Source: a virus. From it: a DNA stretch of 47,114 nt. The stretch is from the IMG/VR virus record IMGVR_UViG_3300027754_000153, positions 1-47,114 of that record; one strand, written 5' to 3'. How positions within the stretch are numbered: the stretch's first letter is position 1; the number at the start of each line of letters is the position of its first letter. A program made the position numbers and the translations under genes. Of this stretch, positions 1-47,114 are shown one piece after another. Under the pieces are notes generated by a model. It searched no databases. It was not told the origin of the DNA and saw only the letters and a program-made list of their open reading frames with translations.

Positions 1-1
1 C

Positions 2-202
2 GGTGCAGTAACTGCATCTCGCAAAACTGTATCTGATGTGCCTGTGTTTCTTTATACTCTTAAGTATGGTGACACCCTAGAATCACTTGCGGCAAAACTC
101 TATGGGGATCCAGGGCAATGGTGGAGATTAGCCGATGTTAATCCACACGTTACATTTCCTTTAGACATGTACCCAGGTACGGAAATTCGTGTACCACAAT
201 GA
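2..202 (+). CDS. LysM-domain baseplate/tail protein, 3' part only
   Basis: The reading frame is open from the left edge and ends at TGA 200-202, so only the last 66 residues are present. They form one LysM-like module (YTLKYGDTLESLAAKLYGDP, then W-W-R-L-A-D-V-N-P and a closing P-G-T-E-I-R-V-P). This is the ending typical of P2 gpX-type LysM tail proteins, which sit at the baseplate hub and may touch peptidoglycan. The stop overlaps the next gene's ATG (ATGA), so it belongs to the baseplate operon. The family call is confident; the full length is unknown. Confidence 0.85.
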   Translation, partial: GAVTASRKTVSDVPVFLYTLKYGDTLESLAAKLYGDPGQWWRLADVNPHVTFPLDMYPGTEIRVPQ

Positions 203-1362
203 TTACCAGATTTCCATTTGGTGATGCGCCAATAATTACAACTAATATTATTGGAGGTACTATCCCCGATAAGCAAGTTGTTGCTGTTGACATCTCATAC
301 TCAGAGAATAAACATGACATTGCAACAATTACTTATTCAGGGTTTCCACCATCTGCTGTAACTGCTTACCGTGGGCTTCCAGTCACTATTACTTTTGGAA
401 ACAACACCGCAAACACTGTGGAGTTCAATGGGTACATTGCCTACATTGAAATTGGATCATACTCAAGAATGGGATCTGTTAATGAGTCTCTTATTCAAGA
501 AGCAAAAGTTGTTTGTTTTGGCACAAGTTATGAGATGAAACCTCCACGAAGTGCTGTGTACAAAAACATCTCCCTGCCTAGTCTTGTAAAGAAACTGGCA
601 AGTAAGTATAATTTTTCGTATTCTGTTCCAAACAACAATTATGTATTCCCAGTAATAGATCAAAGTAACAAATCTGATTGGGAAGTCTTAGTAAGTACAG
701 CAAACAAAATGGGGTATTACGTAACTGCTTCTAATGCACACTTGAATATTTATGACCCATTCTCTAACTACTACCGATCAACTGTTCCGTTTACCTTGCA
801 ATCTACTATTGCAGAAGAAGGTAAGAAAAGGGTTCCTGGTGTAATCATGGAATTCAAAGGAACCTTTGGAGATATAACTCCTGATGGCGATAGTTATAAC
901 TATCTACTAAAAACACTTACAGCAAATGGTAAGACAATACAAAATTCATCTACTACCGCAGAAACAAGTGGTTTAGGTAAACCCGTTGCAGGTAGGTTTA
1001 CTCAGGAAGTCACACTTCAAGCAACGTCAATAAACGCACTAAAACAATTCACCCAAGGGTATATCAAGAACTCCATACCCTTTCATGCTGATCTTGTAGT
1101 TTCAGGAATTTCCACACTACGACCTGGAAGCATTGTTAAGATAGAAAAGTACAACTCTGAGTTTGATGGTTACTGGGTAGTACAGGATGCACGACATTCC
1201 ATCAACGTAGAAAGTTACATGACGTATCTTCACATCAAAACTGATTCTACAAATGCTTCACCTTTATCCACAAAGTCAGGTAACTCTTTTGTTGCCCCGC
1301 CAAAAGCAGCACTTCGGGATAAGACATGGGTTACTGCACAAGAAGTTGCCTATGTCTACTAA
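199..1362 (+). CDS. gpD-like tail hub / late control protein
   Basis: A 387-residue protein starting at an ATG that overlaps the stop of the LysM gene. Position between a LysM protein and an OB-fold gpV-like protein, length, and the beta-rich sequence with repeated phrases such as RPGSIVKIEKYNSEFDGYWVV match the P2 gpD / T4 gp27 hub family. That family forms the trimeric ring at the tail tube-baseplate junction. I recognise no catalytic motif. The C-terminal 20 residues are Lys/Pro-rich and probably disordered. Assignment rests mainly on gene order plus overall resemblance. Confidence 0.75.
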   Translation: MITRFPFGDAPIITTNIIGGTIPDKQVVAVDISYSENKHDIATITYSGFPPSAVTAYRGLPVTITFGNNTANTVEFNGYIAYIEIGSYSRMGSVNESLIQEAKVVCFGTSYEMKPPRSAVYKNISLPSLVKKLASKYNFSYSVPNNNYVFPVIDQSNKSDWEVLVSTANKMGYYVTASNAHLNIYDPFSNYYRSTVPFTLQSTIAEEGKKRVPGVIMEFKGTFGDITPDGDSYNYLLKTLTANGKTIQNSSTTAETSGLGKPVAGRFTQEVTLQATSINALKQFTQGYIKNSIPFHADLVVSGISTLRPGSIVKIEKYNSEFDGYWVVQDARHSINVESYMTYLHIKTDSTNASPLSTKSGNSFVAPPKAALRDKTWVTAQEVAYVY

Positions 1363-1591
1363 CATTCACAGAGCAATTGTTTCGTACTCAAATGCTAGTA
1401 CTGGCGAAATTAAAGTTCGCATACCAGCCAAGTTTGATTCCAATACAACTCTAGATATATCTCCCATTGCACGATCAGCAATTGGTGGAGTATGGCCTGT
1501 ACCTACTGTCAATTCACAGATTGTAATAGCAAGTGATGATGACACCTATACCAATGTGTTTTGGCTTCAAACACAACCAGGAGCAGTATGA
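1352..1591 (+). CDS. Small OB-fold baseplate assembly protein (gpV/gp5-like)
   Basis: The ATG at 1352 gives 79 residues beginning MSTNIHRAIVSYSNASTGEI; an upstream in-frame start at 1253 would overlap the hub gene by more than 100 bases and is rejected. The short beta-rich sequence (VSYSNASTGEIKVRIPAKF, then GGVWPVPTVNSQIVIASDDD) resembles the OB-fold of baseplate protein V / gp5, which places the spike on the hub. It lacks the beta-helix needle of longer homologues, so it would be an OB-only version. It overlaps both neighbours. Confidence 0.7.
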   Translation: MSTNIHRAIVSYSNASTGEIKVRIPAKFDSNTTLDISPIARSAIGGVWPVPTVNSQIVIASDDDTYTNVFWLQTQPGAV

Positions 1592-1998
1592 CAACTATTA
1601 AAACCCCATTCTCTATTGCTTCTTCTGGAAAAGTATCTAACGAAACTGACTTAGAGAAATCAATTGGGCAAAAGATACAAGACTATGTATTAACCCAGCA
1701 GTTTGAACGACCTATGAATTATGCGTATGGAGGCAATAGTCAAACATTGGTATTTGAAGATTACGACTCTTTAGTATTCTCAGAATACAAATTAGAAGTA
1801 AATAATGGTTTGATTGCCAATGTTTCTGGAGTTAGGATTGTAGATATCCGACTAATAGAACCAGCAATAGGCAGCAACATTTCAAATAACGCTATGATGG
1901 TTGAGGTATTGTTCTCAGTTCCCCCTACAAACACTGTTACCAGTACACGGTTTAATCTAGTATCCCCACTATCCCTTACCGAGGAAACAACACTATGA
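1588..1998 (+). CDS. gp25-like baseplate wedge protein (GPW/gp25 family)
   Basis: 136 residues from ATG 1588, overlapping the preceding stop as ATGA. The sequence has the gp25-family pattern: a short N-terminal segment, DLEKSIGQKIQDYVLTQQFE followed by RPMNYAYGG, then alternating beta strands (LVFEDYD, VRIVDIRLIEP, MMVEVLFSV). T4 gp25 and P2 gpW are conserved wedge parts that help trigger sheath contraction, so this points to a contractile tail. Next gene is the gpJ homologue, as in P2. Confidence 0.8.
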   Translation: MTTIKTPFSIASSGKVSNETDLEKSIGQKIQDYVLTQQFERPMNYAYGGNSQTLVFEDYDSLVFSEYKLEVNNGLIANVSGVRIVDIRLIEPAIGSNISNNAMMVEVLFSVPPTNTVTSTRFNLVSPLSLTEETTL

Positions 1999-3794
1999 CC
2001 ACATTTGATTACACTAGTAGGGATTATTTCTCAATCAAAGAAGATCTTTTAGCCCGAGCATCTGCCGTACTGCCAGAGTGGACATCCCGTGATGCTTCCG
2101 ACTTTGGAATGCTTCTTGTTGACCTTTGGGCGTATATGGGTGATGTGCTTCACTACTACATTGACCGTGCTGCTCAAGAAGCGTTTTTGTCAACAGCAAC
2201 TCAACGCTCTAGTATCTTAGCAATTGCTAGTTTGCTTGACTACACACCTACAGGAAGAACTCCTGCTACTGCGTCTATTACACTAAATGCTACAAACTCA
2301 GCGGCAACAGATGCTTCCCCAATACTTATTCCAAGATACACCAGGTTTATAGCAAACCCACTTATTAGTGGTGCTGATGATGTTGTATTTACAAGCAATC
2401 GCCCTATTGCCTTTAATCAATCTGGAACTGCAATTGAAAATTACACTACTTATGCTAAGTCTGCAAATGCATTAGTAACCCTTACTGAGGGAGAAATCTT
2501 TACTCAATCGTTTACTAGTGATGGGTTAGCAGGCCAAAGGTTTACACTAAACAAAACTGGAGTAGTCACACAATCTGTTTCTGTAACTGTCAGTGAAGGA
2601 GCAGGTGGCACAACCGTTGATTACTCTTTAGTAGATAGGTTTATTGACGCAACAAACACAGACAATGTTTTTTCCCTTGTTCTTAACTCTGATGATTCTT
2701 CAACAGTAGTTTTTGGTAATGGTGTTTATGGAAAAATACCTACAGTTAACGCAACTGTTTCTGTTTACTATCGTCGCTCCCGTGGTAGTGCTGGAAACGT
2801 AGATGCTAATACAATTACCGAATTTGAGTCTTTAACTAATACACTTGGACCCCCATATGATGGAATTGTTATTACCCCAAACACCATCAAAGCATCTGGT
2901 GGAACTAACAGCGAAAGTATTAGTTCTTTACAACTAAACATTCCTGCATCGTTCCGTTCACAAGATAGAGCAGTATCTATTCAAGATTACCGTGATTTAA
3001 CTTTGCGAGTTCCTGGAGTTTCCAAATCAACTGCAAATGTTGTAACTGGCGCTACCGCTAAAACTGGGTACATTACAAACAAAGCACTTACTGCCAATGT
3101 TGCAACATTGACAACAGGTGCTGCACATGGTTTAACTGTGGGGGAAACTATTGCGGTATTTAATGTAGATGACACATTTGATGGAACATATACAGTCAAA
3201 ACTGGATCTAGTGGAACTAGTTTATTGTATGATTTAGTTTCTGCAAGTGTTGCATCAGCATCAGTATCTTCTGTTGCATCTTACCGAAATGCACAAATTA
3301 AAATCTATGCACTATCCGATCAAGCGGTTTACGATGGTACTTTAGTAACTAGTCCAACAACAAGTCCATTGTTGCTGGACAATGAGTATCGTGATTCAAT
3401 TTATAGTTATATTGAACCCCGTCAAATGGTAGGGGTAAACACAGTAGTAATGCCAAGTGTGGCGCTAACTTCTGCAAAGGTAACTATTACTTTAAATATC
3501 CTAAATACTTATGTTCAGGCAAGTGTGATTGACTTAGTAACAACTGCCATTAAATCATTACTATCTTTTGACAATGTAACTTTTGGTCAAACCATATCGC
3601 TGGGCACATTGTACCGAGCAATTATTGATATTGATGGTGTGGATTACGTTACGGTAGATAGGTTCACTACAGGATCTTCCGCAGTGATTGACACCATCGG
3701 ATTGACTCCTGTGGTTAAGGGTGTGCAAGCGGCAACTAACAATCTGTTATTGCTTTCAGAATTAGTTATTAATGCCAGCGGTGGGGTTGTCTAA
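1995..3794 (+). CDS. Baseplate J-like protein (gpJ)
   Basis: 599 residues, ATG overlapping the previous stop. Opening residues (FDYTSRDYFSIKEDLLAR, DASDFGMLLVDLWAYMGDVLHYYIDRAAQEAFL) and the middle DRAVSIQDYRDLTLRVPGV are typical of the gpJ/gp6 baseplate wedge family. About residues 355-430 hold an inserted beta-rich segment (NVATLTTGAAHGLTVGETIA...) that looks like a small Ig-like or adhesin module. The protein forms the wedge ring around the hub. Strong family match by motif and gene order. Confidence 0.9.
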   Translation: MTTFDYTSRDYFSIKEDLLARASAVLPEWTSRDASDFGMLLVDLWAYMGDVLHYYIDRAAQEAFLSTATQRSSILAIASLLDYTPTGRTPATASITLNATNSAATDASPILIPRYTRFIANPLISGADDVVFTSNRPIAFNQSGTAIENYTTYAKSANALVTLTEGEIFTQSFTSDGLAGQRFTLNKTGVVTQSVSVTVSEGAGGTTVDYSLVDRFIDATNTDNVFSLVLNSDDSSTVVFGNGVYGKIPTVNATVSVYYRRSRGSAGNVDANTITEFESLTNTLGPPYDGIVITPNTIKASGGTNSESISSLQLNIPASFRSQDRAVSIQDYRDLTLRVPGVSKSTANVVTGATAKTGYITNKALTANVATLTTGAAHGLTVGETIAVFNVDDTFDGTYTVKTGSSGTSLLYDLVSASVASASVSSVASYRNAQIKIYALSDQAVYDGTLVTSPTTSPLLLDNEYRDSIYSYIEPRQMVGVNTVVMPSVALTSAKVTITLNILNTYVQASVIDLVTTAIKSLLSFDNVTFGQTISLGTLYRAIIDIDGVDYVTVDRFTTGSSAVIDTIGLTPVVKGVQAATNNLLLLSELVINASGGVV

Positions 3795-3796
3795 AG

Positions 3797-5440
3797 ATGG
3801 CATATACCTCCTTTAGACTTCGCCGTGCTGATCTTGGTGGTAGCCCCGATGCTAACCCGTTTGGTTCTTACGTCCGTGGAGATGAAACAACTACTCCAGT
3901 TGGACAAACACGCTTAGATTCTGACTCTGCACTACGTGCTGATAGTTTTATACAGGCAAGCACTGCCCTTGTCACTACTGTTGAGTTTACAGCAACTGCA
4001 ACTGACTATGACACAGTGCTATTGACATGGTCTTCATTTACAATTACTGACAAAGCACTGATCGCAGTAGGGGAAACAAAACCATTTGAAGTAGTTATTG
4101 TTTACTCTCCAACTGGATTTCCTGAAACTGTTGCCGATGGCATCATCATCAAAACACAAAAGCATTTTGATGATAACTACTCAGTAGAGCACGTCAAATC
4201 TTATGAGTATTCTCAAGGTGTGTGGGCGTACTATTCTTTGTTCATCCACTGGAACCAAAATGGAAGTGGTAACACTGGAGTAAGTTGGTACGAGCGAATG
4301 GCAACATTACAAGAACTTGTTCCAAATGACTACGGTTCTTATGAACAACTTTGGAATAGAATCCCAGCACAATACCGAACGGGGGATACCTCTGGGGCGG
4401 CACTAGACCCGTCTGGTTTGGGGCGTGGGCAACTCTCTAGATTCCTTAGCATCTTTAGTTTTGAATTAGATAAAACAAGGTCATTAATTGATTCAGTAAT
4501 GACACAATATGATCCAGAACATAATGAATCACAATCTATTGACGCACTAGCAGATATGTTTGCTTTAGAAGTAACTTCAGCAGACATTGGTACTTCTCGT
4601 GTTCGGCAATTACTCCAAGACATTGGGTACTACCGACAACAAAAAGGAACAGTCAATTCAATTAAGCAATACATTACAGCCGTTAGTGGTTGCCAGGTAG
4701 ATGTAGTTGAAGCACCAGTGTCACCAAAATATACATTTCGTGTATACGCAGAAAAAGTAAACCTTGTTGCCGATTCTTTGTTTGTAATTACTTCTGGATC
4801 TAAGAAATGGGCATTTAGTTCCTCAAGCGCTTCTTGCACGTATACAAAATCTGGAGAAAACTTACTTATAACCAACACAAGTTCTGCATCTGCACAATTT
4901 GCGCTTACATCATTAGTTGCAGTTCCTGTAGCGTCTACAGTAGAGTACTGGTCATCAGCAAAAGTATTGGGTAATGGTGTTGTGCATGGTTCTCAATGGT
5001 CAGCATCAGCATCATGGACAACTTGGAACACAGCATCACAGTTAAGTACAGCAGGTGTTTCTTCAACGCTTTCTCCAGTGGATCGCAAAGTCATTAAAAT
5101 GCCAATTCAATCAACAACTGTTTCTAGGTATCCTGTAATGCTTTTTTCTTTAGCGGCAGGACAAAGTACTACGGTGTCTCAATGGATGGTTGAACCAGGA
5201 AAGTATGGAGAATTCTTTAATGGCTCTTCCGACTTTGGTGGGTTTGTTTATCAAGACAACTTTTCTGACCATGCTTGGTCGGGAAGTGAATACGCTTCAT
5301 ATTCCCTATACTCAACAAACAAGAAAAAAGTAAACAACACAATTACAAGATTGCTTCCACAAATGTTGCCAGTAACTATGCTGCTTGACACCAGTATTGA
5401 TTATGCTTTAGTGTTTGATTGGATTCCTGGAAAGACGTGA
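3797..5440 (+). CDS. gpI-like tail protein with C-terminal beta-sandwich (possible receptor-binding) domain
   Basis: 547 residues. The region around 180-310 (LWNRIPAQYR, LSRFLSIFSFELDKTRSLID, MTQYDPEHNESQSIDALADMF, RQLLQDIGYYRQQKGTVNSI) is the P2 gpI/T4 gp53-type tail protein signature. The C-terminal ~200 residues are Ser/Thr-rich; the stretch near 470-500 (KYGEFFNGSSDFGGFVYQDN, then DHAWSGSEYASYSLYS) resembles carbohydrate-binding modules in phage tail tips. No separate tail fibre follows, so this C-terminus may contact the host surface. That role is inference. Confidence 0.75.
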   Translation: MAYTSFRLRRADLGGSPDANPFGSYVRGDETTTPVGQTRLDSDSALRADSFIQASTALVTTVEFTATATDYDTVLLTWSSFTITDKALIAVGETKPFEVVIVYSPTGFPETVADGIIIKTQKHFDDNYSVEHVKSYEYSQGVWAYYSLFIHWNQNGSGNTGVSWYERMATLQELVPNDYGSYEQLWNRIPAQYRTGDTSGAALDPSGLGRGQLSRFLSIFSFELDKTRSLIDSVMTQYDPEHNESQSIDALADMFALEVTSADIGTSRVRQLLQDIGYYRQQKGTVNSIKQYITAVSGCQVDVVEAPVSPKYTFRVYAEKVNLVADSLFVITSGSKKWAFSSSSASCTYTKSGENLLITNTSSASAQFALTSLVAVPVASTVEYWSSAKVLGNGVVHGSQWSASASWTTWNTASQLSTAGVSSTLSPVDRKVIKMPIQSTTVSRYPVMLFSLAAGQSTTVSQWMVEPGKYGEFFNGSSDFGGFVYQDNFSDHAWSGSEYASYSLYSTNKKKVNNTITRLLPQMLPVTMLLDTSIDYALVFDWIPGKT

Positions 5441-5694
5441 TGAATTACATAATCTGTGCACTAGCCGTATACAAACTGATACAAGTTGCTGATGCTCTTT
5501 CACCTCGTGAAGCAATGCCTTGGGTGAAGGTCGTAGTCGGGATAGTTGCATCTTATGGGGCAACCTTTGTAATCCCCTTTACGGATCATTGGCTTGCAGG
5601 ATTAGCAGTTGCTACCCTTGCAGGAACGGTACACTCTCTGCTACGATTGCTCACCTTCTTAGGCGATATGGCAAATAAGCGTTCATTAAAGTAA
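5440..5694 (+). CDS. Small membrane protein, possible holin
   Basis: 84 residues from ATG 5440, overlapping the gpI-like stop (TGATG); an upstream TTG at 5419 is less likely. Hydrophobic stretches IICALAVYKLI, VVVGIVASYGATFVIPF and LAGLAVATLAGTVHSLLRLL suggest two or three membrane segments, with a basic tail (NKRSLK). Size and topology fit a holin or tail-associated membrane protein, but no lysin gene is adjacent (the lysozyme-like gene lies at 31.3 kb). Function is unproven. Confidence 0.6.
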   Translation: MNYIICALAVYKLIQVADALSPREAMPWVKVVVGIVASYGATFVIPFTDHWLAGLAVATLAGTVHSLLRLLTFLGDMANKRSLK

Positions 5695-5718
5695 ACAACA
5701 TGCAGAATAGGAACCAAC

Positions 5719-6351
5719 ATGGAATACGTTATCGGTGGAATGGGAAATGCTCCAGCCAATGTAATTGAGGTAGGACTAGGAGATGTCAAAGAAGGCGCAG
5801 TTTTCCACTACATGTGGACTGGTAAACCTACTGCTGGTCAAGCACGAGTTCTTGACTGGTTGGTAGATTACAGCGCAGACTTCATTGTCTACTTTGATTC
5901 AGGCAAGGTACACCCAGCCGTAATGCAGGCTGCAAAGAATGTTATTGCAGTTGATGATGTGGTCATGGATACCCTTAAGAAGAACAGTGATGCTCAGTTG
6001 CTTGTCTTGTTTGATACAGACGAAACTGGTCAGGCTACTGAGATGACCCAGCGCCTTGTCTTTGAGGCAGACGCTCTAAACATGATGTCTTTAGAATTGA
6101 CCAATGGGTTAATTCCTTTGTGGGTATCCCATGATGACCTGCCTCAAGATGATCCACTTATTAGCGCCCCCTCAGAGGCCTCTAGGAAGCCCCAGGATGC
6201 GTTGAAAAGAGATCTAGGTATCCCAACACCACTCTTCACGGAAGAAGACTTAGGATTGATCTCAATGGTTCAGTTGATTGTGACCTTTATAGATGGCTCT
6301 ATGGAAGCAAGAGCGATCAACATCCCTACATTACAAAGACTTTTAGGATAA
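5719..6351 (+). CDS. Unknown protein, 210 aa
   Basis: Not recognised. The ATG at 5719 follows a short gap. The N-terminal ~140 residues alternate hydrophobic strands and helices (FIVYFDSGKVHPAVMQAAKNVIAV, QLLVLFDTDETGQA), suggesting an alpha/beta fold. Residues 145-180 are Pro/Ser/Asp-rich and probably a linker, followed by a short C-terminal module. It sits alone between the tail genes and the replication operon and is followed by an inverted repeat, so it may end the tail transcript. Confidence 0.6.
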   Translation: MEYVIGGMGNAPANVIEVGLGDVKEGAVFHYMWTGKPTAGQARVLDWLVDYSADFIVYFDSGKVHPAVMQAAKNVIAVDDVVMDTLKKNSDAQLLVLFDTDETGQATEMTQRLVFEADALNMMSLELTNGLIPLWVSHDDLPQDDPLISAPSEASRKPQDALKRDLGIPTPLFTEEDLGLISMVQLIVTFIDGSMEARAINIPTLQRLLG

Positions 6352-6359
6352 CTCGTGGT

Positions 6360-6396
6360 GGGTGCTGGATCAAAGAAGGGGAAATCACCAGCACCC
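6360..6396 (+). terminator. Stem-loop after the tail block, weak terminator candidate
   Basis: GGGTGCTGG (6360-6368) and CCAGCACCC (6388-6396) are perfect 9-bp inverted repeats with a 19-base loop, starting 9 bases after the stop of the preceding gene. There is no U-run, so it is not a classical intrinsic terminator; it could stabilise a 3' end or bind a protein. It lies just ahead of the replication operon. Confidence 0.35.
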
Positions 6397-6493
6397 TTAC
6401 CACAAGCGCCAATATCTGAATAACCAGATGAGGCTAGGGGTGAAGGGGAACCCCATATAGGAACTATAACACGACAAGAAGAAGGAAGCAAAC

Positions 6494-7015
6494 ATGGCGA
6501 AATTAAATGGGCAGTTCATACCAGTACCACGATGGGTCTTGGAATACCTAGGTCAAGATGCAGTGGCACTCTGTGTGCTTATACATGCTCTGACTTACAT
6601 GAACGGCGATAGGCAAGACATAACAACGTCCTACGACCACCTAGCCGAACTTACTGGGTATGACCGTAGAACAGTCATTCGGGCTATGAACCGTATTGAG
6701 TCGTCTGGTGCTGTTATCAAGACAGTGCGAAAAGGTAAGACTGGCAGAAGCATGACGAACCTCTATCGGGTTGATTTCAACAATCCAAATTCTCGTAGGG
6801 GTGACACTGTAGACACCCCTAGGGGTGTCACTGGTGACACTAGCGGGGTGTCACTGGAGACACCCTCGGAGGGTGTCACTGCTGACACCCAATCTAGAGA
6901 GACTAATCTTTATCTAGAGGGGAAATCCAAAAAGAGAAAGAAAGATGCCCTATTCTTATCGGACCCTAGGTGGCAGCGTCAACTTAAAACTGTCAAAGAA
7001 AGCGAGCAGAAATGA
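6494..7015 (+). CDS. Winged-helix replication-initiator-like protein
   Basis: 173 residues, ATG 6494 with a purine-rich site (GAAGAAGGAAGC). Residues 1-100 form a winged-helix domain: VPRWVLEYLGQDAVALCVLIHAL..., then DHLAELTGYDRRTVIRAMNR (helix-turn-helix) and a basic wing (VRKGKTGRS). Residues ~101-135 are a Gly/Thr/Asp-rich linker whose DNA contains four palindromic iterons. A basic tail follows (GKSKKRKKD). The helicase-loader gene follows after one intervening locus. This is the organisation of lambda O or DnaD-like initiators that bind an origin inside their own gene. The HTH is confident; the initiator role is inferred from context and iterons. Confidence 0.75.
   Translation: MAKLNGQFIPVPRWVLEYLGQDAVALCVLIHALTYMNGDRQDITTSYDHLAELTGYDRRTVIRAMNRIESSGAVIKTVRKGKTGRSMTNLYRVDFNNPNSRRGDTVDTPRGVTGDTSGVSLETPSEGVTADTQSRETNLYLEGKSKKRKKDALFLSDPRWQRQLKTVKESEQK
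6799..6890 (+). repeat. Four palindromic iterons inside the initiator gene: putative replication origin
   Basis: Four copies of a 20-bp dyad, consensus GGGTGTC-ACTGnn-GACACCC, at 6799-6818, 6823-6842, 6846-6865 and 6871-6890. Start-to-start spacing is 24, 23 and 25 bp, about two helical turns, so bound proteins would lie on nearly the same face. Copies 3 and 4 have perfect arms; copy 1 has one mismatch (GGGTGAC) and copy 2 a degenerate right arm. The downstream 6891-6960 is A/purine-rich and could be the melting region. In lambda and relatives iterons lie within the O gene; by analogy this is the likely origin. Confidence 0.75.
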
Positions 7016-7164
7016 AAAGAACTATGCGATGGATGTGGGATTACGAAACCCAGGTCACGGATGAAAAAGGCAAAATTGTAAAAGGTACTGCTTTGTCTTT
7101 AGAGCCAGTGGAAGGTAGCAAGAGAGTGAGGGTTGCTCATTACACGCCAAAACAAGAAGGGTGA
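7012..7164 (+). CDS. 5' segment of a frameshifted gene, 50 aa
   Basis: ATG 7012 overlaps the initiator stop (ATGA). The 50-residue product starts MKRTMRWMWDYETQVTDEKG and ends HYTPKQEG at TGA 7162-7164. In the +1 frame the text continues immediately as DDWDVKVIGADEPEPEQP, and the next frame has no good start codon. So the two frames probably encode one protein of about 180 residues joined by a +1 shift at GGG-TGA, or the assembly has an extra base. The product itself is unrecognised. Confidence 0.55.
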   Translation: MKRTMRWMWDYETQVTDEKGKIVKGTALSLEPVEGSKRVRVAHYTPKQEG

Positions 7165-7561
7165 TGACTGGGATGTAAAAGTTATTGGGGCAGACGAGCC
7201 TGAGCCTGAGCAACCAAAAGTTCTGGAAAAAAAGCAAGGGCTTACACACATGGTTAGATACTTTCGGGATGTCACCACCAGCACATCCATGACTTTAAAC
7301 GCTCCTGTAAACGGCCCAGCCTTGATGAAGATATTTAAAGACATGTTATCTAAGTCGGTAACACCTATTCAGATTTATCGGATGATTGATATTTTTGCAG
7401 ATGATATTAAGCGCACTCCATTAGGAAACCAAGAAGTTCCTTGGATAGCATTTGCTGGTCGCAGAGGTGGGTTGCTTAAACGCATCGCATCCGATACTCT
7501 TCCAACAGTTCCACAAGAAGTTAAGTTTGATCCACGATTGGAGAAGTACCTACATGACTGA
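7133..7561 (+). CDS. 3' segment of the frameshifted gene, unknown protein
   Basis: The open frame runs to TGA 7559-7561. The only upstream start is a TTG at 7133 with a poorly spaced ribosome site; the first in-frame ATG is at 7250. The visible sequence has an acidic Pro linker (GADEPEPEQP) followed by a helical domain (THMVRYFRDV, LMKIFKDMLSKSVTPIQIYRMIDIFADDI). Its lack of a credible start supports fusion to the 7012 frame. Position between initiator and helicase loader suggests a replication accessory role, which is inference. Confidence 0.55.
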   Translation: MLITRQNKKGDDWDVKVIGADEPEPEQPKVLEKKQGLTHMVRYFRDVTTSTSMTLNAPVNGPALMKIFKDMLSKSVTPIQIYRMIDIFADDIKRTPLGNQEVPWIAFAGRRGGLLKRIASDTLPTVPQEVKFDPRLEKYLHD

Positions 7562-8195
7562 ATGGCATGGTCCTCGCTACTGGAGAAATCGTAAGCCAGC
7601 AGAGCGAGTAAGTAACGCACACATCCCGAAACGGTACATGGATAAGACATTGGATAGTTACAACGAAGACGTTGGTAGTTGGGGTGTAACTAAAGCAATT
7701 CGTGGCTGGGCAGCCAACATTGATGAGAACCTTGAGAGTGGTGAAGGTCTGTACTTTTGTGGCGCTACAGGAACAGGTAAGACCCATCTCGCTGCTGCAC
7801 TCTTGTCAGAGATTCTTTTTACTAAACAACTTGGTGGCTTCTTTATTACAGCAGAAAAGTTTATTGCTGCAACCTATGACGAATTGCGATCTGATGGTGA
7901 ACTTCCAGATGAGTACGGTGATCCATACCTTTTGAAGTACATCAACTCAGTTTTTGATGTTGTTGTACTAGACAGTTTGGGAAGCGAGAAGAAGACAGAG
8001 TTTACAAAGAATGCAATTGCTACTTTGTTGAATAGTCGCTATGAGCAGAAACTGATTACCATCGTTACTTCCGAGTTCAGTATTGCTTCTATTGGAAATA
8101 ATTATGGACCGAGGCTTGCATCTATTTTGCAAGATGCTACACTTCAGATTCCCTTTGAAGGAAAGGACTACCGAGTTACACAACATGCAGGGTAA
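7554..8195 (+). CDS. DnaC/IstB-like AAA+ helicase loader
   Basis: 213 residues from ATG 7554; an upstream TTG at 7452 lies well inside the previous gene. Walker A is GATGTGKT at about 70-77, Walker B VVVLDSLG at about 137-144, and a sensor-like strand KLITIVTSEFS follows. The N-terminus (IPKRYMDKTLDSYN) is the usual lead-in of DnaC/IstB ATPases. It should load the DnaB-like helicase encoded two genes downstream onto melted origin DNA. Its start overlaps the upstream stop by 8 bases. Confidence 0.88.
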   Translation: MTEWHGPRYWRNRKPAERVSNAHIPKRYMDKTLDSYNEDVGSWGVTKAIRGWAANIDENLESGEGLYFCGATGTGKTHLAAALLSEILFTKQLGGFFITAEKFIAATYDELRSDGELPDEYGDPYLLKYINSVFDVVVLDSLGSEKKTEFTKNAIATLLNSRYEQKLITIVTSEFSIASIGNNYGPRLASILQDATLQIPFEGKDYRVTQHAG

Positions 8196-8628
8196 TGATC
8201 TCGCCTCTTTTGCACCACATGTGCAAGCAACTATGTTTGAAGGCATACTTGCGTCAGAGCCGACAAGGACAGTTGAAAGAGTTAAAGCCGCTTTCTTTTT
8301 AAGGAACGAGAAGTGGGATGCTTACTTAAAGTTGTGGACTACAAACCCACTTCCAGTAAAACATCTAAGTGATTCAATCCATAGGTTGGGAGTTGGTACA
8401 GAGGTGTATACATTGTTTCCTCCTGGTTTTGCTGAAGCAATTGACAGGTGGCTATTGAAGAAGGGGATATCAACAAACGTGGTTTCATTTGACAACATTG
8501 AAGACCTTGCTTTTGAGTTGCAGTTCAACAGAGGCATTGCAAAAATCTACACCGCAGATCAAGAACAGGCAAAGGTAATCGGCATGCGAGCAACAGTTGT
8601 GTCTACGACTACCTCGTGGTCTCTCTGA
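8185..8628 (+). CDS. Unknown protein between helicase loader and helicase
   Basis: 147 residues using ATG 8185 (11-base overlap with the loader); longer starts run far into that gene. I do not recognise the family. The C-terminal half reads like an alpha/beta fold: FAEAIDRWLLKKGISTNVVS, then DIEDLAFELQ-type helix and IAKIYTADQEQAKVIGMRATVV, a strand-helix-strand order reminiscent of HAD-like proteins but without their catalytic Asp motif in view. The stop overlaps the helicase ATG (TGATG), so it is probably co-translated replication machinery. Confidence 0.6.
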   Translation: MQGNDLASFAPHVQATMFEGILASEPTRTVERVKAAFFLRNEKWDAYLKLWTTNPLPVKHLSDSIHRLGVGTEVYTLFPPGFAEAIDRWLLKKGISTNVVSFDNIEDLAFELQFNRGIAKIYTADQEQAKVIGMRATVVSTTTSWSL

Positions 8629-9893
8629 TGGCTAGCGCAGAACAACTCTTAATTAGCAAGGTAGTTCAGGAGCAAGACCTTTCATACTCCTTGAAGCATG
8701 GCGTGAAAGCGCAATACTTTACTGCTGAGTGGGAAATTGTTTGGGAGTGGTTAGTTTCCTTTTGGAGAGAGCATGGAGAAGTTCCGACTACCCGTGCAAT
8801 CAAACAAGAGTTTGGTGACATCAAGTTTGTTGATGCAAAGGGTGAGCCATTTAGCGCCCTTGTTAATGAAATCTATGCTTCATATCGTCACCGCAACTTG
8901 GTTGAAGCAATGTCTGCTGCAATGCCTGCAATACAAAGTGGGGATACCACTGAGGCGTTTAAACTACTTGCTGCTGGAGTGCAAAAGGCTGGGGCAGATG
9001 TTGCTCGCCTACGAGATGTAAACCTTATTGAAACTTGGGAAGACCGAGTAAACAAGTACGATGAACTTCGTAAGATGCCTAATGCCATTCGTGGTATTCC
9101 TACAGGTATTCAGGGCCTTGACAGGATTACATCAGGGTTGCGCCCACAGCAGTTGATTACCTTTGTGGGTGAAGCCAAGAAGGGTAAGTCCTTGATGACC
9201 TTGATGATGGCTAATGCGGCTCACATTCACGGTAAGCGTCCACTCTTTGTATCTTTTGAAATGTCAGCAGAGGAGCAAGCAGCACGGTATGACGCAATCG
9301 TTGCCAAAGTTCCGTACAGCAACATTCTTCGTGCATCACTATCTGACCAAGAGTTTGAGCGTGTTCGTGAGACTCTGCGTATGCGTAAGAACATGCATCC
9401 ATTTGTGATTACAGAAGACACAGCATCTGTAACAACTGTTAGCGCACTAACCGCAAAGGTCAAGGAGTACCAACCTGACATTTTGTTTATTGACGGTGTG
9501 TACTTGATGGATGATGAACAGGGTGAGCCAAAGGGAAGCCCACAAGCATTAACAAATATTACTCGTGCATTAAAAAGGCTTGCACAAAACCAAGACATTC
9601 CAGTCGTTGGAACTACTCAGGTTTTGTCATGGAAGTTGGGTAACAAGAAATCACGCCGTGTAACGGCTGACTCCATTGGTTACACTTCTTCTTTTGCTCA
9701 GGACTCTGACTTGGTACTAGCAGTGGAGTCAGACCCTGATATTGAAAACCAGGGAATCATTCGTGTTGTCTTGGCTCGTTCTGCACCACTAGGTGAAATC
9801 AGAATTAACTGGGATTGGAATAACATGGACTTTACAGAAGTAGGAGAAGAAGGCGATGATAAGGACGATGACAGGGACAACTGGTATTACTGA
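8628..9893 (+). CDS. dnaB: DnaB-like replicative helicase
   Basis: 421 residues from ATG 8628 (an in-frame GTG at 8616 is also possible). Residues 1-120 are the helical N-terminal domain; a linker follows, then the RecA-like domain from about 157 (GIPTGIQGLDRITSGLRPQQ). Walker A is GEAKKGKS at about 181-188, motif H1a LFVSFEMSAEE at about 206, and Walker B DILFIDG at about 284-290. It would unwind DNA 5'-3' as a hexamer at the fork, with the loader and primase encoded on either side. The acidic C-terminus (GEEGDDKDDDRDN) is unusual. Confidence 0.92.
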   Translation: MASAEQLLISKVVQEQDLSYSLKHGVKAQYFTAEWEIVWEWLVSFWREHGEVPTTRAIKQEFGDIKFVDAKGEPFSALVNEIYASYRHRNLVEAMSAAMPAIQSGDTTEAFKLLAAGVQKAGADVARLRDVNLIETWEDRVNKYDELRKMPNAIRGIPTGIQGLDRITSGLRPQQLITFVGEAKKGKSLMTLMMANAAHIHGKRPLFVSFEMSAEEQAARYDAIVAKVPYSNILRASLSDQEFERVRETLRMRKNMHPFVITEDTASVTTVSALTAKVKEYQPDILFIDGVYLMDDEQGEPKGSPQALTNITRALKRLAQNQDIPVVGTTQVLSWKLGNKKSRRVTADSIGYTSSFAQDSDLVLAVESDPDIENQGIIRVVLARSAPLGEIRINWDWNNMDFTEVGEEGDDKDDDRDNWYY

Positions 9894-10785
9894 TGTAGCA
9901 GATGTGCTACGCCAACTTGGTGTGGACGTTCGGCGTATCGGAGAGCAAGAGATTTCTGCTTGCTGCCCAGTGCACTACAAGCGAACAGGGAAAGCAGATG
10001 GCTCTCCTTCGTGGTCAATGAATGCCAACACAGGGCTATGGCTTTGCTATTCCTGTGGTGCCAAAGGAACTCTTTCTTCGCTTGTGTCTGAACTGACTGG
10101 CGAGAGTGACTCAATCATTGCAGTGCACACGTTCCTTGTGTCTAGTGGTTTAGATCGCATGCATACGACTCAGGCTATTGAAAAGCGTCCAGTAGTTGAC
10201 TGGAAGGTGTTTAGCGCTTTTCCTGCGCCATCGGATAGGTGGATTAAGACTCGTGGAATTGATCGTGAATCCGCAAAGAAGTATGGGATTAGGTTTGTAG
10301 AGGACAAGCAGACTTGGATTCTTCCTATTGTTTCCCCAATGGGGGAGTTGGACGGATGGCAAGAAAAAGAAGCATCACGGGTGCGTAACTACCCAATTGG
10401 TGTTAAGAAGTCAGAAACACTCTTTGGTCTTGACAAGGCAGACAGTAATATTGGGATCCTTGTGGAGTCCCCATTGGATGTAGCACGTATCGCTACAGTG
10501 ATGACTGGGGTAAGTGGTGTGGCTTCTTTTGGGGCGCACATCAGCAAGCAACAGATTTCATTGTTGGTTGAGCATTTTGATGGGTTAATTGTTGCCTTGG
10601 ATAATGATGATGCAGGGATTAATTCTGCTAAACGCTTAAAGAAGTTACTTCCAGCCTTTAGGCATGGTGTAAACTGGTTGCACTACGCACACACGGACGC
10701 AAAAGACATCGGTGACATGACACACGAACAAATCATTACGGCAGTTACTCAAGCATCGGTATTCCCTTGGTGGCTCAATGTTTAA
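9856..10785 (+). CDS. DnaG-like primase with CHC2 zinc finger and Toprim core
   Basis: 309 residues. ATG 9856 is favoured by the site GGAGAAGAAGG just upstream and overlaps the helicase by 38 bases; ATG 9868 is the alternative. Zinc ligands C37-x2-H40 and C64-x2-C67 form the CHC2 ribbon. The Toprim domain shows the catalytic Glu in ILVESPLDVA (about E204) and the acidic pair in VALDNDDAG (about 249-252). A C-terminal helicase-interaction domain is missing, so it is shorter than bacterial DnaG. It would lay primers for the fork. Confidence 0.88.
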   Translation: MIRTMTGTTGITDVADVLRQLGVDVRRIGEQEISACCPVHYKRTGKADGSPSWSMNANTGLWLCYSCGAKGTLSSLVSELTGESDSIIAVHTFLVSSGLDRMHTTQAIEKRPVVDWKVFSAFPAPSDRWIKTRGIDRESAKKYGIRFVEDKQTWILPIVSPMGELDGWQEKEASRVRNYPIGVKKSETLFGLDKADSNIGILVESPLDVARIATVMTGVSGVASFGAHISKQQISLLVEHFDGLIVALDNDDAGINSAKRLKKLLPAFRHGVNWLHYAHTDAKDIGDMTHEQIITAVTQASVFPWWLNV

Positions 10786-12322
10786 AGGAACTCTGTATCC
10801 TTTTCAAGAAGAAGCCACGGAACAGATGGTTGATCGTGGTCAGATGCTCTTGGCCCTTGTGATGGGTGCTGGTAAAACTATTACCACAATTGCGGCTATT
10901 GAAAGCCTTCAAGAATCAGGAGAAGTTTCCAAGACTCTTGTTGTTGTTCCATCTTCATTGAAGTATCAATGGGATCGTGAAATCAAAAGGTTTACTGATT
11001 CATCTTGCATTGTTATTGACGGTGGTGCAGCAGCAAGAAAGAAGTTGTGGAGAACTGCGATCAGTGCTCAATACGTCATTGTGAATCCAGAGTCACTTGC
11101 TAATGACCTTGCTCATTTTGAAAAACATAAGTTTGATGCGATTGTTGTAGATGAAGCCACAATGATTAAAACACCACGAGCAAAGCGTTCCCGCTTGATA
11201 AAGCGACTTGGTAAAAAGTATCATTACAGGTTTGCGCTTACAGGACAACCTATTGAAAATCGCCCAGAAGAACTGTTCTCCATTATGGAGTTTGTTGACC
11301 CAGCGATACTAGGTAAGTTTGAAGTGTTTGATAGAACTTTTATTGAACGAGATCACTTTGGTAAACCAAAAAGGTATCGGAACTTAAAGTCATTACACAC
11401 AAGTATGGAAACTGTAATGATTCGCAAGACCCGTGAGGACATTGCTGACCAGTTACCTGTAGTAATCCAACAAGTAGTTCCCGTACCATTTGACCCTTTT
11501 GGCGCTTCAACCTACAGAAAACTCTCTGATGACTTGCTTAATGCTATTCAGAAAGCAATGACAGAGCATGGAAGAGGTTTTGACTTGTGGGCGCACTACT
11601 ACGGAAACAATAAAGGCATGGAAGCCCAAGGTGACATTATGTCCAGGCTTACTACTCTTCGCATGTTCTGTGATAACCCCGCCTTAGTAAAGATGTCAGC
11701 AGAGATGTATTTGGATGCCAAGAATGATCAAGGTAGTAAGCATGCTTCTCAAGTTGTAACTCAAGGATTAATTCAAGATAACTTCAACACACCAAAACTT
11801 GATGCAGTAATTCAATACATTACAGATGTCTTGGAAGAAGATCCAAAGAACAAAGTAGTGTTGTTCTCATTTTTTAAAAACAACCTACGGTTACTTCAGC
11901 AAGCAACCAAGGACGTTACACGGAGTGTTTTGTTTATGGGTGGGATGGACATGCTGGATAGGGATAAGTCCAAACAGCAATTCTCCACCGACCCAAACAC
12001 TCGTTTGTTTTTATCATCGGATGCTGGTGGTTATGGTGTAGACCTACCTATTGCCAACTACCTTATTTCCTATGACCTTCCGTGGAGCGCTGGGAAACTG
12101 GATCAAAGAGAAGCCAGAATCATTAGGTTGTCATCTGAGTTCCCACACGTTAACATCGTGTCATTCGTTATGAAGGGCAGTATTGAGGAAAGACAATACG
12201 AGATGCTGCAAGAAAAACGGGGAATCAATAAAGCATTTATTGATGGTGGTTATGATAATAAGGGAAGTTTCCAATTAAACCTAGGTGCTCTTTCAGAGTT
12301 CCTACGACACAACGAGGTATGA
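10778..12322 (+). CDS. SNF2-type superfamily 2 DNA helicase/translocase
   Basis: 514 residues, start overlapping the primase stop. Motif I is MGAGKT (about 29-34), motif II VVDEAT (about 123-128), motif III ALTGQPIENR. The C-terminal helicase lobe ends with SYDLPWSAGKLDQREARIIRL, matching the SNF2 motif V/VI region. Such phage proteins sit in replication operons and may act in recombination-dependent replication or fork remodelling. A second SNF2-like protein is encoded at 43.0 kb. Confidence 0.88.
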   Translation: MFKGTLYPFQEEATEQMVDRGQMLLALVMGAGKTITTIAAIESLQESGEVSKTLVVVPSSLKYQWDREIKRFTDSSCIVIDGGAAARKKLWRTAISAQYVIVNPESLANDLAHFEKHKFDAIVVDEATMIKTPRAKRSRLIKRLGKKYHYRFALTGQPIENRPEELFSIMEFVDPAILGKFEVFDRTFIERDHFGKPKRYRNLKSLHTSMETVMIRKTREDIADQLPVVIQQVVPVPFDPFGASTYRKLSDDLLNAIQKAMTEHGRGFDLWAHYYGNNKGMEAQGDIMSRLTTLRMFCDNPALVKMSAEMYLDAKNDQGSKHASQVVTQGLIQDNFNTPKLDAVIQYITDVLEEDPKNKVVLFSFFKNNLRLLQQATKDVTRSVLFMGGMDMLDRDKSKQQFSTDPNTRLFLSSDAGGYGVDLPIANYLISYDLPWSAGKLDQREARIIRLSSEFPHVNIVSFVMKGSIEERQYEMLQEKRGINKAFIDGGYDNKGSFQLNLGALSEFLRHNEV

Positions 12323-12323
12323 C

Positions 12324-12746
12324 ATGGCACAGATTGTAAGAGAGACACCAGCAGGGCAAGAGTACGACTCAGCAACATTGCGAAAGTTGATTGACGAATA
12401 CAAAAACCACAAGGCACTTATAGAGTCCACACAAAAGCGTGTTGATGGTTTTAAGGAATCACTTACTACCTACCTCACATCTTTTGGCAAGCCTGACGAA
12501 AAGGGAAACCTTTGGATTGAACTTGGTGATGTTGAGTTAAAGCGTGAGCGCAGGATTTCCAAATCGTTTAACTCGTCTGCGGCAGAAGCATGGGCTAAAC
12601 AAAATGGTCATTGGGATACTGTCAAAGAAGTAATTGAAGTTCTTAGCGAAGATAAGTTGCTGGGCCTTGCTTGGAATGATGATGCCATTCAAGAGTTGAT
12701 TAAATCGTTTTACGTAGAGAAAGAAACATGGGCGCTGAAAGTTTAA
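12324..12746 (+). CDS. Unknown coiled-coil protein, possibly Gam/Gp157-like
   Basis: 140 residues from ATG 12324 (site ACGAGG), directly after the helicase stop. The N-terminal half is a predicted helical coil (TLRKLIDEYKNHKALIESTQ, KRVDGFKESLTTYL), then a beta hairpin (KGNLWIELGDVELKRERRIS) and a helical tail. The coil-then-hairpin order is reminiscent of Gam-like nuclease inhibitors or siphovirus Gp157 proteins, but the similarity is weak and only a suggestion. Its position fits a recombination accessory role. Confidence 0.5.
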   Translation: MAQIVRETPAGQEYDSATLRKLIDEYKNHKALIESTQKRVDGFKESLTTYLTSFGKPDEKGNLWIELGDVELKRERRISKSFNSSAAEAWAKQNGHWDTVKEVIEVLSEDKLLGLAWNDDAIQELIKSFYVEKETWALKV

Positions 12747-13147
12747 ACGATTACCCTGGTAAGACAGCCCCTAGAAACAGAGGCAAGAAAAAGCCAGCAC
12801 GGATTGAAGATCCTTTTGCTGTCTTGCATACAGTCACGTTTACTATTAGAGGTGAGGAAGTAAGTTTTTATACTGTTGGAGAAGTTGCCAAAGCCTTAAA
12901 TAGAAAACCAGGAACTATTCGTAAGTGGGAAACACTTGGGTTTATCCCAACTGCGACATTTAGAACACCACCACCCGAAGGACAACAAATTCCTGGAAAA
13001 GTTACTAAAGGTCGTAGACTTTACAGCAGAAGTCAGGTAGAGTTACTCATCTACTCAGTACAGCATTTTGGTTTGGATAATCCCCAACCCAATAAAGCGA
13101 ACTGGCTAGGTTTTAAAAAGCACATCAAGGAAAACTGGATTAAGTAA
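12728..13147 (+). CDS. MerR-like helix-turn-helix DNA-binding protein
   Basis: 139 residues, ATG 12728, overlapping the previous gene by 19 bases. A basic N-terminus (NRGKKKPAR) precedes a MerR/excisionase-type winged helix: VSFYTVGEVAKALNRKPGTI, then RKWETLGFIP, and GRRLYSRSQVELLIY. MerR-like folds bind DNA through the helix-turn-helix and wing. No effector-binding domain follows; the C-terminal 35 residues are short helices. Likely a phage regulator or accessory replication factor. Confidence 0.75.
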   Translation: MGAESLNDYPGKTAPRNRGKKKPARIEDPFAVLHTVTFTIRGEEVSFYTVGEVAKALNRKPGTIRKWETLGFIPTATFRTPPPEGQQIPGKVTKGRRLYSRSQVELLIYSVQHFGLDNPQPNKANWLGFKKHIKENWIK

Positions 13148-13178
13148 AAACCCCAAACAGAAAGCAGAGAAAGCACAA

Positions 13179-13904
13179 ATGACAACTAACAGATACGATG
13201 ACTTTGAAGATGACGAACAGGAGTTTCCAACTCCTGCACCCTCAAAGGGAAAAACTCAAGTAGTGGCAAAGCCAGTAGTTGAATCAGAAGTAGAGCGCAC
13301 AGAAGTTGCACAAGTTACTCGGACCATTAAACGTGGTTGGGGTGCAGCAGACCGTGTTCAAGAAGCAGCATCACCATACGCACAGCGTTTCAAGGTAACT
13401 GAGGACACACAAGTCATCAAGTTCTTGGAAGACGAGCCATATGCATCGTTCCGTACACACTGGATTGATGGTCGCCAAGGCCAAAAGTCATTTGTATGTT
13501 TGCACGATGACCCAAATGGTTGCCCATTGTGTGACTCAGGTAATCGCCCAAGCACAAAGTTTGCATTTAACATTGCACTTCTTGCTAACGGTGAAGAACC
13601 AGTAGTTAAGTCGTTTGAAGTTGGCGTTCGTTTGATTGACCAACTGAAGAACTTCCATCTTGACCCACGTCAAGGACCACTGTCCAAGAATTACTGGGCA
13701 GTATCCAAGACTGGCAAGGGAGCACAAACACAAACTATCTTGCAGATGGTTCGTGAGCGTGACCTTGAAGAGTGGAACTTGACTGCGTTTACTGAAGACA
13801 CCATGAAGGTCTTGTTGAACAACGCATACGACCCAAGCATTATTCAAATTCCAACACGCTCAGAGTTGTTGGAAGTTGCTACCGAATTACTTGACGCTCG
13901 GTAG
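13179..13904 (+). CDS. Zinc-containing ssDNA-binding protein (T4 gp32-like)
   Basis: 241 residues from ATG 13179. An acidic disordered N-terminus and linker (DDFEDDEQEFPTPAPSKGKT) precede a core beginning YAQRFKVTEDTQVIKFLEDE. The cluster C-L-H-D-D-P-N-G-C-P-L-C is the zinc site of gp32-like single-strand binding proteins, followed by strands (FAFNIALLANG, VKSFEVGVRLIDQLK). Position just upstream of the polymerase supports the role: coating single-stranded DNA during replication and recombination. Confidence 0.75.
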   Translation: MTTNRYDDFEDDEQEFPTPAPSKGKTQVVAKPVVESEVERTEVAQVTRTIKRGWGAADRVQEAASPYAQRFKVTEDTQVIKFLEDEPYASFRTHWIDGRQGQKSFVCLHDDPNGCPLCDSGNRPSTKFAFNIALLANGEEPVVKSFEVGVRLIDQLKNFHLDPRQGPLSKNYWAVSKTGKGAQTQTILQMVRERDLEEWNLTAFTEDTMKVLLNNAYDPSIIQIPTRSELLEVATELLDAR

Positions 13905-13909
13905 TTCGC

Positions 13910-15961
13910 ATGCTCCATACGGTACATACCGTAGAGGAATTGCGAAACCTTGTTGAGGTAGTTACAAAAGCAGGAGAGTTTGCTTTTGACGTGGAATCCC
14001 GTGGGGTTCTTGAGAGACATGATGATCTTCATAAACTTTTTTTAAAAGAGTGTAAGGAGCACATTGCAACTCTCAAGAATCCAGGGGAATCCATTGTTGC
14101 TAGTTCCACGGAAACAATTCGTTCTAGGTACATGAAACAATTAGCCTTGGATCCACTTCGTAATGAAGTGTTTTGGATTAGCATTGCCACACTTGGTCAC
14201 TCGTGGGCTATTCCTATGGGGCACAAACTTGGAGAAGTAATTGTTCCAGAGGAACGTGGTGATGGTACAACTGTCCCACCATCGGGATACCGTAAGTTCT
14301 TAGCAAGTGGTGGGGAGTCAATGGCTAAGGCTAAGTATGTAATTCCAGGTGAGTATTCTGCTCCACCTGAGCAACTGTCTCGCTCAGTGGTGTTTGAGGA
14401 ACTACGCCCTTTATTTTTTAGTGACCTTGTTAAAGTTGGTCACAACGTAAAGTTTGATGCTCGCTCCATTCAAAAGTATTACGGAGAGTTACCACCAGGT
14501 CCGTACATGGATACCATGATTCTTCAGCACTTGGAAGATGAGAATTCAATATCGTTTTCCCTTACCAACTTAGTTGCTCAGAACTTTGGTGGTCATGATG
14601 CTTACGCCAAAGAAGGAAAGTTGGGTGCTGTTATTGACACTGTGCCCTTTAGTACTGCTGCAAGGTATGTGCACCTAGATGCTCGCTGGACGTGGTTGTT
14701 GTATAGCAAACTTATGGCTAAATTGCGCCTTACAGAATCCCTTGCACCTGCCCTTAAGCAAGACATGGAAGTGCTACGAGTGATTATGACTATGGAAGAT
14801 GAGGGTATTACTGTCAAGACCAGTGCCCTTAAGGACTTGCGTAAAGAGTTAGAGATTAAACAACGTGACTGTCTTCTTGAAATTGTTGATATGTCCTACG
14901 CTGGCTTCAACCCTGACTCCAATAAAGATAAACAAAACTACTTGTTTAACAAAAAGCGTGAGGGTGGTTTAGGTCTAAAGCCCTATAAAACAACTCCTAA
15001 AGGCGCTCCATCTGTAGATATGGAAGCCTTAGAGAAGTTGCGAGATGCTCACCCACTCATTCCACTCTTGATTAGTTACTCTGAATTGCAGAAGTTGAAG
15101 TCAACATATGTTGATGGCTTGATCCCCAAGTTAAACAACGGTAAGTTGCACCCTTCATACAACTTGCATAGGACTGCAACTGGTCGTCTATCTTCTAATG
15201 ACCCTAACTTGCAGAACATTCCACGAGACTCCAGCATTAGGAGTTTGTTTGTACCGCCTCCTGGGTACACGATGTTGGTGGCTGACTATGATCAGATTGA
15301 ACTCCGAGTTATGGCTATGTTTAGCCAAGACCCACAACTTCTTCGCATCTTTAGAAATAATGAAGACATTCACGCTGCAACAGCAGCAGCAGTGTTTAAG
15401 AAAGATTTGTCAGAAGTAACCTCAGAAGAACGACAGATTGGTAAGGGAGTGAACTTTCTTACTGCCTACGGTGGTGGTTCTGGAAAACTTGCTAGAACTA
15501 CTGGTATTGCTGATGAGCATGCTGAGGAGATTCTTAACTCCTATTATAAGAGTTTCTCTGGGTTGACCAAGTGGAAACAGGTTGCTATTGCTGTGGCTAC
15601 AAAATCAGGTTATGTATCTACATTGAGTGGTAGGCGTAGAAGACTTCCTGGTTTGACACTTAGTAGGCAGTTTGAGGTGTCTCGTGCACAAAGGCAAGCC
15701 ATCAATGCAATCATTCAAGGAAGTGCCGCAGACATCTGCAAGCAAGCCATGATTGACGTAGATACTGCATTTAGAGGTACAGATACTAAAATGCTCGTAC
15801 AAGTGCATGACGAACTTATTGTAATTACCCCTAAAGATCAAGAAGAAACTGCAATGAATACTCTGATTTCGGCAATGGGTCACGACAGGAGTATTATGGG
15901 GGTGACACTAAAAGTGTCTTGCCATGCGGCAACTAGTTGGGCGGAGGCAAAAGGAAAATGA
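13910..15961 (+). CDS. DNA polymerase I (family A) with 3'-5' exonuclease domain
   Basis: 683 residues. The N-terminal proofreading domain has Exo I FAFDVES (about 25-30), Exo II VGHNVKFDARSI and Exo III YVHLDARWTWLLY. Polymerase motif A is VADYDQIELR (about 457-467), motif B RQIGKGVNFLTAYG (from about 506) and motif C VHDE (about 632-635). No 5'-3' exonuclease domain is present. In motif B the Phe after Asn (Phe762 in E. coli Pol I) is kept, but the following Gly is Leu, and the first Arg pair is R-Q rather than R-R. Replicative polymerase of the phage. Confidence 0.93.
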   Translation: MLHTVHTVEELRNLVEVVTKAGEFAFDVESRGVLERHDDLHKLFLKECKEHIATLKNPGESIVASSTETIRSRYMKQLALDPLRNEVFWISIATLGHSWAIPMGHKLGEVIVPEERGDGTTVPPSGYRKFLASGGESMAKAKYVIPGEYSAPPEQLSRSVVFEELRPLFFSDLVKVGHNVKFDARSIQKYYGELPPGPYMDTMILQHLEDENSISFSLTNLVAQNFGGHDAYAKEGKLGAVIDTVPFSTAARYVHLDARWTWLLYSKLMAKLRLTESLAPALKQDMEVLRVIMTMEDEGITVKTSALKDLRKELEIKQRDCLLEIVDMSYAGFNPDSNKDKQNYLFNKKREGGLGLKPYKTTPKGAPSVDMEALEKLRDAHPLIPLLISYSELQKLKSTYVDGLIPKLNNGKLHPSYNLHRTATGRLSSNDPNLQNIPRDSSIRSLFVPPPGYTMLVADYDQIELRVMAMFSQDPQLLRIFRNNEDIHAATAAAVFKKDLSEVTSEERQIGKGVNFLTAYGGGSGKLARTTGIADEHAEEILNSYYKSFSGLTKWKQVAIAVATKSGYVSTLSGRRRRLPGLTLSRQFEVSRAQRQAINAIIQGSAADICKQAMIDVDTAFRGTDTKMLVQVHDELIVITPKDQEETAMNTLISAMGHDRSIMGVTLKVSCHAATSWAEAKGK

Positions 15962-16320
15962 ATACAGTTGCAGAGAAGCGAAACTTTTGTTTAATGCTGT
16001 CATTACCATCGGGTCAAGAGTTGGCTCAACACATGGGATTGACACCTCCATCCATTGAAGTACAGGCTATGGAAACTGATCTAATTAACTCACAATGGGA
16101 CATGCTTCATGAGTTTGGTGTGTACGATGAGATAGAAGAAGCGGTAGATTGGTTTACCGAAGTGTTAGAAGTAACTATGGATACTGAAGAAAAGCCCACA
16201 TCTAAGATGATTGATGGTTCTAAGACTGTCCTGTTGTCCTACGGTATGGCATTAGTTCAAAAGTTATTAGAGAGTAATGTTATTGCTTTAATTGCGGAGG
16301 GAGAATATAACTATGAGTAG
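15958..16320 (+). CDS. Unknown protein, 120 aa
   Basis: ATG 15958 overlaps the polymerase stop (ATGA); the longer in-frame GTG start is less likely. The sequence is mostly helical (ELAQHMGLTPPSIEVQAMET, QWDMLHEFGVYDEIEEAVDW, VLLSYGMALVQKLLESNVIA) and acidic. No motif recognised. It is embedded between polymerase and recombinase genes and presumably translated with them. Confidence 0.6.
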   Translation: MNTVAEKRNFCLMLSLPSGQELAQHMGLTPPSIEVQAMETDLINSQWDMLHEFGVYDEIEEAVDWFTEVLEVTMDTEEKPTSKMIDGSKTVLLSYGMALVQKLLESNVIALIAEGEYNYE

Positions 16321-16681
16321 TTGGTGGGATAACAAGTTAAACAACAAGGCAACAGTGAGTAGACCATCTGCTCCTGTTACAACCAATCATATTTTGCCAG
16401 CGCTACAACAACAGGCTCGTGCAGTAGTTCAAGCATCAGAGCAAGCAAGACCTGTTCCTGATGCTGACGGAAAGATTGATATGGGTACTGCACTGCGCTC
16501 ATGGAAGGGTGGAGAAGCACAACGCTTGGATGGGGATTTAACTTGTCCAAGATGTGGAGGAAAGAACGTATTTAGTCGTGCAAATGCATCAGCAGGTGGT
16601 AAAGTACCTGCACCGAGATGCTTTGAATGCGGCTGGAATGGCGTGTATGAACAAGCGGATCAGGTATCGTGGACAGTCTAA
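16313..16681 (+). CDS. Zinc-ribbon protein
   Basis: 122 residues from ATG 16313, site GGAGGGAG. The C-terminal third has a clear zinc ribbon: L-T-C-P-R-C-G-G-K-N ... R-C-F-E-C-G-W-N-G (two CxxC pairs about 24 residues apart). The N-terminal half is Ala/Gln-rich and probably flexible. Ribbons of this form occur in primases and phage nucleic-acid-binding proteins, but no enzymatic domain is attached. Likely a DNA or RNA binder within the replication operon. Confidence 0.7.
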   Translation: MSSWWDNKLNNKATVSRPSAPVTTNHILPALQQQARAVVQASEQARPVPDADGKIDMGTALRSWKGGEAQRLDGDLTCPRCGGKNVFSRANASAGGKVPAPRCFECGWNGVYEQADQVSWTV

Positions 16682-16694
16682 CTAGGAGCATCAC

Positions 16695-17717
16695 ATGGAC
16701 AAAAATTGGGACAGCCTTTCTTCAATCGTTAACGCTGTAAACAAACAACATGGTTTAGGTACAATCGTCAAAGGAAGTGATACCAGAGGCAAACTTGGTC
16801 GTATCACTACAGGTGTCTTGTCATATGACTTGATGCTGGGCGGGGGATGGCCTGTAAACCAGTGGTCTGAAATCATTGGTGATGAATCATCAGGGAAAAC
16901 TGCTCTTGCATTTAAGACCATTGCAGAGAATCAAAAGTTAAATCCTGACTTTATTGCTGTGTGGGTTGCTGCTGAGGAGTTTGTCCCTGAGTACGCAGAG
17001 TCCATTGGTGTTGACTTGGATCGTTTGTATGTTGTTGAAACAAACATCATGGAGCATGCTTACAACTTAGTTATCAACTTGATGGCACAACGAGCAGCAG
17101 ACATGATTGTTATTGACTCCTTGCCAGCGCTTGTTCCTGGGGATGAGTCGGAGAAGACAATGGACGAATACACCGTAGGTTTAGGTGCTCGCCTTACATC
17201 TAAGTTCTTCCGTAAGTCCTCTGAGGCACAGAAGCGGTCTTTGATTGAGGATGAACGAACCTGCACAGGGTTGATGATTAACCAGTGGAGACAAAAGATT
17301 GGTGTGATGTGGGGAGACAATCGCACAACACCAGGTGGTTTAGCCAAGAACTTTGCATACTTTTGCCGTGTTGAGGTACGCCGAGATGAATGGTTAAAGG
17401 ATAAAGACGAAGTAGTTGGGCAGACAATCAAGGCTCGTACACTTAAGAATAAGACATACCGCCCAAACCAATCAGCAGTGATTGATTTCTATTTTGCTCA
17501 GACACAAGGATTTGACATAGGAGACTTTGATGTACTTAAAGACACGATCAATATTGGTATCGCTATTGAGGTTATTACTCGTGCTGGGGCTTACTACTCG
17601 TTTGGTGAAGGTCGTTGGCAAGGTAAAGAAAAGATGCTTGAAGCGTTCCGACAAGATGTGGGAATGAAGGATCAATTAGTTGCTGCTGTTGAGAAGCATT
17701 ATGGTGTGGCACGGTGA
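16695..17717 (+). CDS. RecA/UvsX-like recombinase
   Basis: 340 residues. Walker A is GDESSGKT (about 62-69), Walker B IVIDSLPAL (about 138-146). TTGVLSYDLMLGGGWP precedes Walker A as in RecA-type recombinases, and the strand containing LMINQWRQKIGVMWGDNRTT corresponds to the L2-region lead-in. It lacks the long N-terminal helix and extended C-terminal domain of bacterial RecA. It would catalyse strand exchange, feeding the nearby Cas4-like nuclease and resolvases. Confidence 0.88.
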   Translation: MDKNWDSLSSIVNAVNKQHGLGTIVKGSDTRGKLGRITTGVLSYDLMLGGGWPVNQWSEIIGDESSGKTALAFKTIAENQKLNPDFIAVWVAAEEFVPEYAESIGVDLDRLYVVETNIMEHAYNLVINLMAQRAADMIVIDSLPALVPGDESEKTMDEYTVGLGARLTSKFFRKSSEAQKRSLIEDERTCTGLMINQWRQKIGVMWGDNRTTPGGLAKNFAYFCRVEVRRDEWLKDKDEVVGQTIKARTLKNKTYRPNQSAVIDFYFAQTQGFDIGDFDVLKDTINIGIAIEVITRAGAYYSFGEGRWQGKEKMLEAFRQDVGMKDQLVAAVEKHYGVAR

Positions 17718-18061
17718 CACCAATTGGTCAAGACCCTGATCGCCATAAGAAAATTCTAAAGAAGTCTGTAAGGCAAGAGAAACGCACAGCAAAAACATAC
17801 AACGGTTCTCGCAACGCTCGGTCAGGTGCTGGGTGGCTTAGGAAGAATGATGTAAGAAGTCATGACTTTCTTATTGAAAATAAGTTGACAGAGAACATGA
17901 AGACGATTACACTCAAGGAAGTGGACTTGCGAGAACTACGGCTAAGGGCCATTGCTGAAGAACGGGTTCCAGTGTTGCAGTTTGATCTTGCTGGTAAAAA
18001 CTATGTAGTGCTTATTGAAGATGACTTTTTGGAGATGATCAATGACACCAATGCAATATAA
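17714..18061 (+). CDS. PD-(D/E)XK nuclease, Holliday-junction-resolvase-like
   Basis: 115 residues, overlapping the RecA-like stop. A basic N-terminus precedes NARSGAGWLRKNDVRSHDFL followed by IENKLT: the Asp at about 46 and E55-x-K57 are spaced as in PD-(D/E)XK nucleases, and the Ser-Gly-rich lead-in plus following helix (LKEVDLRELRLRAIAEERVP) and strands (VLQFDLAGKNYVVLI) match small phage resolvase-like nucleases. Probably cuts branched recombination intermediates. Confidence 0.65.
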   Translation: MTPIGQDPDRHKKILKKSVRQEKRTAKTYNGSRNARSGAGWLRKNDVRSHDFLIENKLTENMKTITLKEVDLRELRLRAIAEERVPVLQFDLAGKNYVVLIEDDFLEMINDTNAI

Positions 18062-18269
18062 AGAGGCGGAGCGCCTTGCTAATAATTACCACAAGAATAG
18101 ATTAATTGATTTAAAACGTGCTCGGTTTCATTATCATGAAGCCATGAAAGAATTATTAACTGGTAAGCGCTCTGCGTTCGCCAAACAACCAAGTGACAGA
18201 ACAAAAAGTACAAAGATAGCAAAAAGTATGCAAGTACTACAACGTGCGGGTTTCTTCCACGATGAGTGA
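18042..18269 (+). CDS. Small basic helical protein, 75 aa
   Basis: ATG 18042 overlaps the nuclease gene by 20 bases and its stop overlaps the next start by 8. The product is rich in Lys, Arg and His (LANNYHKNRLIDLKRARFHY, HEAMKELLTGKRSAF) and looks like two or three helices. Possible nucleic-acid binder; family not recognised. Confidence 0.55.
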   Translation: MTPMQYKEAERLANNYHKNRLIDLKRARFHYHEAMKELLTGKRSAFAKQPSDRTKSTKIAKSMQVLQRAGFFHDE

Positions 18270-19215
18270 GCGTAATGACTATCTAAAGTTGTTGACTATG
18301 AATGGTCGTGTTTTGCCCACAGTTGCTATACAGATCCTTAAAGATAGAGATGATCGTGAGAGCACTAGAGACACTGCCCACATTCACCCAAGTGATCTAG
18401 CCAAGCGTGATTGGTGTCCTCGTGCCAACTGGTACACCATTAGAGAACAACCTAAAGACCCTGAAACCTTTTCGTTTCAACGCCTTAACATATTTGCTGA
18501 AGGACACTACATTCATGCTAAATGGCAAGATTGGTTAAACCATGCTGGAGTTTTAGAAGGTTGGTGGCAGTGTTCTAACACGATATGTAATCACAAATGG
18601 GAAGCAATTAGCCCTAAATCTTGCCCAAGTTGTGGTATCCCTTATCCGCTATATCGGGAAGTGCCACTAAGCAATGAAGAGCACATGATTCTTGGGCATG
18701 CTGATGGCATTATCAATGATGCTAATGGTCGTGCGCTGATTGAGATTAAGTCAGTTGGTTTAGGAACAGTTAGGTTTGAAGCACCAGACTTGTTTAACTC
18801 ATACCAAAAAGGAGACATTACCCTAGATGGGTTGTGGAAGAAGATTCGCCAACCATTTCCTAGCCATATCAAACAAGGGTTGCTATACATGTACTGCACA
18901 GGTATTCATGAGATGGTGTACCTGTACGAATGGAAGCCTACGCAAGAAGTTAAAGAGTTTGTTGTAGGATTTACTCCCGAACTAGTTCAACCGATGCTTG
19001 ACAATTGCAAGCGTTTGATGACAGCATTACAAAAAGATATACCGCCAATGAGACCAATGTGGGCAGAGTCCTCATCCTCAACTGGTTGCAAGTTCTGTTC
19101 ATACAAAAAGACATGTTGGAGGAGTGAAGATGACAATGATGACCCAAACACCAGAGATGGATTTGTTCCTACAAAACTTTCCGTTACCAAAAAAACCAAG
19201 CGGTCTGCTACCTGA
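18262..19215 (+). CDS. Cas4/RecB-like nuclease with iron-sulfur cysteines and an inserted zinc ribbon
   Basis: 317 residues from ATG 18262. Core: HPSDLAKRDWCPRANWY (first Cys about 52), AEGHYIHAKWQ, GHADGI (about 145-150) and LIEIKS (E161-x-K163), the PD-(D/E)XK catalytic set. C-terminal C-x2-C-x5-C (CKFCSYKKTC) with the N-terminal Cys would ligate a [4Fe-4S] cluster as in Cas4/AddB nucleases. Between them lies an extra ribbon (C104, C109, H111, C121, C124), not a usual Cas4 part. No CRISPR array is nearby, so a recombination exonuclease is more likely than a spacer-acquisition role. Confidence 0.85.
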   Translation: MSERNDYLKLLTMNGRVLPTVAIQILKDRDDRESTRDTAHIHPSDLAKRDWCPRANWYTIREQPKDPETFSFQRLNIFAEGHYIHAKWQDWLNHAGVLEGWWQCSNTICNHKWEAISPKSCPSCGIPYPLYREVPLSNEEHMILGHADGIINDANGRALIEIKSVGLGTVRFEAPDLFNSYQKGDITLDGLWKKIRQPFPSHIKQGLLYMYCTGIHEMVYLYEWKPTQEVKEFVVGFTPELVQPMLDNCKRLMTALQKDIPPMRPMWAESSSSTGCKFCSYKKTCWRSEDDNDDPNTRDGFVPTKLSVTKKTKRSAT

Positions 19216-19615
19216 GTTACCTAGAAACATTGGGGACATTGGTGACTTTGATTTAATGGAGTTGTATACAGACTTCATGGCATGGTTAGTATTCGCCAAA
19301 GCACAATTGGTACAGGCTGAGATTACAGAAGAACGTGAGCGTAACATTTTGGAATATCTACAATCCAGCGTATTGATTGAGCAGTGGGGTGACAAAGCCA
19401 AAGGTGATTTGGTGACTGTGGCTAAGGCCAAGCGTGATGTTGACCCAAAGATTGTTGATCAGATTGAGATTCACATGCAGAAACGTGCCTACCGTAAGTT
19501 GGTAGATACAGTGTTTGATCGCTGTGAGCGTGGTGCTCAGGTTGTTTCTCGTGAGTTGTCACGCCGTATTGGGATGTCAGGCAAAGAAGTTCGTCAACAT
19601 AGGTTTACGCCATGA
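19130..19615 (+). CDS. Unknown helical protein of the recombination operon
   Basis: ATG 19130 has a strong site (GGAGGAG, about 5 bases upstream) and overlaps the Cas4-like gene by 86 bases; ATGs at 19136 and 19139 are alternatives. The 161-residue product has a Pro-rich N-terminus (QNFPLPKKPSGLLPELPRNI) then long helices (FMAWLVFAKAQLVQAEITEE, IEIHMQKRAYRKLVDTVFDR, CERGAQVVSRELSRR). Not recognised; such proteins commonly accompany phage recombination nucleases. Confidence 0.65.
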   Translation: MTMMTQTPEMDLFLQNFPLPKKPSGLLPELPRNIGDIGDFDLMELYTDFMAWLVFAKAQLVQAEITEERERNILEYLQSSVLIEQWGDKAKGDLVTVAKAKRDVDPKIVDQIEIHMQKRAYRKLVDTVFDRCERGAQVVSRELSRRIGMSGKEVRQHRFTP

Positions 19616-20397
19616 CCATCTCACTTCTTCAACATCAAGATATTGGGCACATCCCTGCAACACCCTTGGTTCCCGTGTTATCTGCTGAGGTAGCCCCTAC
19701 AACGCATAAATTACTTTTTGGTATTGCACGTTCTCTTGGTCAACCCGTTGGATATTTGCAAGAACAACAAGGAAGTATCGTTCAGAACATTTTGCCAAAC
19801 CCAAAGACAGAGTATTCACAAATATCTACATCGTCTAAAGTCAACTTAGACTTACACACTGAGTCATGCTTTCACCCTTATTTACCCGACTATGTTTTGT
19901 TGTTGTGCCTACGAGGAGACCCTGCTGCTGCAACCACTTACGCCGACCTTGAAGACATCCTTCCTGATTTAAGCGACAAGTGCATACATGTACTTAAGCA
20001 ACCTTGGTTTCGTACTTCTGTTGATGAAAGTTTTAGAACTAACGGAGAACCTGATCAGCCAAGAGACCTTGCTGTCCTATACGCACTTGGGGATGGGACT
20101 TACCAACTGAAGTATGACAAAGCCGTTATGGTAGGCCTTGGGCAAGATGCTGTGGTGGCTTTGGAAGAGTTAAACAAAGCCATTGAGAAGCACACCAAAG
20201 AAGTTATTCTTCAAACAGGTGATCTTCTCATCATTGATAACGCTACAACCGTGCATGGTCGTAAGCCTTTCCAAGCCCGCTATGATGGCACAGACCGTTG
20301 GCTACAGCGTGTGCTTGTGCGTAAAAATATGAGGGATGTTCCCCATAAGCATTGCACAACATCAGGGTACTTAATTATTACTGAGTACAAGGAGTAA
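19612..20397 (+). CDS. Fe(II)/2-oxoglutarate oxygenase of the clavaminate synthase/TauD type
   Basis: 261 residues, start overlapping the previous stop (ATGA). Metal ligands: LDLHTES (H82-x-E84) and distal ATTVHGRKPF (H215); the 2OG-binding Arg is in DRWLQRVLVR (about R233). H-x-E and the VHGR...F-x-A-R-Y-D-G-x-D-R-W string are typical of the clavaminate synthase/asparagine-hydroxylase branch, which hydroxylates amino acids or peptides. All key residues are present. It is an unusual member of a phage recombination operon; substrate unknown (free amino acid, protein side chain or modified base are all possible). Confidence 0.82.
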   Translation: MTISLLQHQDIGHIPATPLVPVLSAEVAPTTHKLLFGIARSLGQPVGYLQEQQGSIVQNILPNPKTEYSQISTSSKVNLDLHTESCFHPYLPDYVLLLCLRGDPAAATTYADLEDILPDLSDKCIHVLKQPWFRTSVDESFRTNGEPDQPRDLAVLYALGDGTYQLKYDKAVMVGLGQDAVVALEELNKAIEKHTKEVILQTGDLLIIDNATTVHGRKPFQARYDGTDRWLQRVLVRKNMRDVPHKHCTTSGYLIITEYKE

Positions 20398-20399
20398 GG

Positions 20400-20807
20400 A
20401 TGCGTCCGCTACTAGAAAGACTTCGTTCAGATTTCCCTAAGAAAGCAGACTGTGTAGAGGCTGCTAACGAACTTGAAAGACTTATGCAGTTACTTAAAGA
20501 TGCCAAAGTGTCTATTAAGAAAAAAGATGATAAACAAAAAGTAACACTTATGGAAGGTAATAAGTATTACACAATCCTTAGTGCTTTTGCCGAACATGCG
20601 GATATGACCACAGATGAAATGGGAGAGTACACGGGGTTAGATCAAACCACACACGGTTGGTGGGTGCTTGTATCACACCTCAAAGATGAAGGATACCTTA
20701 CTGATCTTTTTAAAAAACGATTAAGCCGTGCTGGTGGTTCACAAAGTGTTTACAAGATTAGTTTTAAAGGTAAGGATGCATTAGAGGAATTAGGCTATGG
20801 GAAATAA
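20400..20807 (+). CDS. Winged-helix-like protein
   Basis: 135 residues, ATG two bases after the oxygenase stop, site AAGGAG. An N-terminal coiled segment (CVEAANELERLMQLLKDAKV, KKKDDKQK) is followed by a winged-helix-like domain (YYTILSAFAEHADMTTDEMG, GWWVLVSHLKDEGYLTDL, YKISFKGKDALEEL). The form resembles MarR-like or initiator winged helices. DNA binding is likely; targets unknown. Confidence 0.6.
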   Translation: MRPLLERLRSDFPKKADCVEAANELERLMQLLKDAKVSIKKKDDKQKVTLMEGNKYYTILSAFAEHADMTTDEMGEYTGLDQTTHGWWVLVSHLKDEGYLTDLFKKRLSRAGGSQSVYKISFKGKDALEELGYGK

Positions 20808-21162
20808 ACATAAAGCCAAAGGTACTTCTTTTGAGACACTTTTAGTCAACTATCTCAAGGAGCAAGGGTTCCCTCACGCACGAAGAACTGCCCTTGCTGG
20901 AGAGAATGATGCTGGAGATATTCATGGGGTAGTCCAACGCATTACTTTGGCAGAAGTGGCTATTCAAGCCAAGAACCAAAAGGCTTTTAAACTGAGTGAG
21001 TGGCTCAATGACACAGTAAAGCAAGCCAGTAAACTTCATATGGGCGTACCTTTGCTTGTTGTAAAGCGCCCAGGCAAAGGAGCAGCAGCCGTTGGTGACT
21101 CTTATGCTGTAATGCGCTTAGAGGATATGCTCTTACTGTTGAAAGAAGCCCATTTCAAGTAG
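20797..21162 (+). CDS. PD-(D/E)XK Holliday-junction-resolvase-like nuclease with a Q-x-K motif
   Basis: 121 residues, overlapping the previous gene by 11 bases. KGTSFETLLVNYLKEQGFPH (Glu at about 13), AGENDAGDIHG (Asp at about 41) and VAIQAKNQ (Q57-x-K59) follow Hjc/Mrr-like nucleases. The canonical Glu of E-x-K is Gln, as in Mrr-type enzymes. The helix EWLNDTVKQASKLHMGVPLL and strand VVKRPGKG complete the fold. It is the last gene of the tight recombination operon and the second resolvase candidate. Confidence 0.7.
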   Translation: MGNKHKAKGTSFETLLVNYLKEQGFPHARRTALAGENDAGDIHGVVQRITLAEVAIQAKNQKAFKLSEWLNDTVKQASKLHMGVPLLVVKRPGKGAAAVGDSYAVMRLEDMLLLLKEAHFK

Positions 21163-21208
21163 CATGGTATTATAGGGACATAGGTATACCAAACAACAAG
21201 GAGTCAAT

Positions 21209-21499
21209 ATGTCCCAGGAACTGAATGCTAAAGTTGAAGACGTTCTAAAAGTATCAGGATCAAGCAACCCTCAAAGTGTGGGTTCTATCCTCGCTAGATC
21301 GGTAGTTGCAGGTCACTTGCCTAAGATTCGTGCCATCGGCGCAAGTGCTGTAAACCAAGGCGCTAAAGCATGCGCTATTGCTCGTGGTTTTGTCGCCCCT
21401 CGTGGTATAGACCTTTGTTTTATTGTGGGATTTGATGATATTATAGGTGAGAACGGAGAGAGCATTTCCGCTATTTCCTTTAAACCAGTTGTGAGGTAG
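21209..21499 (+). CDS. SpoVS-family protein
   Basis: 96 residues, ATG 21209 with site AAGGAG. VLKVSGSSNPQSVGSILARS, IRAIGASAVNQGAKACAIAR and GFVAPRGIDLCFIVGF match Bacillus SpoVS (Alba-like fold) almost along its whole length, including the A-I-G-A-x-A-x-N-Q and A-R-G-F-V-A-P strings. SpoVS is a small nucleic-acid-binding protein affecting sporulation in Firmicutes. A copy in an actinobacterial-type phage is unusual; it may bind phage DNA or RNA. A short gap with an AT-rich stretch (GGTATTATAGGG) upstream suggests its own promoter, which I cannot prove. Confidence 0.85.
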   Translation: MSQELNAKVEDVLKVSGSSNPQSVGSILARSVVAGHLPKIRAIGASAVNQGAKACAIARGFVAPRGIDLCFIVGFDDIIGENGESISAISFKPVVR

Positions 21500-21502
21500 A
21501 CA

Positions 21503-21808
21503 GTGGGACGCATCCGTAAACACGCAACCATTATAGACATTACTCCGTACCTTGGTCGTAGTAAGTTCGCTTCTCGTGATGCTGCATATAAGGCTCATCC
21601 CGCAGGTGGCGCTCATTCAGATCGTCCATTTGATTGGGAACAAGATGCACCAGAACTTGCCCCAACAGAAGCCGACCCAACACCTCCACATGGCATTATG
21701 CGCCCATCTCGCCCCACAGGTAGAGGTAAAATTGTTGTAAACGTGCAACACGATATTGGTGCTAACGGCGCAAGTACTATTGAAGATACTCTTCGCAACG
21801 GGTACTAA
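21503..21808 (+). CDS. Unknown protein with PFDW motif
   Basis: 101 residues from GTG 21503, 3 bases after the SpoVS stop. A short ordered N-terminus (GRIRKHATIIDITPYLGRSK) is followed by a Pro/Gly/His-rich segment. S-D-R-P-F-D-W-E-Q-D-A-P-E recurs in the protein at 22137 (P-D-K-P-F-D-W-N-S-D-A-E-P). Unrecognised; probably virion or assembly related, which is a guess from the cluster. Confidence 0.55.
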   Translation: MGRIRKHATIIDITPYLGRSKFASRDAAYKAHPAGGAHSDRPFDWEQDAPELAPTEADPTPPHGIMRPSRPTGRGKIVVNVQHDIGANGASTIEDTLRNGY

Positions 21809-21815
21809 AAGCAGT

Positions 21816-22115
21816 ATGTCAACAGACCATAGAGGGAATATACTTCCAGACCCATTTGCAAACACCCCTGCACACAAACCGTATTACGACAAACAATCTA
21901 CATTCTTTGAAGACCGCAAGGCCAAAGAACTTAAGAGTAATGCTGCTATGTCAAAGAAAAAAGAAGTTGCTGCAAAGAAAACAGAAAAAGAAATGTATAA
22001 GTACAAGCAAAAGCAACAATTGGCAAATTGGGGTAAAGAAGAGTCTGAGTATGACGATCAAGGCAATATTCTTGGTCCAATGAGTTTACGTGGGATCAAA
22101 GGCAATGCATACTAG
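21816..22115 (+). CDS. Unknown Lys-rich protein, 99 aa
   Basis: ATG 21816 shortly after the previous stop; a longer upstream start would overlap it. The product is charged and probably disordered or coiled: SKKKEVAAKKTEKEMYKYKQ over the middle, and two D-x-x-G-N-I-L phrases near the ends (DHRGNILPDP and DDQGNILGPM). Function unknown. Confidence 0.55.
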   Translation: MSTDHRGNILPDPFANTPAHKPYYDKQSTFFEDRKAKELKSNAAMSKKKEVAAKKTEKEMYKYKQKQQLANWGKEESEYDDQGNILGPMSLRGIKGNAY

Positions 22116-22136
22116 AGAAATGAATACTGATTACGT

Positions 22137-22358
22137 ATGCCACTAACTCACCGATTAGACGAGATTGACGGTCCTTACCTCAATACTAAAGAGTGGAAAA
22201 AAGGTGGTGCTCGCACGTCTACAGGTGGTGGTGGGAAACAACCGCCAAAGAAACCACCAACTAAAACAGGTGGTCTTCCAGATAAACCATTTGACTGGAA
22301 TAGTGATGCTGAACCAATAGATCCAATGGATCCAAATAACAAGATGAGGTGGAAGTAA
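22137..22358 (+). CDS. Unknown small Gly/Pro/Lys-rich protein with PFDW motif
   Basis: 73 residues from ATG 22137, upstream ribosome site weak. Low-complexity middle (STGGGGKQPPKKPPTKTGG) and P-D-K-P-F-D-W-N-S-D-A-E-P shared with the 21503 product. The TAA overlaps the next ATG. Likely disordered; no function visible. Confidence 0.5.
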   Translation: MPLTHRLDEIDGPYLNTKEWKKGGARTSTGGGGKQPPKKPPTKTGGLPDKPFDWNSDAEPIDPMDPNNKMRWK

Positions 22359-22492
22359 TGGTCGTTATAAAGAAGAAAGTAAAGAAAGAAAAAGTTGTTA
22401 AGAAGGAAAAGCCACGCCCTATCACCGCAGTGGCTGGTTCTGCTGGTGGGTTTGTTACTACTGCTAATCAGGGTATGGCTGGAAACGTCTAG
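22358..22492 (+). CDS. Small Lys-rich protein, 44 aa
   Basis: ATG 22358 overlaps the previous stop (TAATG) and its TAG overlaps the next GTG. The N-terminal half is almost all Lys, Val and Glu (IKKKVKKEKVVKKEK); the second half is Gly/Ala/Val (AVAGSAGGFVTTANQGMAG). The translational coupling on both sides supports a real gene. Unknown role. Confidence 0.5.
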   Translation: MVVIKKKVKKEKVVKKEKPRPITAVAGSAGGFVTTANQGMAGNV

Positions 22493-22992
22493 TGGCTGGC
22501 TCTTCACAAACCTCCTTTAATAACTGGAGTTCGCCTTCAGAGCCACCTGGCGCTGGATCACAGCCCCAGTTTGGTCCTGCCCCAGTATTCCGTAATAACA
22601 AGGATTACCAACTGGCTGGGTATCGTTCTATGCCAGACACAACGTATCCAGACGGATACCTTGGGACAATGTCTTCCAATCGTAGGCAAGACAAAATTAC
22701 AGGAACACTGAGCCGTTTAAATGCCCGTCAGTATTCTCGTGGTGTGCACAAGGGTGAGCGCATTAACGCAGGTGACTACATTTGGCCCGATGAGTTCAAT
22801 CTCTGGACAGGCATTGCCTATGAGTCAAGGGGTCAGAAGTTTGCCCCTCCTGGAGCAGCCCCAGTTGTTTTGACTAATGATGGCAAAGTAGGACCTAAAG
22901 GTATTCCCCGTGTAGACGAGCGTCAGAATGCTGAATACATTGACGCTGAACGCCGTGCCAAACTCAGTTCTCTTCGCCCTTCTTGGCGTTGA
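22492..22992 (+). CDS. Unknown protein, 166 aa
   Basis: GTG 22492 overlaps the previous stop. A Ser/Pro/Gly-rich N-terminus (SSPSEPPGAGSQPQFGPAPV) leads to a more ordered part with YSRGVHKGERINAGDYIWPD and FNLWTGIAYESRGQKFAPPG, then a charged C-terminal helix (RVDERQNAEYIDAERRAKLS). Not recognised. Composition resembles minor virion proteins, which is only suggestive. Confidence 0.6.
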   Translation: MAGSSQTSFNNWSSPSEPPGAGSQPQFGPAPVFRNNKDYQLAGYRSMPDTTYPDGYLGTMSSNRRQDKITGTLSRLNARQYSRGVHKGERINAGDYIWPDEFNLWTGIAYESRGQKFAPPGAAPVVLTNDGKVGPKGIPRVDERQNAEYIDAERRAKLSSLRPSWR

Positions 22993-23037
22993 TTAACTGG
23001 TAAAGTATATACATCTCAATCCTTAGAGGAGAATACT

Positions 23038-24420
23038 GTGGCTAAGAAAGATCCAAACGAATTCAAGTGGAAACCAGAGGCTACGGCTAAGACATATAAA
23101 GATGCCAAAAAAAGGTATTCTGCCAAAATGAACGATAAGGATAGAGCCAAGTTAATGACAGATGTAACGGCTGCTGGTGGAAGTTACAAGGAACTGTCTG
23201 ACGAAGAAGTAGCAGCAAAAGAAAGTGATAATAAGCCACCAACCCCCAAAGAACTAGGGACTGTGCTAAAAGAAACTGGCAAGAAGCCTAAAGCAGGTAA
23301 GAAGCCTAAAGCAGAAGCAATGCCTAAAACGGAAATGAAGCCTAAAGTAGAAGAGAAGCCTACTGCCCCTGCTACTGCACAAGTTCCTCGTAAAGATAGT
23401 TCAAAGCAAGTTGTTGACTTGGGTAGGTTTAAGGGCACAAAGAAGATGGATGCTATTACTGATGCAGCCGAAAAAGAAAACCAAGACTATTTGAATTCTG
23501 ATGAAGGCAAACAAGTTAAAGCAGACTCTGCTGAAGCAAAAGCATTGTGGAACTCCCCCGATGTTCCGACATCTTCTGAAGAAGCAAAGGATCCAGAAGT
23601 TTCTGCCCCTATTGCTGATAAGAAGTCTGGTGGAGCATACATCCTAAATACGGACAAGACAGGTAAGTCAGAACCAGTAACTGGTACAAAGAGCCAAGCA
23701 AAAGGTACAGCCGCTATGAATCGTATTCGTAGAGACCGTGACAGTGGCTTGCGTGGGTTTGATCCAACAACAGCACCTGAAGGTCGTGGTACACCTGGAC
23801 CTGAATTCCATGACTGGTCTGATGAAGACGCTGGTATTACCAAGTCAATGCCACCCGCAACAGCAGATAAGTCTGCTAAAGGTGGAATGGGTGCTCGTCT
23901 TCGTGGCTTCTTTGGTGGACATGATTCGGCTAAAGGGTCACCTCTACCAACTCCAACTCCTTCAGCAGGACCAACTCCAACTCCTTCAGCAGGACCAACT
24001 CCTTCTACATCAACATCATCTCCGATGGCACCTACTTCTTCACGGTCACAACACTTTCAAGGTGGTCATACTGTAAATCAACAAGGTATGGGTGGGCAAA
24101 ACTTTAATGCTTTCAATGACAATGGTGGCGGTGGTGCACCTCCAGCAGGTGGTGGCAGTGGTTCAATCAATAACAACTATGCCACTATTCAAGCAAACAC
24201 TGGTGATGGCAACACCTATGGCAATGTTAAAGGCGCAACTATTAACAGTGGTCCAACAGTAGCCAGTACAGCAGGTAGGGCTACATCTGCAAATAAGAAT
24301 GCAAATGTTCTTTCAACAGGCGGTCCAGCAACACAGACAAGCGCAAAAGCGCAAAACGCTAAAAGTTCTGGTCGCCCAACAACATCTAAGCCAAAGAATC
24401 CACGAACGGAGAAGCCATAA
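23038..24420 (+). CDS. Large disordered Lys/Pro/Gly/Asn-rich protein
   Basis: 460 residues from GTG 23038 with a strong site (GAGGAG). Residues ~80-125 carry K-P-K-x repeats (KKPKAGKKPKAEAMPKTEMK); ~300-325 a P-T-P-T-P-S-A-G repeat; ~340-400 a Gly/Asn-rich stretch with NQQGMGGQNFNAFND, shared with the 25710 product. The C-terminus is basic (TSKPKNPRTEKP). No enzyme motif. Disordered repeat proteins of this kind can be virion decoration, scaffold or condensate-forming proteins; I cannot choose. Confidence 0.65.
   Translation: MAKKDPNEFKWKPEATAKTYKDAKKRYSAKMNDKDRAKLMTDVTAAGGSYKELSDEEVAAKESDNKPPTPKELGTVLKETGKKPKAGKKPKAEAMPKTEMKPKVEEKPTAPATAQVPRKDSSKQVVDLGRFKGTKKMDAITDAAEKENQDYLNSDEGKQVKADSAEAKALWNSPDVPTSSEEAKDPEVSAPIADKKSGGAYILNTDKTGKSEPVTGTKSQAKGTAAMNRIRRDRDSGLRGFDPTTAPEGRGTPGPEFHDWSDEDAGITKSMPPATADKSAKGGMGARLRGFFGGHDSAKGSPLPTPTPSAGPTPTPSAGPTPSTSTSSPMAPTSSRSQHFQGGHTVNQQGMGGQNFNAFNDNGGGGAPPAGGGSGSINNNYATIQANTGDGNTYGNVKGATINSGPTVASTAGRATSANKNANVLSTGGPATQTSAKAQNAKSSGRPTTSKPKNPRTEKP
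23947..24003 (+). repeat. 24-bp tandem repeat encoding PTPTPSAG
   Basis: Two exact 24-bp units at 23947-23970 and 23971-23994, plus the first 9 bases of a third. They keep the reading frame and encode repeated P-T-P-T-P-S-A-G. Slippage there would change linker length without frameshift. Confidence 0.85.
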
Positions 24421-24671
24421 TGCCTAAAGGTGAAGACACTCGTAATCATCCAAAGCGTGGAGTAAGTCGTTATGCGCTTGACATTGCAAAAATGGCTGCA
24501 ATGACTAGCCCTAACTACGGTAAAGAGGATTATTGCCCAATGTGTGGAGCAAACGAAGCACATGATCAAAATCCAGAAGCACCAGAACATTGGGGCAATG
24601 ACAAAACATCTGATGCTGAAGGCGTACAAGGTATGGATTCAGGATTTAGCGAAACAGAAAAGGGTTACTAA
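24420..24671 (+). CDS. Small protein with GE-x-T-x-x-H-P N-terminal motif and a CxxC
   Basis: 83 residues; the ATG overlaps the previous TAA. It begins MPKGEDTRNHPKRGVSRYAL, a motif repeated at the start of the next two genes. A single CPMCG lies near residue 40 and the C-terminus is acidic. Its TAA overlaps the next ATG, giving a chain of coupled genes. Function unknown. Confidence 0.6.
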   Translation: MPKGEDTRNHPKRGVSRYALDIAKMAAMTSPNYGKEDYCPMCGANEAHDQNPEAPEHWGNDKTSDAEGVQGMDSGFSETEKGY

Positions 24672-25162
24672 TGCCTAGAGGTGACGATACCCGACATCAT
24701 TCAAACCGTAAGGTTACTAAAGAAGCATTAGGTAGCAGGTACGCTGAAATCGGTGTTGGCTTTGGTGATGACCCTCGTGTTCAAAAGGTTGCAAAACCAA
24801 GAATAACTGCTAAACCAAAAGGCTCATCTGACTACACACCTCCAAAAGGCCGTTCGGATCTTCCACGTTTGTCAGGAGTACTTGCAGGGCATCTTAATTC
24901 TGCTTTAGATGAGTATGAAGAGGGCGTACATTACGATGAATACGGAACAACAGAACCTGAGCACCAAGCGGAACAAGACTTTCGTGATAGTTACTCTATT
25001 GCATCACCTTTGCGTCAAAATGGTTTTGATCTTGAACGTGTTTCAGAATATGAAGCGCAAGATATGCTTAACCATTACCGCAAACAACGGGATAAGGGAC
25101 AAGATCAACCGTTTTCTCGTGGAGATATTAAAGACGCATATCGTAACCGTTCAGAGTACTAA
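24671..25162 (+). CDS. Unknown protein sharing the N-terminal motif
   Basis: 163 residues beginning MPRGDDTRHHSNRKVTKEAL, aligned with the previous gene's start. The middle is Lys/Pro-rich (KPRITAKPKGSSDYTPPKGR) and the C-terminal half acidic and helical (HLNSALDEYEEGVHYDEYG, FDLERVSEYEAQDMLNHYRK). Overlapping stop/start on both sides. Unrecognised. Confidence 0.6.
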   Translation: MPRGDDTRHHSNRKVTKEALGSRYAEIGVGFGDDPRVQKVAKPRITAKPKGSSDYTPPKGRSDLPRLSGVLAGHLNSALDEYEEGVHYDEYGTTEPEHQAEQDFRDSYSIASPLRQNGFDLERVSEYEAQDMLNHYRKQRDKGQDQPFSRGDIKDAYRNRSEY

Positions 25163-25383
25163 TGGCTAACGGAGAACGTACAGAGTTTCACCCTAATCGC
25201 AGGGTAGATATGTATGCCTATAAAGATAAGTTTGACGCAGCGTTGGGTAAACACATGCAAGGTGACTCATCTGATTACGAGGCTCATCTTAAATCAGAGG
25301 GCTTTTTGACTCCTAGTGGTAAAACTACTGGAGCAGGGCGCATGAACCCAATGGCGAGAACAGAACTTAATTGGGATAAATAG
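25162..25383 (+). CDS. Small protein, third member of the N-terminal motif group
   Basis: 73 residues beginning MANGERTEFHPNRRVDMYAY, matching the G-E/D-x-T-x-x-H-x-N-R-x-V motif of the two genes before it. The rest is a short helix plus an SGKTTGAGRMNPM segment; SGKT is not a convincing P-loop in so short a protein. Coupled to its neighbours by overlapping stops and starts. Confidence 0.55.
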   Translation: MANGERTEFHPNRRVDMYAYKDKFDAALGKHMQGDSSDYEAHLKSEGFLTPSGKTTGAGRMNPMARTELNWDK

Positions 25384-25703
25384 TGCCCGTAGACAACTTT
25401 CGCACTCGTAGACCTTGGCAATCTCGTGAAGAGATGCTGGTTGACATTGCCCTAGATTCTGCTATTTCTGATCCTGCAACTATTCGTGCAATTCGCCCCA
25501 CAGTTCCTCAGCAACTAATGCCTGAGCGTAGAGGGTTTGTTAAGCAAGAACTTGGTGTGGCAGATGTGCTGTCAATTGATCGTTTTAGCCCTAATTATCG
25601 TTCATGGGTATCAGGTGCTCCAGTCATGATGCAACGAGCACAAATGACAGATGATCAGTTCAGTGGATCAGGGCGATATTCTATGCAAAGTCTTTGGGTA
25701 TAA
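25383..25703 (+). CDS. Unknown protein, 106 aa
   Basis: GTG 25383 overlaps the preceding TAG. Sequence: basic N-terminus (NFRTRRPWQSREEMLVDIAL), a helix, then RRGFVKQELGVADVLSIDRF and a Met/Gln-rich C-terminus. No family recognised. Probable member of the same transcript. Confidence 0.55.
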   Translation: MPVDNFRTRRPWQSREEMLVDIALDSAISDPATIRAIRPTVPQQLMPERRGFVKQELGVADVLSIDRFSPNYRSWVSGAPVMMQRAQMTDDQFSGSGRYSMQSLWV

Positions 25704-25709
25704 TAGGTT

Positions 25710-26540
25710 ATGCCTGAAAATAGATTTGGTGGAGTCAGCCAACAGCCGTTGTATAACGCTACGGGAAGACTTAATCGTGGAGAAGCGCCCCAAGCACCAC
25801 AATTTCAAGCACCATCAGCAGGTGTGAGCAAGAACTTTGGGGCTTCTGATATGCCAAACAACGCACAGGGGTCAGGTACTGGTTTGGGCGCAAACATGAT
25901 GAACCAAATTGGTTGGCAGAATGGCTGGCAGGTATCAGCAAGAGGAATGCGCCCTCGTGGTCGTGGAGGCTGGTTAAAAGGTAGAGGTTCTAAAGGTGGA
26001 GTTTCTGGTAATGCAGCAGGCCCTGCTGATAGTGGCGGTGGTGGAAATATTGACAACAGTATTCACATTGGAGATTTTACGGGGTTCGGTGCTGACTCTG
26101 GCATGAAGGTAAACCAACAAGGTATGGGTGGACAAAACCTTAATGCTTACAACCCCAGCGGTAATGAACCTGCAACGCAAGGTCAACAAGGTGCAAAACC
26201 TAAAACACCACGCACTGATGAGCAAAGAGCACAAAGAACGGCTAGAGACCAGCAAACTAGATCAGGTGCACGAACTCCAGTTGCTCGTGGACCAAGACAA
26301 AAGCCTGCTGTAGCAGGTGCTGCAACTTATAGTGGCAATACTAGCGCCCCTACCATTCAAGCAAATAATACAGATGCTCGCTCATCATCACAGACCATTA
26401 ACGCTGGAGCAAGTACACCACCAGCAACACAGCAAGGCCCAGGTCAGCCAGGTGCACCAGCGATTTCATTTGGTTCAGTTACTGGAGCATCTCTTGGCAA
26501 GCCTGCTAAAATTGGTTCAACTAAGGTTGGAAAGAATTAA
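25710..26540 (+). CDS. Gly/Gln-rich low-complexity protein related to the 23038 product
   Basis: 276 residues, ATG 25710. It has Gly/Arg-rich stretches (SARGMRPRGRGGWLKGRGSK), then IDNSIHIGDFTGFGADSG, VNQQGMGGQNLNAYN (nearly identical to a segment of the 23038 product) and a C-terminal Gln/Pro/Thr-rich tail. Both proteins end with small basic Lys-rich peptides. RGG-like repeats are common in nucleic-acid-binding or condensing proteins; that role here is inference. Confidence 0.6.
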   Translation: MPENRFGGVSQQPLYNATGRLNRGEAPQAPQFQAPSAGVSKNFGASDMPNNAQGSGTGLGANMMNQIGWQNGWQVSARGMRPRGRGGWLKGRGSKGGVSGNAAGPADSGGGGNIDNSIHIGDFTGFGADSGMKVNQQGMGGQNLNAYNPSGNEPATQGQQGAKPKTPRTDEQRAQRTARDQQTRSGARTPVARGPRQKPAVAGAATYSGNTSAPTIQANNTDARSSSQTINAGASTPPATQQGPGQPGAPAISFGSVTGASLGKPAKIGSTKVGKN

Positions 26541-26543
26541 ATT

Positions 26544-26837
26544 ATGGAAAATTGGAATCATACATATTTAGGTCTAGGTATTGGTCATGGTCATACTGAC
26601 GATGGTATGACAGGGGTTGTAACTAAAGAAGGCAAGCATTTTCATACTTTCCGTGGAGAGACTGCCCACACAGACGCATGGCGCATGGCGAATGATATGC
26701 ACGGAAAAGCCCGTAGAGCACTCCCAGACAACATGGTTGATTCTGGTGGTAAGCATATTTATGATGATGTGCAGCATCAAGGTTCGTGGTACCGCCGACT
26801 TACTGGCGATGAACACTATTCCCATATGGGCGATTAA
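26544..26837 (+). CDS. Unknown His-rich small protein
   Basis: 97 residues, ATG 26544. Very rich in His, Gly and Asp: LGLGIGHGHTDDGMTGVVTK, KHFHTFRGETAHTDAWRMAN, KHIYDDVQHQGSWYRRL. The His spacing could bind metal, but no known motif is evident. It follows the Gly/Gln-rich gene by 3 bases. Confidence 0.55.
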   Translation: MENWNHTYLGLGIGHGHTDDGMTGVVTKEGKHFHTFRGETAHTDAWRMANDMHGKARRALPDNMVDSGGKHIYDDVQHQGSWYRRLTGDEHYSHMGD

Positions 26838-26853
26838 GGTGGTAAAATAGATC

Positions 26854-27057
26854 ATGGCTGTAAACTCATCTCGTTCCCAAAACAATGACCTTCGCCTAGG
26901 TATTACCGATGGCGCATTTAAGAATCTCACCCCAGATCGTGGTGGTGTAGTGGAGTCTGGACCTTCTATGAAGCGTCAAATGGTGCTTCAATCCCAGTAC
27001 GGTGTTTCCCCAAAAAGCCCTATGGCTGAGGTTTCTGACCCAACAATAAGTCTGTAA
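26854..27057 (+). CDS. Unknown small protein, 67 aa
   Basis: ATG 26854; its TAA overlaps the next ATG. Mostly polar (NSSRSQNNDLRLGITDGAFK, LTPDRGGVVESGPSMKRQ). The 3' end contains AATAAGTCTGTAATG, the same string that occurs in an intergenic promoter-like element near 38.05 kb, so the end of this gene may also carry a regulatory box. Confidence 0.5.
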   Translation: MAVNSSRSQNNDLRLGITDGAFKNLTPDRGGVVESGPSMKRQMVLQSQYGVSPKSPMAEVSDPTISL

Positions 27058-27236
27058 TGCCTGACGCAAAAATCTATAGTTTTGAGAAGGCGCAAAAAGC
27101 AAGAAACAAGCGCATGGCGATGCGTGGCGAGCGCCAGCAATTCCACCCTAGCAGTGCTAATATCATGGACCAAGCAAGAGAGTTTCTAGACGCATTGGGT
27201 ATTCATGATGATACTTGGGATGACGAAAAAGAGTAG
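27057..27236 (+). CDS. Small protein with internal GER-x-x-FHP motif
   Basis: 59 residues from ATG 27057, coupled to the previous gene (TAATG). After a basic start (FEKAQKARNKRMAMR) it contains R-G-E-R-Q-Q-F-H-P-S, like the N-terminal motif of the 25162 product (N-G-E-R-T-E-F-H-P-N), then an acidic helix. Unknown function. Confidence 0.5.
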   Translation: MPDAKIYSFEKAQKARNKRMAMRGERQQFHPSSANIMDQAREFLDALGIHDDTWDDEKE

Positions 27237-27250
27237 ACTACCAAGGTAGT
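27237..27250 (+). other. Short inverted repeat after the small-gene cluster
   Basis: ACTACC-AA-GGTAGT forms a 6-bp dyad right after the stop of the preceding gene. No U-run follows, so it is more likely an operator or a minor hairpin than a terminator. The gap leads to the zinc protein at 27275. Confidence 0.3.
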
Positions 27251-27274
27251 AAGTTCACAAGAAAGTAGTACAAC

Positions 27275-27733
27275 ATGCCAAGACTATTAGTTTGTAATTC
27301 ATGCGGGACAATGCACAAAATGCGGGACTATGACGGTAACGCAGATAATGACATGGAGTTACAAGAGATTATCAAGATGCACCTAGGTCGTGCTCAAGAT
27401 CCTTCACCTGAATCGCATATGTCTCAGATATACCGATGCGATCAAGCAACCTATGATGCATTAGATGGTGAAACAGGCATTAAAAAAGAATTGATGAAGA
27501 ATGAGATTGAAGTTCGTGAAGTTCGTGACGATCTTAAAGTAGAAGCACTTAAGTGTTTCCAACGACATGGTGCACCTAAAGGTAGTTGCATTGACTGGGA
27601 AGATGAGTCTAAGACCATTGGTCGTAAAGTTGGTGTTCCAAAAGCCAATCGTCAGTACCTTTGCCATTATTGCCCAGTAGGTTCAGGGTATGTTGCTCAT
27701 AAAGAGCGCACACAAATGGGTATGTACGACTAG
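27275..27733 (+). CDS. Cysteine-rich, probably zinc-binding protein
   Basis: 152 residues from ATG 27275. Cys pairs at the N-terminus (LLVCNSCGTMH) and C-terminus (YLCHYCPVGSGYVAHKERT) with further Cys between (YRCDQ, KCFQRHG, SCIDWED) suggest one or two zinc sites. The centre is a charged helix (KKELMKNEIEVREVRDDLKV). No family recognised. Coupled to the next gene (TAG/GTG overlap). Confidence 0.6.
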   Translation: MPRLLVCNSCGTMHKMRDYDGNADNDMELQEIIKMHLGRAQDPSPESHMSQIYRCDQATYDALDGETGIKKELMKNEIEVREVRDDLKVEALKCFQRHGAPKGSCIDWEDESKTIGRKVGVPKANRQYLCHYCPVGSGYVAHKERTQMGMYD

Positions 27734-28218
27734 TGCTCGTAGTCACCTTTGACGTTTTAGCCTACGCACCAACTGATAAGGCAATGGTTCCAGGCGCAAG
27801 ACAACCAATACCTGATGGTCAAAAATTGTACGAAGCCTTGTACGCAAGGTATCACGGAAGAATGATTATTCTTGGTGGTAATGACATTGATCCTGAAATG
27901 TTAAACGCTTGGGCTAAACGAGAAGGCTATAAGTTTGCACTTGCAGATACGGTGAAAGGAAAAGGACCAACAGCCTTCCGTGACCGTGTTCGTGACTTGA
28001 ACGCAGTCTACGGAAAGATTGATTGGTTTGTGGATACCAATCCTGAGACTGTCACGCTTGTAATGCAGGATGCTATTCCCAGCATTTTAGTTTGTTTGCC
28101 TAACTTTGTTCGCCCAGAATGGCGAGATAATAAGCCCAAAGAGCGCCAGATATGGAGTGATCTAGCACATGAAATTGATGTACAGTCTCTCTACAAAGAC
28201 GTAGGAGCCTCTGAATGA
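27733..28218 (+). CDS. Unknown alpha/beta protein, HAD-like at first sight
   Basis: 161 residues from GTG 27733. Strands and helices alternate (MLVVTFDVLAY, RMIILGGNDIDPEMLNAWAK, GYKFALADTVKG, IDWFVDTNPETVTLVMQDA, IPSILVCLPNF). The N-terminal F-D-V-L resembles a HAD motif I, but the expected second Asp is Leu/Ala, so catalysis as a HAD phosphatase is doubtful. It overlaps the TGT-like gene (ATGA) and may act with it. Confidence 0.55.
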   Translation: MLVVTFDVLAYAPTDKAMVPGARQPIPDGQKLYEALYARYHGRMIILGGNDIDPEMLNAWAKREGYKFALADTVKGKGPTAFRDRVRDLNAVYGKIDWFVDTNPETVTLVMQDAIPSILVCLPNFVRPEWRDNKPKERQIWSDLAHEIDVQSLYKDVGASE

Positions 28219-29651
28219 AAGTTTACTTTGCCAATGCTGAAAAGGCATCCCACAGGTCATTGCTTCAGGCATCAGGTGTCACGCAATACGCAGTGAATCT
28301 CACCCATTTGCCAATTCCTAAGAAAAAAGAACTTGATTTGTCTGTAATGTTCCCTGCTGGGGACATCGTTCTGTACACCTCGGAGACTGATGAGGATGTC
28401 AGTCGCTATGACGATTTTGTCAGACAGCACTACGAAAACATTGCAATGGTCATAGGAAGACCCGATTATGACGGTACTTGGCTAGGTGAACGCTATATTC
28501 CTGTATGGAATGACCCAGACGATATGGAACGACTTGCGTGGTTATGCCAGAAGAATGGCAGAGCAGCAATCAGCGACAAAGCAGTTAATGGCAAAACAAT
28601 ATCCCGCATTAGAAACCTAGTCCAAAGGTGGGATGCCAAATTGATTGGGTTGTCGTCCAAGCCCGATGTTATTGCTTCACTGCCTTGGGATTCAGTAATT
28701 GTGGGTTCTTGGACATCTGCCGTTCGTTATGGCGAGACTCAGGTTTGGGATGGTCATGGGCTACGCCGATACCCAGCACAACAGAAAGATTCCGCCCGAA
28801 AGAAGCACCGAAACGACATCATTAAACTAGGTATTGACTACGATGCCATTGTTCAAGATGATAACTCTGAGGTAGCAAGGCTTGCAATCGTGTCTTGGCA
28901 AGCATGGGAAAAGACAACTTTTGGGGTCTATGAGCCTCAAGAACTTGATGATGAGCAAGAAATTGGTCTATCAGAAAGTGTCACGGATAGTAACTATCCC
29001 AGCAATGTGCCTTCCGTTCCAAATGTGGCTCCTAGGGGGTCAAGTATTAGTATCCGAGGTGCTGAGATGCGGCACGAGGATGACAAAGTATTACTACCTG
29101 TCATTGGTATTGAGCAATTCACTCCACAACTCGCTCAAACCCTTGCTGGTGATGAAGAATCTGAAGAATTAGGCGTTGAAAAGATACCAGTAATTTCGTA
29201 TAAAGGCAACCTTTTACGTCAATGCAATAGTTGCTATCTCAGCGCTCGTTGCCCTGCTTTCCGACAAGATTCTGAGTGTGGCTTTAAGTTGCCTGTAGAG
29301 ATTAAAACTAAGGATCAGTTACAAGCCGCATTGAGGGCAATGTTGGAGATGCAAGTGAGTCGTGTTTTGTTCGCTCGCTTCGCTGAAGAACTAGAAGGTC
29401 AAGGTCTTGACCCAGCACTTTCAGGAGAAGTAGACAGGCTCTTTAACCTTGTTGAGAAGTTTAGGAACATAAGTGATACACGGGATATGGTTCGCTTAGA
29501 AGTAGAGGCTCGTGGAAGCAGTGGAGTGTTGAGTCGCTTGTTTGGGCAGAGTGCTGGGGATGTCACTAGGCAGTTGTCAAGTGGGGGATTAAACGCCCAT
29601 CAAGCCAATACCATGTACCAAGATGTCCTAGATCTTTCGGATGATGCTTGA
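28215..29651 (+). CDS. tRNA-guanine transglycosylase/DpdA-like protein with C-terminal Cys domain (tentative)
   Basis: 478 residues. The start (MKVYFANAEKASHRSLLQAS, GVTQYAVNLTHL) and the block LIGLSSKPDVIASLPWDSVI, VGSWTSAVRYG, VWDGHGLRRY resemble phage queuine-transglycosylase/DpdA-type enzymes, which exchange guanine for 7-deazaguanines in DNA or tRNA. Where those proteins, as I recall them, have Asp in a D-S-x-x-W string, this one has V-G-S-W, so the catalytic Asp may be absent. Residues ~340-478 form another domain with C-N-S-C-x5-C and a later Cys, then helices. No queuosine-precursor genes are in this window. The call is tentative. Confidence 0.45.
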   Translation: MKVYFANAEKASHRSLLQASGVTQYAVNLTHLPIPKKKELDLSVMFPAGDIVLYTSETDEDVSRYDDFVRQHYENIAMVIGRPDYDGTWLGERYIPVWNDPDDMERLAWLCQKNGRAAISDKAVNGKTISRIRNLVQRWDAKLIGLSSKPDVIASLPWDSVIVGSWTSAVRYGETQVWDGHGLRRYPAQQKDSARKKHRNDIIKLGIDYDAIVQDDNSEVARLAIVSWQAWEKTTFGVYEPQELDDEQEIGLSESVTDSNYPSNVPSVPNVAPRGSSISIRGAEMRHEDDKVLLPVIGIEQFTPQLAQTLAGDEESEELGVEKIPVISYKGNLLRQCNSCYLSARCPAFRQDSECGFKLPVEIKTKDQLQAALRAMLEMQVSRVLFARFAEELEGQGLDPALSGEVDRLFNLVEKFRNISDTRDMVRLEVEARGSSGVLSRLFGQSAGDVTRQLSSGGLNAHQANTMYQDVLDLSDDA

Positions 29652-29691
29652 CAAGACCATTCATAGGATGTACGCTGGTATATAACCTATG
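29648..29691 (+). promoter_or_regulatory. Promoter with overlapping inverted repeat
   Basis: TTGACA (29648-29653), 17 bases, then TACGCT (29671-29676), fitting TTGACA/TAnnnT. CATAGG (29662-29667) and CCTATG (29686-29691) form a dyad across the -10 region, a possible operator. It lies just upstream of the 29704 gene and overlaps the end of the TGT-like gene. Confidence 0.45.
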
Positions 29692-29703
29692 AAATGAGGT
29701 TTT

Positions 29704-29946
29704 ATGGAATCATTTGAGTTTGCAGTAATTCAAGATCTTCAAGTCTCTCTCGCTAGGGCGTATGACGATAAGCAGGCACTACGCCAACTGGTTGATTCAT
29801 TTGCTAAGAAACTGGCTAATGCTGAAAGCATTATCAAAGCAGCAAATAGTTATTGCCAAGCCTTAGAGAATGATGACGAGAATCCTGACGATGTTTTAGG
29901 GGTTCTTCACCAAGCCGTGTACCACTGGAATACCACAACTAAATAG
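29704..29946 (+). CDS. Unknown small helical protein
   Basis: 80 residues from ATG 29704 (site ATGAGG). Helical and acidic (DLQVSLARAYDDKQALRQLV, FAKKLANAESIIKAANSYCQ, ENDDENPDDVLGVLHQAVYH), probably a helical hairpin or coiled coil. First gene after the promoter at 29.65 kb. Not recognised. Confidence 0.6.
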   Translation: MESFEFAVIQDLQVSLARAYDDKQALRQLVDSFAKKLANAESIIKAANSYCQALENDDENPDDVLGVLHQAVYHWNTTTK

Positions 29947-29990
29947 TTGTAGTAGGGTTGGATAAATTAGTCCAACATCAGGAGTACAAC

Positions 29991-30062
29991 ATGAGATTTA
30001 TAGTGCTATTTGCCCTTGCTTGCTTTTACTTCCTCTCACGATCTAGTATGAACAGATACTAA
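29991..30062 (+). CDS. 23-aa single-span membrane micropeptide
   Basis: ATG 29991 preceded by CAGGAG. The peptide MRFIVLFALACFYFLSRSSM (then NRY) is one hydrophobic helix with basic ends. A 6-bp dyad (GTTGGA 29958-29963 / TCCAAC 29971-29976) lies just upstream and could affect translation. Too short for family assignment. Plausible because of the ribosome site and the similar micropeptide at 37980. Confidence 0.4.
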   Translation: MRFIVLFALACFYFLSRSSMNRY

Positions 30063-30079
30063 TAGTGAGAGGATTTCAT

Positions 30080-30496
30080 TTGCGTAACTACTCGGAAGAC
30101 ATATTAGAAGAGGGTGCAAACAAGGAGTTTTTAAGGACTCTTGCTCACCTGGTTTTGCCCCACGTTTACATAGCAGGGCCATATGTACACGAAGACTTTG
30201 AGGATAACTGTAATGATGCTATAGACATAGCAGAAGAATTGTACACATCGGGTATTTGTCTCCCGATTATTCCTAATCTTACATACCACTGGCAAAAGAG
30301 ACATCAGCACAGTGTTGGTCATTGGAATGAATACTGCTTTCAGATACTAAAGCGTTGTGATGCTGTTCTAGTTCATGATTCCGAAAGTTCGCTTGGAACT
30401 ATTGATGAGGTACTTGAAGCAGAAAGATTGGGCATCCCAGTCTTTTACATGATGGACGATCTTAGTGCTTGGGTAGAAACAGGAGATGAAGAATGA
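30080..30496 (+). CDS. Nucleoside 2-deoxyribosyltransferase-like protein (DUF1937/DUF4406 type)
   Basis: About 138 residues if started at TTG 30080, which has GAGAGG 7 bases upstream; GTG 30065 adds five residues. VYIAGPYVHEDFEDNCNDAI, the H-x-W-N-E-Y-C segment, LKRCDAVLVHDSESSLGTID and EVLEAERLGIPVFYM match the deoxyribosyltransferase-like fold, with a candidate nucleophile in the S-x-G-x-x-x-E region. Such proteins salvage or modify nucleotides. The next gene is a nucleotide-modification-associated protein, supporting a nucleotide-metabolism pair. Confidence 0.72.
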   Translation: MRNYSEDILEEGANKEFLRTLAHLVLPHVYIAGPYVHEDFEDNCNDAIDIAEELYTSGICLPIIPNLTYHWQKRHQHSVGHWNEYCFQILKRCDAVLVHDSESSLGTIDEVLEAERLGIPVFYMMDDLSAWVETGDEE

Positions 30497-30792
30497 ACCA
30501 ATACGGAAATCCAATGTTCTTCCAAATCCTAGATGAGTTGCGAGAACTACATAGCAAAAAAGGAAAAGATTACGGCACTGCTGAAGATCCTCTCGCAAAT
30601 GTTCGTGCATCTGCTGATTGGGGTGTCCCTAGTTGGATTGGGACTCTTATTAGAGCAAACGATAAAGTAATCCGATTGCAAAGCGCTGCTAAAGGTAGCA
30701 AACTAGTAAACGAAGGTATAGAGGACTCTTTAATAGATCTTGCGTCATACGCAATTATTGCTCTTGCGTTATACCGTGAGACTAACGCATGA
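30493..30792 (+). CDS. Nucleotide modification-associated protein (DUF1599/MazG-like)
   Basis: 99 residues, ATG overlapping the previous stop. LHSKKGKDYGTAEDPLANVR, WIGTLIRANDKVIRLQSAAK and NEGIEDSLIDLASYAIIALA follow the all-alpha DUF1599 pattern related to MazG pyrophosphatases: K-x-x-D-Y, R-x-x-D-K, E-x-x-x-D-x-x-x-D. The acidic residues could hold Mg2+. Likely hydrolyses or senses a nucleotide alongside the deoxyribosyltransferase-like protein. Confidence 0.72.
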   Translation: MNQYGNPMFFQILDELRELHSKKGKDYGTAEDPLANVRASADWGVPSWIGTLIRANDKVIRLQSAAKGSKLVNEGIEDSLIDLASYAIIALALYRETNA

Positions 30793-31199
30793 AGACTACT
30801 CCCGAATGGATGCAGGATTCGTTGTGCAACAAACTAGCAGGAGACATATGGTTCCCACCTTTTGATTCCCCACATCCCGAACAGTATTACGCCATCGCTA
30901 AAACTATCTGTAATGTATGCCCAGTTTGGCAAGAATGTTTAGACATAGGCATCAAAGAAGTTTATGGAGTGTGGGGTGGGCTTTCTCCACAAGACAGAAC
31001 ACCACTTCAGAAATCTGCTCGTGTATCTAATCTTGCAGTGCATGGCACAGTAGTGAGATACAGACAAGGTTGCACTTGCACTCTGTGTGTTGATGCAAAC
31101 TTAGAAAGAAAAAAAGATATTGATATTAGCGTAATACCCAATAGCAGTAACGATCTTGGCGATCTAAAAACTCTGCTCCAAAGGTTGCTAGAAGAGTAA
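30789..31199 (+). CDS. WhiB-family regulator with an extra Cys-rich tail
   Basis: 136 residues. The [4Fe-4S] cysteines are C13, C41-x2-C44 and C50 (ICNVCPVWQEC), followed by GVWGGLSPQDR, the turn that binds the sigma-factor region in WhiB proteins. Unlike typical WhiB, a second module follows: AVHGTVVRYRQGCTCTLCVD (G-C-x-C-x2-C), a motif I associate with other actinobacterial phage proteins. WhiB marks an actinobacterial host. A terminator lies 39 bases downstream. Confidence 0.9.
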   Translation: MKTTPEWMQDSLCNKLAGDIWFPPFDSPHPEQYYAIAKTICNVCPVWQECLDIGIKEVYGVWGGLSPQDRTPLQKSARVSNLAVHGTVVRYRQGCTCTLCVDANLERKKDIDISVIPNSSNDLGDLKTLLQRLLEE

Positions 31200-31237
31200 T
31201 TTAGGGTAAACTAGAGGTGTTCCCAATAGGAGCAGCC

Positions 31238-31259
31238 GCCCCAGTAATGGGGCTTTTTT
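31238..31259 (+). terminator. Rho-independent terminator
   Basis: GCCCC-AGTAAT-GGGGC stem (31238-31253) followed by six T. It closes the WhiB no. 1 transcript before the lysozyme-like gene. Confidence 0.85.
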
Positions 31260-31282
31260 ATTACCCGAACAAAGGATGATGA

Positions 31283-31807
31283 ATGATCAAACTTACGGCG
31301 ATACTTAGTGCCCTACTCGCAAATCTTGGAATAGCAACCGTACTATCAGTAGCACCAGCAGTTTCCTCAAACGAAAAACCCGAAGTAAAAGTAAGCACCC
31401 CGATTGTGGATCAAAGGGATAAAGTCGCTCCCGTTGTGTTCCGTCATGGGGATATTAGTTGGCTCCCACAACTTGCTGCCGAAGCAGGATGGCCTCCAAA
31501 AACGTGGAAGAAACTGGGTCAGATTATTCTCCGAGAATCAGGTGGATGTCCGAACAGAAGAGGTGGTGACATTGTAGATAAAGCCTGTAATGTCACAGGA
31601 GTAATTGATTACACGCACCGTTCCGATAGTGGGCTTCTCCAAATTAATGGAGTGAACTACGACTTGTCTCGCAACAAGTGGGCAGTTGTTTGTACTGTCT
31701 TAGGTATTTGCACCCAAGAACCTCTACTGATTGCTCAAAATAATCTCCGTGCTGGTAAAGCACTCTTTGATGTGGCAGGATGGGATCCTTGGACTCCACA
31801 AAATTAA
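31283..31807 (+). CDS. Secreted lysozyme/transglycosylase-like protein
   Basis: 174 residues from ATG 31283 (site AAAGGA). An N-terminal signal-like segment (IKLTAILSALLANLGIATVL, probable end near A26) precedes a transglycosylase-like core: LGQIILRESGGCPNRR (catalytic Glu candidate in R-E-S-G-G), SDSGLLQINGVNYDL, and AQNNLRAGKALFDVAGWDPW, the classic lysozyme-like order. Likely a peptidoglycan-cleaving endolysin or exolysin. It is far from the membrane protein at 5440, and no holin is evident beside it. Confidence 0.8.
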   Translation: MIKLTAILSALLANLGIATVLSVAPAVSSNEKPEVKVSTPIVDQRDKVAPVVFRHGDISWLPQLAAEAGWPPKTWKKLGQIILRESGGCPNRRGGDIVDKACNVTGVIDYTHRSDSGLLQINGVNYDLSRNKWAVVCTVLGICTQEPLLIAQNNLRAGKALFDVAGWDPWTPQN

Positions 31808-31817
31808 GGATTAGATA

Positions 31818-31970
31818 ATGTCTCCCAAAACCGATTACTCCTGCCCACATTGCTCAGAGCAACTAACAGTCTTTTTGAGGCTGTCTGATAGCCCTACGCA
31901 TCACTGCGCCACAAAGAATAAAACGCTCCCGTTATACACGGACTCGGAAATAAAGAATCTTCAAGAATAG
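31818..31970 (+). CDS. Small Cys/His protein, 50 aa
   Basis: ATG 31818, 10 bases after the lysozyme-like stop. Y-S-C-P-H-C and a later H-H-C suggest one zinc site. The rest is Lys/Thr-rich. No ribosome site is strong. Unrecognised. Confidence 0.5.
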   Translation: MSPKTDYSCPHCSEQLTVFLRLSDSPTHHCATKNKTLPLYTDSEIKNLQE

Positions 31971-31972
31971 GG

Positions 31973-32001
31973 TTGTCAAAACTGTTCTGACCCACTAATG
32001 T
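31973..32001 (+). promoter_or_regulatory. Promoter upstream of the 32027 gene
   Basis: TTGTCA (31973-31978), exactly 17 bases, then TAATGT (31996-32001). It is the only copy of the recurring TAATGT box with a clear -35 partner, and supports reading the TGTAATGT boxes elsewhere in the arm as -10 elements. ACCAAAGGAGCAAC precedes the ATG. Confidence 0.6.
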
Positions 32002-32026
32002 GTTGCTTCTACCAAAGGAGCAACAT

Positions 32027-32359
32027 ATGTCATATGAGAACATCAGACCTCTCGCAGACACTTGGGTAAACCAAGTTGTTAGCGAAGGAACACTCCGTAA
32101 TGAGGATTTGGCAAAAGCCTTTCTTTCAGTAATCGGGGAGCACGATCACAAAATTAAAGATGCGATTTTGGACGAATGGGAAGATGTGTTGTTTAACATC
32201 ATCAATCCAAAATCGGATCGGGATTATGAGCAAGAGTCATTTCTTCTTGAGCACCTGTTCAATGTGATGGATGCAATCGCTCCCGAAGGATGCAGTTTCG
32301 GAGCATCAGATTCAGACGGAGCATCATTTGGATTTTGGCAAGTAGAGGAAGCACAATGA
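32027..32359 (+). CDS. Unknown acidic protein, 110 aa
   Basis: ATG 32027 with AAAGGAGCAAC; an in-frame GTG further up falls inside the promoter. Acidic, helical sequence (ADTWVNQVVSEGTLRNEDLA, ILDEWEDVLFNIINPKSDRD) ending in an Asp/Ser/Gly segment. The stop overlaps the next ATG. Not recognised. Confidence 0.6.
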   Translation: MSYENIRPLADTWVNQVVSEGTLRNEDLAKAFLSVIGEHDHKIKDAILDEWEDVLFNIINPKSDRDYEQESFLLEHLFNVMDAIAPEGCSFGASDSDGASFGFWQVEEAQ

Positions 32360-32694
32360 TTGACTATTACAAAAGTATTCCTGAAGAACACCAAGACTTT
32401 GTAGAAGTTCCTGCTGATCAAAGTGCAGTAGGAAAATACACATTCAAGATTGTCTCTGAGATGGAGCACAGTCGTGGCGTAAGTTGGGTTGGAAAGATCG
32501 CTAAAGCAAAAACAAAAGTAGTCGTTTGTACGGTAGAGAACTCAGGTACTGGTGGTTGCAATCACTACTCACCAAGTGACGATGCACTGTACGCAAAGTT
32601 TGTCCAAGACGCACAAAAGACCTACCCTGAGTCGTTTGAGGCAGAAGACTCATTTGTCCAGTTATTGGATGTATTGAGCATGGTGACTGCATGA
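32356..32694 (+). CDS. Unknown protein, 112 aa
   Basis: ATG 32356 (ATGA overlap). Mixed alpha/beta: YTFKIVSEMEHSRGVSWVGK, TKVVVCTVENSGTGGCNHYS, then a helix (DALYAKFVQDAQKTYPESFE). No known family. Coupled to the WhiB no. 2 gene by a 4-base overlap. Confidence 0.6.
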   Translation: MIDYYKSIPEEHQDFVEVPADQSAVGKYTFKIVSEMEHSRGVSWVGKIAKAKTKVVVCTVENSGTGGCNHYSPSDDALYAKFVQDAQKTYPESFEAEDSFVQLLDVLSMVTA

Positions 32695-32972
32695 GTGAAA
32701 CGCTCGTAGAAGGTACAAACAATTTCAAGGAAGTCTTGCGTGAAGATCCCAAATGGATGAAGCGTGGTGCTTGCTACGGAACTAGCGTCAATAACTTTTT
32801 TATTGAGCGTGGTGACAGTGGTGAGTATCGTGGAGTGATTGCAAACTTCTGTAATGTCTGCGTTGTAAAGACCAGTTGCCTGAATTATGCCCTTGATAAT
32901 TATGTGTCGGGCATTTGGGGTGGCACTACAGATCGTGCACGACAAAAGATTCGGAGAGAACAACGCAAATGA
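32691..32972 (+). CDS. WhiB-family regulator (second copy)
   Basis: 93 residues. Cluster cysteines C28, C54-x2-C57 and C63 (FCNVCVVKTSC), then SGIWGGTTDRARQKIRREQR: the G-I-W-G-G turn and a basic tail that binds DNA in WhiB proteins. It is a full-length, typical WhiB, unlike the copy at 30789. Phage WhiB proteins can compete with host WhiB for the main sigma factor; that role here is inferred. It overlaps a helix-turn-helix gene. Confidence 0.92.
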   Translation: MSETLVEGTNNFKEVLREDPKWMKRGACYGTSVNNFFIERGDSGEYRGVIANFCNVCVVKTSCLNYALDNYVSGIWGGTTDRARQKIRREQRK

Positions 32973-33418
32973 CCATCGTTCATACATTGGGTTGGGAAGA
33001 TCCAGTAACTAAAACTAAATATGACATCACTATTGGATTAAAGAAGATGGCAGATCATCTTGTGTTTAGTTCTGTTCTCATTGAATCATTGGACGGCACA
33101 CCGATTACTGTAGAAACTTATCGCAGAGTTCCTATCGTGCAGTTTGTGCAAGTGGCACGAGAAAGAGTGTTAGAAAAGCCAACGCTTACTACTGAGCACT
33201 CAGGAGCACATCGTGGTTCTGCACTGTCAGAAGATGTGTTGCGAGAAGTTGCCCGAATCTACAAAGAGTCCTGCAACTACGGAATCCCACCGATACCAAG
33301 TATTGCTAAAGCGTTCAACATCTCTAAGAGCACATCAGCCAAGAGGGTGATGAGTGCAAGAGAGCATGGATTCTTGAATAAAGCCGTTCGTGGTAAGGCT
33401 GGAGAAAAATTAAAATAA
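32969..33418 (+). CDS. Helix-turn-helix DNA-binding protein
   Basis: 149 residues from ATG 32969 overlapping the WhiB stop. An N-terminal beta-rich region (TKYDITIGLKKMADHLVFSS) is followed by a helix-turn-helix: SEDVLREVARIYKESCNYG, PSIAKAFNISKSTSAKRVMS. The C-terminus is basic. Co-transcribed with WhiB, so probably a regulator of the right arm. Confidence 0.7.
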   Translation: MTIVHTLGWEDPVTKTKYDITIGLKKMADHLVFSSVLIESLDGTPITVETYRRVPIVQFVQVARERVLEKPTLTTEHSGAHRGSALSEDVLREVARIYKESCNYGIPPIPSIAKAFNISKSTSAKRVMSAREHGFLNKAVRGKAGEKLK

Positions 33419-33423
33419 AAAGG

Positions 33424-33455
33424 TTGTAATGGTCACTGCTTGCCAGTACCATTCC
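33424..33455 (+). promoter_or_regulatory. Gene-start cassette copy (TGTAATGG box + CCATTCC box)
   Basis: TTGTAATGGTC (33424-33434) directly after the upstream stop, then ACCATTCCAAAC (CCATTCC at 33449-33455) and the leader AAACAAAGGAGCAAG before ATG 33484. Part of the recurring element described in the findings. Confidence 0.55.
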
Positions 33456-33483
33456 AAACACAAACCAAACAAAGGAGCAAGTC

Positions 33484-33945
33484 ATGGGATTAGATCAGTA
33501 CCTGAGAGCAAAGAAATACACATCGGAAAGTGGTCTTTACAACACCGAAGAAGAGTTCAGCCAACTTAAAGATGCACTTGGTGATGCTTCCAAGTTTCTT
33601 TACAAGAACCATCCAAGCATTTCAGTTGAAATGTTAGTTGGGCAATGGCGCAAGTCAAACCACATTCACCAATACTTTGTAGACAACTGTCAGGGTGGCG
33701 AAGATGACTGCCGTGAGAGTTTTGTGGACAGAGACAAACTTGGAGAACTGCTTCATTTGTGCAAGCAAGTTATTGCTGATCACTCAAAAGCAGATGAGTT
33801 GCTTCCCTGCCAAGAAGGTTTCTTCTTTGGCTCAACAGATTATGACGAGTGGTACTTCCAAGACCTTGCCGACACTGTTGATATTTTGGAGACTTGTCTT
33901 GCAATGGAAGATCGCTGGGATTTCTACTACCAGTCATCTTGGTAG
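33484..33945 (+). CDS. Conserved phage protein of unknown function
   Basis: 153 residues. MGLDQYLRAKKYTS at the start, W-R-K-S-N-H-I-H-Q-Y-F-V, Q-G-G-E-D-D-C-R-E-S, and EGFFFGSTDYDEWYFQDLAD with a D-W/R-x-F-Y-Y-Q-S-S-W end are characteristic of a widely conserved phage protein family without known function. It would be cytoplasmic. Single-gene transcriptional unit start with the cassette upstream. Confidence 0.8.
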   Translation: MGLDQYLRAKKYTSESGLYNTEEEFSQLKDALGDASKFLYKNHPSISVEMLVGQWRKSNHIHQYFVDNCQGGEDDCRESFVDRDKLGELLHLCKQVIADHSKADELLPCQEGFFFGSTDYDEWYFQDLADTVDILETCLAMEDRWDFYYQSSW

Positions 33946-33954
33946 AAACTAATT

Positions 33955-34116
33955 ATGACTGACAACACAGACTTGAGCCAACGCTCTTACAGTTGGGGAG
34001 AAATGGCAGACTTAACACATGAAACACAAGTAGCGATATTTAACTGGTGTTCATGCGAAGACAATGAAGGTAATGAGAATCCATACTTAGATTGCCCAGT
34101 AAAGGAGAAAGCATGA
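33955..34116 (+). CDS. Unknown small protein, 53 aa
   Basis: ATG 33955, 9 bases after the preceding stop; TGA overlaps the next ATG. Acidic, with W-C-S-C and a later Cys that could bind metal. No recognised family. Confidence 0.5.
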   Translation: MTDNTDLSQRSYSWGEMADLTHETQVAIFNWCSCEDNEGNENPYLDCPVKEKA

Positions 34117-34352
34117 AAGTATCAGAAGCGATTGAAATGTTGCAAACATACAAACCTGACGAAGAGATTTGCATCTCATGGTGGTGCAAAGACTTATTCA
34201 ATGATGGTGAAGACAATCCAATTTCAGATGAAGCATGGGAAAACGCTGTCGGAGAGTTTGACAATGAAGAGGGATACCAGCACATCAACAGCAATGTGTG
34301 GGAATTGCTCCACGATTCCATTCTTGGCATTGAGTCAGGAACATCAGCATGA
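34113..34352 (+). CDS. Unknown acidic protein, 79 aa
   Basis: ATG 34113 with AAAGGAGAAAGC. Helix followed by strand (MKVSEAIEMLQTYKPDEEIC, ISWW), then an acidic tail. The opening is a common pattern of small phage proteins (helix, KPD, strand). The stop overlaps the next start. Confidence 0.6.
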   Translation: MKVSEAIEMLQTYKPDEEICISWWCKDLFNDGEDNPISDEAWENAVGEFDNEEGYQHINSNVWELLHDSILGIESGTSA

Positions 34353-34552
34353 TCACATATTATTGTAATGTCACCGTTCCAGCGACATTCAGAATCCTCA
34401 TTGAGAGCGTCATTGAACTTAGTGAGGACGCAGTAAACCAACTTGCAATCACCGAGTTTGTAGAACGGCAAGGATGGGAAGGAAGTGTTTGGGATTACGA
34501 TGCTTCCAAGTTGCGCTCAGTAGTCGTAGACGAGTTTGAGACTCCTAAATGA
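34349..34552 (+). CDS. Unknown small protein, 67 aa
   Basis: ATGA overlap with the previous gene. Short beta strands around a helix (YYCNVTVPATFRILIESVIE, LSEDAVNQLAITEFVERQGW). It contains TGTAATGTCACC near its start, which may be coincidental. Function unknown. Confidence 0.55.
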   Translation: MITYYCNVTVPATFRILIESVIELSEDAVNQLAITEFVERQGWEGSVWDYDASKLRSVVVDEFETPK

Positions 34553-34749
34553 TTAAAGAAGTAGAACTTCATTACACAGCGAACACACTCGTGGAACTTT
34601 CACGATCTTTATGGGGCGACAATTCCACAGAGTTTCTAGCAGGTGCGCTACAGAGCGTTATCACGGAAAAACAAATGAAAGCCCTAATTAACAACCTGCA
34701 TAGCCGAGTAAAGTTGATGCAAAAACTTAAGGAGACAGACAATGATTAA
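34549..34749 (+). CDS. Unknown small helical protein, 66 aa
   Basis: ATGA overlap with the previous gene, and its end overlaps the next ATG. Helical with charged tail (NTLVELSRSLWGDNSTEFLA, HSRVKLMQKLKETDND). Unrecognised. Confidence 0.55.
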   Translation: MIKEVELHYTANTLVELSRSLWGDNSTEFLAGALQSVITEKQMKALINNLHSRVKLMQKLKETDND

Positions 34750-34858
34750 AGTATTTGATGATGACATCACTTATTTAGAGTGGTGCAAACTGTTAAAGAA
34801 AGACCCAAAGGATGATGAAAGCATGATTTCATGGAGCGAAATGCAGAACAACAAATGA
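34742..34858 (+). CDS. Small acidic protein, 38 aa
   Basis: ATG 34742 (site AAGGAGACAGAC), overlapping genes on both sides. MIKVFDDDITYLEWCKLLKK then acidic. The start/stop coupling and ribosome site favour a real gene. Unknown function. Confidence 0.5.
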   Translation: MIKVFDDDITYLEWCKLLKKDPKDDESMISWSEMQNNK

Positions 34859-35220
34859 GCACGAAACTTGATCCAGTTGATGAGTGGTCAGAGAAATACA
34901 AGCCAGTAACAAACCACATCACCAAAGACGCAAGTTGGAATGGAACTCTGTTTGAGACATATGCTCCTGACATTGTTTATGTTGTTCAGATGGCTAACTC
35001 TGAGCCAGACAAAGTCTGGACATGGGTTGATGGTGATGATGGAACATACATTGTCAATGGATACCAAATGGTAAATCGGATCGGATATTTCATTACAGAG
35101 TTGCCATTTGAGAATGATCCTGCATATGATCCCTATGTGGAAATTGAAGTGGACAAGTACGAAGATTTCAGTGACTGGCAAGAAGAAAACTATGTGGACT
35201 CGGTTTACCGTTCTATCTAA
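34855..35220 (+). CDS. Unknown acidic/aromatic protein, 121 aa
   Basis: ATG 34855 overlaps the previous stop; an upstream in-frame ATG at 34831 is less likely. Rich in Asp, Glu, Tyr and Trp: VYVVQMANSEPDKVWTWVDG, YIVNGYQMVNRIGYFITELP, VEIEVDKYEDFSDWQEENY. Strands suggest a small beta protein. Not recognised. Confidence 0.6.
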   Translation: MSTKLDPVDEWSEKYKPVTNHITKDASWNGTLFETYAPDIVYVVQMANSEPDKVWTWVDGDDGTYIVNGYQMVNRIGYFITELPFENDPAYDPYVEIEVDKYEDFSDWQEENYVDSVYRSI

Positions 35221-35231
35221 AGGAGAAAGTA

Positions 35232-35528
35232 ATGGCTCGTAAGAAACTTAATGAGGCAATCGGGGCAGACATGACTGCATTGTGGTTATTTGCTCAAGGT
35301 TATTTGTCAGCATTAACTAATAACAATGAACGCTTTTATTCGGATCATGATGAGTGGTATTACCCTGACAAAGAGTTTAGGAAATACGCACTCAACTTCT
35401 ACATCTATGGCACGAAATACTTGACAGCCTTTGCTTACCCAGTTGATTCTGACACCAACGACATTCTCACTGACAAGGGATTTGAGTTGGGCAAGGTCAG
35501 AGTAAAACTTTACAGAGATGAGGAATAA
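35232..35528 (+). CDS. Unknown protein, 98 aa
   Basis: ATG 35232 with AAAGGAGAAAGT. Helical start (KKLNEAIGADMTALWLFAQG), then Tyr/Asp-rich (SDHDEWYYPDKEFRKYALNF) and a C-terminal strand. No family recognised. Confidence 0.6.
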   Translation: MARKKLNEAIGADMTALWLFAQGYLSALTNNNERFYSDHDEWYYPDKEFRKYALNFYIYGTKYLTAFAYPVDSDTNDILTDKGFELGKVRVKLYRDEE

Positions 35529-35534
35529 CAGACG

Positions 35535-35969
35535 ATGAAAACTACTGGAGACATTAACTTCACAAATAACTCTGTAATGTCCTTGCCAATGGTCACTTGG
35601 AATGTCGCTCCGAACCTTGATCAGAAGGGAGCAGAGTGGTATGTCGGCTTGGAAAACAAAACTGTTGCTTATGCATACACAATGCTTCATAGTTGTGTAG
35701 TCCGAGTAGCAGGAAATCTCAGAATTGAGGTTCTTGGAAAGTACCCTGCTCGTAGTGAGTTGGTCAATGAGACTCAACTATGGCAGTGGGGTATTACTAC
35801 TGACGCTCAGTTAGATGAGTTGGTATTAGAAAAGAAGAAGTTTAAGTATCTTGAAAATCCATACTTTGAGATAGTTGATCCGATGAACCAAAACTTTGTA
35901 ATGGGTGCATCACATAACATATTCACTGCTGTGCAAACTGCAATTACACTCTTATGCGAGGCGAGATAA
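35535..35969 (+). CDS. Unknown protein, 144 aa
   Basis: ATG 35535, 6 bases after the previous stop. Mostly beta with a C-terminal helix (AEWYVGLENKTVAYAYTMLH, VVRVAGNLRIEVLGKYPARS, FVMGASHNIFTAVQTAITLL). Its 5' part contains a full box (CAAATAACTCTGTAATGTCC, box at 35571-35582) like those in the intergenic cassettes, so the coding region may carry a promoter. Confidence 0.6.
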   Translation: MKTTGDINFTNNSVMSLPMVTWNVAPNLDQKGAEWYVGLENKTVAYAYTMLHSCVVRVAGNLRIEVLGKYPARSELVNETQLWQWGITTDAQLDELVLEKKKFKYLENPYFEIVDPMNQNFVMGASHNIFTAVQTAITLLCEAR

Positions 35970-36187
35970 TGACTACAAATGAAATGACCTACGAAGAGTT
36001 TCTTGCGAAGGTGTTAGCGAACCATGAAAAGTTAGGGAATGAATGGAGATATGGGCAGACATTCTTTAACACAATGTCAGCACACAGACCCGATATTGCA
36101 GAGATGTTGCGTGGCTCGCTCCACGATCCGTTCCACAAAGAAGTCATCAGTCAAGACACACATAACTTTATTAGTGTTCGCTGGTAG
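35969..36187 (+). CDS. Unknown small protein, 72 aa
   Basis: ATG 35969 overlaps the previous TAA. Helical (MTYEEFLAKVLANHEKLGNE) with HRPDIAEMLRGS and HDPFHKEVISQD. The form resembles small phage proteins of unknown function. A strong terminator follows. Confidence 0.6.
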   Translation: MTTNEMTYEEFLAKVLANHEKLGNEWRYGQTFFNTMSAHRPDIAEMLRGSLHDPFHKEVISQDTHNFISVRW

Positions 36188-36258
36188 TTCTTAAAGTTTG
36201 ATCCACATCACTAGATGTTGTGGATGCAAAGCACAAACCTACTTTGGTTGGTAGGTAT

Positions 36259-36298
36259 AGCCCCACACCTATTTATCCTTTCAGGGTGTGGGGCTTTT
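36259..36298 (+). terminator. Rho-independent terminator
   Basis: AGCCCCACACC (36259-36269) pairs with GGTGTGGGGCT (36285-36295), followed by TTTTG. The 11-bp stem is strong. Ends the 34-36 kb block. Confidence 0.85.
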
Positions 36299-36324
36299 GT
36301 GTTCCTAAATAAAGTTTGGAAAAA

Positions 36325-36343
36325 GGTTGCAATGTCCATTCCG
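36325..36343 (+). promoter_or_regulatory. Gene-start cassette copy (variant)
   Basis: GGTTGCAATGTCC (36325-36337) merges with CCATTCCG (36336-36343); the first box has C for T. It lies between the terminator and ATG 36362. A weaker copy of the recurring element. Confidence 0.4.
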
Positions 36344-36361
36344 ATCTGATTAAATGAGATT

Positions 36362-36478
36362 ATGACAAACGAACCACCACAACAGCCTGAAGGGCATGAA
36401 TCAAAATGCCCATGCACTGACTGCAACACATGGGCTTACGCATTACTTGACTGGGAAGAAGCCAATGGGATCTCTTAA
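36362..36478 (+). CDS. Small Cys-rich protein, 38 aa
   Basis: ATG 36362 just after the cassette. C-P-C-T-D-C suggests a metal site; then WAYALLDWEEANG. Overlaps the next gene by 14 bases. Probably real because it follows a terminator and a promoter-like box. Confidence 0.45.
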   Translation: MTNEPPQQPEGHESKCPCTDCNTWAYALLDWEEANGIS

Positions 36479-37016
36479 AGACGAGTTTCCAAATACTCCG
36501 TTGATCGCTCTTGTGCAATCAGGTAGACATGATCGGTACTTTGGAGCATTTGCGAATGGTGCTGAGGCACAAGCGTGGTTTGACGAGCAACCAAACAATG
36601 TTGCTGTTCAATTCATTCCATTGCGCTCACCCCACATTGTTCGCACATATGATGACTTTTATAATCCTGCAAAGGACTATGATGAAGCAGAGTTCAACCA
36701 TCAACAACCAACAGCAAAGGAAAAACCTGTAATGTCTGAACACAAAACAGCACTTGGAGCGCACTGCATCATTCAGTGGTACGACTCAGGAATTATGGAA
36801 GAGCAATACATTTCATTTGGAGAATACGACTCTGAGATCAGTGAAGACTTTGATTCGTTTGGACAACGAGATGACAAGATCTTCTTCTACTGCGAAGATG
36901 GTGAAGAGCAACTGAAAAGAATGATGACAGGTATGCCACCTACTGAAGACTTTGTTGTCAAATCATATGGATTGGAACACACATATGAAACGATTATCAA
37001 ATGGGGTACAAAATGA
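36465..37016 (+). CDS. Unknown protein, 183 aa, possibly two modules
   Basis: ATG 36465 (MGSLKDEFPNTPLIALVQSG). An N-terminal alpha/beta module is followed by a Gln/Asn-rich linker (FNHQQPTAKEKPVMSEHK), then a second acidic module (FGEYDSEISEDFDSFGQRDD, KIFFYCEDGEEQLKRMM). The TGTAATGTC box at 36726-36736 coincides with an internal ATG preceded by AAAGGA, so a shorter product from about 36732 may also be made. Confidence 0.6.
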   Translation: MGSLKDEFPNTPLIALVQSGRHDRYFGAFANGAEAQAWFDEQPNNVAVQFIPLRSPHIVRTYDDFYNPAKDYDEAEFNHQQPTAKEKPVMSEHKTALGAHCIIQWYDSGIMEEQYISFGEYDSEISEDFDSFGQRDDKIFFYCEDGEEQLKRMMTGMPPTEDFVVKSYGLEHTYETIIKWGTK

Positions 37017-37291
37017 TCAATCATCGTGGTGGTACTCATCAACTCATTGTTCGGATGTCTTCTGACTGCCAGCCAGCAGATTCACCACACATCAAAGCCT
37101 TGATTGGTTCACTTGTAGACATTCATACATACACAAATGATTTCTACTCGTGTTATGTTGAAGCAGTTACCCAGTCTGCTACTGACTCAGATGATGACAT
37201 GATTACAGTGACCACCGACTACGAGATGGATGAGCATCTTGAAGGTGTCACTATTCCATTCAAGAACATTGAACAAATCACTTATCTTTAG
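37013..37291 (+). CDS. Unknown small protein, 92 aa
   Basis: ATG 37013 overlaps the preceding stop. Strands dominate (THQLIVRMSSDCQPADSPHI, YSCYVEAVTQSATDSDDDMI, TIPFKNIEQITYL). Possibly a small OB- or SH3-like barrel; not recognised. Confidence 0.55.
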   Translation: MINHRGGTHQLIVRMSSDCQPADSPHIKALIGSLVDIHTYTNDFYSCYVEAVTQSATDSDDDMITVTTDYEMDEHLEGVTIPFKNIEQITYL

Positions 37292-37299
37292 GAGAACTT

Positions 37300-37479
37300 A
37301 TGAAAACGTACATTGCTACAGCAACTTGGAAAGTAAAGCGAGCCAACACTCAAATGTCTCGCCATGTCTTGGTTGAGTCCGAAGATACTGACGGAGCAAA
37401 ACTGGCTGGGAAATTGGCTCTGTCATCATTCATCACACGCAATAAGGCTGTAATGTCCATTGAAGAGGTGGCATCATGA
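37300..37479 (+). CDS. Unknown small protein, 59 aa
   Basis: ATG 37300 with TTAGGAGAACTT. Starts KTYIATATWKVKRANTQMSR, then HVLVESEDTDGAKLAGKLAL. Its 3' end contains GCTGTAATGTCC (37447-37458), 18 bases before the next ATG at 37476. Coupled to the next gene (ATGA). Confidence 0.55.
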   Translation: MKTYIATATWKVKRANTQMSRHVLVESEDTDGAKLAGKLALSSFITRNKAVMSIEEVAS

Positions 37480-37703
37480 CTTACTACATCGTAAGAGTCT
37501 CCCAAAATATTGAGCACTCATTCTTGGTTGAAGCAGAATCAGAAGATCTCGCAATGATCAGTTGGGGCAATCAAGGGCAACCAACATTTAGTGATGATGC
37601 AGGTTTTGATGTTGCATGGGATGCAGAAGTAATGTCTGACAGTGATGCACAAGACTGGATCACAAAATACAAGCACGAACAGGAGACTACAAATGCGAGG
37701 TAA
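37476..37703 (+). CDS. Unknown small protein, 75 aa
   Basis: ATGA overlap. YYIVRVSQNIEHSFLVEAES, then EDLAMISWGNQGQPTF: its beginning resembles the 37300 product (Y-I-x-x-x-x-W/S ... LVE-x-E), so the pair may be diverged duplicates. Acidic. Function unknown. Confidence 0.55.
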   Translation: MTYYIVRVSQNIEHSFLVEAESEDLAMISWGNQGQPTFSDDAGFDVAWDAEVMSDSDAQDWITKYKHEQETTNAR

Positions 37704-37983
37704 CTACGGATTTCCCTTACGGATCATTCCAAAGAGATTGATTGATTGGTTGATGCAGTGCGAGGTGCTTGGTTATTACACCGATTCTGATTCAGGAGCA
37801 TTAGAAGACAGATGGGTATGTCTTGACTGCGCCCACACACTTGAGTCATTTGATAAAGATTTTACATTTGAGATGGACACTGATCTGTTCCCCGATGGGG
37901 TTACTTGTGACGAGTGCTTTGATACATCATTGCCACGCTTCTACACTCTCAAATGCTTACTCGGACTGGCTGGCGCAGTATGA
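37693..37983 (+). CDS. Cys-rich, probable zinc-binding protein, 96 aa
   Basis: ATG 37693 overlaps the previous gene by 11 bases. R-W-V-C-L-D-C-A-H and V-T-C-D-E-C-F-D form two CxxC pairs about 30 residues apart, a likely zinc ribbon. The N-terminus is basic. Stop overlaps the micropeptide gene. Confidence 0.55.
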   Translation: MRGNYGFPLRIIPKRLIDWLMQCEVLGYYTDSDSGALEDRWVCLDCAHTLESFDKDFTFEMDTDLFPDGVTCDECFDTSLPRFYTLKCLLGLAGAV

Positions 37984-38045
37984 CAACAATGCTAATTACC
38001 TCACTCATTCTGACCATTTTCTTTTTTTGGCTCATGTGGGAGTAA
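37980..38045 (+). CDS. 21-aa single-span membrane micropeptide
   Basis: ATG 37980 overlaps the zinc-protein stop (ATGA). MTTMLITSLILTIFFFWLMW-E is one hydrophobic helix ending in Trp/Glu. Coupling makes translation plausible. Similar in type to the 23-residue peptide at 29991. Confidence 0.4.
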   Translation: MTTMLITSLILTIFFFWLMWE

Positions 38046-38058
38046 TTGTCCAAATAAG

Positions 38059-38081
38059 TCTGTAATGTATTTATTCCAAAC
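38059..38081 (+). promoter_or_regulatory. Gene-start cassette copy
   Basis: CAAATAAG then TCTGTAATGT (38059-38068), and ATTCCAAACC (38072-38081), followed by CAACAAAAGGAGCAAGTA before ATG 38100. All three parts of the recurring element are present in compact form. Confidence 0.6.
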
Positions 38082-38099
38082 CAACAAAAGGAGCAAGTA

Positions 38100-38462
38100 A
38101 TGACATCCGAAGACTATTCCGAGAAATACAACAAAGTGTTCAAGCAGTTTGTGGACGAAGTGTTGAGCAGTGGAAGAACAGATCTTATTGTGAAATCAGA
38201 TCCAAGAAATAACGAATTGGAAATCGGCACGATTCTTCACAACGGCGCAGTAGTGATTGCTTGCACCAAAAAGACAAATCGTGTTGTTGGTGACACACTC
38301 GCATCGTGGATTACAATCTGCATGAAAGATGCAAATGATCGTGATCCGTATGCAGTGTGGGCAGTTGTTGCAGGAGAGAAAGATTTCTCTGCTAGCACTG
38401 GCGATTACTCAGACAACATCATTGATGCAGTAGACGATTACACACGCAGAGGGGGCAAGTAA
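38100..38462 (+). CDS. Unknown protein, 120 aa
   Basis: ATG 38100 behind the cassette. Alpha/beta pattern: YNKVFKQFVDEVLSSGRTDL, LEIGTILHNGAVVIACTKKT, LASWITICMKDANDRDPYAV. Acidic. TAA overlaps the next ATG. Not recognised. Confidence 0.6.
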   Translation: MTSEDYSEKYNKVFKQFVDEVLSSGRTDLIVKSDPRNNELEIGTILHNGAVVIACTKKTNRVVGDTLASWITICMKDANDRDPYAVWAVVAGEKDFSASTGDYSDNIIDAVDDYTRRGGK

Positions 38463-38899
38463 TGGCTACGCAAACAGACAAAGTAATTGTTGATGTAGAC
38501 AACGGAACATTCATGCACATTGAACAATTAGTTCTTGTTGATCTCAATGAATTGACTGAGGAGCAACAAGAGTCATTCCGTGAAGGTGACGATGATGCGA
38601 TTGCAGAAATTGCTGATGATGAAGGAAACTCTGTAATGTCCATTCTCAAAGGATGTGGTTACGGCGATCTGAACTATCTCAACTGCATCGCATTTAGCCC
38701 CAACGCAATCAGGGATGAAATCCACTCCAACATTGAGATGTACGCAGACTCATATGAGACTCAGAAAATCCTGCTCAATCTCAGCACCGAGAAACTTCAA
38801 TCATTTGCCGACTCCGTAAACAGCGACTGGATGTGGGATCGGTTCGTTGATGAGATGCGAGTAAATGTTGCTAGAGTGTTGAATGAAGCAAGTAAGTAA
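38462..38899 (+). CDS. Unknown acidic protein, 145 aa
   Basis: ATG 38462 (TAATG). Acidic N-terminal half (DLNELTEEQQESFREGDDDA, IAEIADDEGNS) and helical C-terminal half (ETQKILLNLSTEKLQSFADS, WMWDRFVDEMRVNVARVLNE). Contains a TCTGTAATGTCC box in frame at 38630-38641. Family unknown. Confidence 0.6.
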   Translation: MATQTDKVIVDVDNGTFMHIEQLVLVDLNELTEEQQESFREGDDDAIAEIADDEGNSVMSILKGCGYGDLNYLNCIAFSPNAIRDEIHSNIEMYADSYETQKILLNLSTEKLQSFADSVNSDWMWDRFVDEMRVNVARVLNEASK

Positions 38900-38928
38900 C
38901 AAACCAACCAACGAAAGGTAAGAACAAA

Positions 38929-39243
38929 ATGTTAAAGACAGATGAGCCAAAGTATCCAAACATCACCATTGATTTGGTGGGTGAAGATGGAAATGCATTT
39001 GCAATCATGGCACGATGCACTCAGGCACTCAAGCGAAACGGACTGAGTGATCAGGTTCAAGCATTTCGCTCCGAAGCAACATCAGGTGACTACGACAATG
39101 TTCTCATGACAGTGATGTCATGGTTCTCAGTTGATGCAATGGACATTGATGCAATGGACACAGATGATGAAGAGGACGATGACTACGAAGGTGATTGCTC
39201 AATGTGCGAAGAGTCGCTTGAGGATTGTGAGTGTGAGGACTAA
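38929..39243 (+). CDS. Unknown protein with acidic Cys-rich tail
   Basis: 104 residues, ATG 38929, leader AACCAACCAACGAAAGGTAAG. A folded N-terminal part (PNITIDLVGEDGNAFAIMAR, CTQALKRNGLSDQVQAFRSE) ends in an acidic tail with C-S-M-C and C-E-C pairs. No TGTAATG box precedes it, so it probably shares the upstream transcript. Unrecognised. Confidence 0.6.
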   Translation: MLKTDEPKYPNITIDLVGEDGNAFAIMARCTQALKRNGLSDQVQAFRSEATSGDYDNVLMTVMSWFSVDAMDIDAMDTDDEEDDDYEGDCSMCEESLEDCECED

Positions 39244-39398
39244 TGAAAACCACAGTGATTATTAACGGTGAAGAATTGCGTACCAAGTTGGAAGAACTTA
39301 TTCCAACTGCCAGCCTTGATGAGGACAACGATGGTCAAGTAATTATTTACACTGGACTCGCACAAACTAAAAACGGTAACTATTACGAAATGAAATAA
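39243..39398 (+). CDS. Unknown small protein, 51 aa
   Basis: ATG 39243 overlaps the previous TAA. KTTVIINGEELRTKLEELIP, then GQVIIYTGLAQTKNGNYY: strand-helix-strand-strand, a compact fold common in phage small proteins. Function unknown. Confidence 0.55.
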   Translation: MKTTVIINGEELRTKLEELIPTASLDEDNDGQVIIYTGLAQTKNGNYYEMK

Positions 39399-39400
39399 AA

Positions 39401-39432
39401 CTCTGTAATGTATTGTCAAAGCGATTCCAAAG
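39401..39432 (+). promoter_or_regulatory. Gene-start cassette copy
   Basis: CTCTGTAATG (39401-39410) directly follows the upstream stop, then GTCAAAGCGATTCCAAAG (39415-39432) and the leader AACCAAACCAAAGGAGCAAT before ATG 39468. Confidence 0.6.
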
Positions 39433-39467
39433 TTAGATCCGAAATAACCAAACCAAAGGAGCAATGA

Positions 39468-39884
39468 ATGAGCACAGCAATGGAAACTCTGAAATACTTG
39501 AGCAATTCAAGTATGTTCGGAAGAGAAAAGGCAGAAGCAAAGAAGTCAAGTTTCTACAGCGTGAGTGGAGAATCAACGACACTCATCATGGAACATGGTG
39601 ACATCTACGAGATGTTGGAAAATCCACTTACATCAGCAGTGGCAATCGCATCAGACAGTGTCATCGTCACGACTTGTGGCTGGGCTTCTCCAAACAATGT
39701 TGGTGAGCAAATGATTCCACCATCAATGCACCCTGAGCGCAGGCGAGTGTTGGTAGTTATTTGTGCCAACGCAACAGAAACAGCAAGTGCTGTTCGCTTC
39801 TCTGATGACTGGGAGAATCCAGTTTATGATGAAGGCGAAGCAGTAGGTTTTCTCAATGATGCGATCAGGTCGTTGTTCGCTTAG
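39468..39884 (+). CDS. Unknown protein, 138 aa
   Basis: ATG 39468. Sequence with strands (SVSGESTTLIMEHGDIYEML, AVAIASDSVIVTTCGWASPN, RVLVVICANATETASAVRFS) and a closing helix. No motif recognised. Monocistronic by appearance: cassette upstream, terminator downstream. Confidence 0.6.
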   Translation: MSTAMETLKYLSNSSMFGREKAEAKKSSFYSVSGESTTLIMEHGDIYEMLENPLTSAVAIASDSVIVTTCGWASPNNVGEQMIPPSMHPERRRVLVVICANATETASAVRFSDDWENPVYDEGEAVGFLNDAIRSLFA

Positions 39885-39889
39885 AAAAG

Positions 39890-39901
39890 TCTGTAATGTC
39901 C
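39890..39901 (+). promoter_or_regulatory. TCTGTAATGTCC box directly followed by a terminator
   Basis: The 12-base box lies 6 bases after the stop of the preceding gene, but no GCAAAGCCATTCC box follows; instead a terminator starts 25 bases later. If the box is a -10 element it would make only a short RNA. Confidence 0.45.
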
Positions 39902-39925
39902 TGAGTTCATCAAAAGACAAGCATG

Positions 39926-39960
39926 AGATCCCCAGTCCAAGTGGCTGGGGATCTTGTGTT
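39926..39960 (+). terminator. Rho-independent terminator
   Basis: AGATCCCCAG (39926-39935) pairs with CTGGGGATCT (39945-39954), followed by TGTGTT. Another small dyad, CTCAAA (39967-39972) / TTTGAG (39982-39987), lies just downstream in the gap before the DUF932 gene. Confidence 0.75.
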
Positions 39961-40073
39961 ATATGGCTCAAATCTTTATTGTTTGAGTAAGTTGCAATAA
40001 CAGCGTGGGCATGGTTATGATGTTCTTCTACAACCAAAAGACCTACGGGTCGGAAAGAATAAAGGTAACAATC

Positions 40074-41132
40074 ATGAGTGCAGAGACCAGCAAGTGGCTC
40101 AACACAATGACCTTAATCGGCAATGTGTTGAAGCGTGGCAAGGCATGGCATTGGCGAGCAGAAGATCAGGGCGATGAGCCAAACTCTTACGATGGATTCA
40201 TTCCAGTGGAAGATGTTCGGCGCAGACTGTTCAACTTTGAGGCAGTGTCTCGTCCAGTGTTCCAGCAGACCGAAGAGGGCTACTACCGTCAGATTGAAAA
40301 CACACAAGCAATCGTTCACGGAAAAGATGGCAATGTGTTCGGCGTGGTGTCGGATCGTTATCAGATCCACCAGTACGGCGAAGTGTTGTTGGACAACTTG
40401 AATCAAATCATTGACTCATCAGAACTCGGAATTGACTCAGCAGGACTTCTCACAAAGTCGGCTCGTGGTTGGGTTCAGATCTCAGTTCCTGATTCAGTGA
40501 CATCATCAGCAGGGTTTGAGTTTCGCCCAACACTTCTCGCAACAACATCGCATGATGGAAAGAATCAAACCATCATCAAGCGTGTGATGCAGGCAGTGGT
40601 TTGCGACAACACACTTGCAATGGCACTTGGCGAGCAAGGTCAGCAGATCAAGTTCCGTCACAGTGGAAACTCAATGGGAGATCTCACATCGGTTCGCAAT
40701 GCTTTGGACATCGTGTTCAAGACATCGGACGATATGTTGCTCGCACTTGAGAAGTTGAGTGCATGGGCAGTCACTGACAACCAGTTCACAGCATTGGTGG
40801 AAGATCTCTTCCCAATCAACTTGGCAGAAATCATCACGACTGATGAGGCTGGCAAGATGATCACAGTGAAGACATCAACACCTGACACTCGCTCTGCTGG
40901 CAAGCAGAATCCGAAGCGTGACTTGCTGGAGAACTTGTGGCGTGATGATGCACGAGTGACCCCTTGGAAGAACACAGCACTTGGTGTTGTCCAAGCCACA
41001 ACCACCTTCCACCAACACTTCAGTGGTGGCGATAAGAATCGCTACAACAGGAACTACTCAAGGCTCTTGAGCAATCAGCAAGCCGATTACGACAAGATGG
41101 TGTTGGAAAGGCTCACCGAAGTTTGCGCCTGA
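40074..41132 (+). CDS. DUF932 phage/plasmid-like protein
   Basis: 352 residues from ATG 40074 (AAAGGTAACAATC). Upstream in-frame codons back to 40005 lack a ribosome site. IVHGKDGNVFGVVSDRYQIH, GLLTKSARGWVQISVPDSV, RPTLLATTSHDGKNQTIIKR and VMQAVVCDNTLAMAL are the DUF932 core found in phage and plasmid proteins. Biochemical function is unestablished; often near DNA-processing genes. A terminator with a GAAA loop follows. Confidence 0.85.
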   Translation: MSAETSKWLNTMTLIGNVLKRGKAWHWRAEDQGDEPNSYDGFIPVEDVRRRLFNFEAVSRPVFQQTEEGYYRQIENTQAIVHGKDGNVFGVVSDRYQIHQYGEVLLDNLNQIIDSSELGIDSAGLLTKSARGWVQISVPDSVTSSAGFEFRPTLLATTSHDGKNQTIIKRVMQAVVCDNTLAMALGEQGQQIKFRHSGNSMGDLTSVRNALDIVFKTSDDMLLALEKLSAWAVTDNQFTALVEDLFPINLAEIITTDEAGKMITVKTSTPDTRSAGKQNPKRDLLENLWRDDARVTPWKNTALGVVQATTTFHQHFSGGDKNRYNRNYSRLLSNQQADYDKMVLERLTEVCA

Positions 41133-41158
41133 TTCCCCCATCAGAAGCAAGTAGAAGA

Positions 41159-41186
41159 GCCTCAGCCGAAAGGCTGGGGCTTTTCT
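41159..41186 (+). terminator. Rho-independent terminator with GAAA tetraloop
   Basis: GCCTCAGCC (41159-41167), loop GAAA, GGCTGGGGC (41172-41180), then TTTTCT. One G-U pair in a 9-bp stem. Immediately followed by the next cassette. Confidence 0.88.
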
Positions 41187-41198
41187 GTATCTCAAATG

Positions 41199-41229
41199 TT
41201 TGTAATGTCCTTGCAAAGCCATTCCGAAG
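41199..41229 (+). promoter_or_regulatory. Gene-start cassette copy
   Basis: TTTGTAATGTCC (41199-41210) and GCAAAGCCATTCCGAAG (41213-41229), then GTAAACCAACCGAAAGGAAC before ATG 41270. One of the clearest copies; it is only 13 bases downstream of a terminator, as a promoter should be. Confidence 0.65.
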
Positions 41230-41269
41230 TGATAACTTTGAGTTTGTAAACCAACCGAAAGGAACTGAA

Positions 41270-41884
41270 ATGAAAATCAAAATGTGTCCTCTTTGCTCCG
41301 AGCCAATTCCAAATCGGCTTCATGCTGGAGAATATTGTGGAGCACTTTCACGCCGAGACAATAAGACCGAGATCTGCTCCGAGTGTGGAGTGATGGAAGC
41401 GATGGAAGATCTTAACAACACACCACAGCGATACACATGGACAGAAACATCACAATTCACTGACGAACTTGTCAAAGGTGTTCTGCTCTCCGAGTTCGCT
41501 GGTGAAGGTGGCTGGAAGAATGTCGGCATTGACAACGATTACTCAGCGATCTGTCATCCGATTGGTTTCACAGAATGTTTCATGGAAGTGGAACAGTACG
41601 ACATGAGTCTTTCAACAGTTGATCGTGTTGCCAAAGATGGAATCTTCACACGCTTGTCACGCCGTGACATTGTGAATGGAGTGAAGTGGACAGCGATTGC
41701 AGATGGACAGGTTCGCTTGGCATGGCGTGATGGTGTGCGATTTGGTCAGTTTTTCTTCACTGCTGAAATGGGAAGTGCAATCATGGAGATGGCAGTCAAA
41801 ATCGCAACCGAAGATGGTGATGATGGTGACACTCGTGGTGCTGAATTGAGTGCCTTGCACCAGTCAGAGGATGCTCACAGTTAG
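41270..41884 (+). CDS. Phage protein with N-terminal zinc ribbon
   Basis: 204 residues from ATG 41270. KMCPLCSEPIPNRLHAGEYC, GALSRRDNKTEICSECGVME is a recurrent phage ribbon (CPLC ... GALSRxDNKTEICxxCG). The rest is alpha/beta without a known motif and ends acidic. Upstream sequence is the regulatory leader, so longer starts are rejected. The role of this ribbon family is not established. Confidence 0.75.
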   Translation: MKIKMCPLCSEPIPNRLHAGEYCGALSRRDNKTEICSECGVMEAMEDLNNTPQRYTWTETSQFTDELVKGVLLSEFAGEGGWKNVGIDNDYSAICHPIGFTECFMEVEQYDMSLSTVDRVAKDGIFTRLSRRDIVNGVKWTAIADGQVRLAWRDGVRFGQFFFTAEMGSAIMEMAVKIATEDGDDGDTRGAELSALHQSEDAHS

Positions 41885-41890
41885 TAAAAG

Positions 41891-41900
41891 TCTGTAATGG
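41891..41900 (+). promoter_or_regulatory. TCTGTAATGG box followed by a terminator
   Basis: AAAAG-TCTGTAATGG lies 6 bases after the preceding stop. As at 39890, a terminator follows within a few bases and the CCATTCC box is missing. Confidence 0.4.
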
Positions 41901-41908
41901 TCTCAATG

Positions 41909-41951
41909 ATCCCTCAGCCCCATGATCGGGGGTTGGGGGATTATTGTTATT
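41909..41951 (+). terminator. Rho-independent terminator
   Basis: ATCCCTCAGCCCC (41909-41921) pairs, with two G-U pairs, to GGGGGTTGGGGGAT (41928-41941), followed by TATTGTTATTT. Ends the 41270 gene. Confidence 0.75.
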
Positions 41952-42032
41952 TACGCCCCAAATTGAGTAGTTGTATTTCCATTGTCATCGGACATACACT
42001 TGAGCCATCAACCAAACCAAAGGACGGTAGTC

Positions 42033-42875
42033 ATGTCAGAAAATCCAATGTCAGAAAAGCAGTTGAACTTTGCAGTGAATCTTGTAATTGAGCGAGCAGG
42101 TTTGTTGGGCATTGATCCAACACCGACATCGGCAAGCGAGTTCATCTTTGCGAAGCAAGCCAACTACTCATCGGCTGATGCATCACAGTTGATCAATATG
42201 TTGCTTGCAGTCAAAGTCACCAAGCAAGCCGATCCGAAAACTGAATCGGCTCTCAACACTGCTGGCATCGTAAATCCATTGCGAGTGATTCCAAATCGTT
42301 TCGCAAAGCCATGTCAAGTTTGTGGACACGATGTCGCTTCAGCAACTGGCTTGGCTTGCCAACTCAGCAACTCAAAGTGGGTCACAATTCATCAAGATGG
42401 AATGTGCAGTGATGAAGTCAAAGATGGATCACAACTGCACCGACACATGGAAGCGTTCGTGAATGATGCTGTTGCTGAGTGGTCAGTGATTGATGAGAGC
42501 AGTGAGTATTACTTCGCACTCGCATCACATACTGGCAACAATGATCTTGACTTCTACGGTCTCGTCAAATCACATCGTAAGGGTGGGGCAGTGTGGGTAC
42601 TCAAGCGAGTAGTTGGTGGTTCATTGAGCGACAGTGACCTCACTGGCAACTCACCTGTCATGTCACTCACTGAAGCCAAGCGTGTGATCACCACTGTGGG
42701 CGATTTCAATCACGATGACTGGAAGTCTGCACAGATGCTCTTTGCCAGCAGTCTCGGCAGGTGCTTCTGCTGTGGCAGGACATTGACCGATGACCACAGC
42801 CGTGAGGTGGGCATGGGGAGCGTCTGTGAAGCCAAATATGGTGGTGGCAGTCAGGAATCGCTGGATCTTTACTAA
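42033..42875 (+). CDS. Zinc-binding protein with C-terminal DUF6011-like motif
   Basis: 280 residues from ATG 42033 (CCAAACCAAAGGACGG leader). An N-terminal helical part (SEKQLNFAVNLVIERAGLLG) is followed by CQVCGHDVASATGLAC and further Cys, a middle alpha/beta domain (YYFALASHTGNNDLDFYGLV, GAVWVLKRVVGG), and the C-terminal LGRCFCCGRTLTDDHSREVG plus MGSVC. The last is the DUF6011-type zinc motif (G-R-C-x2-C-G-R-x-L ... G-x-G-x-x-C) found in many phage proteins. Nucleic-acid binding is likely but unproven. Confidence 0.78.
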   Translation: MSENPMSEKQLNFAVNLVIERAGLLGIDPTPTSASEFIFAKQANYSSADASQLINMLLAVKVTKQADPKTESALNTAGIVNPLRVIPNRFAKPCQVCGHDVASATGLACQLSNSKWVTIHQDGMCSDEVKDGSQLHRHMEAFVNDAVAEWSVIDESSEYYFALASHTGNNDLDFYGLVKSHRKGGAVWVLKRVVGGSLSDSDLTGNSPVMSLTEAKRVITTVGDFNHDDWKSAQMLFASSLGRCFCCGRTLTDDHSREVGMGSVCEAKYGGGSQESLDLY

Positions 42876-42895
42876 GCCCAACCAGCCCCATCCAC

Positions 42896-42941
42896 GAGCC
42901 ACTGGTGCATCCCCCCCGATGCGCTGGTGGCTCTTTTATTT
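42896..42941 (+). terminator. Rho-independent terminator
   Basis: GAGCCACTGGTGCAT (42896-42910) pairs with ATGCGCTGGTGGCTC (42919-42933) around a C-rich loop, followed by TTTTATTT. Some G-U pairs and mismatches occur within the arms. Confidence 0.8.
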
Positions 42942-42954
42942 GCCCAAATAAAAG

Positions 42955-42984
42955 TCTGTAATGTCTCGGCAAAGCCATTCCAAA
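42955..42984 (+). promoter_or_regulatory. Gene-start cassette copy
   Basis: CAAATAAAAG-TCTGTAATGTC (box at 42955-42965), GCAAAGCCATTCCAAA (42969-42984), then CAACCAACCGAAGGGAAC before ATG 43031. 13 bases downstream of a terminator; best match to the consensus of all three boxes. Confidence 0.65.
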
Positions 42985-43030
42985 CCGATACCATTGACCC
43001 ATGCAATTCAACCAACCGAAGGGAACAGAT

Positions 43031-44506
43031 ATGAAACAGTCAGCACTCGCCAACCTCACGCAATTTATGAGCAACGCACCGATTGAAAAAACTACGTTGT
43101 CAATGCCACAAATGGCACAACCATTGTTGGCACATCAAATCACTGGAGCAGAGTTCGCATTGAAGGAACGCACAGTGTTGATTGCCGATGAGCAAGGTGT
43201 CGGTAAGACAGCCACTGCGATTGCAATCGCAACAGCATCAGTGATCGCTGGCATGACTCCAGTGCTCGTGATCGTGCCAGCCACAATGCGATTGACATGG
43301 AAGCGTGAGTTCGCAAAGTTTGCACCATCAGTGAGCACTACAACCATTCTCGGCACGAACCCAACCAAGTTGAAGATCACTGCATTGCCTGAAGCAGATG
43401 TGTTGATCATTGGCGAAGCATCAGTGCATGGATGGAAAGAATTGTTGAAGAACAATATTGCTGGAATCATCATTGATGAATGTCATCACATGAAAGGTGG
43501 CAAGCGAGCAAAGCGTTCGCAAGCCACGATTGAAATCGCACAGACTGTTCCGTCATCAGGTGTGCGTGTTGCCATGAGTGGTACACCGTTGATTGCTCGT
43601 CCGATGGAATTGTTGCCAGTGATCCAAATGCTGGATCGTGGAGCAACATTCACTGGTGGCATCAATGGCTTCATCAATCGTTACGCACCGAAGATTGATC
43701 CCTACGGCACTCGTGGTGCATCACACTTGAAAGAACTGCATGAACTGCTTGCTGGATCATTCATGATTCGCAGAACTCGTGATGAGGTGCTCACGCTTCC
43801 GAACAGTGGTCGTACACAAGTGTTGATTGAGATGGATGCGAAGCGTGAAGCGAACTACCTCGCTTGCGAAGAGAATCTCATTCAGTGGATTCGCAATACC
43901 AAAGGCGAGGCTCGTGCTCAGAAGGCGATGCTCGCTGAAGCACTTGTATACATCACTGAACTTCGCCACATCTGTGCAATGGGATCTGTGAAAGCAGTGA
44001 CTGCATATGTGCAGGACTTGCTGGACGATGGTGAGCAGGTATTCATGAGCACCAACTTCACTGATGAAGCCGATGCTTACTTCAATCATTTCTCTGAGTC
44101 TGTTCACACTGTCAAGATCGTTGGTGGAATGAATGACAAGGCGAAGCAGGCGAGCGTGGATGCATTTCAGAGTGGTGAGGCACGAGTGTTGATTGGCAAT
44201 GTTGCCAGTGCAGGTGTCGGTATCACATTGCACTCAGCACGACATCATGTGTCGTGTTCATTGCCTTGGGATTCTGCATCACTGCTTCAAGTTGAAGATC
44301 GCATCAATCGCTTTGGACAGGTGCGTGAAACAATTTCGCACATCATGATCGCAGGCATTGATGGCATGACAACGATGGATGAGAAGATGCTCGCCCTCAT
44401 TGAAGCGAAGCACAAGATCATGCTCGGCGTTCTTGAAGGAACTGCTGATGACTTGATCAGTGAGAGCAATGAGTCAATGGTGCAGGCGATCTTGAACAGT
44501 TACTAA
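43031..44506 (+). CDS. SNF2-type DNA helicase/translocase, second copy
   Basis: 491 residues from ATG 43031 (GAAGGGAAC). Motif I EQGVGKT (about 54-60), Ia LVIVPATMRLTWKREF, motif II IIIDECHH (about 147-152), motif III VAMSGTPLIARP; the C-terminal lobe shows VGGMNDKAKQASVDAFQSGE, ARVLIGNVASAGVGITLHSA and EDRINRFGQ, as in SMARCAL1/SNF2 proteins. Different family branch from the 10778 protein. It is alone on its transcript, at the end of the + strand block. Possible role in fork remodelling or defence against host systems; not provable here. Confidence 0.88.
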   Translation: MKQSALANLTQFMSNAPIEKTTLSMPQMAQPLLAHQITGAEFALKERTVLIADEQGVGKTATAIAIATASVIAGMTPVLVIVPATMRLTWKREFAKFAPSVSTTTILGTNPTKLKITALPEADVLIIGEASVHGWKELLKNNIAGIIIDECHHMKGGKRAKRSQATIEIAQTVPSSGVRVAMSGTPLIARPMELLPVIQMLDRGATFTGGINGFINRYAPKIDPYGTRGASHLKELHELLAGSFMIRRTRDEVLTLPNSGRTQVLIEMDAKREANYLACEENLIQWIRNTKGEARAQKAMLAEALVYITELRHICAMGSVKAVTAYVQDLLDDGEQVFMSTNFTDEADAYFNHFSESVHTVKIVGGMNDKAKQASVDAFQSGEARVLIGNVASAGVGITLHSARHHVSCSLPWDSASLLQVEDRINRFGQVRETISHIMIAGIDGMTTMDEKMLALIEAKHKIMLGVLEGTADDLISESNESMVQAILNSY

Positions 44507-44526
44507 ATCATCCAGCACTGCGAAGC

Positions 44527-44565
44527 AAAGATCCTCACGGCGAGATGTCGTGAGGATCTTTTTTT
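44527..44565 (+). terminator. Rho-independent terminator
   Basis: AAAGATCCTCACG (44527-44539) pairs with CGTGAGGATCTTT (44549-44561), followed by further T. A 13-bp perfect stem ending the + strand block. Confidence 0.9.
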
Positions 44566-44584
44566 ATTCGCCCACACTCAAATG

Positions 44585-44595
44585 TTTGTAATGTC
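44585..44595 (+). promoter_or_regulatory. TTTGTAATGTC box without a downstream gene
   Basis: The box (44585-44595) lies 20 bases after the last + strand terminator; a CCATTCCGAAG box is about 110 bases on. No gene follows, so if active it would transcribe the non-coding block. Confidence 0.45.
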
Positions 44596-45131
44596 ATCCG
44601 ATCATCGTGAATAACGCATCACTGGATCATCGGAGAGCGATCAGAATGAATGACTTGGTATGAACATGACCTGCGATTGAGAACGGACAGGCTCGATCAA
44701 AACCATTCCGAAGTGAATGGATGAGTACGTTATTTATTTCGCCCAGCGAATCACTTCATCACTGCATTGCATAGAGATACATGGAGTGAATGTCATCGGA
44801 GATCATGGAGTGATGATGAGTGAATGACACCGAGATGTGAACACTCGTGGCAACGCTGTACCACTGATGACTCACTGCGATGTGACAGTGAATACCAATG
44901 ATCGGAGAGCGAGTGGTGGTGCAAATGCTCCCCACGCTCCCCGATGTCTATTCATGCCATTCCAGTAGACCCATTTGTAGGCTGGCATTGGGTTTGCTGG
45001 GGATGAGTGCTGCTTTACCCTCTACGATGCCCTGATTGCCCCTTCTCAGGCGTTCTAAGGTGGGTCTATAAGAGAACAATATGCGAATGAGGAATGGGCG
45101 ATATAGACGCTCTCAGAGCCTTACAATGCGT

Positions 45132-45298
45132 GGTTGAGGGTTCGCTCCATGCTGGGCAAGGGAATCGCCCAAAGTCTCAACATACCCTGCATACTATAGA
45201 GTCTACATAGAGGGTTGAGGGTTGTCAGTGGGCAAAGTCTAACCATAAACCTATGGTAGAGGGTTAGACCCCCCACCCTTAAGTGAGACTTGAGGGTT
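45132..45298. repeat. Direct repeats TTGAGGGTT
   Basis: GGTTGAGGGTT at 45132-45142 and 45213-45223, TTGAGGGTT at 45290-45298, and the related GAGGGTTAG at 45259-45267. Spacing is about 75-81 bases between the three full copies. Confidence 0.7.
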
Positions 45299-45309
45299 GG
45301 CTTGGGGGG
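45237..45309. other. Two adjacent hairpins, candidate bidirectional terminator or structured site
   Basis: Hairpin 1: GTCTAACC (45237-45244) with GGTTAGAC (45262-45269), containing the inner dyad ACCATA-AACC-TATGGT. Hairpin 2: CCCTTAAGT (45276-45284) with ACTTGAGGG (45288-45296, one G-U pair), flanked by CCCCCC (45269-45274) and GGGGGG (45304-45309). No U-runs, so intrinsic termination is uncertain; could be an RNA or protein-binding site between convergent operons. Confidence 0.55.
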
Positions 45310-45393
45310 AGCGCCTACAACCCAAGGAATGCAAAATGACCAGATAGACCCATTCCAAAAAATTGCACACACACAAATCCGCCCTATATAGGC

Positions 45394-45807
45394 TTAAACG
45401 GTTCCTTCTCTGTTTTCAAACTCGTTTATTTGATTCCCCTTATGGAAATGCATGACTTTATCCAGGTTTACCCTTGATTGCCACCGTAAAGTACGTTCTT
45501 GCTCAGGATGGCTATGGTCAAAGATGCCCACACCACTTTCATAGTCTCCACCGCCTCTTTGTTTCCATTCCTCAGTATTTGGTTGAATGATCTCAGAAGG
45601 ATGCACAGTTGTTTGAAATACTGTCCCATGCCCCTTACTAGGGTCGTATGCGCCCTTAAATGACAACGGGGTAGCAAAGTCCTTTGCCACTCCCAGATCC
45701 GTAGTCCAATGCTCCCCTAAACGGCTGTAGTTAACATCATCTGGATGTTCAGTCACACCTCTGTAGAGGGTTACAAACTGCCTACTGAGGTTCTCGTGAG
45801 CAGCCAT
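45394..45807 (-). CDS. ADP-ribosyltransferase-like protein with MAAHENLS tag
   Basis: 137 residues, start (complement) at 45807. After M-A-A-H-E-N-L-S comes FVTLYRG (Arg at about 16), LGEHWTTDLGVAKDFA (the S-T-S-like strand about 31-45), GTVFQTTVHPSEII, and PEQERTLR with E102-x-E104. This R ... H-W-T-T ... E-x-E order matches the R-S-E class of ADP-ribosyltransferases, which modify arginine or other side chains with NAD+. The first Met overlaps the upstream gene's TAA (TAATG). Enzyme activity needs testing; target unknown, possibly host RNA polymerase or ribosome as for T4 enzymes. Confidence 0.7.
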   Translation of the reverse strand: MAAHENLSRQFVTLYRGVTEHPDDVNYSRLGEHWTTDLGVAKDFATPLSFKGAYDPSKGHGTVFQTTVHPSEIIQPNTEEWKQRGGGDYESGVGIFDHSHPEQERTLRWQSRVNLDKVMHFHKGNQINEFENREGTV

Positions 45808-46181
45808 TAGGTTTCGTCAATCTTTTCACCTAGGTGGAATGGGATGGATGCTTCTGCCCACGCTGCTCTACCTGGACCACGATAACTGCTTCCTTTAGAC
45901 TTAAACACTCCCTGCATGTGTGGGAACCGTACATGTACAGCATTATCGTATTTATACGAGTCAGATGGTCCATATGCAGGACTAACATTTATAGTGCTTC
46001 TAAAATGACCCAAACGCTCGGCGGTTGCATATTCGTCTTTGTGCATCCAACGGTAGTAATGTGGGGTAGGTTCACCTGTATCTGGGTATGGCTGAGAAGA
46101 ACCAATCATTTCTGGGCGATTTGCTCGGTCTGCAAATTGTTCTGCAAACTGTTCTGCGGATACTTTTTCATGTGCTGGCAT
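45807..46181 (-). CDS. Unknown protein with MPAHEKVS tag, possible second ART-like fold
   Basis: 124 residues (complement). It begins MPAHEKVSAEQFAEQFADRA, close to the tag of the neighbouring genes. HYYRWMHKDEYATAERLGHF, then R-S-x-x-N-V-S-P-A-Y-G, and AAWAEASIPFHLGEKIDE read like a reduced ART/Tpt1-type fold (Y-R-W-M start, G-x-F-x-S strand), but the E-x-E motif is not visible. Co-translated with the ART-like gene. Function unproven. Confidence 0.5.
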   Translation of the reverse strand: MPAHEKVSAEQFAEQFADRANRPEMIGSSQPYPDTGEPTPHYYRWMHKDEYATAERLGHFRSTINVSPAYGPSDSYKYDNAVHVRFPHMQGVFKSKGSSYRGPGRAAWAEASIPFHLGEKIDET

Positions 46182-46477
46182 TATGGAGTTACCCTTCGGT
46201 ATTTAACGAACTGGTCAGGGTTCATATGGTGTAGTGCTGCTAAACGATGGTGACCATCTAAAACAGAGGGCGAACCAAACCCCTTATAGCCAATAGTGAT
46301 TGGTTTTTGTTGACCACGCTCTTCTAGGTCTTGATACAAGGTCTTGTCTTTGGACACTTTAGTAGTTTTAGCAGACTCTAGTTTCCCTGCCCAAAAAATT
46401 TCGGGAGTGTCATTCCTCAACATATCCCCAGGTTGGTAGTTATCCATGATTTGTTGTGCAGTAAGTCGCTTACCCAT
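46181..46477 (-). CDS. ParB/sulfiredoxin-fold protein
   Basis: 98 residues (complement). The N-terminus MGKRLTAQQIMDNYQPGDML lacks the HE-x-x-S tag. VLDGHHRLAALHHMNPDQF carries the G-H-H-R loop of ParB-like N-terminal domains, preceded by a regulator-like strand (KPITIGYKGFGSPS). Such small proteins may bind nucleotide or have nuclease/kinase-type activity; DNA segregation is unlikely without a helix-turn-helix. It overlaps the next gene (TAATG). Confidence 0.65.
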   Translation of the reverse strand: MGKRLTAQQIMDNYQPGDMLRNDTPEIFWAGKLESAKTTKVSKDKTLYQDLEERGQQKPITIGYKGFGSPSVLDGHHRLAALHHMNPDQFVKYRRVTP

Positions 46478-46480
46478 TAC

Positions 46481-46846
46481 TCAAGAATACCTTACTGGTA
46501 CTTCCATATTAGGGTCAATGTCATTGGCTGCGACTACACGATGATTACCATCCCAAATTTGAGTGTTTGGGCTAAGTCCATCTTTTCTAGGTAATCTTAG
46601 GTGTACAGCGGTAGATACACCATTCTTTTTGATATCGTCATAAAGGGATTCTTTTTGCTTTGGTTTAGCATCCCAACCTGCATACTCTTTAGATTCTTGT
46701 AATTTACGCCTACGCACATTAGGGGACTGTGACAAAGGCATATAATCACCACTAAAATTCTCAACATCCCCTGCTGTGTAGTTCATGAGTTCCTTTGCAG
46801 GGATGAACATGGACAATTGCCCGCTTAAGTTCTCGTGTGCAGCCAT
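46481..46846 (-). CDS. ParB-fold protein with MAAHENLS tag
   Basis: 121 residues (complement). It begins MAAHENLSGQLSMFIPAKEL, identical in eight residues to the ART-like protein's start. QIWDGNHRVVAANDIDPNME shows the G-N-H-R loop of ParB-like proteins, preceded by SLYDDIKKNGVSTAVHLRLP. It is a diverged relative of the 46181 product. No C-terminal DNA-binding domain. Confidence 0.65.
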   Translation of the reverse strand: MAAHENLSGQLSMFIPAKELMNYTAGDVENFSGDYMPLSQSPNVRRRKLQESKEYAGWDAKPKQKESLYDDIKKNGVSTAVHLRLPRKDGLSPNTQIWDGNHRVVAANDIDPNMEVPVRYS

Positions 46847-47114
46847 TAATCCATGTCCTCTTCTGGTTGATACGAAGTTCTGTCATAGTACTTGTCTTCA
46901 AACTTTGAAGCAATGTGTGTAGATGTTGGGTTGATTGTCAAACCCCAGTCAATATGCGACTTTGGGTATCGGTTGTACATGTGTTCCATAAGTCGCTGGG
47001 CATGTCCTTGACCCTCAACATGGCTTTTTAGATAATCTATATCTATTCTTGACGATGGTTCAAAATCTGGGTCGTTGTAGTGCTCAAAAGACACACGGGC
47101 GAGGTCTATGCCCT
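46846..47114 (-). CDS. GNAT-like acetyltransferase, 5' end beyond the window
   Basis: The - strand frame is open through the right edge (…GIDLARVSFEHYNDPDFEPS), so the GTG at 47094 is probably internal and the gene is truncated by the window. HVEGQGHAQRLMEHMYNRYP resembles the GNAT motif A (G-x-G-x-A/G helix) that binds acetyl-CoA, followed by DWGLTINPTSTHIASKF, consistent with motif B. Its stop overlaps the next start (TAATG), placing it at the head of the ART/ParB operon. Confidence 0.55.
   Translation of the reverse strand, partial: GIDLARVSFEHYNDPDFEPSSRIDIDYLKSHVEGQGHAQRLMEHMYNRYPKSHIDWGLTINPTSTHIASKFEDKYYDRTSYQPEEDMD

Follow-up and report, generated by a model that had tools for sequence, protein, structure and literature searches.

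For the four inverted repeats that lie within a small winged-helix gene of an uncultivated freshwater phage, the best explanation is an intragenic origin built of iterons, of the type known from lambda O. We consider it very probable that this 92-bp array is a theta-type origin, at which the product of the surrounding gene would bind, an adjoining tract would melt and the helicase would be loaded. The window, by which we mean the whole stretch of DNA analysed, is the entire 47,114-bp virus record IMGVR_UViG_3300027754_000153. What is new is that the initiator is split in two genes and that distant relatives, in which the halves are fused, are without iterons. New as well is the recurrence of the dyad in initiator genes across a wide range of dissimilar phages.

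An iteron array inside the initiator gene

The 20-bp units start at 6799, 6823, 6846 and 6871 on the + strand, in steps of 24, 23 and 25 bp, and all lie within ORF 6494-7015; a pattern scan confirmed both the positions and the 23-25-bp spacing reported in the initial annotation. Iteron 1 (6799-6818) has the core GTGACACTGTAGACAC at 6801-6816 and is followed by iteron 2 (6823-6842; core GTGTCACTGGTGACAC), iteron 3 (6846-6865; core GTGTCACTGGAGACAC) and iteron 4 (6871-6890; core GTGTCACTGCTGACAC), with iteron 3 read in a frame unlike that of the other three. The units had been described as having nearly perfect arms. This holds for the conserved core, GTGWC-N6-GWCAC, whereas the outer arms pair imperfectly (6/7 positions in unit 1 and 5/7 in unit 2). 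The full unit pattern, GGGTGTCACTGNNGACACCC, has no copy elsewhere in the window at up to three mismatches, against a chance expectation of 0.03 matches.

Directly 3′ of the array lies a candidate unwinding tract (6889-6960, + strand) that is rich in A+T and in purines, as had been noticed before. It peaks at 0.70 A+T over 40 bp, the maximum within ~400 bp on each side (tied by one other 40-bp stretch), and this peak begins 15 bp past the core of unit 4. A search of the whole window for competing tandem arrays returned only very short repeats or repeats with codon-multiple periods, a search of the window for a DnaA-box cluster gave a single isolated match, fewer than chance, and no Rfam match came close to a gathering score. 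Among the coding repeats are those at 23273-23362 and 23946-24017, inside ORF 23038-24420, which step by 18/36 and 24 bp, all multiples of three.

The gene that contains the array (6494-7015, + strand) encodes a small initiator of 173 aa, comprising an N-terminal winged helix (~residues 13-93), a linker written by the iterons and a basic tail. The product matches HTH_36 (E 5e-6) and, best of all, phrog_270, a replication initiation protein (E 6e-14), along with O-like families including PHROG 678 and 391. Its AlphaFold model contains a confident winged helix, and pLDDT falls below 50 for residues 102-151, which span the iteron-encoded linker and the part that follows; the linker is thus predicted to be disordered. 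Winged-helix matches in a fold search were non-specific, with neighbors including the regulators MarR and CodY as well as TubR, and weak neighbors including the Rep/initiator structures 5kbj, 4pt7 and 4pql. A PDB sequence search with the initiator gave weak CodY matches only, a search for a RepA_N domain gave no match, and a search for close relatives among named phages gave one weak match for the initiator and none for ORF 7133-7561.

Downstream on the same strand is a coupled 50-aa ORF (7012-7164), whose start lies in an ATGA overlap with the initiator stop and which sits between the initiator and its probable second half (7133-7561; see below). Next comes a DnaC/IstB-like helicase loader (7554-8195; phrog_50, E 4e-37; IstB_IS21, E 4e-8), so that a DnaC-like loader does follow the initiator as had been claimed. 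A DnaB-like replicative helicase (8616-9893; DnaB_C, E 3e-31), a DnaG-type primase (9856-10785; Toprim_2, Zn_ribbon_DnaG) and, farther downstream, an SNF2 helicase and a family-A polymerase are also on the + strand. The phage carries two SNF2-type helicase genes (phrog_62), at 10778-12322 and 43001-44506, ~31 kb apart. In addition, ORF 28215-29651 is strongly matched by the PHROG for queuine tRNA-ribosyltransferase (E 1.6e-35) and is possibly a gene for 7-deazaguanine modification of DNA or tRNA.

Genome position and GC skew

Nine long related contigs each carry the array once. In the relatives, an A+T-rich 40-bp stretch starts 2-49 bp after the array and is among the richest within ~400 bp in all but two; lambda is alike in this respect. 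The minimum of the detrended cumulative GC skew, proposed earlier as a check on the origin, falls ≤1.3 kb from the array in eight of the nine genomes: at 116-171 bp in four (G001, G002, G004 and G008) and at 1.1-1.3 kb in the window and three others (G003, G005 and G006). In the ninth, G007, it lies 21 kb away. Almost every gene in the nine genomes has the same orientation. At the third codon positions of + strand genes, the skew is negative to the left of the array and zero or positive to its right, without exception among the nine. GC skew supports an origin at the array without settling the matter: tail genes give way to replication genes at this same place, and a detrended minimum on linear contigs depends on the contig ends. 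The 98,060-bp G001 (loci L027/L109) has a 127-bp exact terminal repeat, which makes it a probable complete genome. Only one of its iterons is still perfect, yet its skew minimum remains at the decayed array, and we count this case against the origin reading.

Could the array instead be an operator, through which the winged-helix protein represses or tunes the operon to which it belongs, or an antisense transcript, with no start of replication? Repressors likewise place a winged-helix protein beside dyads, the MarR and CodY regulators are among the fold neighbors, and lambda-type initiators could play both roles. This is nevertheless unlikely, as the array lies 300 bp inside the gene rather than at a promoter, its four units keep fixed steps and lead into an A+T tract, the PHROG families are those of replication initiators with loader, helicase and primase as neighbors, and the skew switch is located at the array. 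We give even less credence to a partition, packaging or recombination site for another protein. Dyad arrays do mark centromere-like and packaging sites, and TubR is a fold neighbor of the initiator, but this array is situated inside an O-like initiator gene, is conserved beside loader and helicase, and recurs in the initiator genes of very different phages.

Conservation of the DNA rather than the peptide

The initial annotation called for conservation of the repeats above synonymous expectation in related phages, and the relatives bear this out. Searches that used the initiator and the loader as queries yielded ~50 related loci, from which 28 distinct proteins were compared. Exactly four perfect GTGWC-N6-GWCAC units are encoded in 25 of the 28. 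The four-unit relatives have steps of 24/23/25 or 30/23/25 and no others, all with frame phase 1,1,0,1, so that unit 3 is always in another frame than units 1, 2 and 4. Accordingly, unit 3 reads VSLETP, VTPETP or VSRVTP among the relatives.

In the iteron segment it is the DNA, not the peptide, that is conserved, since silent half-site positions are frozen while W, the second codon position in units 1, 2 and 4, varies freely despite the resulting Val/Asp swap. Third codon positions in the half-sites show zero variation among the 28 distinct gene sequences with four units, whereas in the winged-helix control none of the 16 third positions is invariant at invariant residues having synonymous codons. 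Given the peptide, the chance of a match is 2-7% per site; in 20,000 synonymous recodings of the window peptide, none produced four GTGWC-N6-GWCAC units and the maximum, three, was reached twice. The spacer differs by lineage, often in concert across units: the window has ACTGGN, L031 and L034 have TCCAGN, and L044 has ACGGGT in all four units. Thus, there is codon-level evidence that a DNA element dictates part of a protein sequence.

The other three proteins still retain remnants of the array in their genes, with three perfect units in L119, two in L118 and one in L109. We also sought relatives that keep the linker and lose the dyads, which had been named as the refuting case. The nearest is L109, where one perfect unit and two with one mismatch leave three of four units within one mismatch. 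Selection on the Gly/Thr/Asp linker as protein, with the DNA repeats as a by-product, is the least credible reading of all: the units do encode GVTGDT-like peptides in the window, which has other coding repeats (23273-23362 and 23946-24017), but those step by 18, 24 and 36 bp while the array steps of 23 and 25 bp are off the codon period, unit 3 is out of frame in every four-unit relative, silent positions are frozen where Val/Asp swaps are tolerated, and the linker is predicted to be disordered.

A split initiator and a proposed origin mechanism

Sequence comparison indicates that two separate genes encode the initiator in the window and its relatives, and that the putative origin lies in the first of them. 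This follows from four distant relatives (L052-L055) that fuse both halves in one 216-224-aa protein ahead of the loader. The N-terminal part of L052 matches the winged-helix profile (E 7.6e-10) and its C-terminal part matches the profile of ORF 7133-7561 (E 2.6e-47), a profile to which the L052-L055 C-parts themselves contributed; in pairwise comparison, which is free of that contribution, the fused C-parts are 31-33% identical to the 7133-7561 product. This product, the detached second half, is probably a replisome-contact domain. It has a weak fold resemblance to proteins of the replisome-organizer type, none of it significant, and a PDB sequence search with it returned nothing plausible.

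A search within the fused L052-L055 genes found no iterons and no convincing repeats. The iteron-in-initiator layout is thus not obligatory. In these relatives the origin must lie outside the initiator gene.

The origin mechanism that we propose would begin with binding of the 6494 winged-helix product to the four GTGWC-N6-GWCAC dyads of its own gene, probably as one dimer per unit with one winged helix per GTGWC half-site. Because the units are 23-25 bp apart, the DNA may become wrapped or bent around the four dimers. The purine tract that adjoins the array on its 3′ side, rich in A+T, would then melt, and the second initiator half (7133-7561) together with the DnaC-like loader (7554-8195) would deliver the DnaB helicase (8616) to the separated strands. 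Recruitment of the helicase loader is more likely to occur through the separate ORF 7133-7561, which the initial annotation had not connected with the initiator, than through the 6494 product. The earlier proposal of an origin inside the initiator gene is supported by the O-like PHROG matches, the DNA conservation, the A+T tract, the skew and the gene order; its other part, binding by the gene's own product, we infer, as we do dimerization, melting and loading. For this group of uncultivated freshwater phages, the array offers a testable origin sequence together with a putative binding protein. Moreover, a split initiator would part origin recognition from the presumed helicase recruitment, and the two steps could be assayed separately.

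Comparison with lambda and plasmid origins

The initial annotation set the array apart from lambda by its nearly perfect arms and by a linker written by iterons. This distinction does not stand, as in lambda, too, O dimers bind iterons that are nearly perfect inverted repeats (PMC5043065), and these likewise write the O linker. Lambda (NC_001416) has four annotated iterons in O, in several frames and with steps of 20/24/23, followed by a purine-rich A tract. The two arrangements are therefore the same in having four dyads at similar steps (24/23/25 in the window) in the initiator gene after the DNA-binding part, units in multiple frames, an A-rich purine tract on the 3′ side and a loader gene downstream (PMC5043065, PMC7466680). 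They differ in unit sequence, TCCCTC..GAGGGA in lambda and GTGWC..GWCAC in the window. Lambda has a single 299-aa initiator, O, and P as its loader, whereas the window has two genes and a loader of DnaC/IstB type, whose families are DnaC-like and not lambda P. A direct comparison of the winged-helix profile with lambda O gave no match. Of the features of the lambda-type class, the window has in-gene dyad iterons, an adjoining A+T/purine tract, an O-like winged helix and a downstream loader; a single initiator with a DNA-binding N-part and a loader-contact C-part, which is absent from the window, belongs to lambda O itself and not to the class.

A similar arrangement is known from RepA_N plasmids such as pSK41, which have a winged-helix N-domain, four Rep boxes in the middle of rep, a linker encoded by the origin and a separate C-domain (PMC5703833). 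In pUSA03, repA (101-1060) contains four (G/A)TGTC-N5-GACAC units at 23-bp steps (L296, 509-595), which resemble the phage half-sites. Both systems place four boxes in the linker-coding part of a gene with a winged-helix N-domain, but the RepA_N replicons are plasmids, their C-domain is fused and their spacer is N5 rather than N6. The initiator family profile did not match pUSA03 RepA. The pPR9-type hybrid initiator has an HTH_36 (pfam13730) N-domain, and its mini-replicon was reported to replicate autonomously (PMC5703833); it shares this Pfam domain with the window initiator, although pPR9 is a plasmid.

Breadth of the iteron word

When sequences were searched for three GTGWC-N6-GWCAC units in steps of 20-30 bp, without regard to the encoded protein, at least 118 viral loci matched, those listed being nearly all in winged-helix initiator genes, whereas the reversed pattern found one. 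Many pattern matches in genome collections were simple coding repeats, unrelated to iterons. Among the matches listed, the arrays typically lie directly after the winged helix, and 73 of the 78 different viral arrays use two or more frames; in a few cases the frame was assigned by a possibly wrong longest-ORF choice. Representative ORFs among the matches listed, one of them a collagen-repeat protein and five from cellular loci, match HTH_36 in 26 of 33 cases and the commonest PHROG O-like family in 28 of 33.

In-gene iterons with an identical word or a close variant are present in Mesorhizobium P1 and in Bifidobacterium phage PMBT6 (MH444512). The HTH-protein gene of PMBT6 has six GTGACACCC-type units, three perfect and three with one mismatch. 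Its iterons are in the initiator gene, as in the window, but it encodes a single 318-aa protein and the spacing is different. Bordetella PHB09 has another word, AAAGGGTGCAA, at 21-22-bp steps, and Pseudomonas U7 likewise has another word; Arthrobacter Jamun, checked for such repeats, has none.

We lean toward the view that GTGWC-N6-GWCAC is a widely shared origin word of HTH_36 initiators from phages and prophages whose sequences scarcely align, placed in the linker-coding part independently of frame and mostly at 22-25-bp steps, with the initiator split at the putative origin in the lineage of the window. No description of a GTGWC-type iteron family was found in the open-licence full-text literature. 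The array thus appears to be a real and well-conserved lambda-type intragenic iteron origin, with a word whose breadth we have not found described. If this is correct, origins of uncultivated phages could be called from DNA alone, and a short DNA pattern finds replication initiators in metagenomes without recourse to protein homology. A cluster of 10 loci (L142, L145, L157 and others) has an initiator linker with three perfect units at 23-bp steps, which are read in all three frames.
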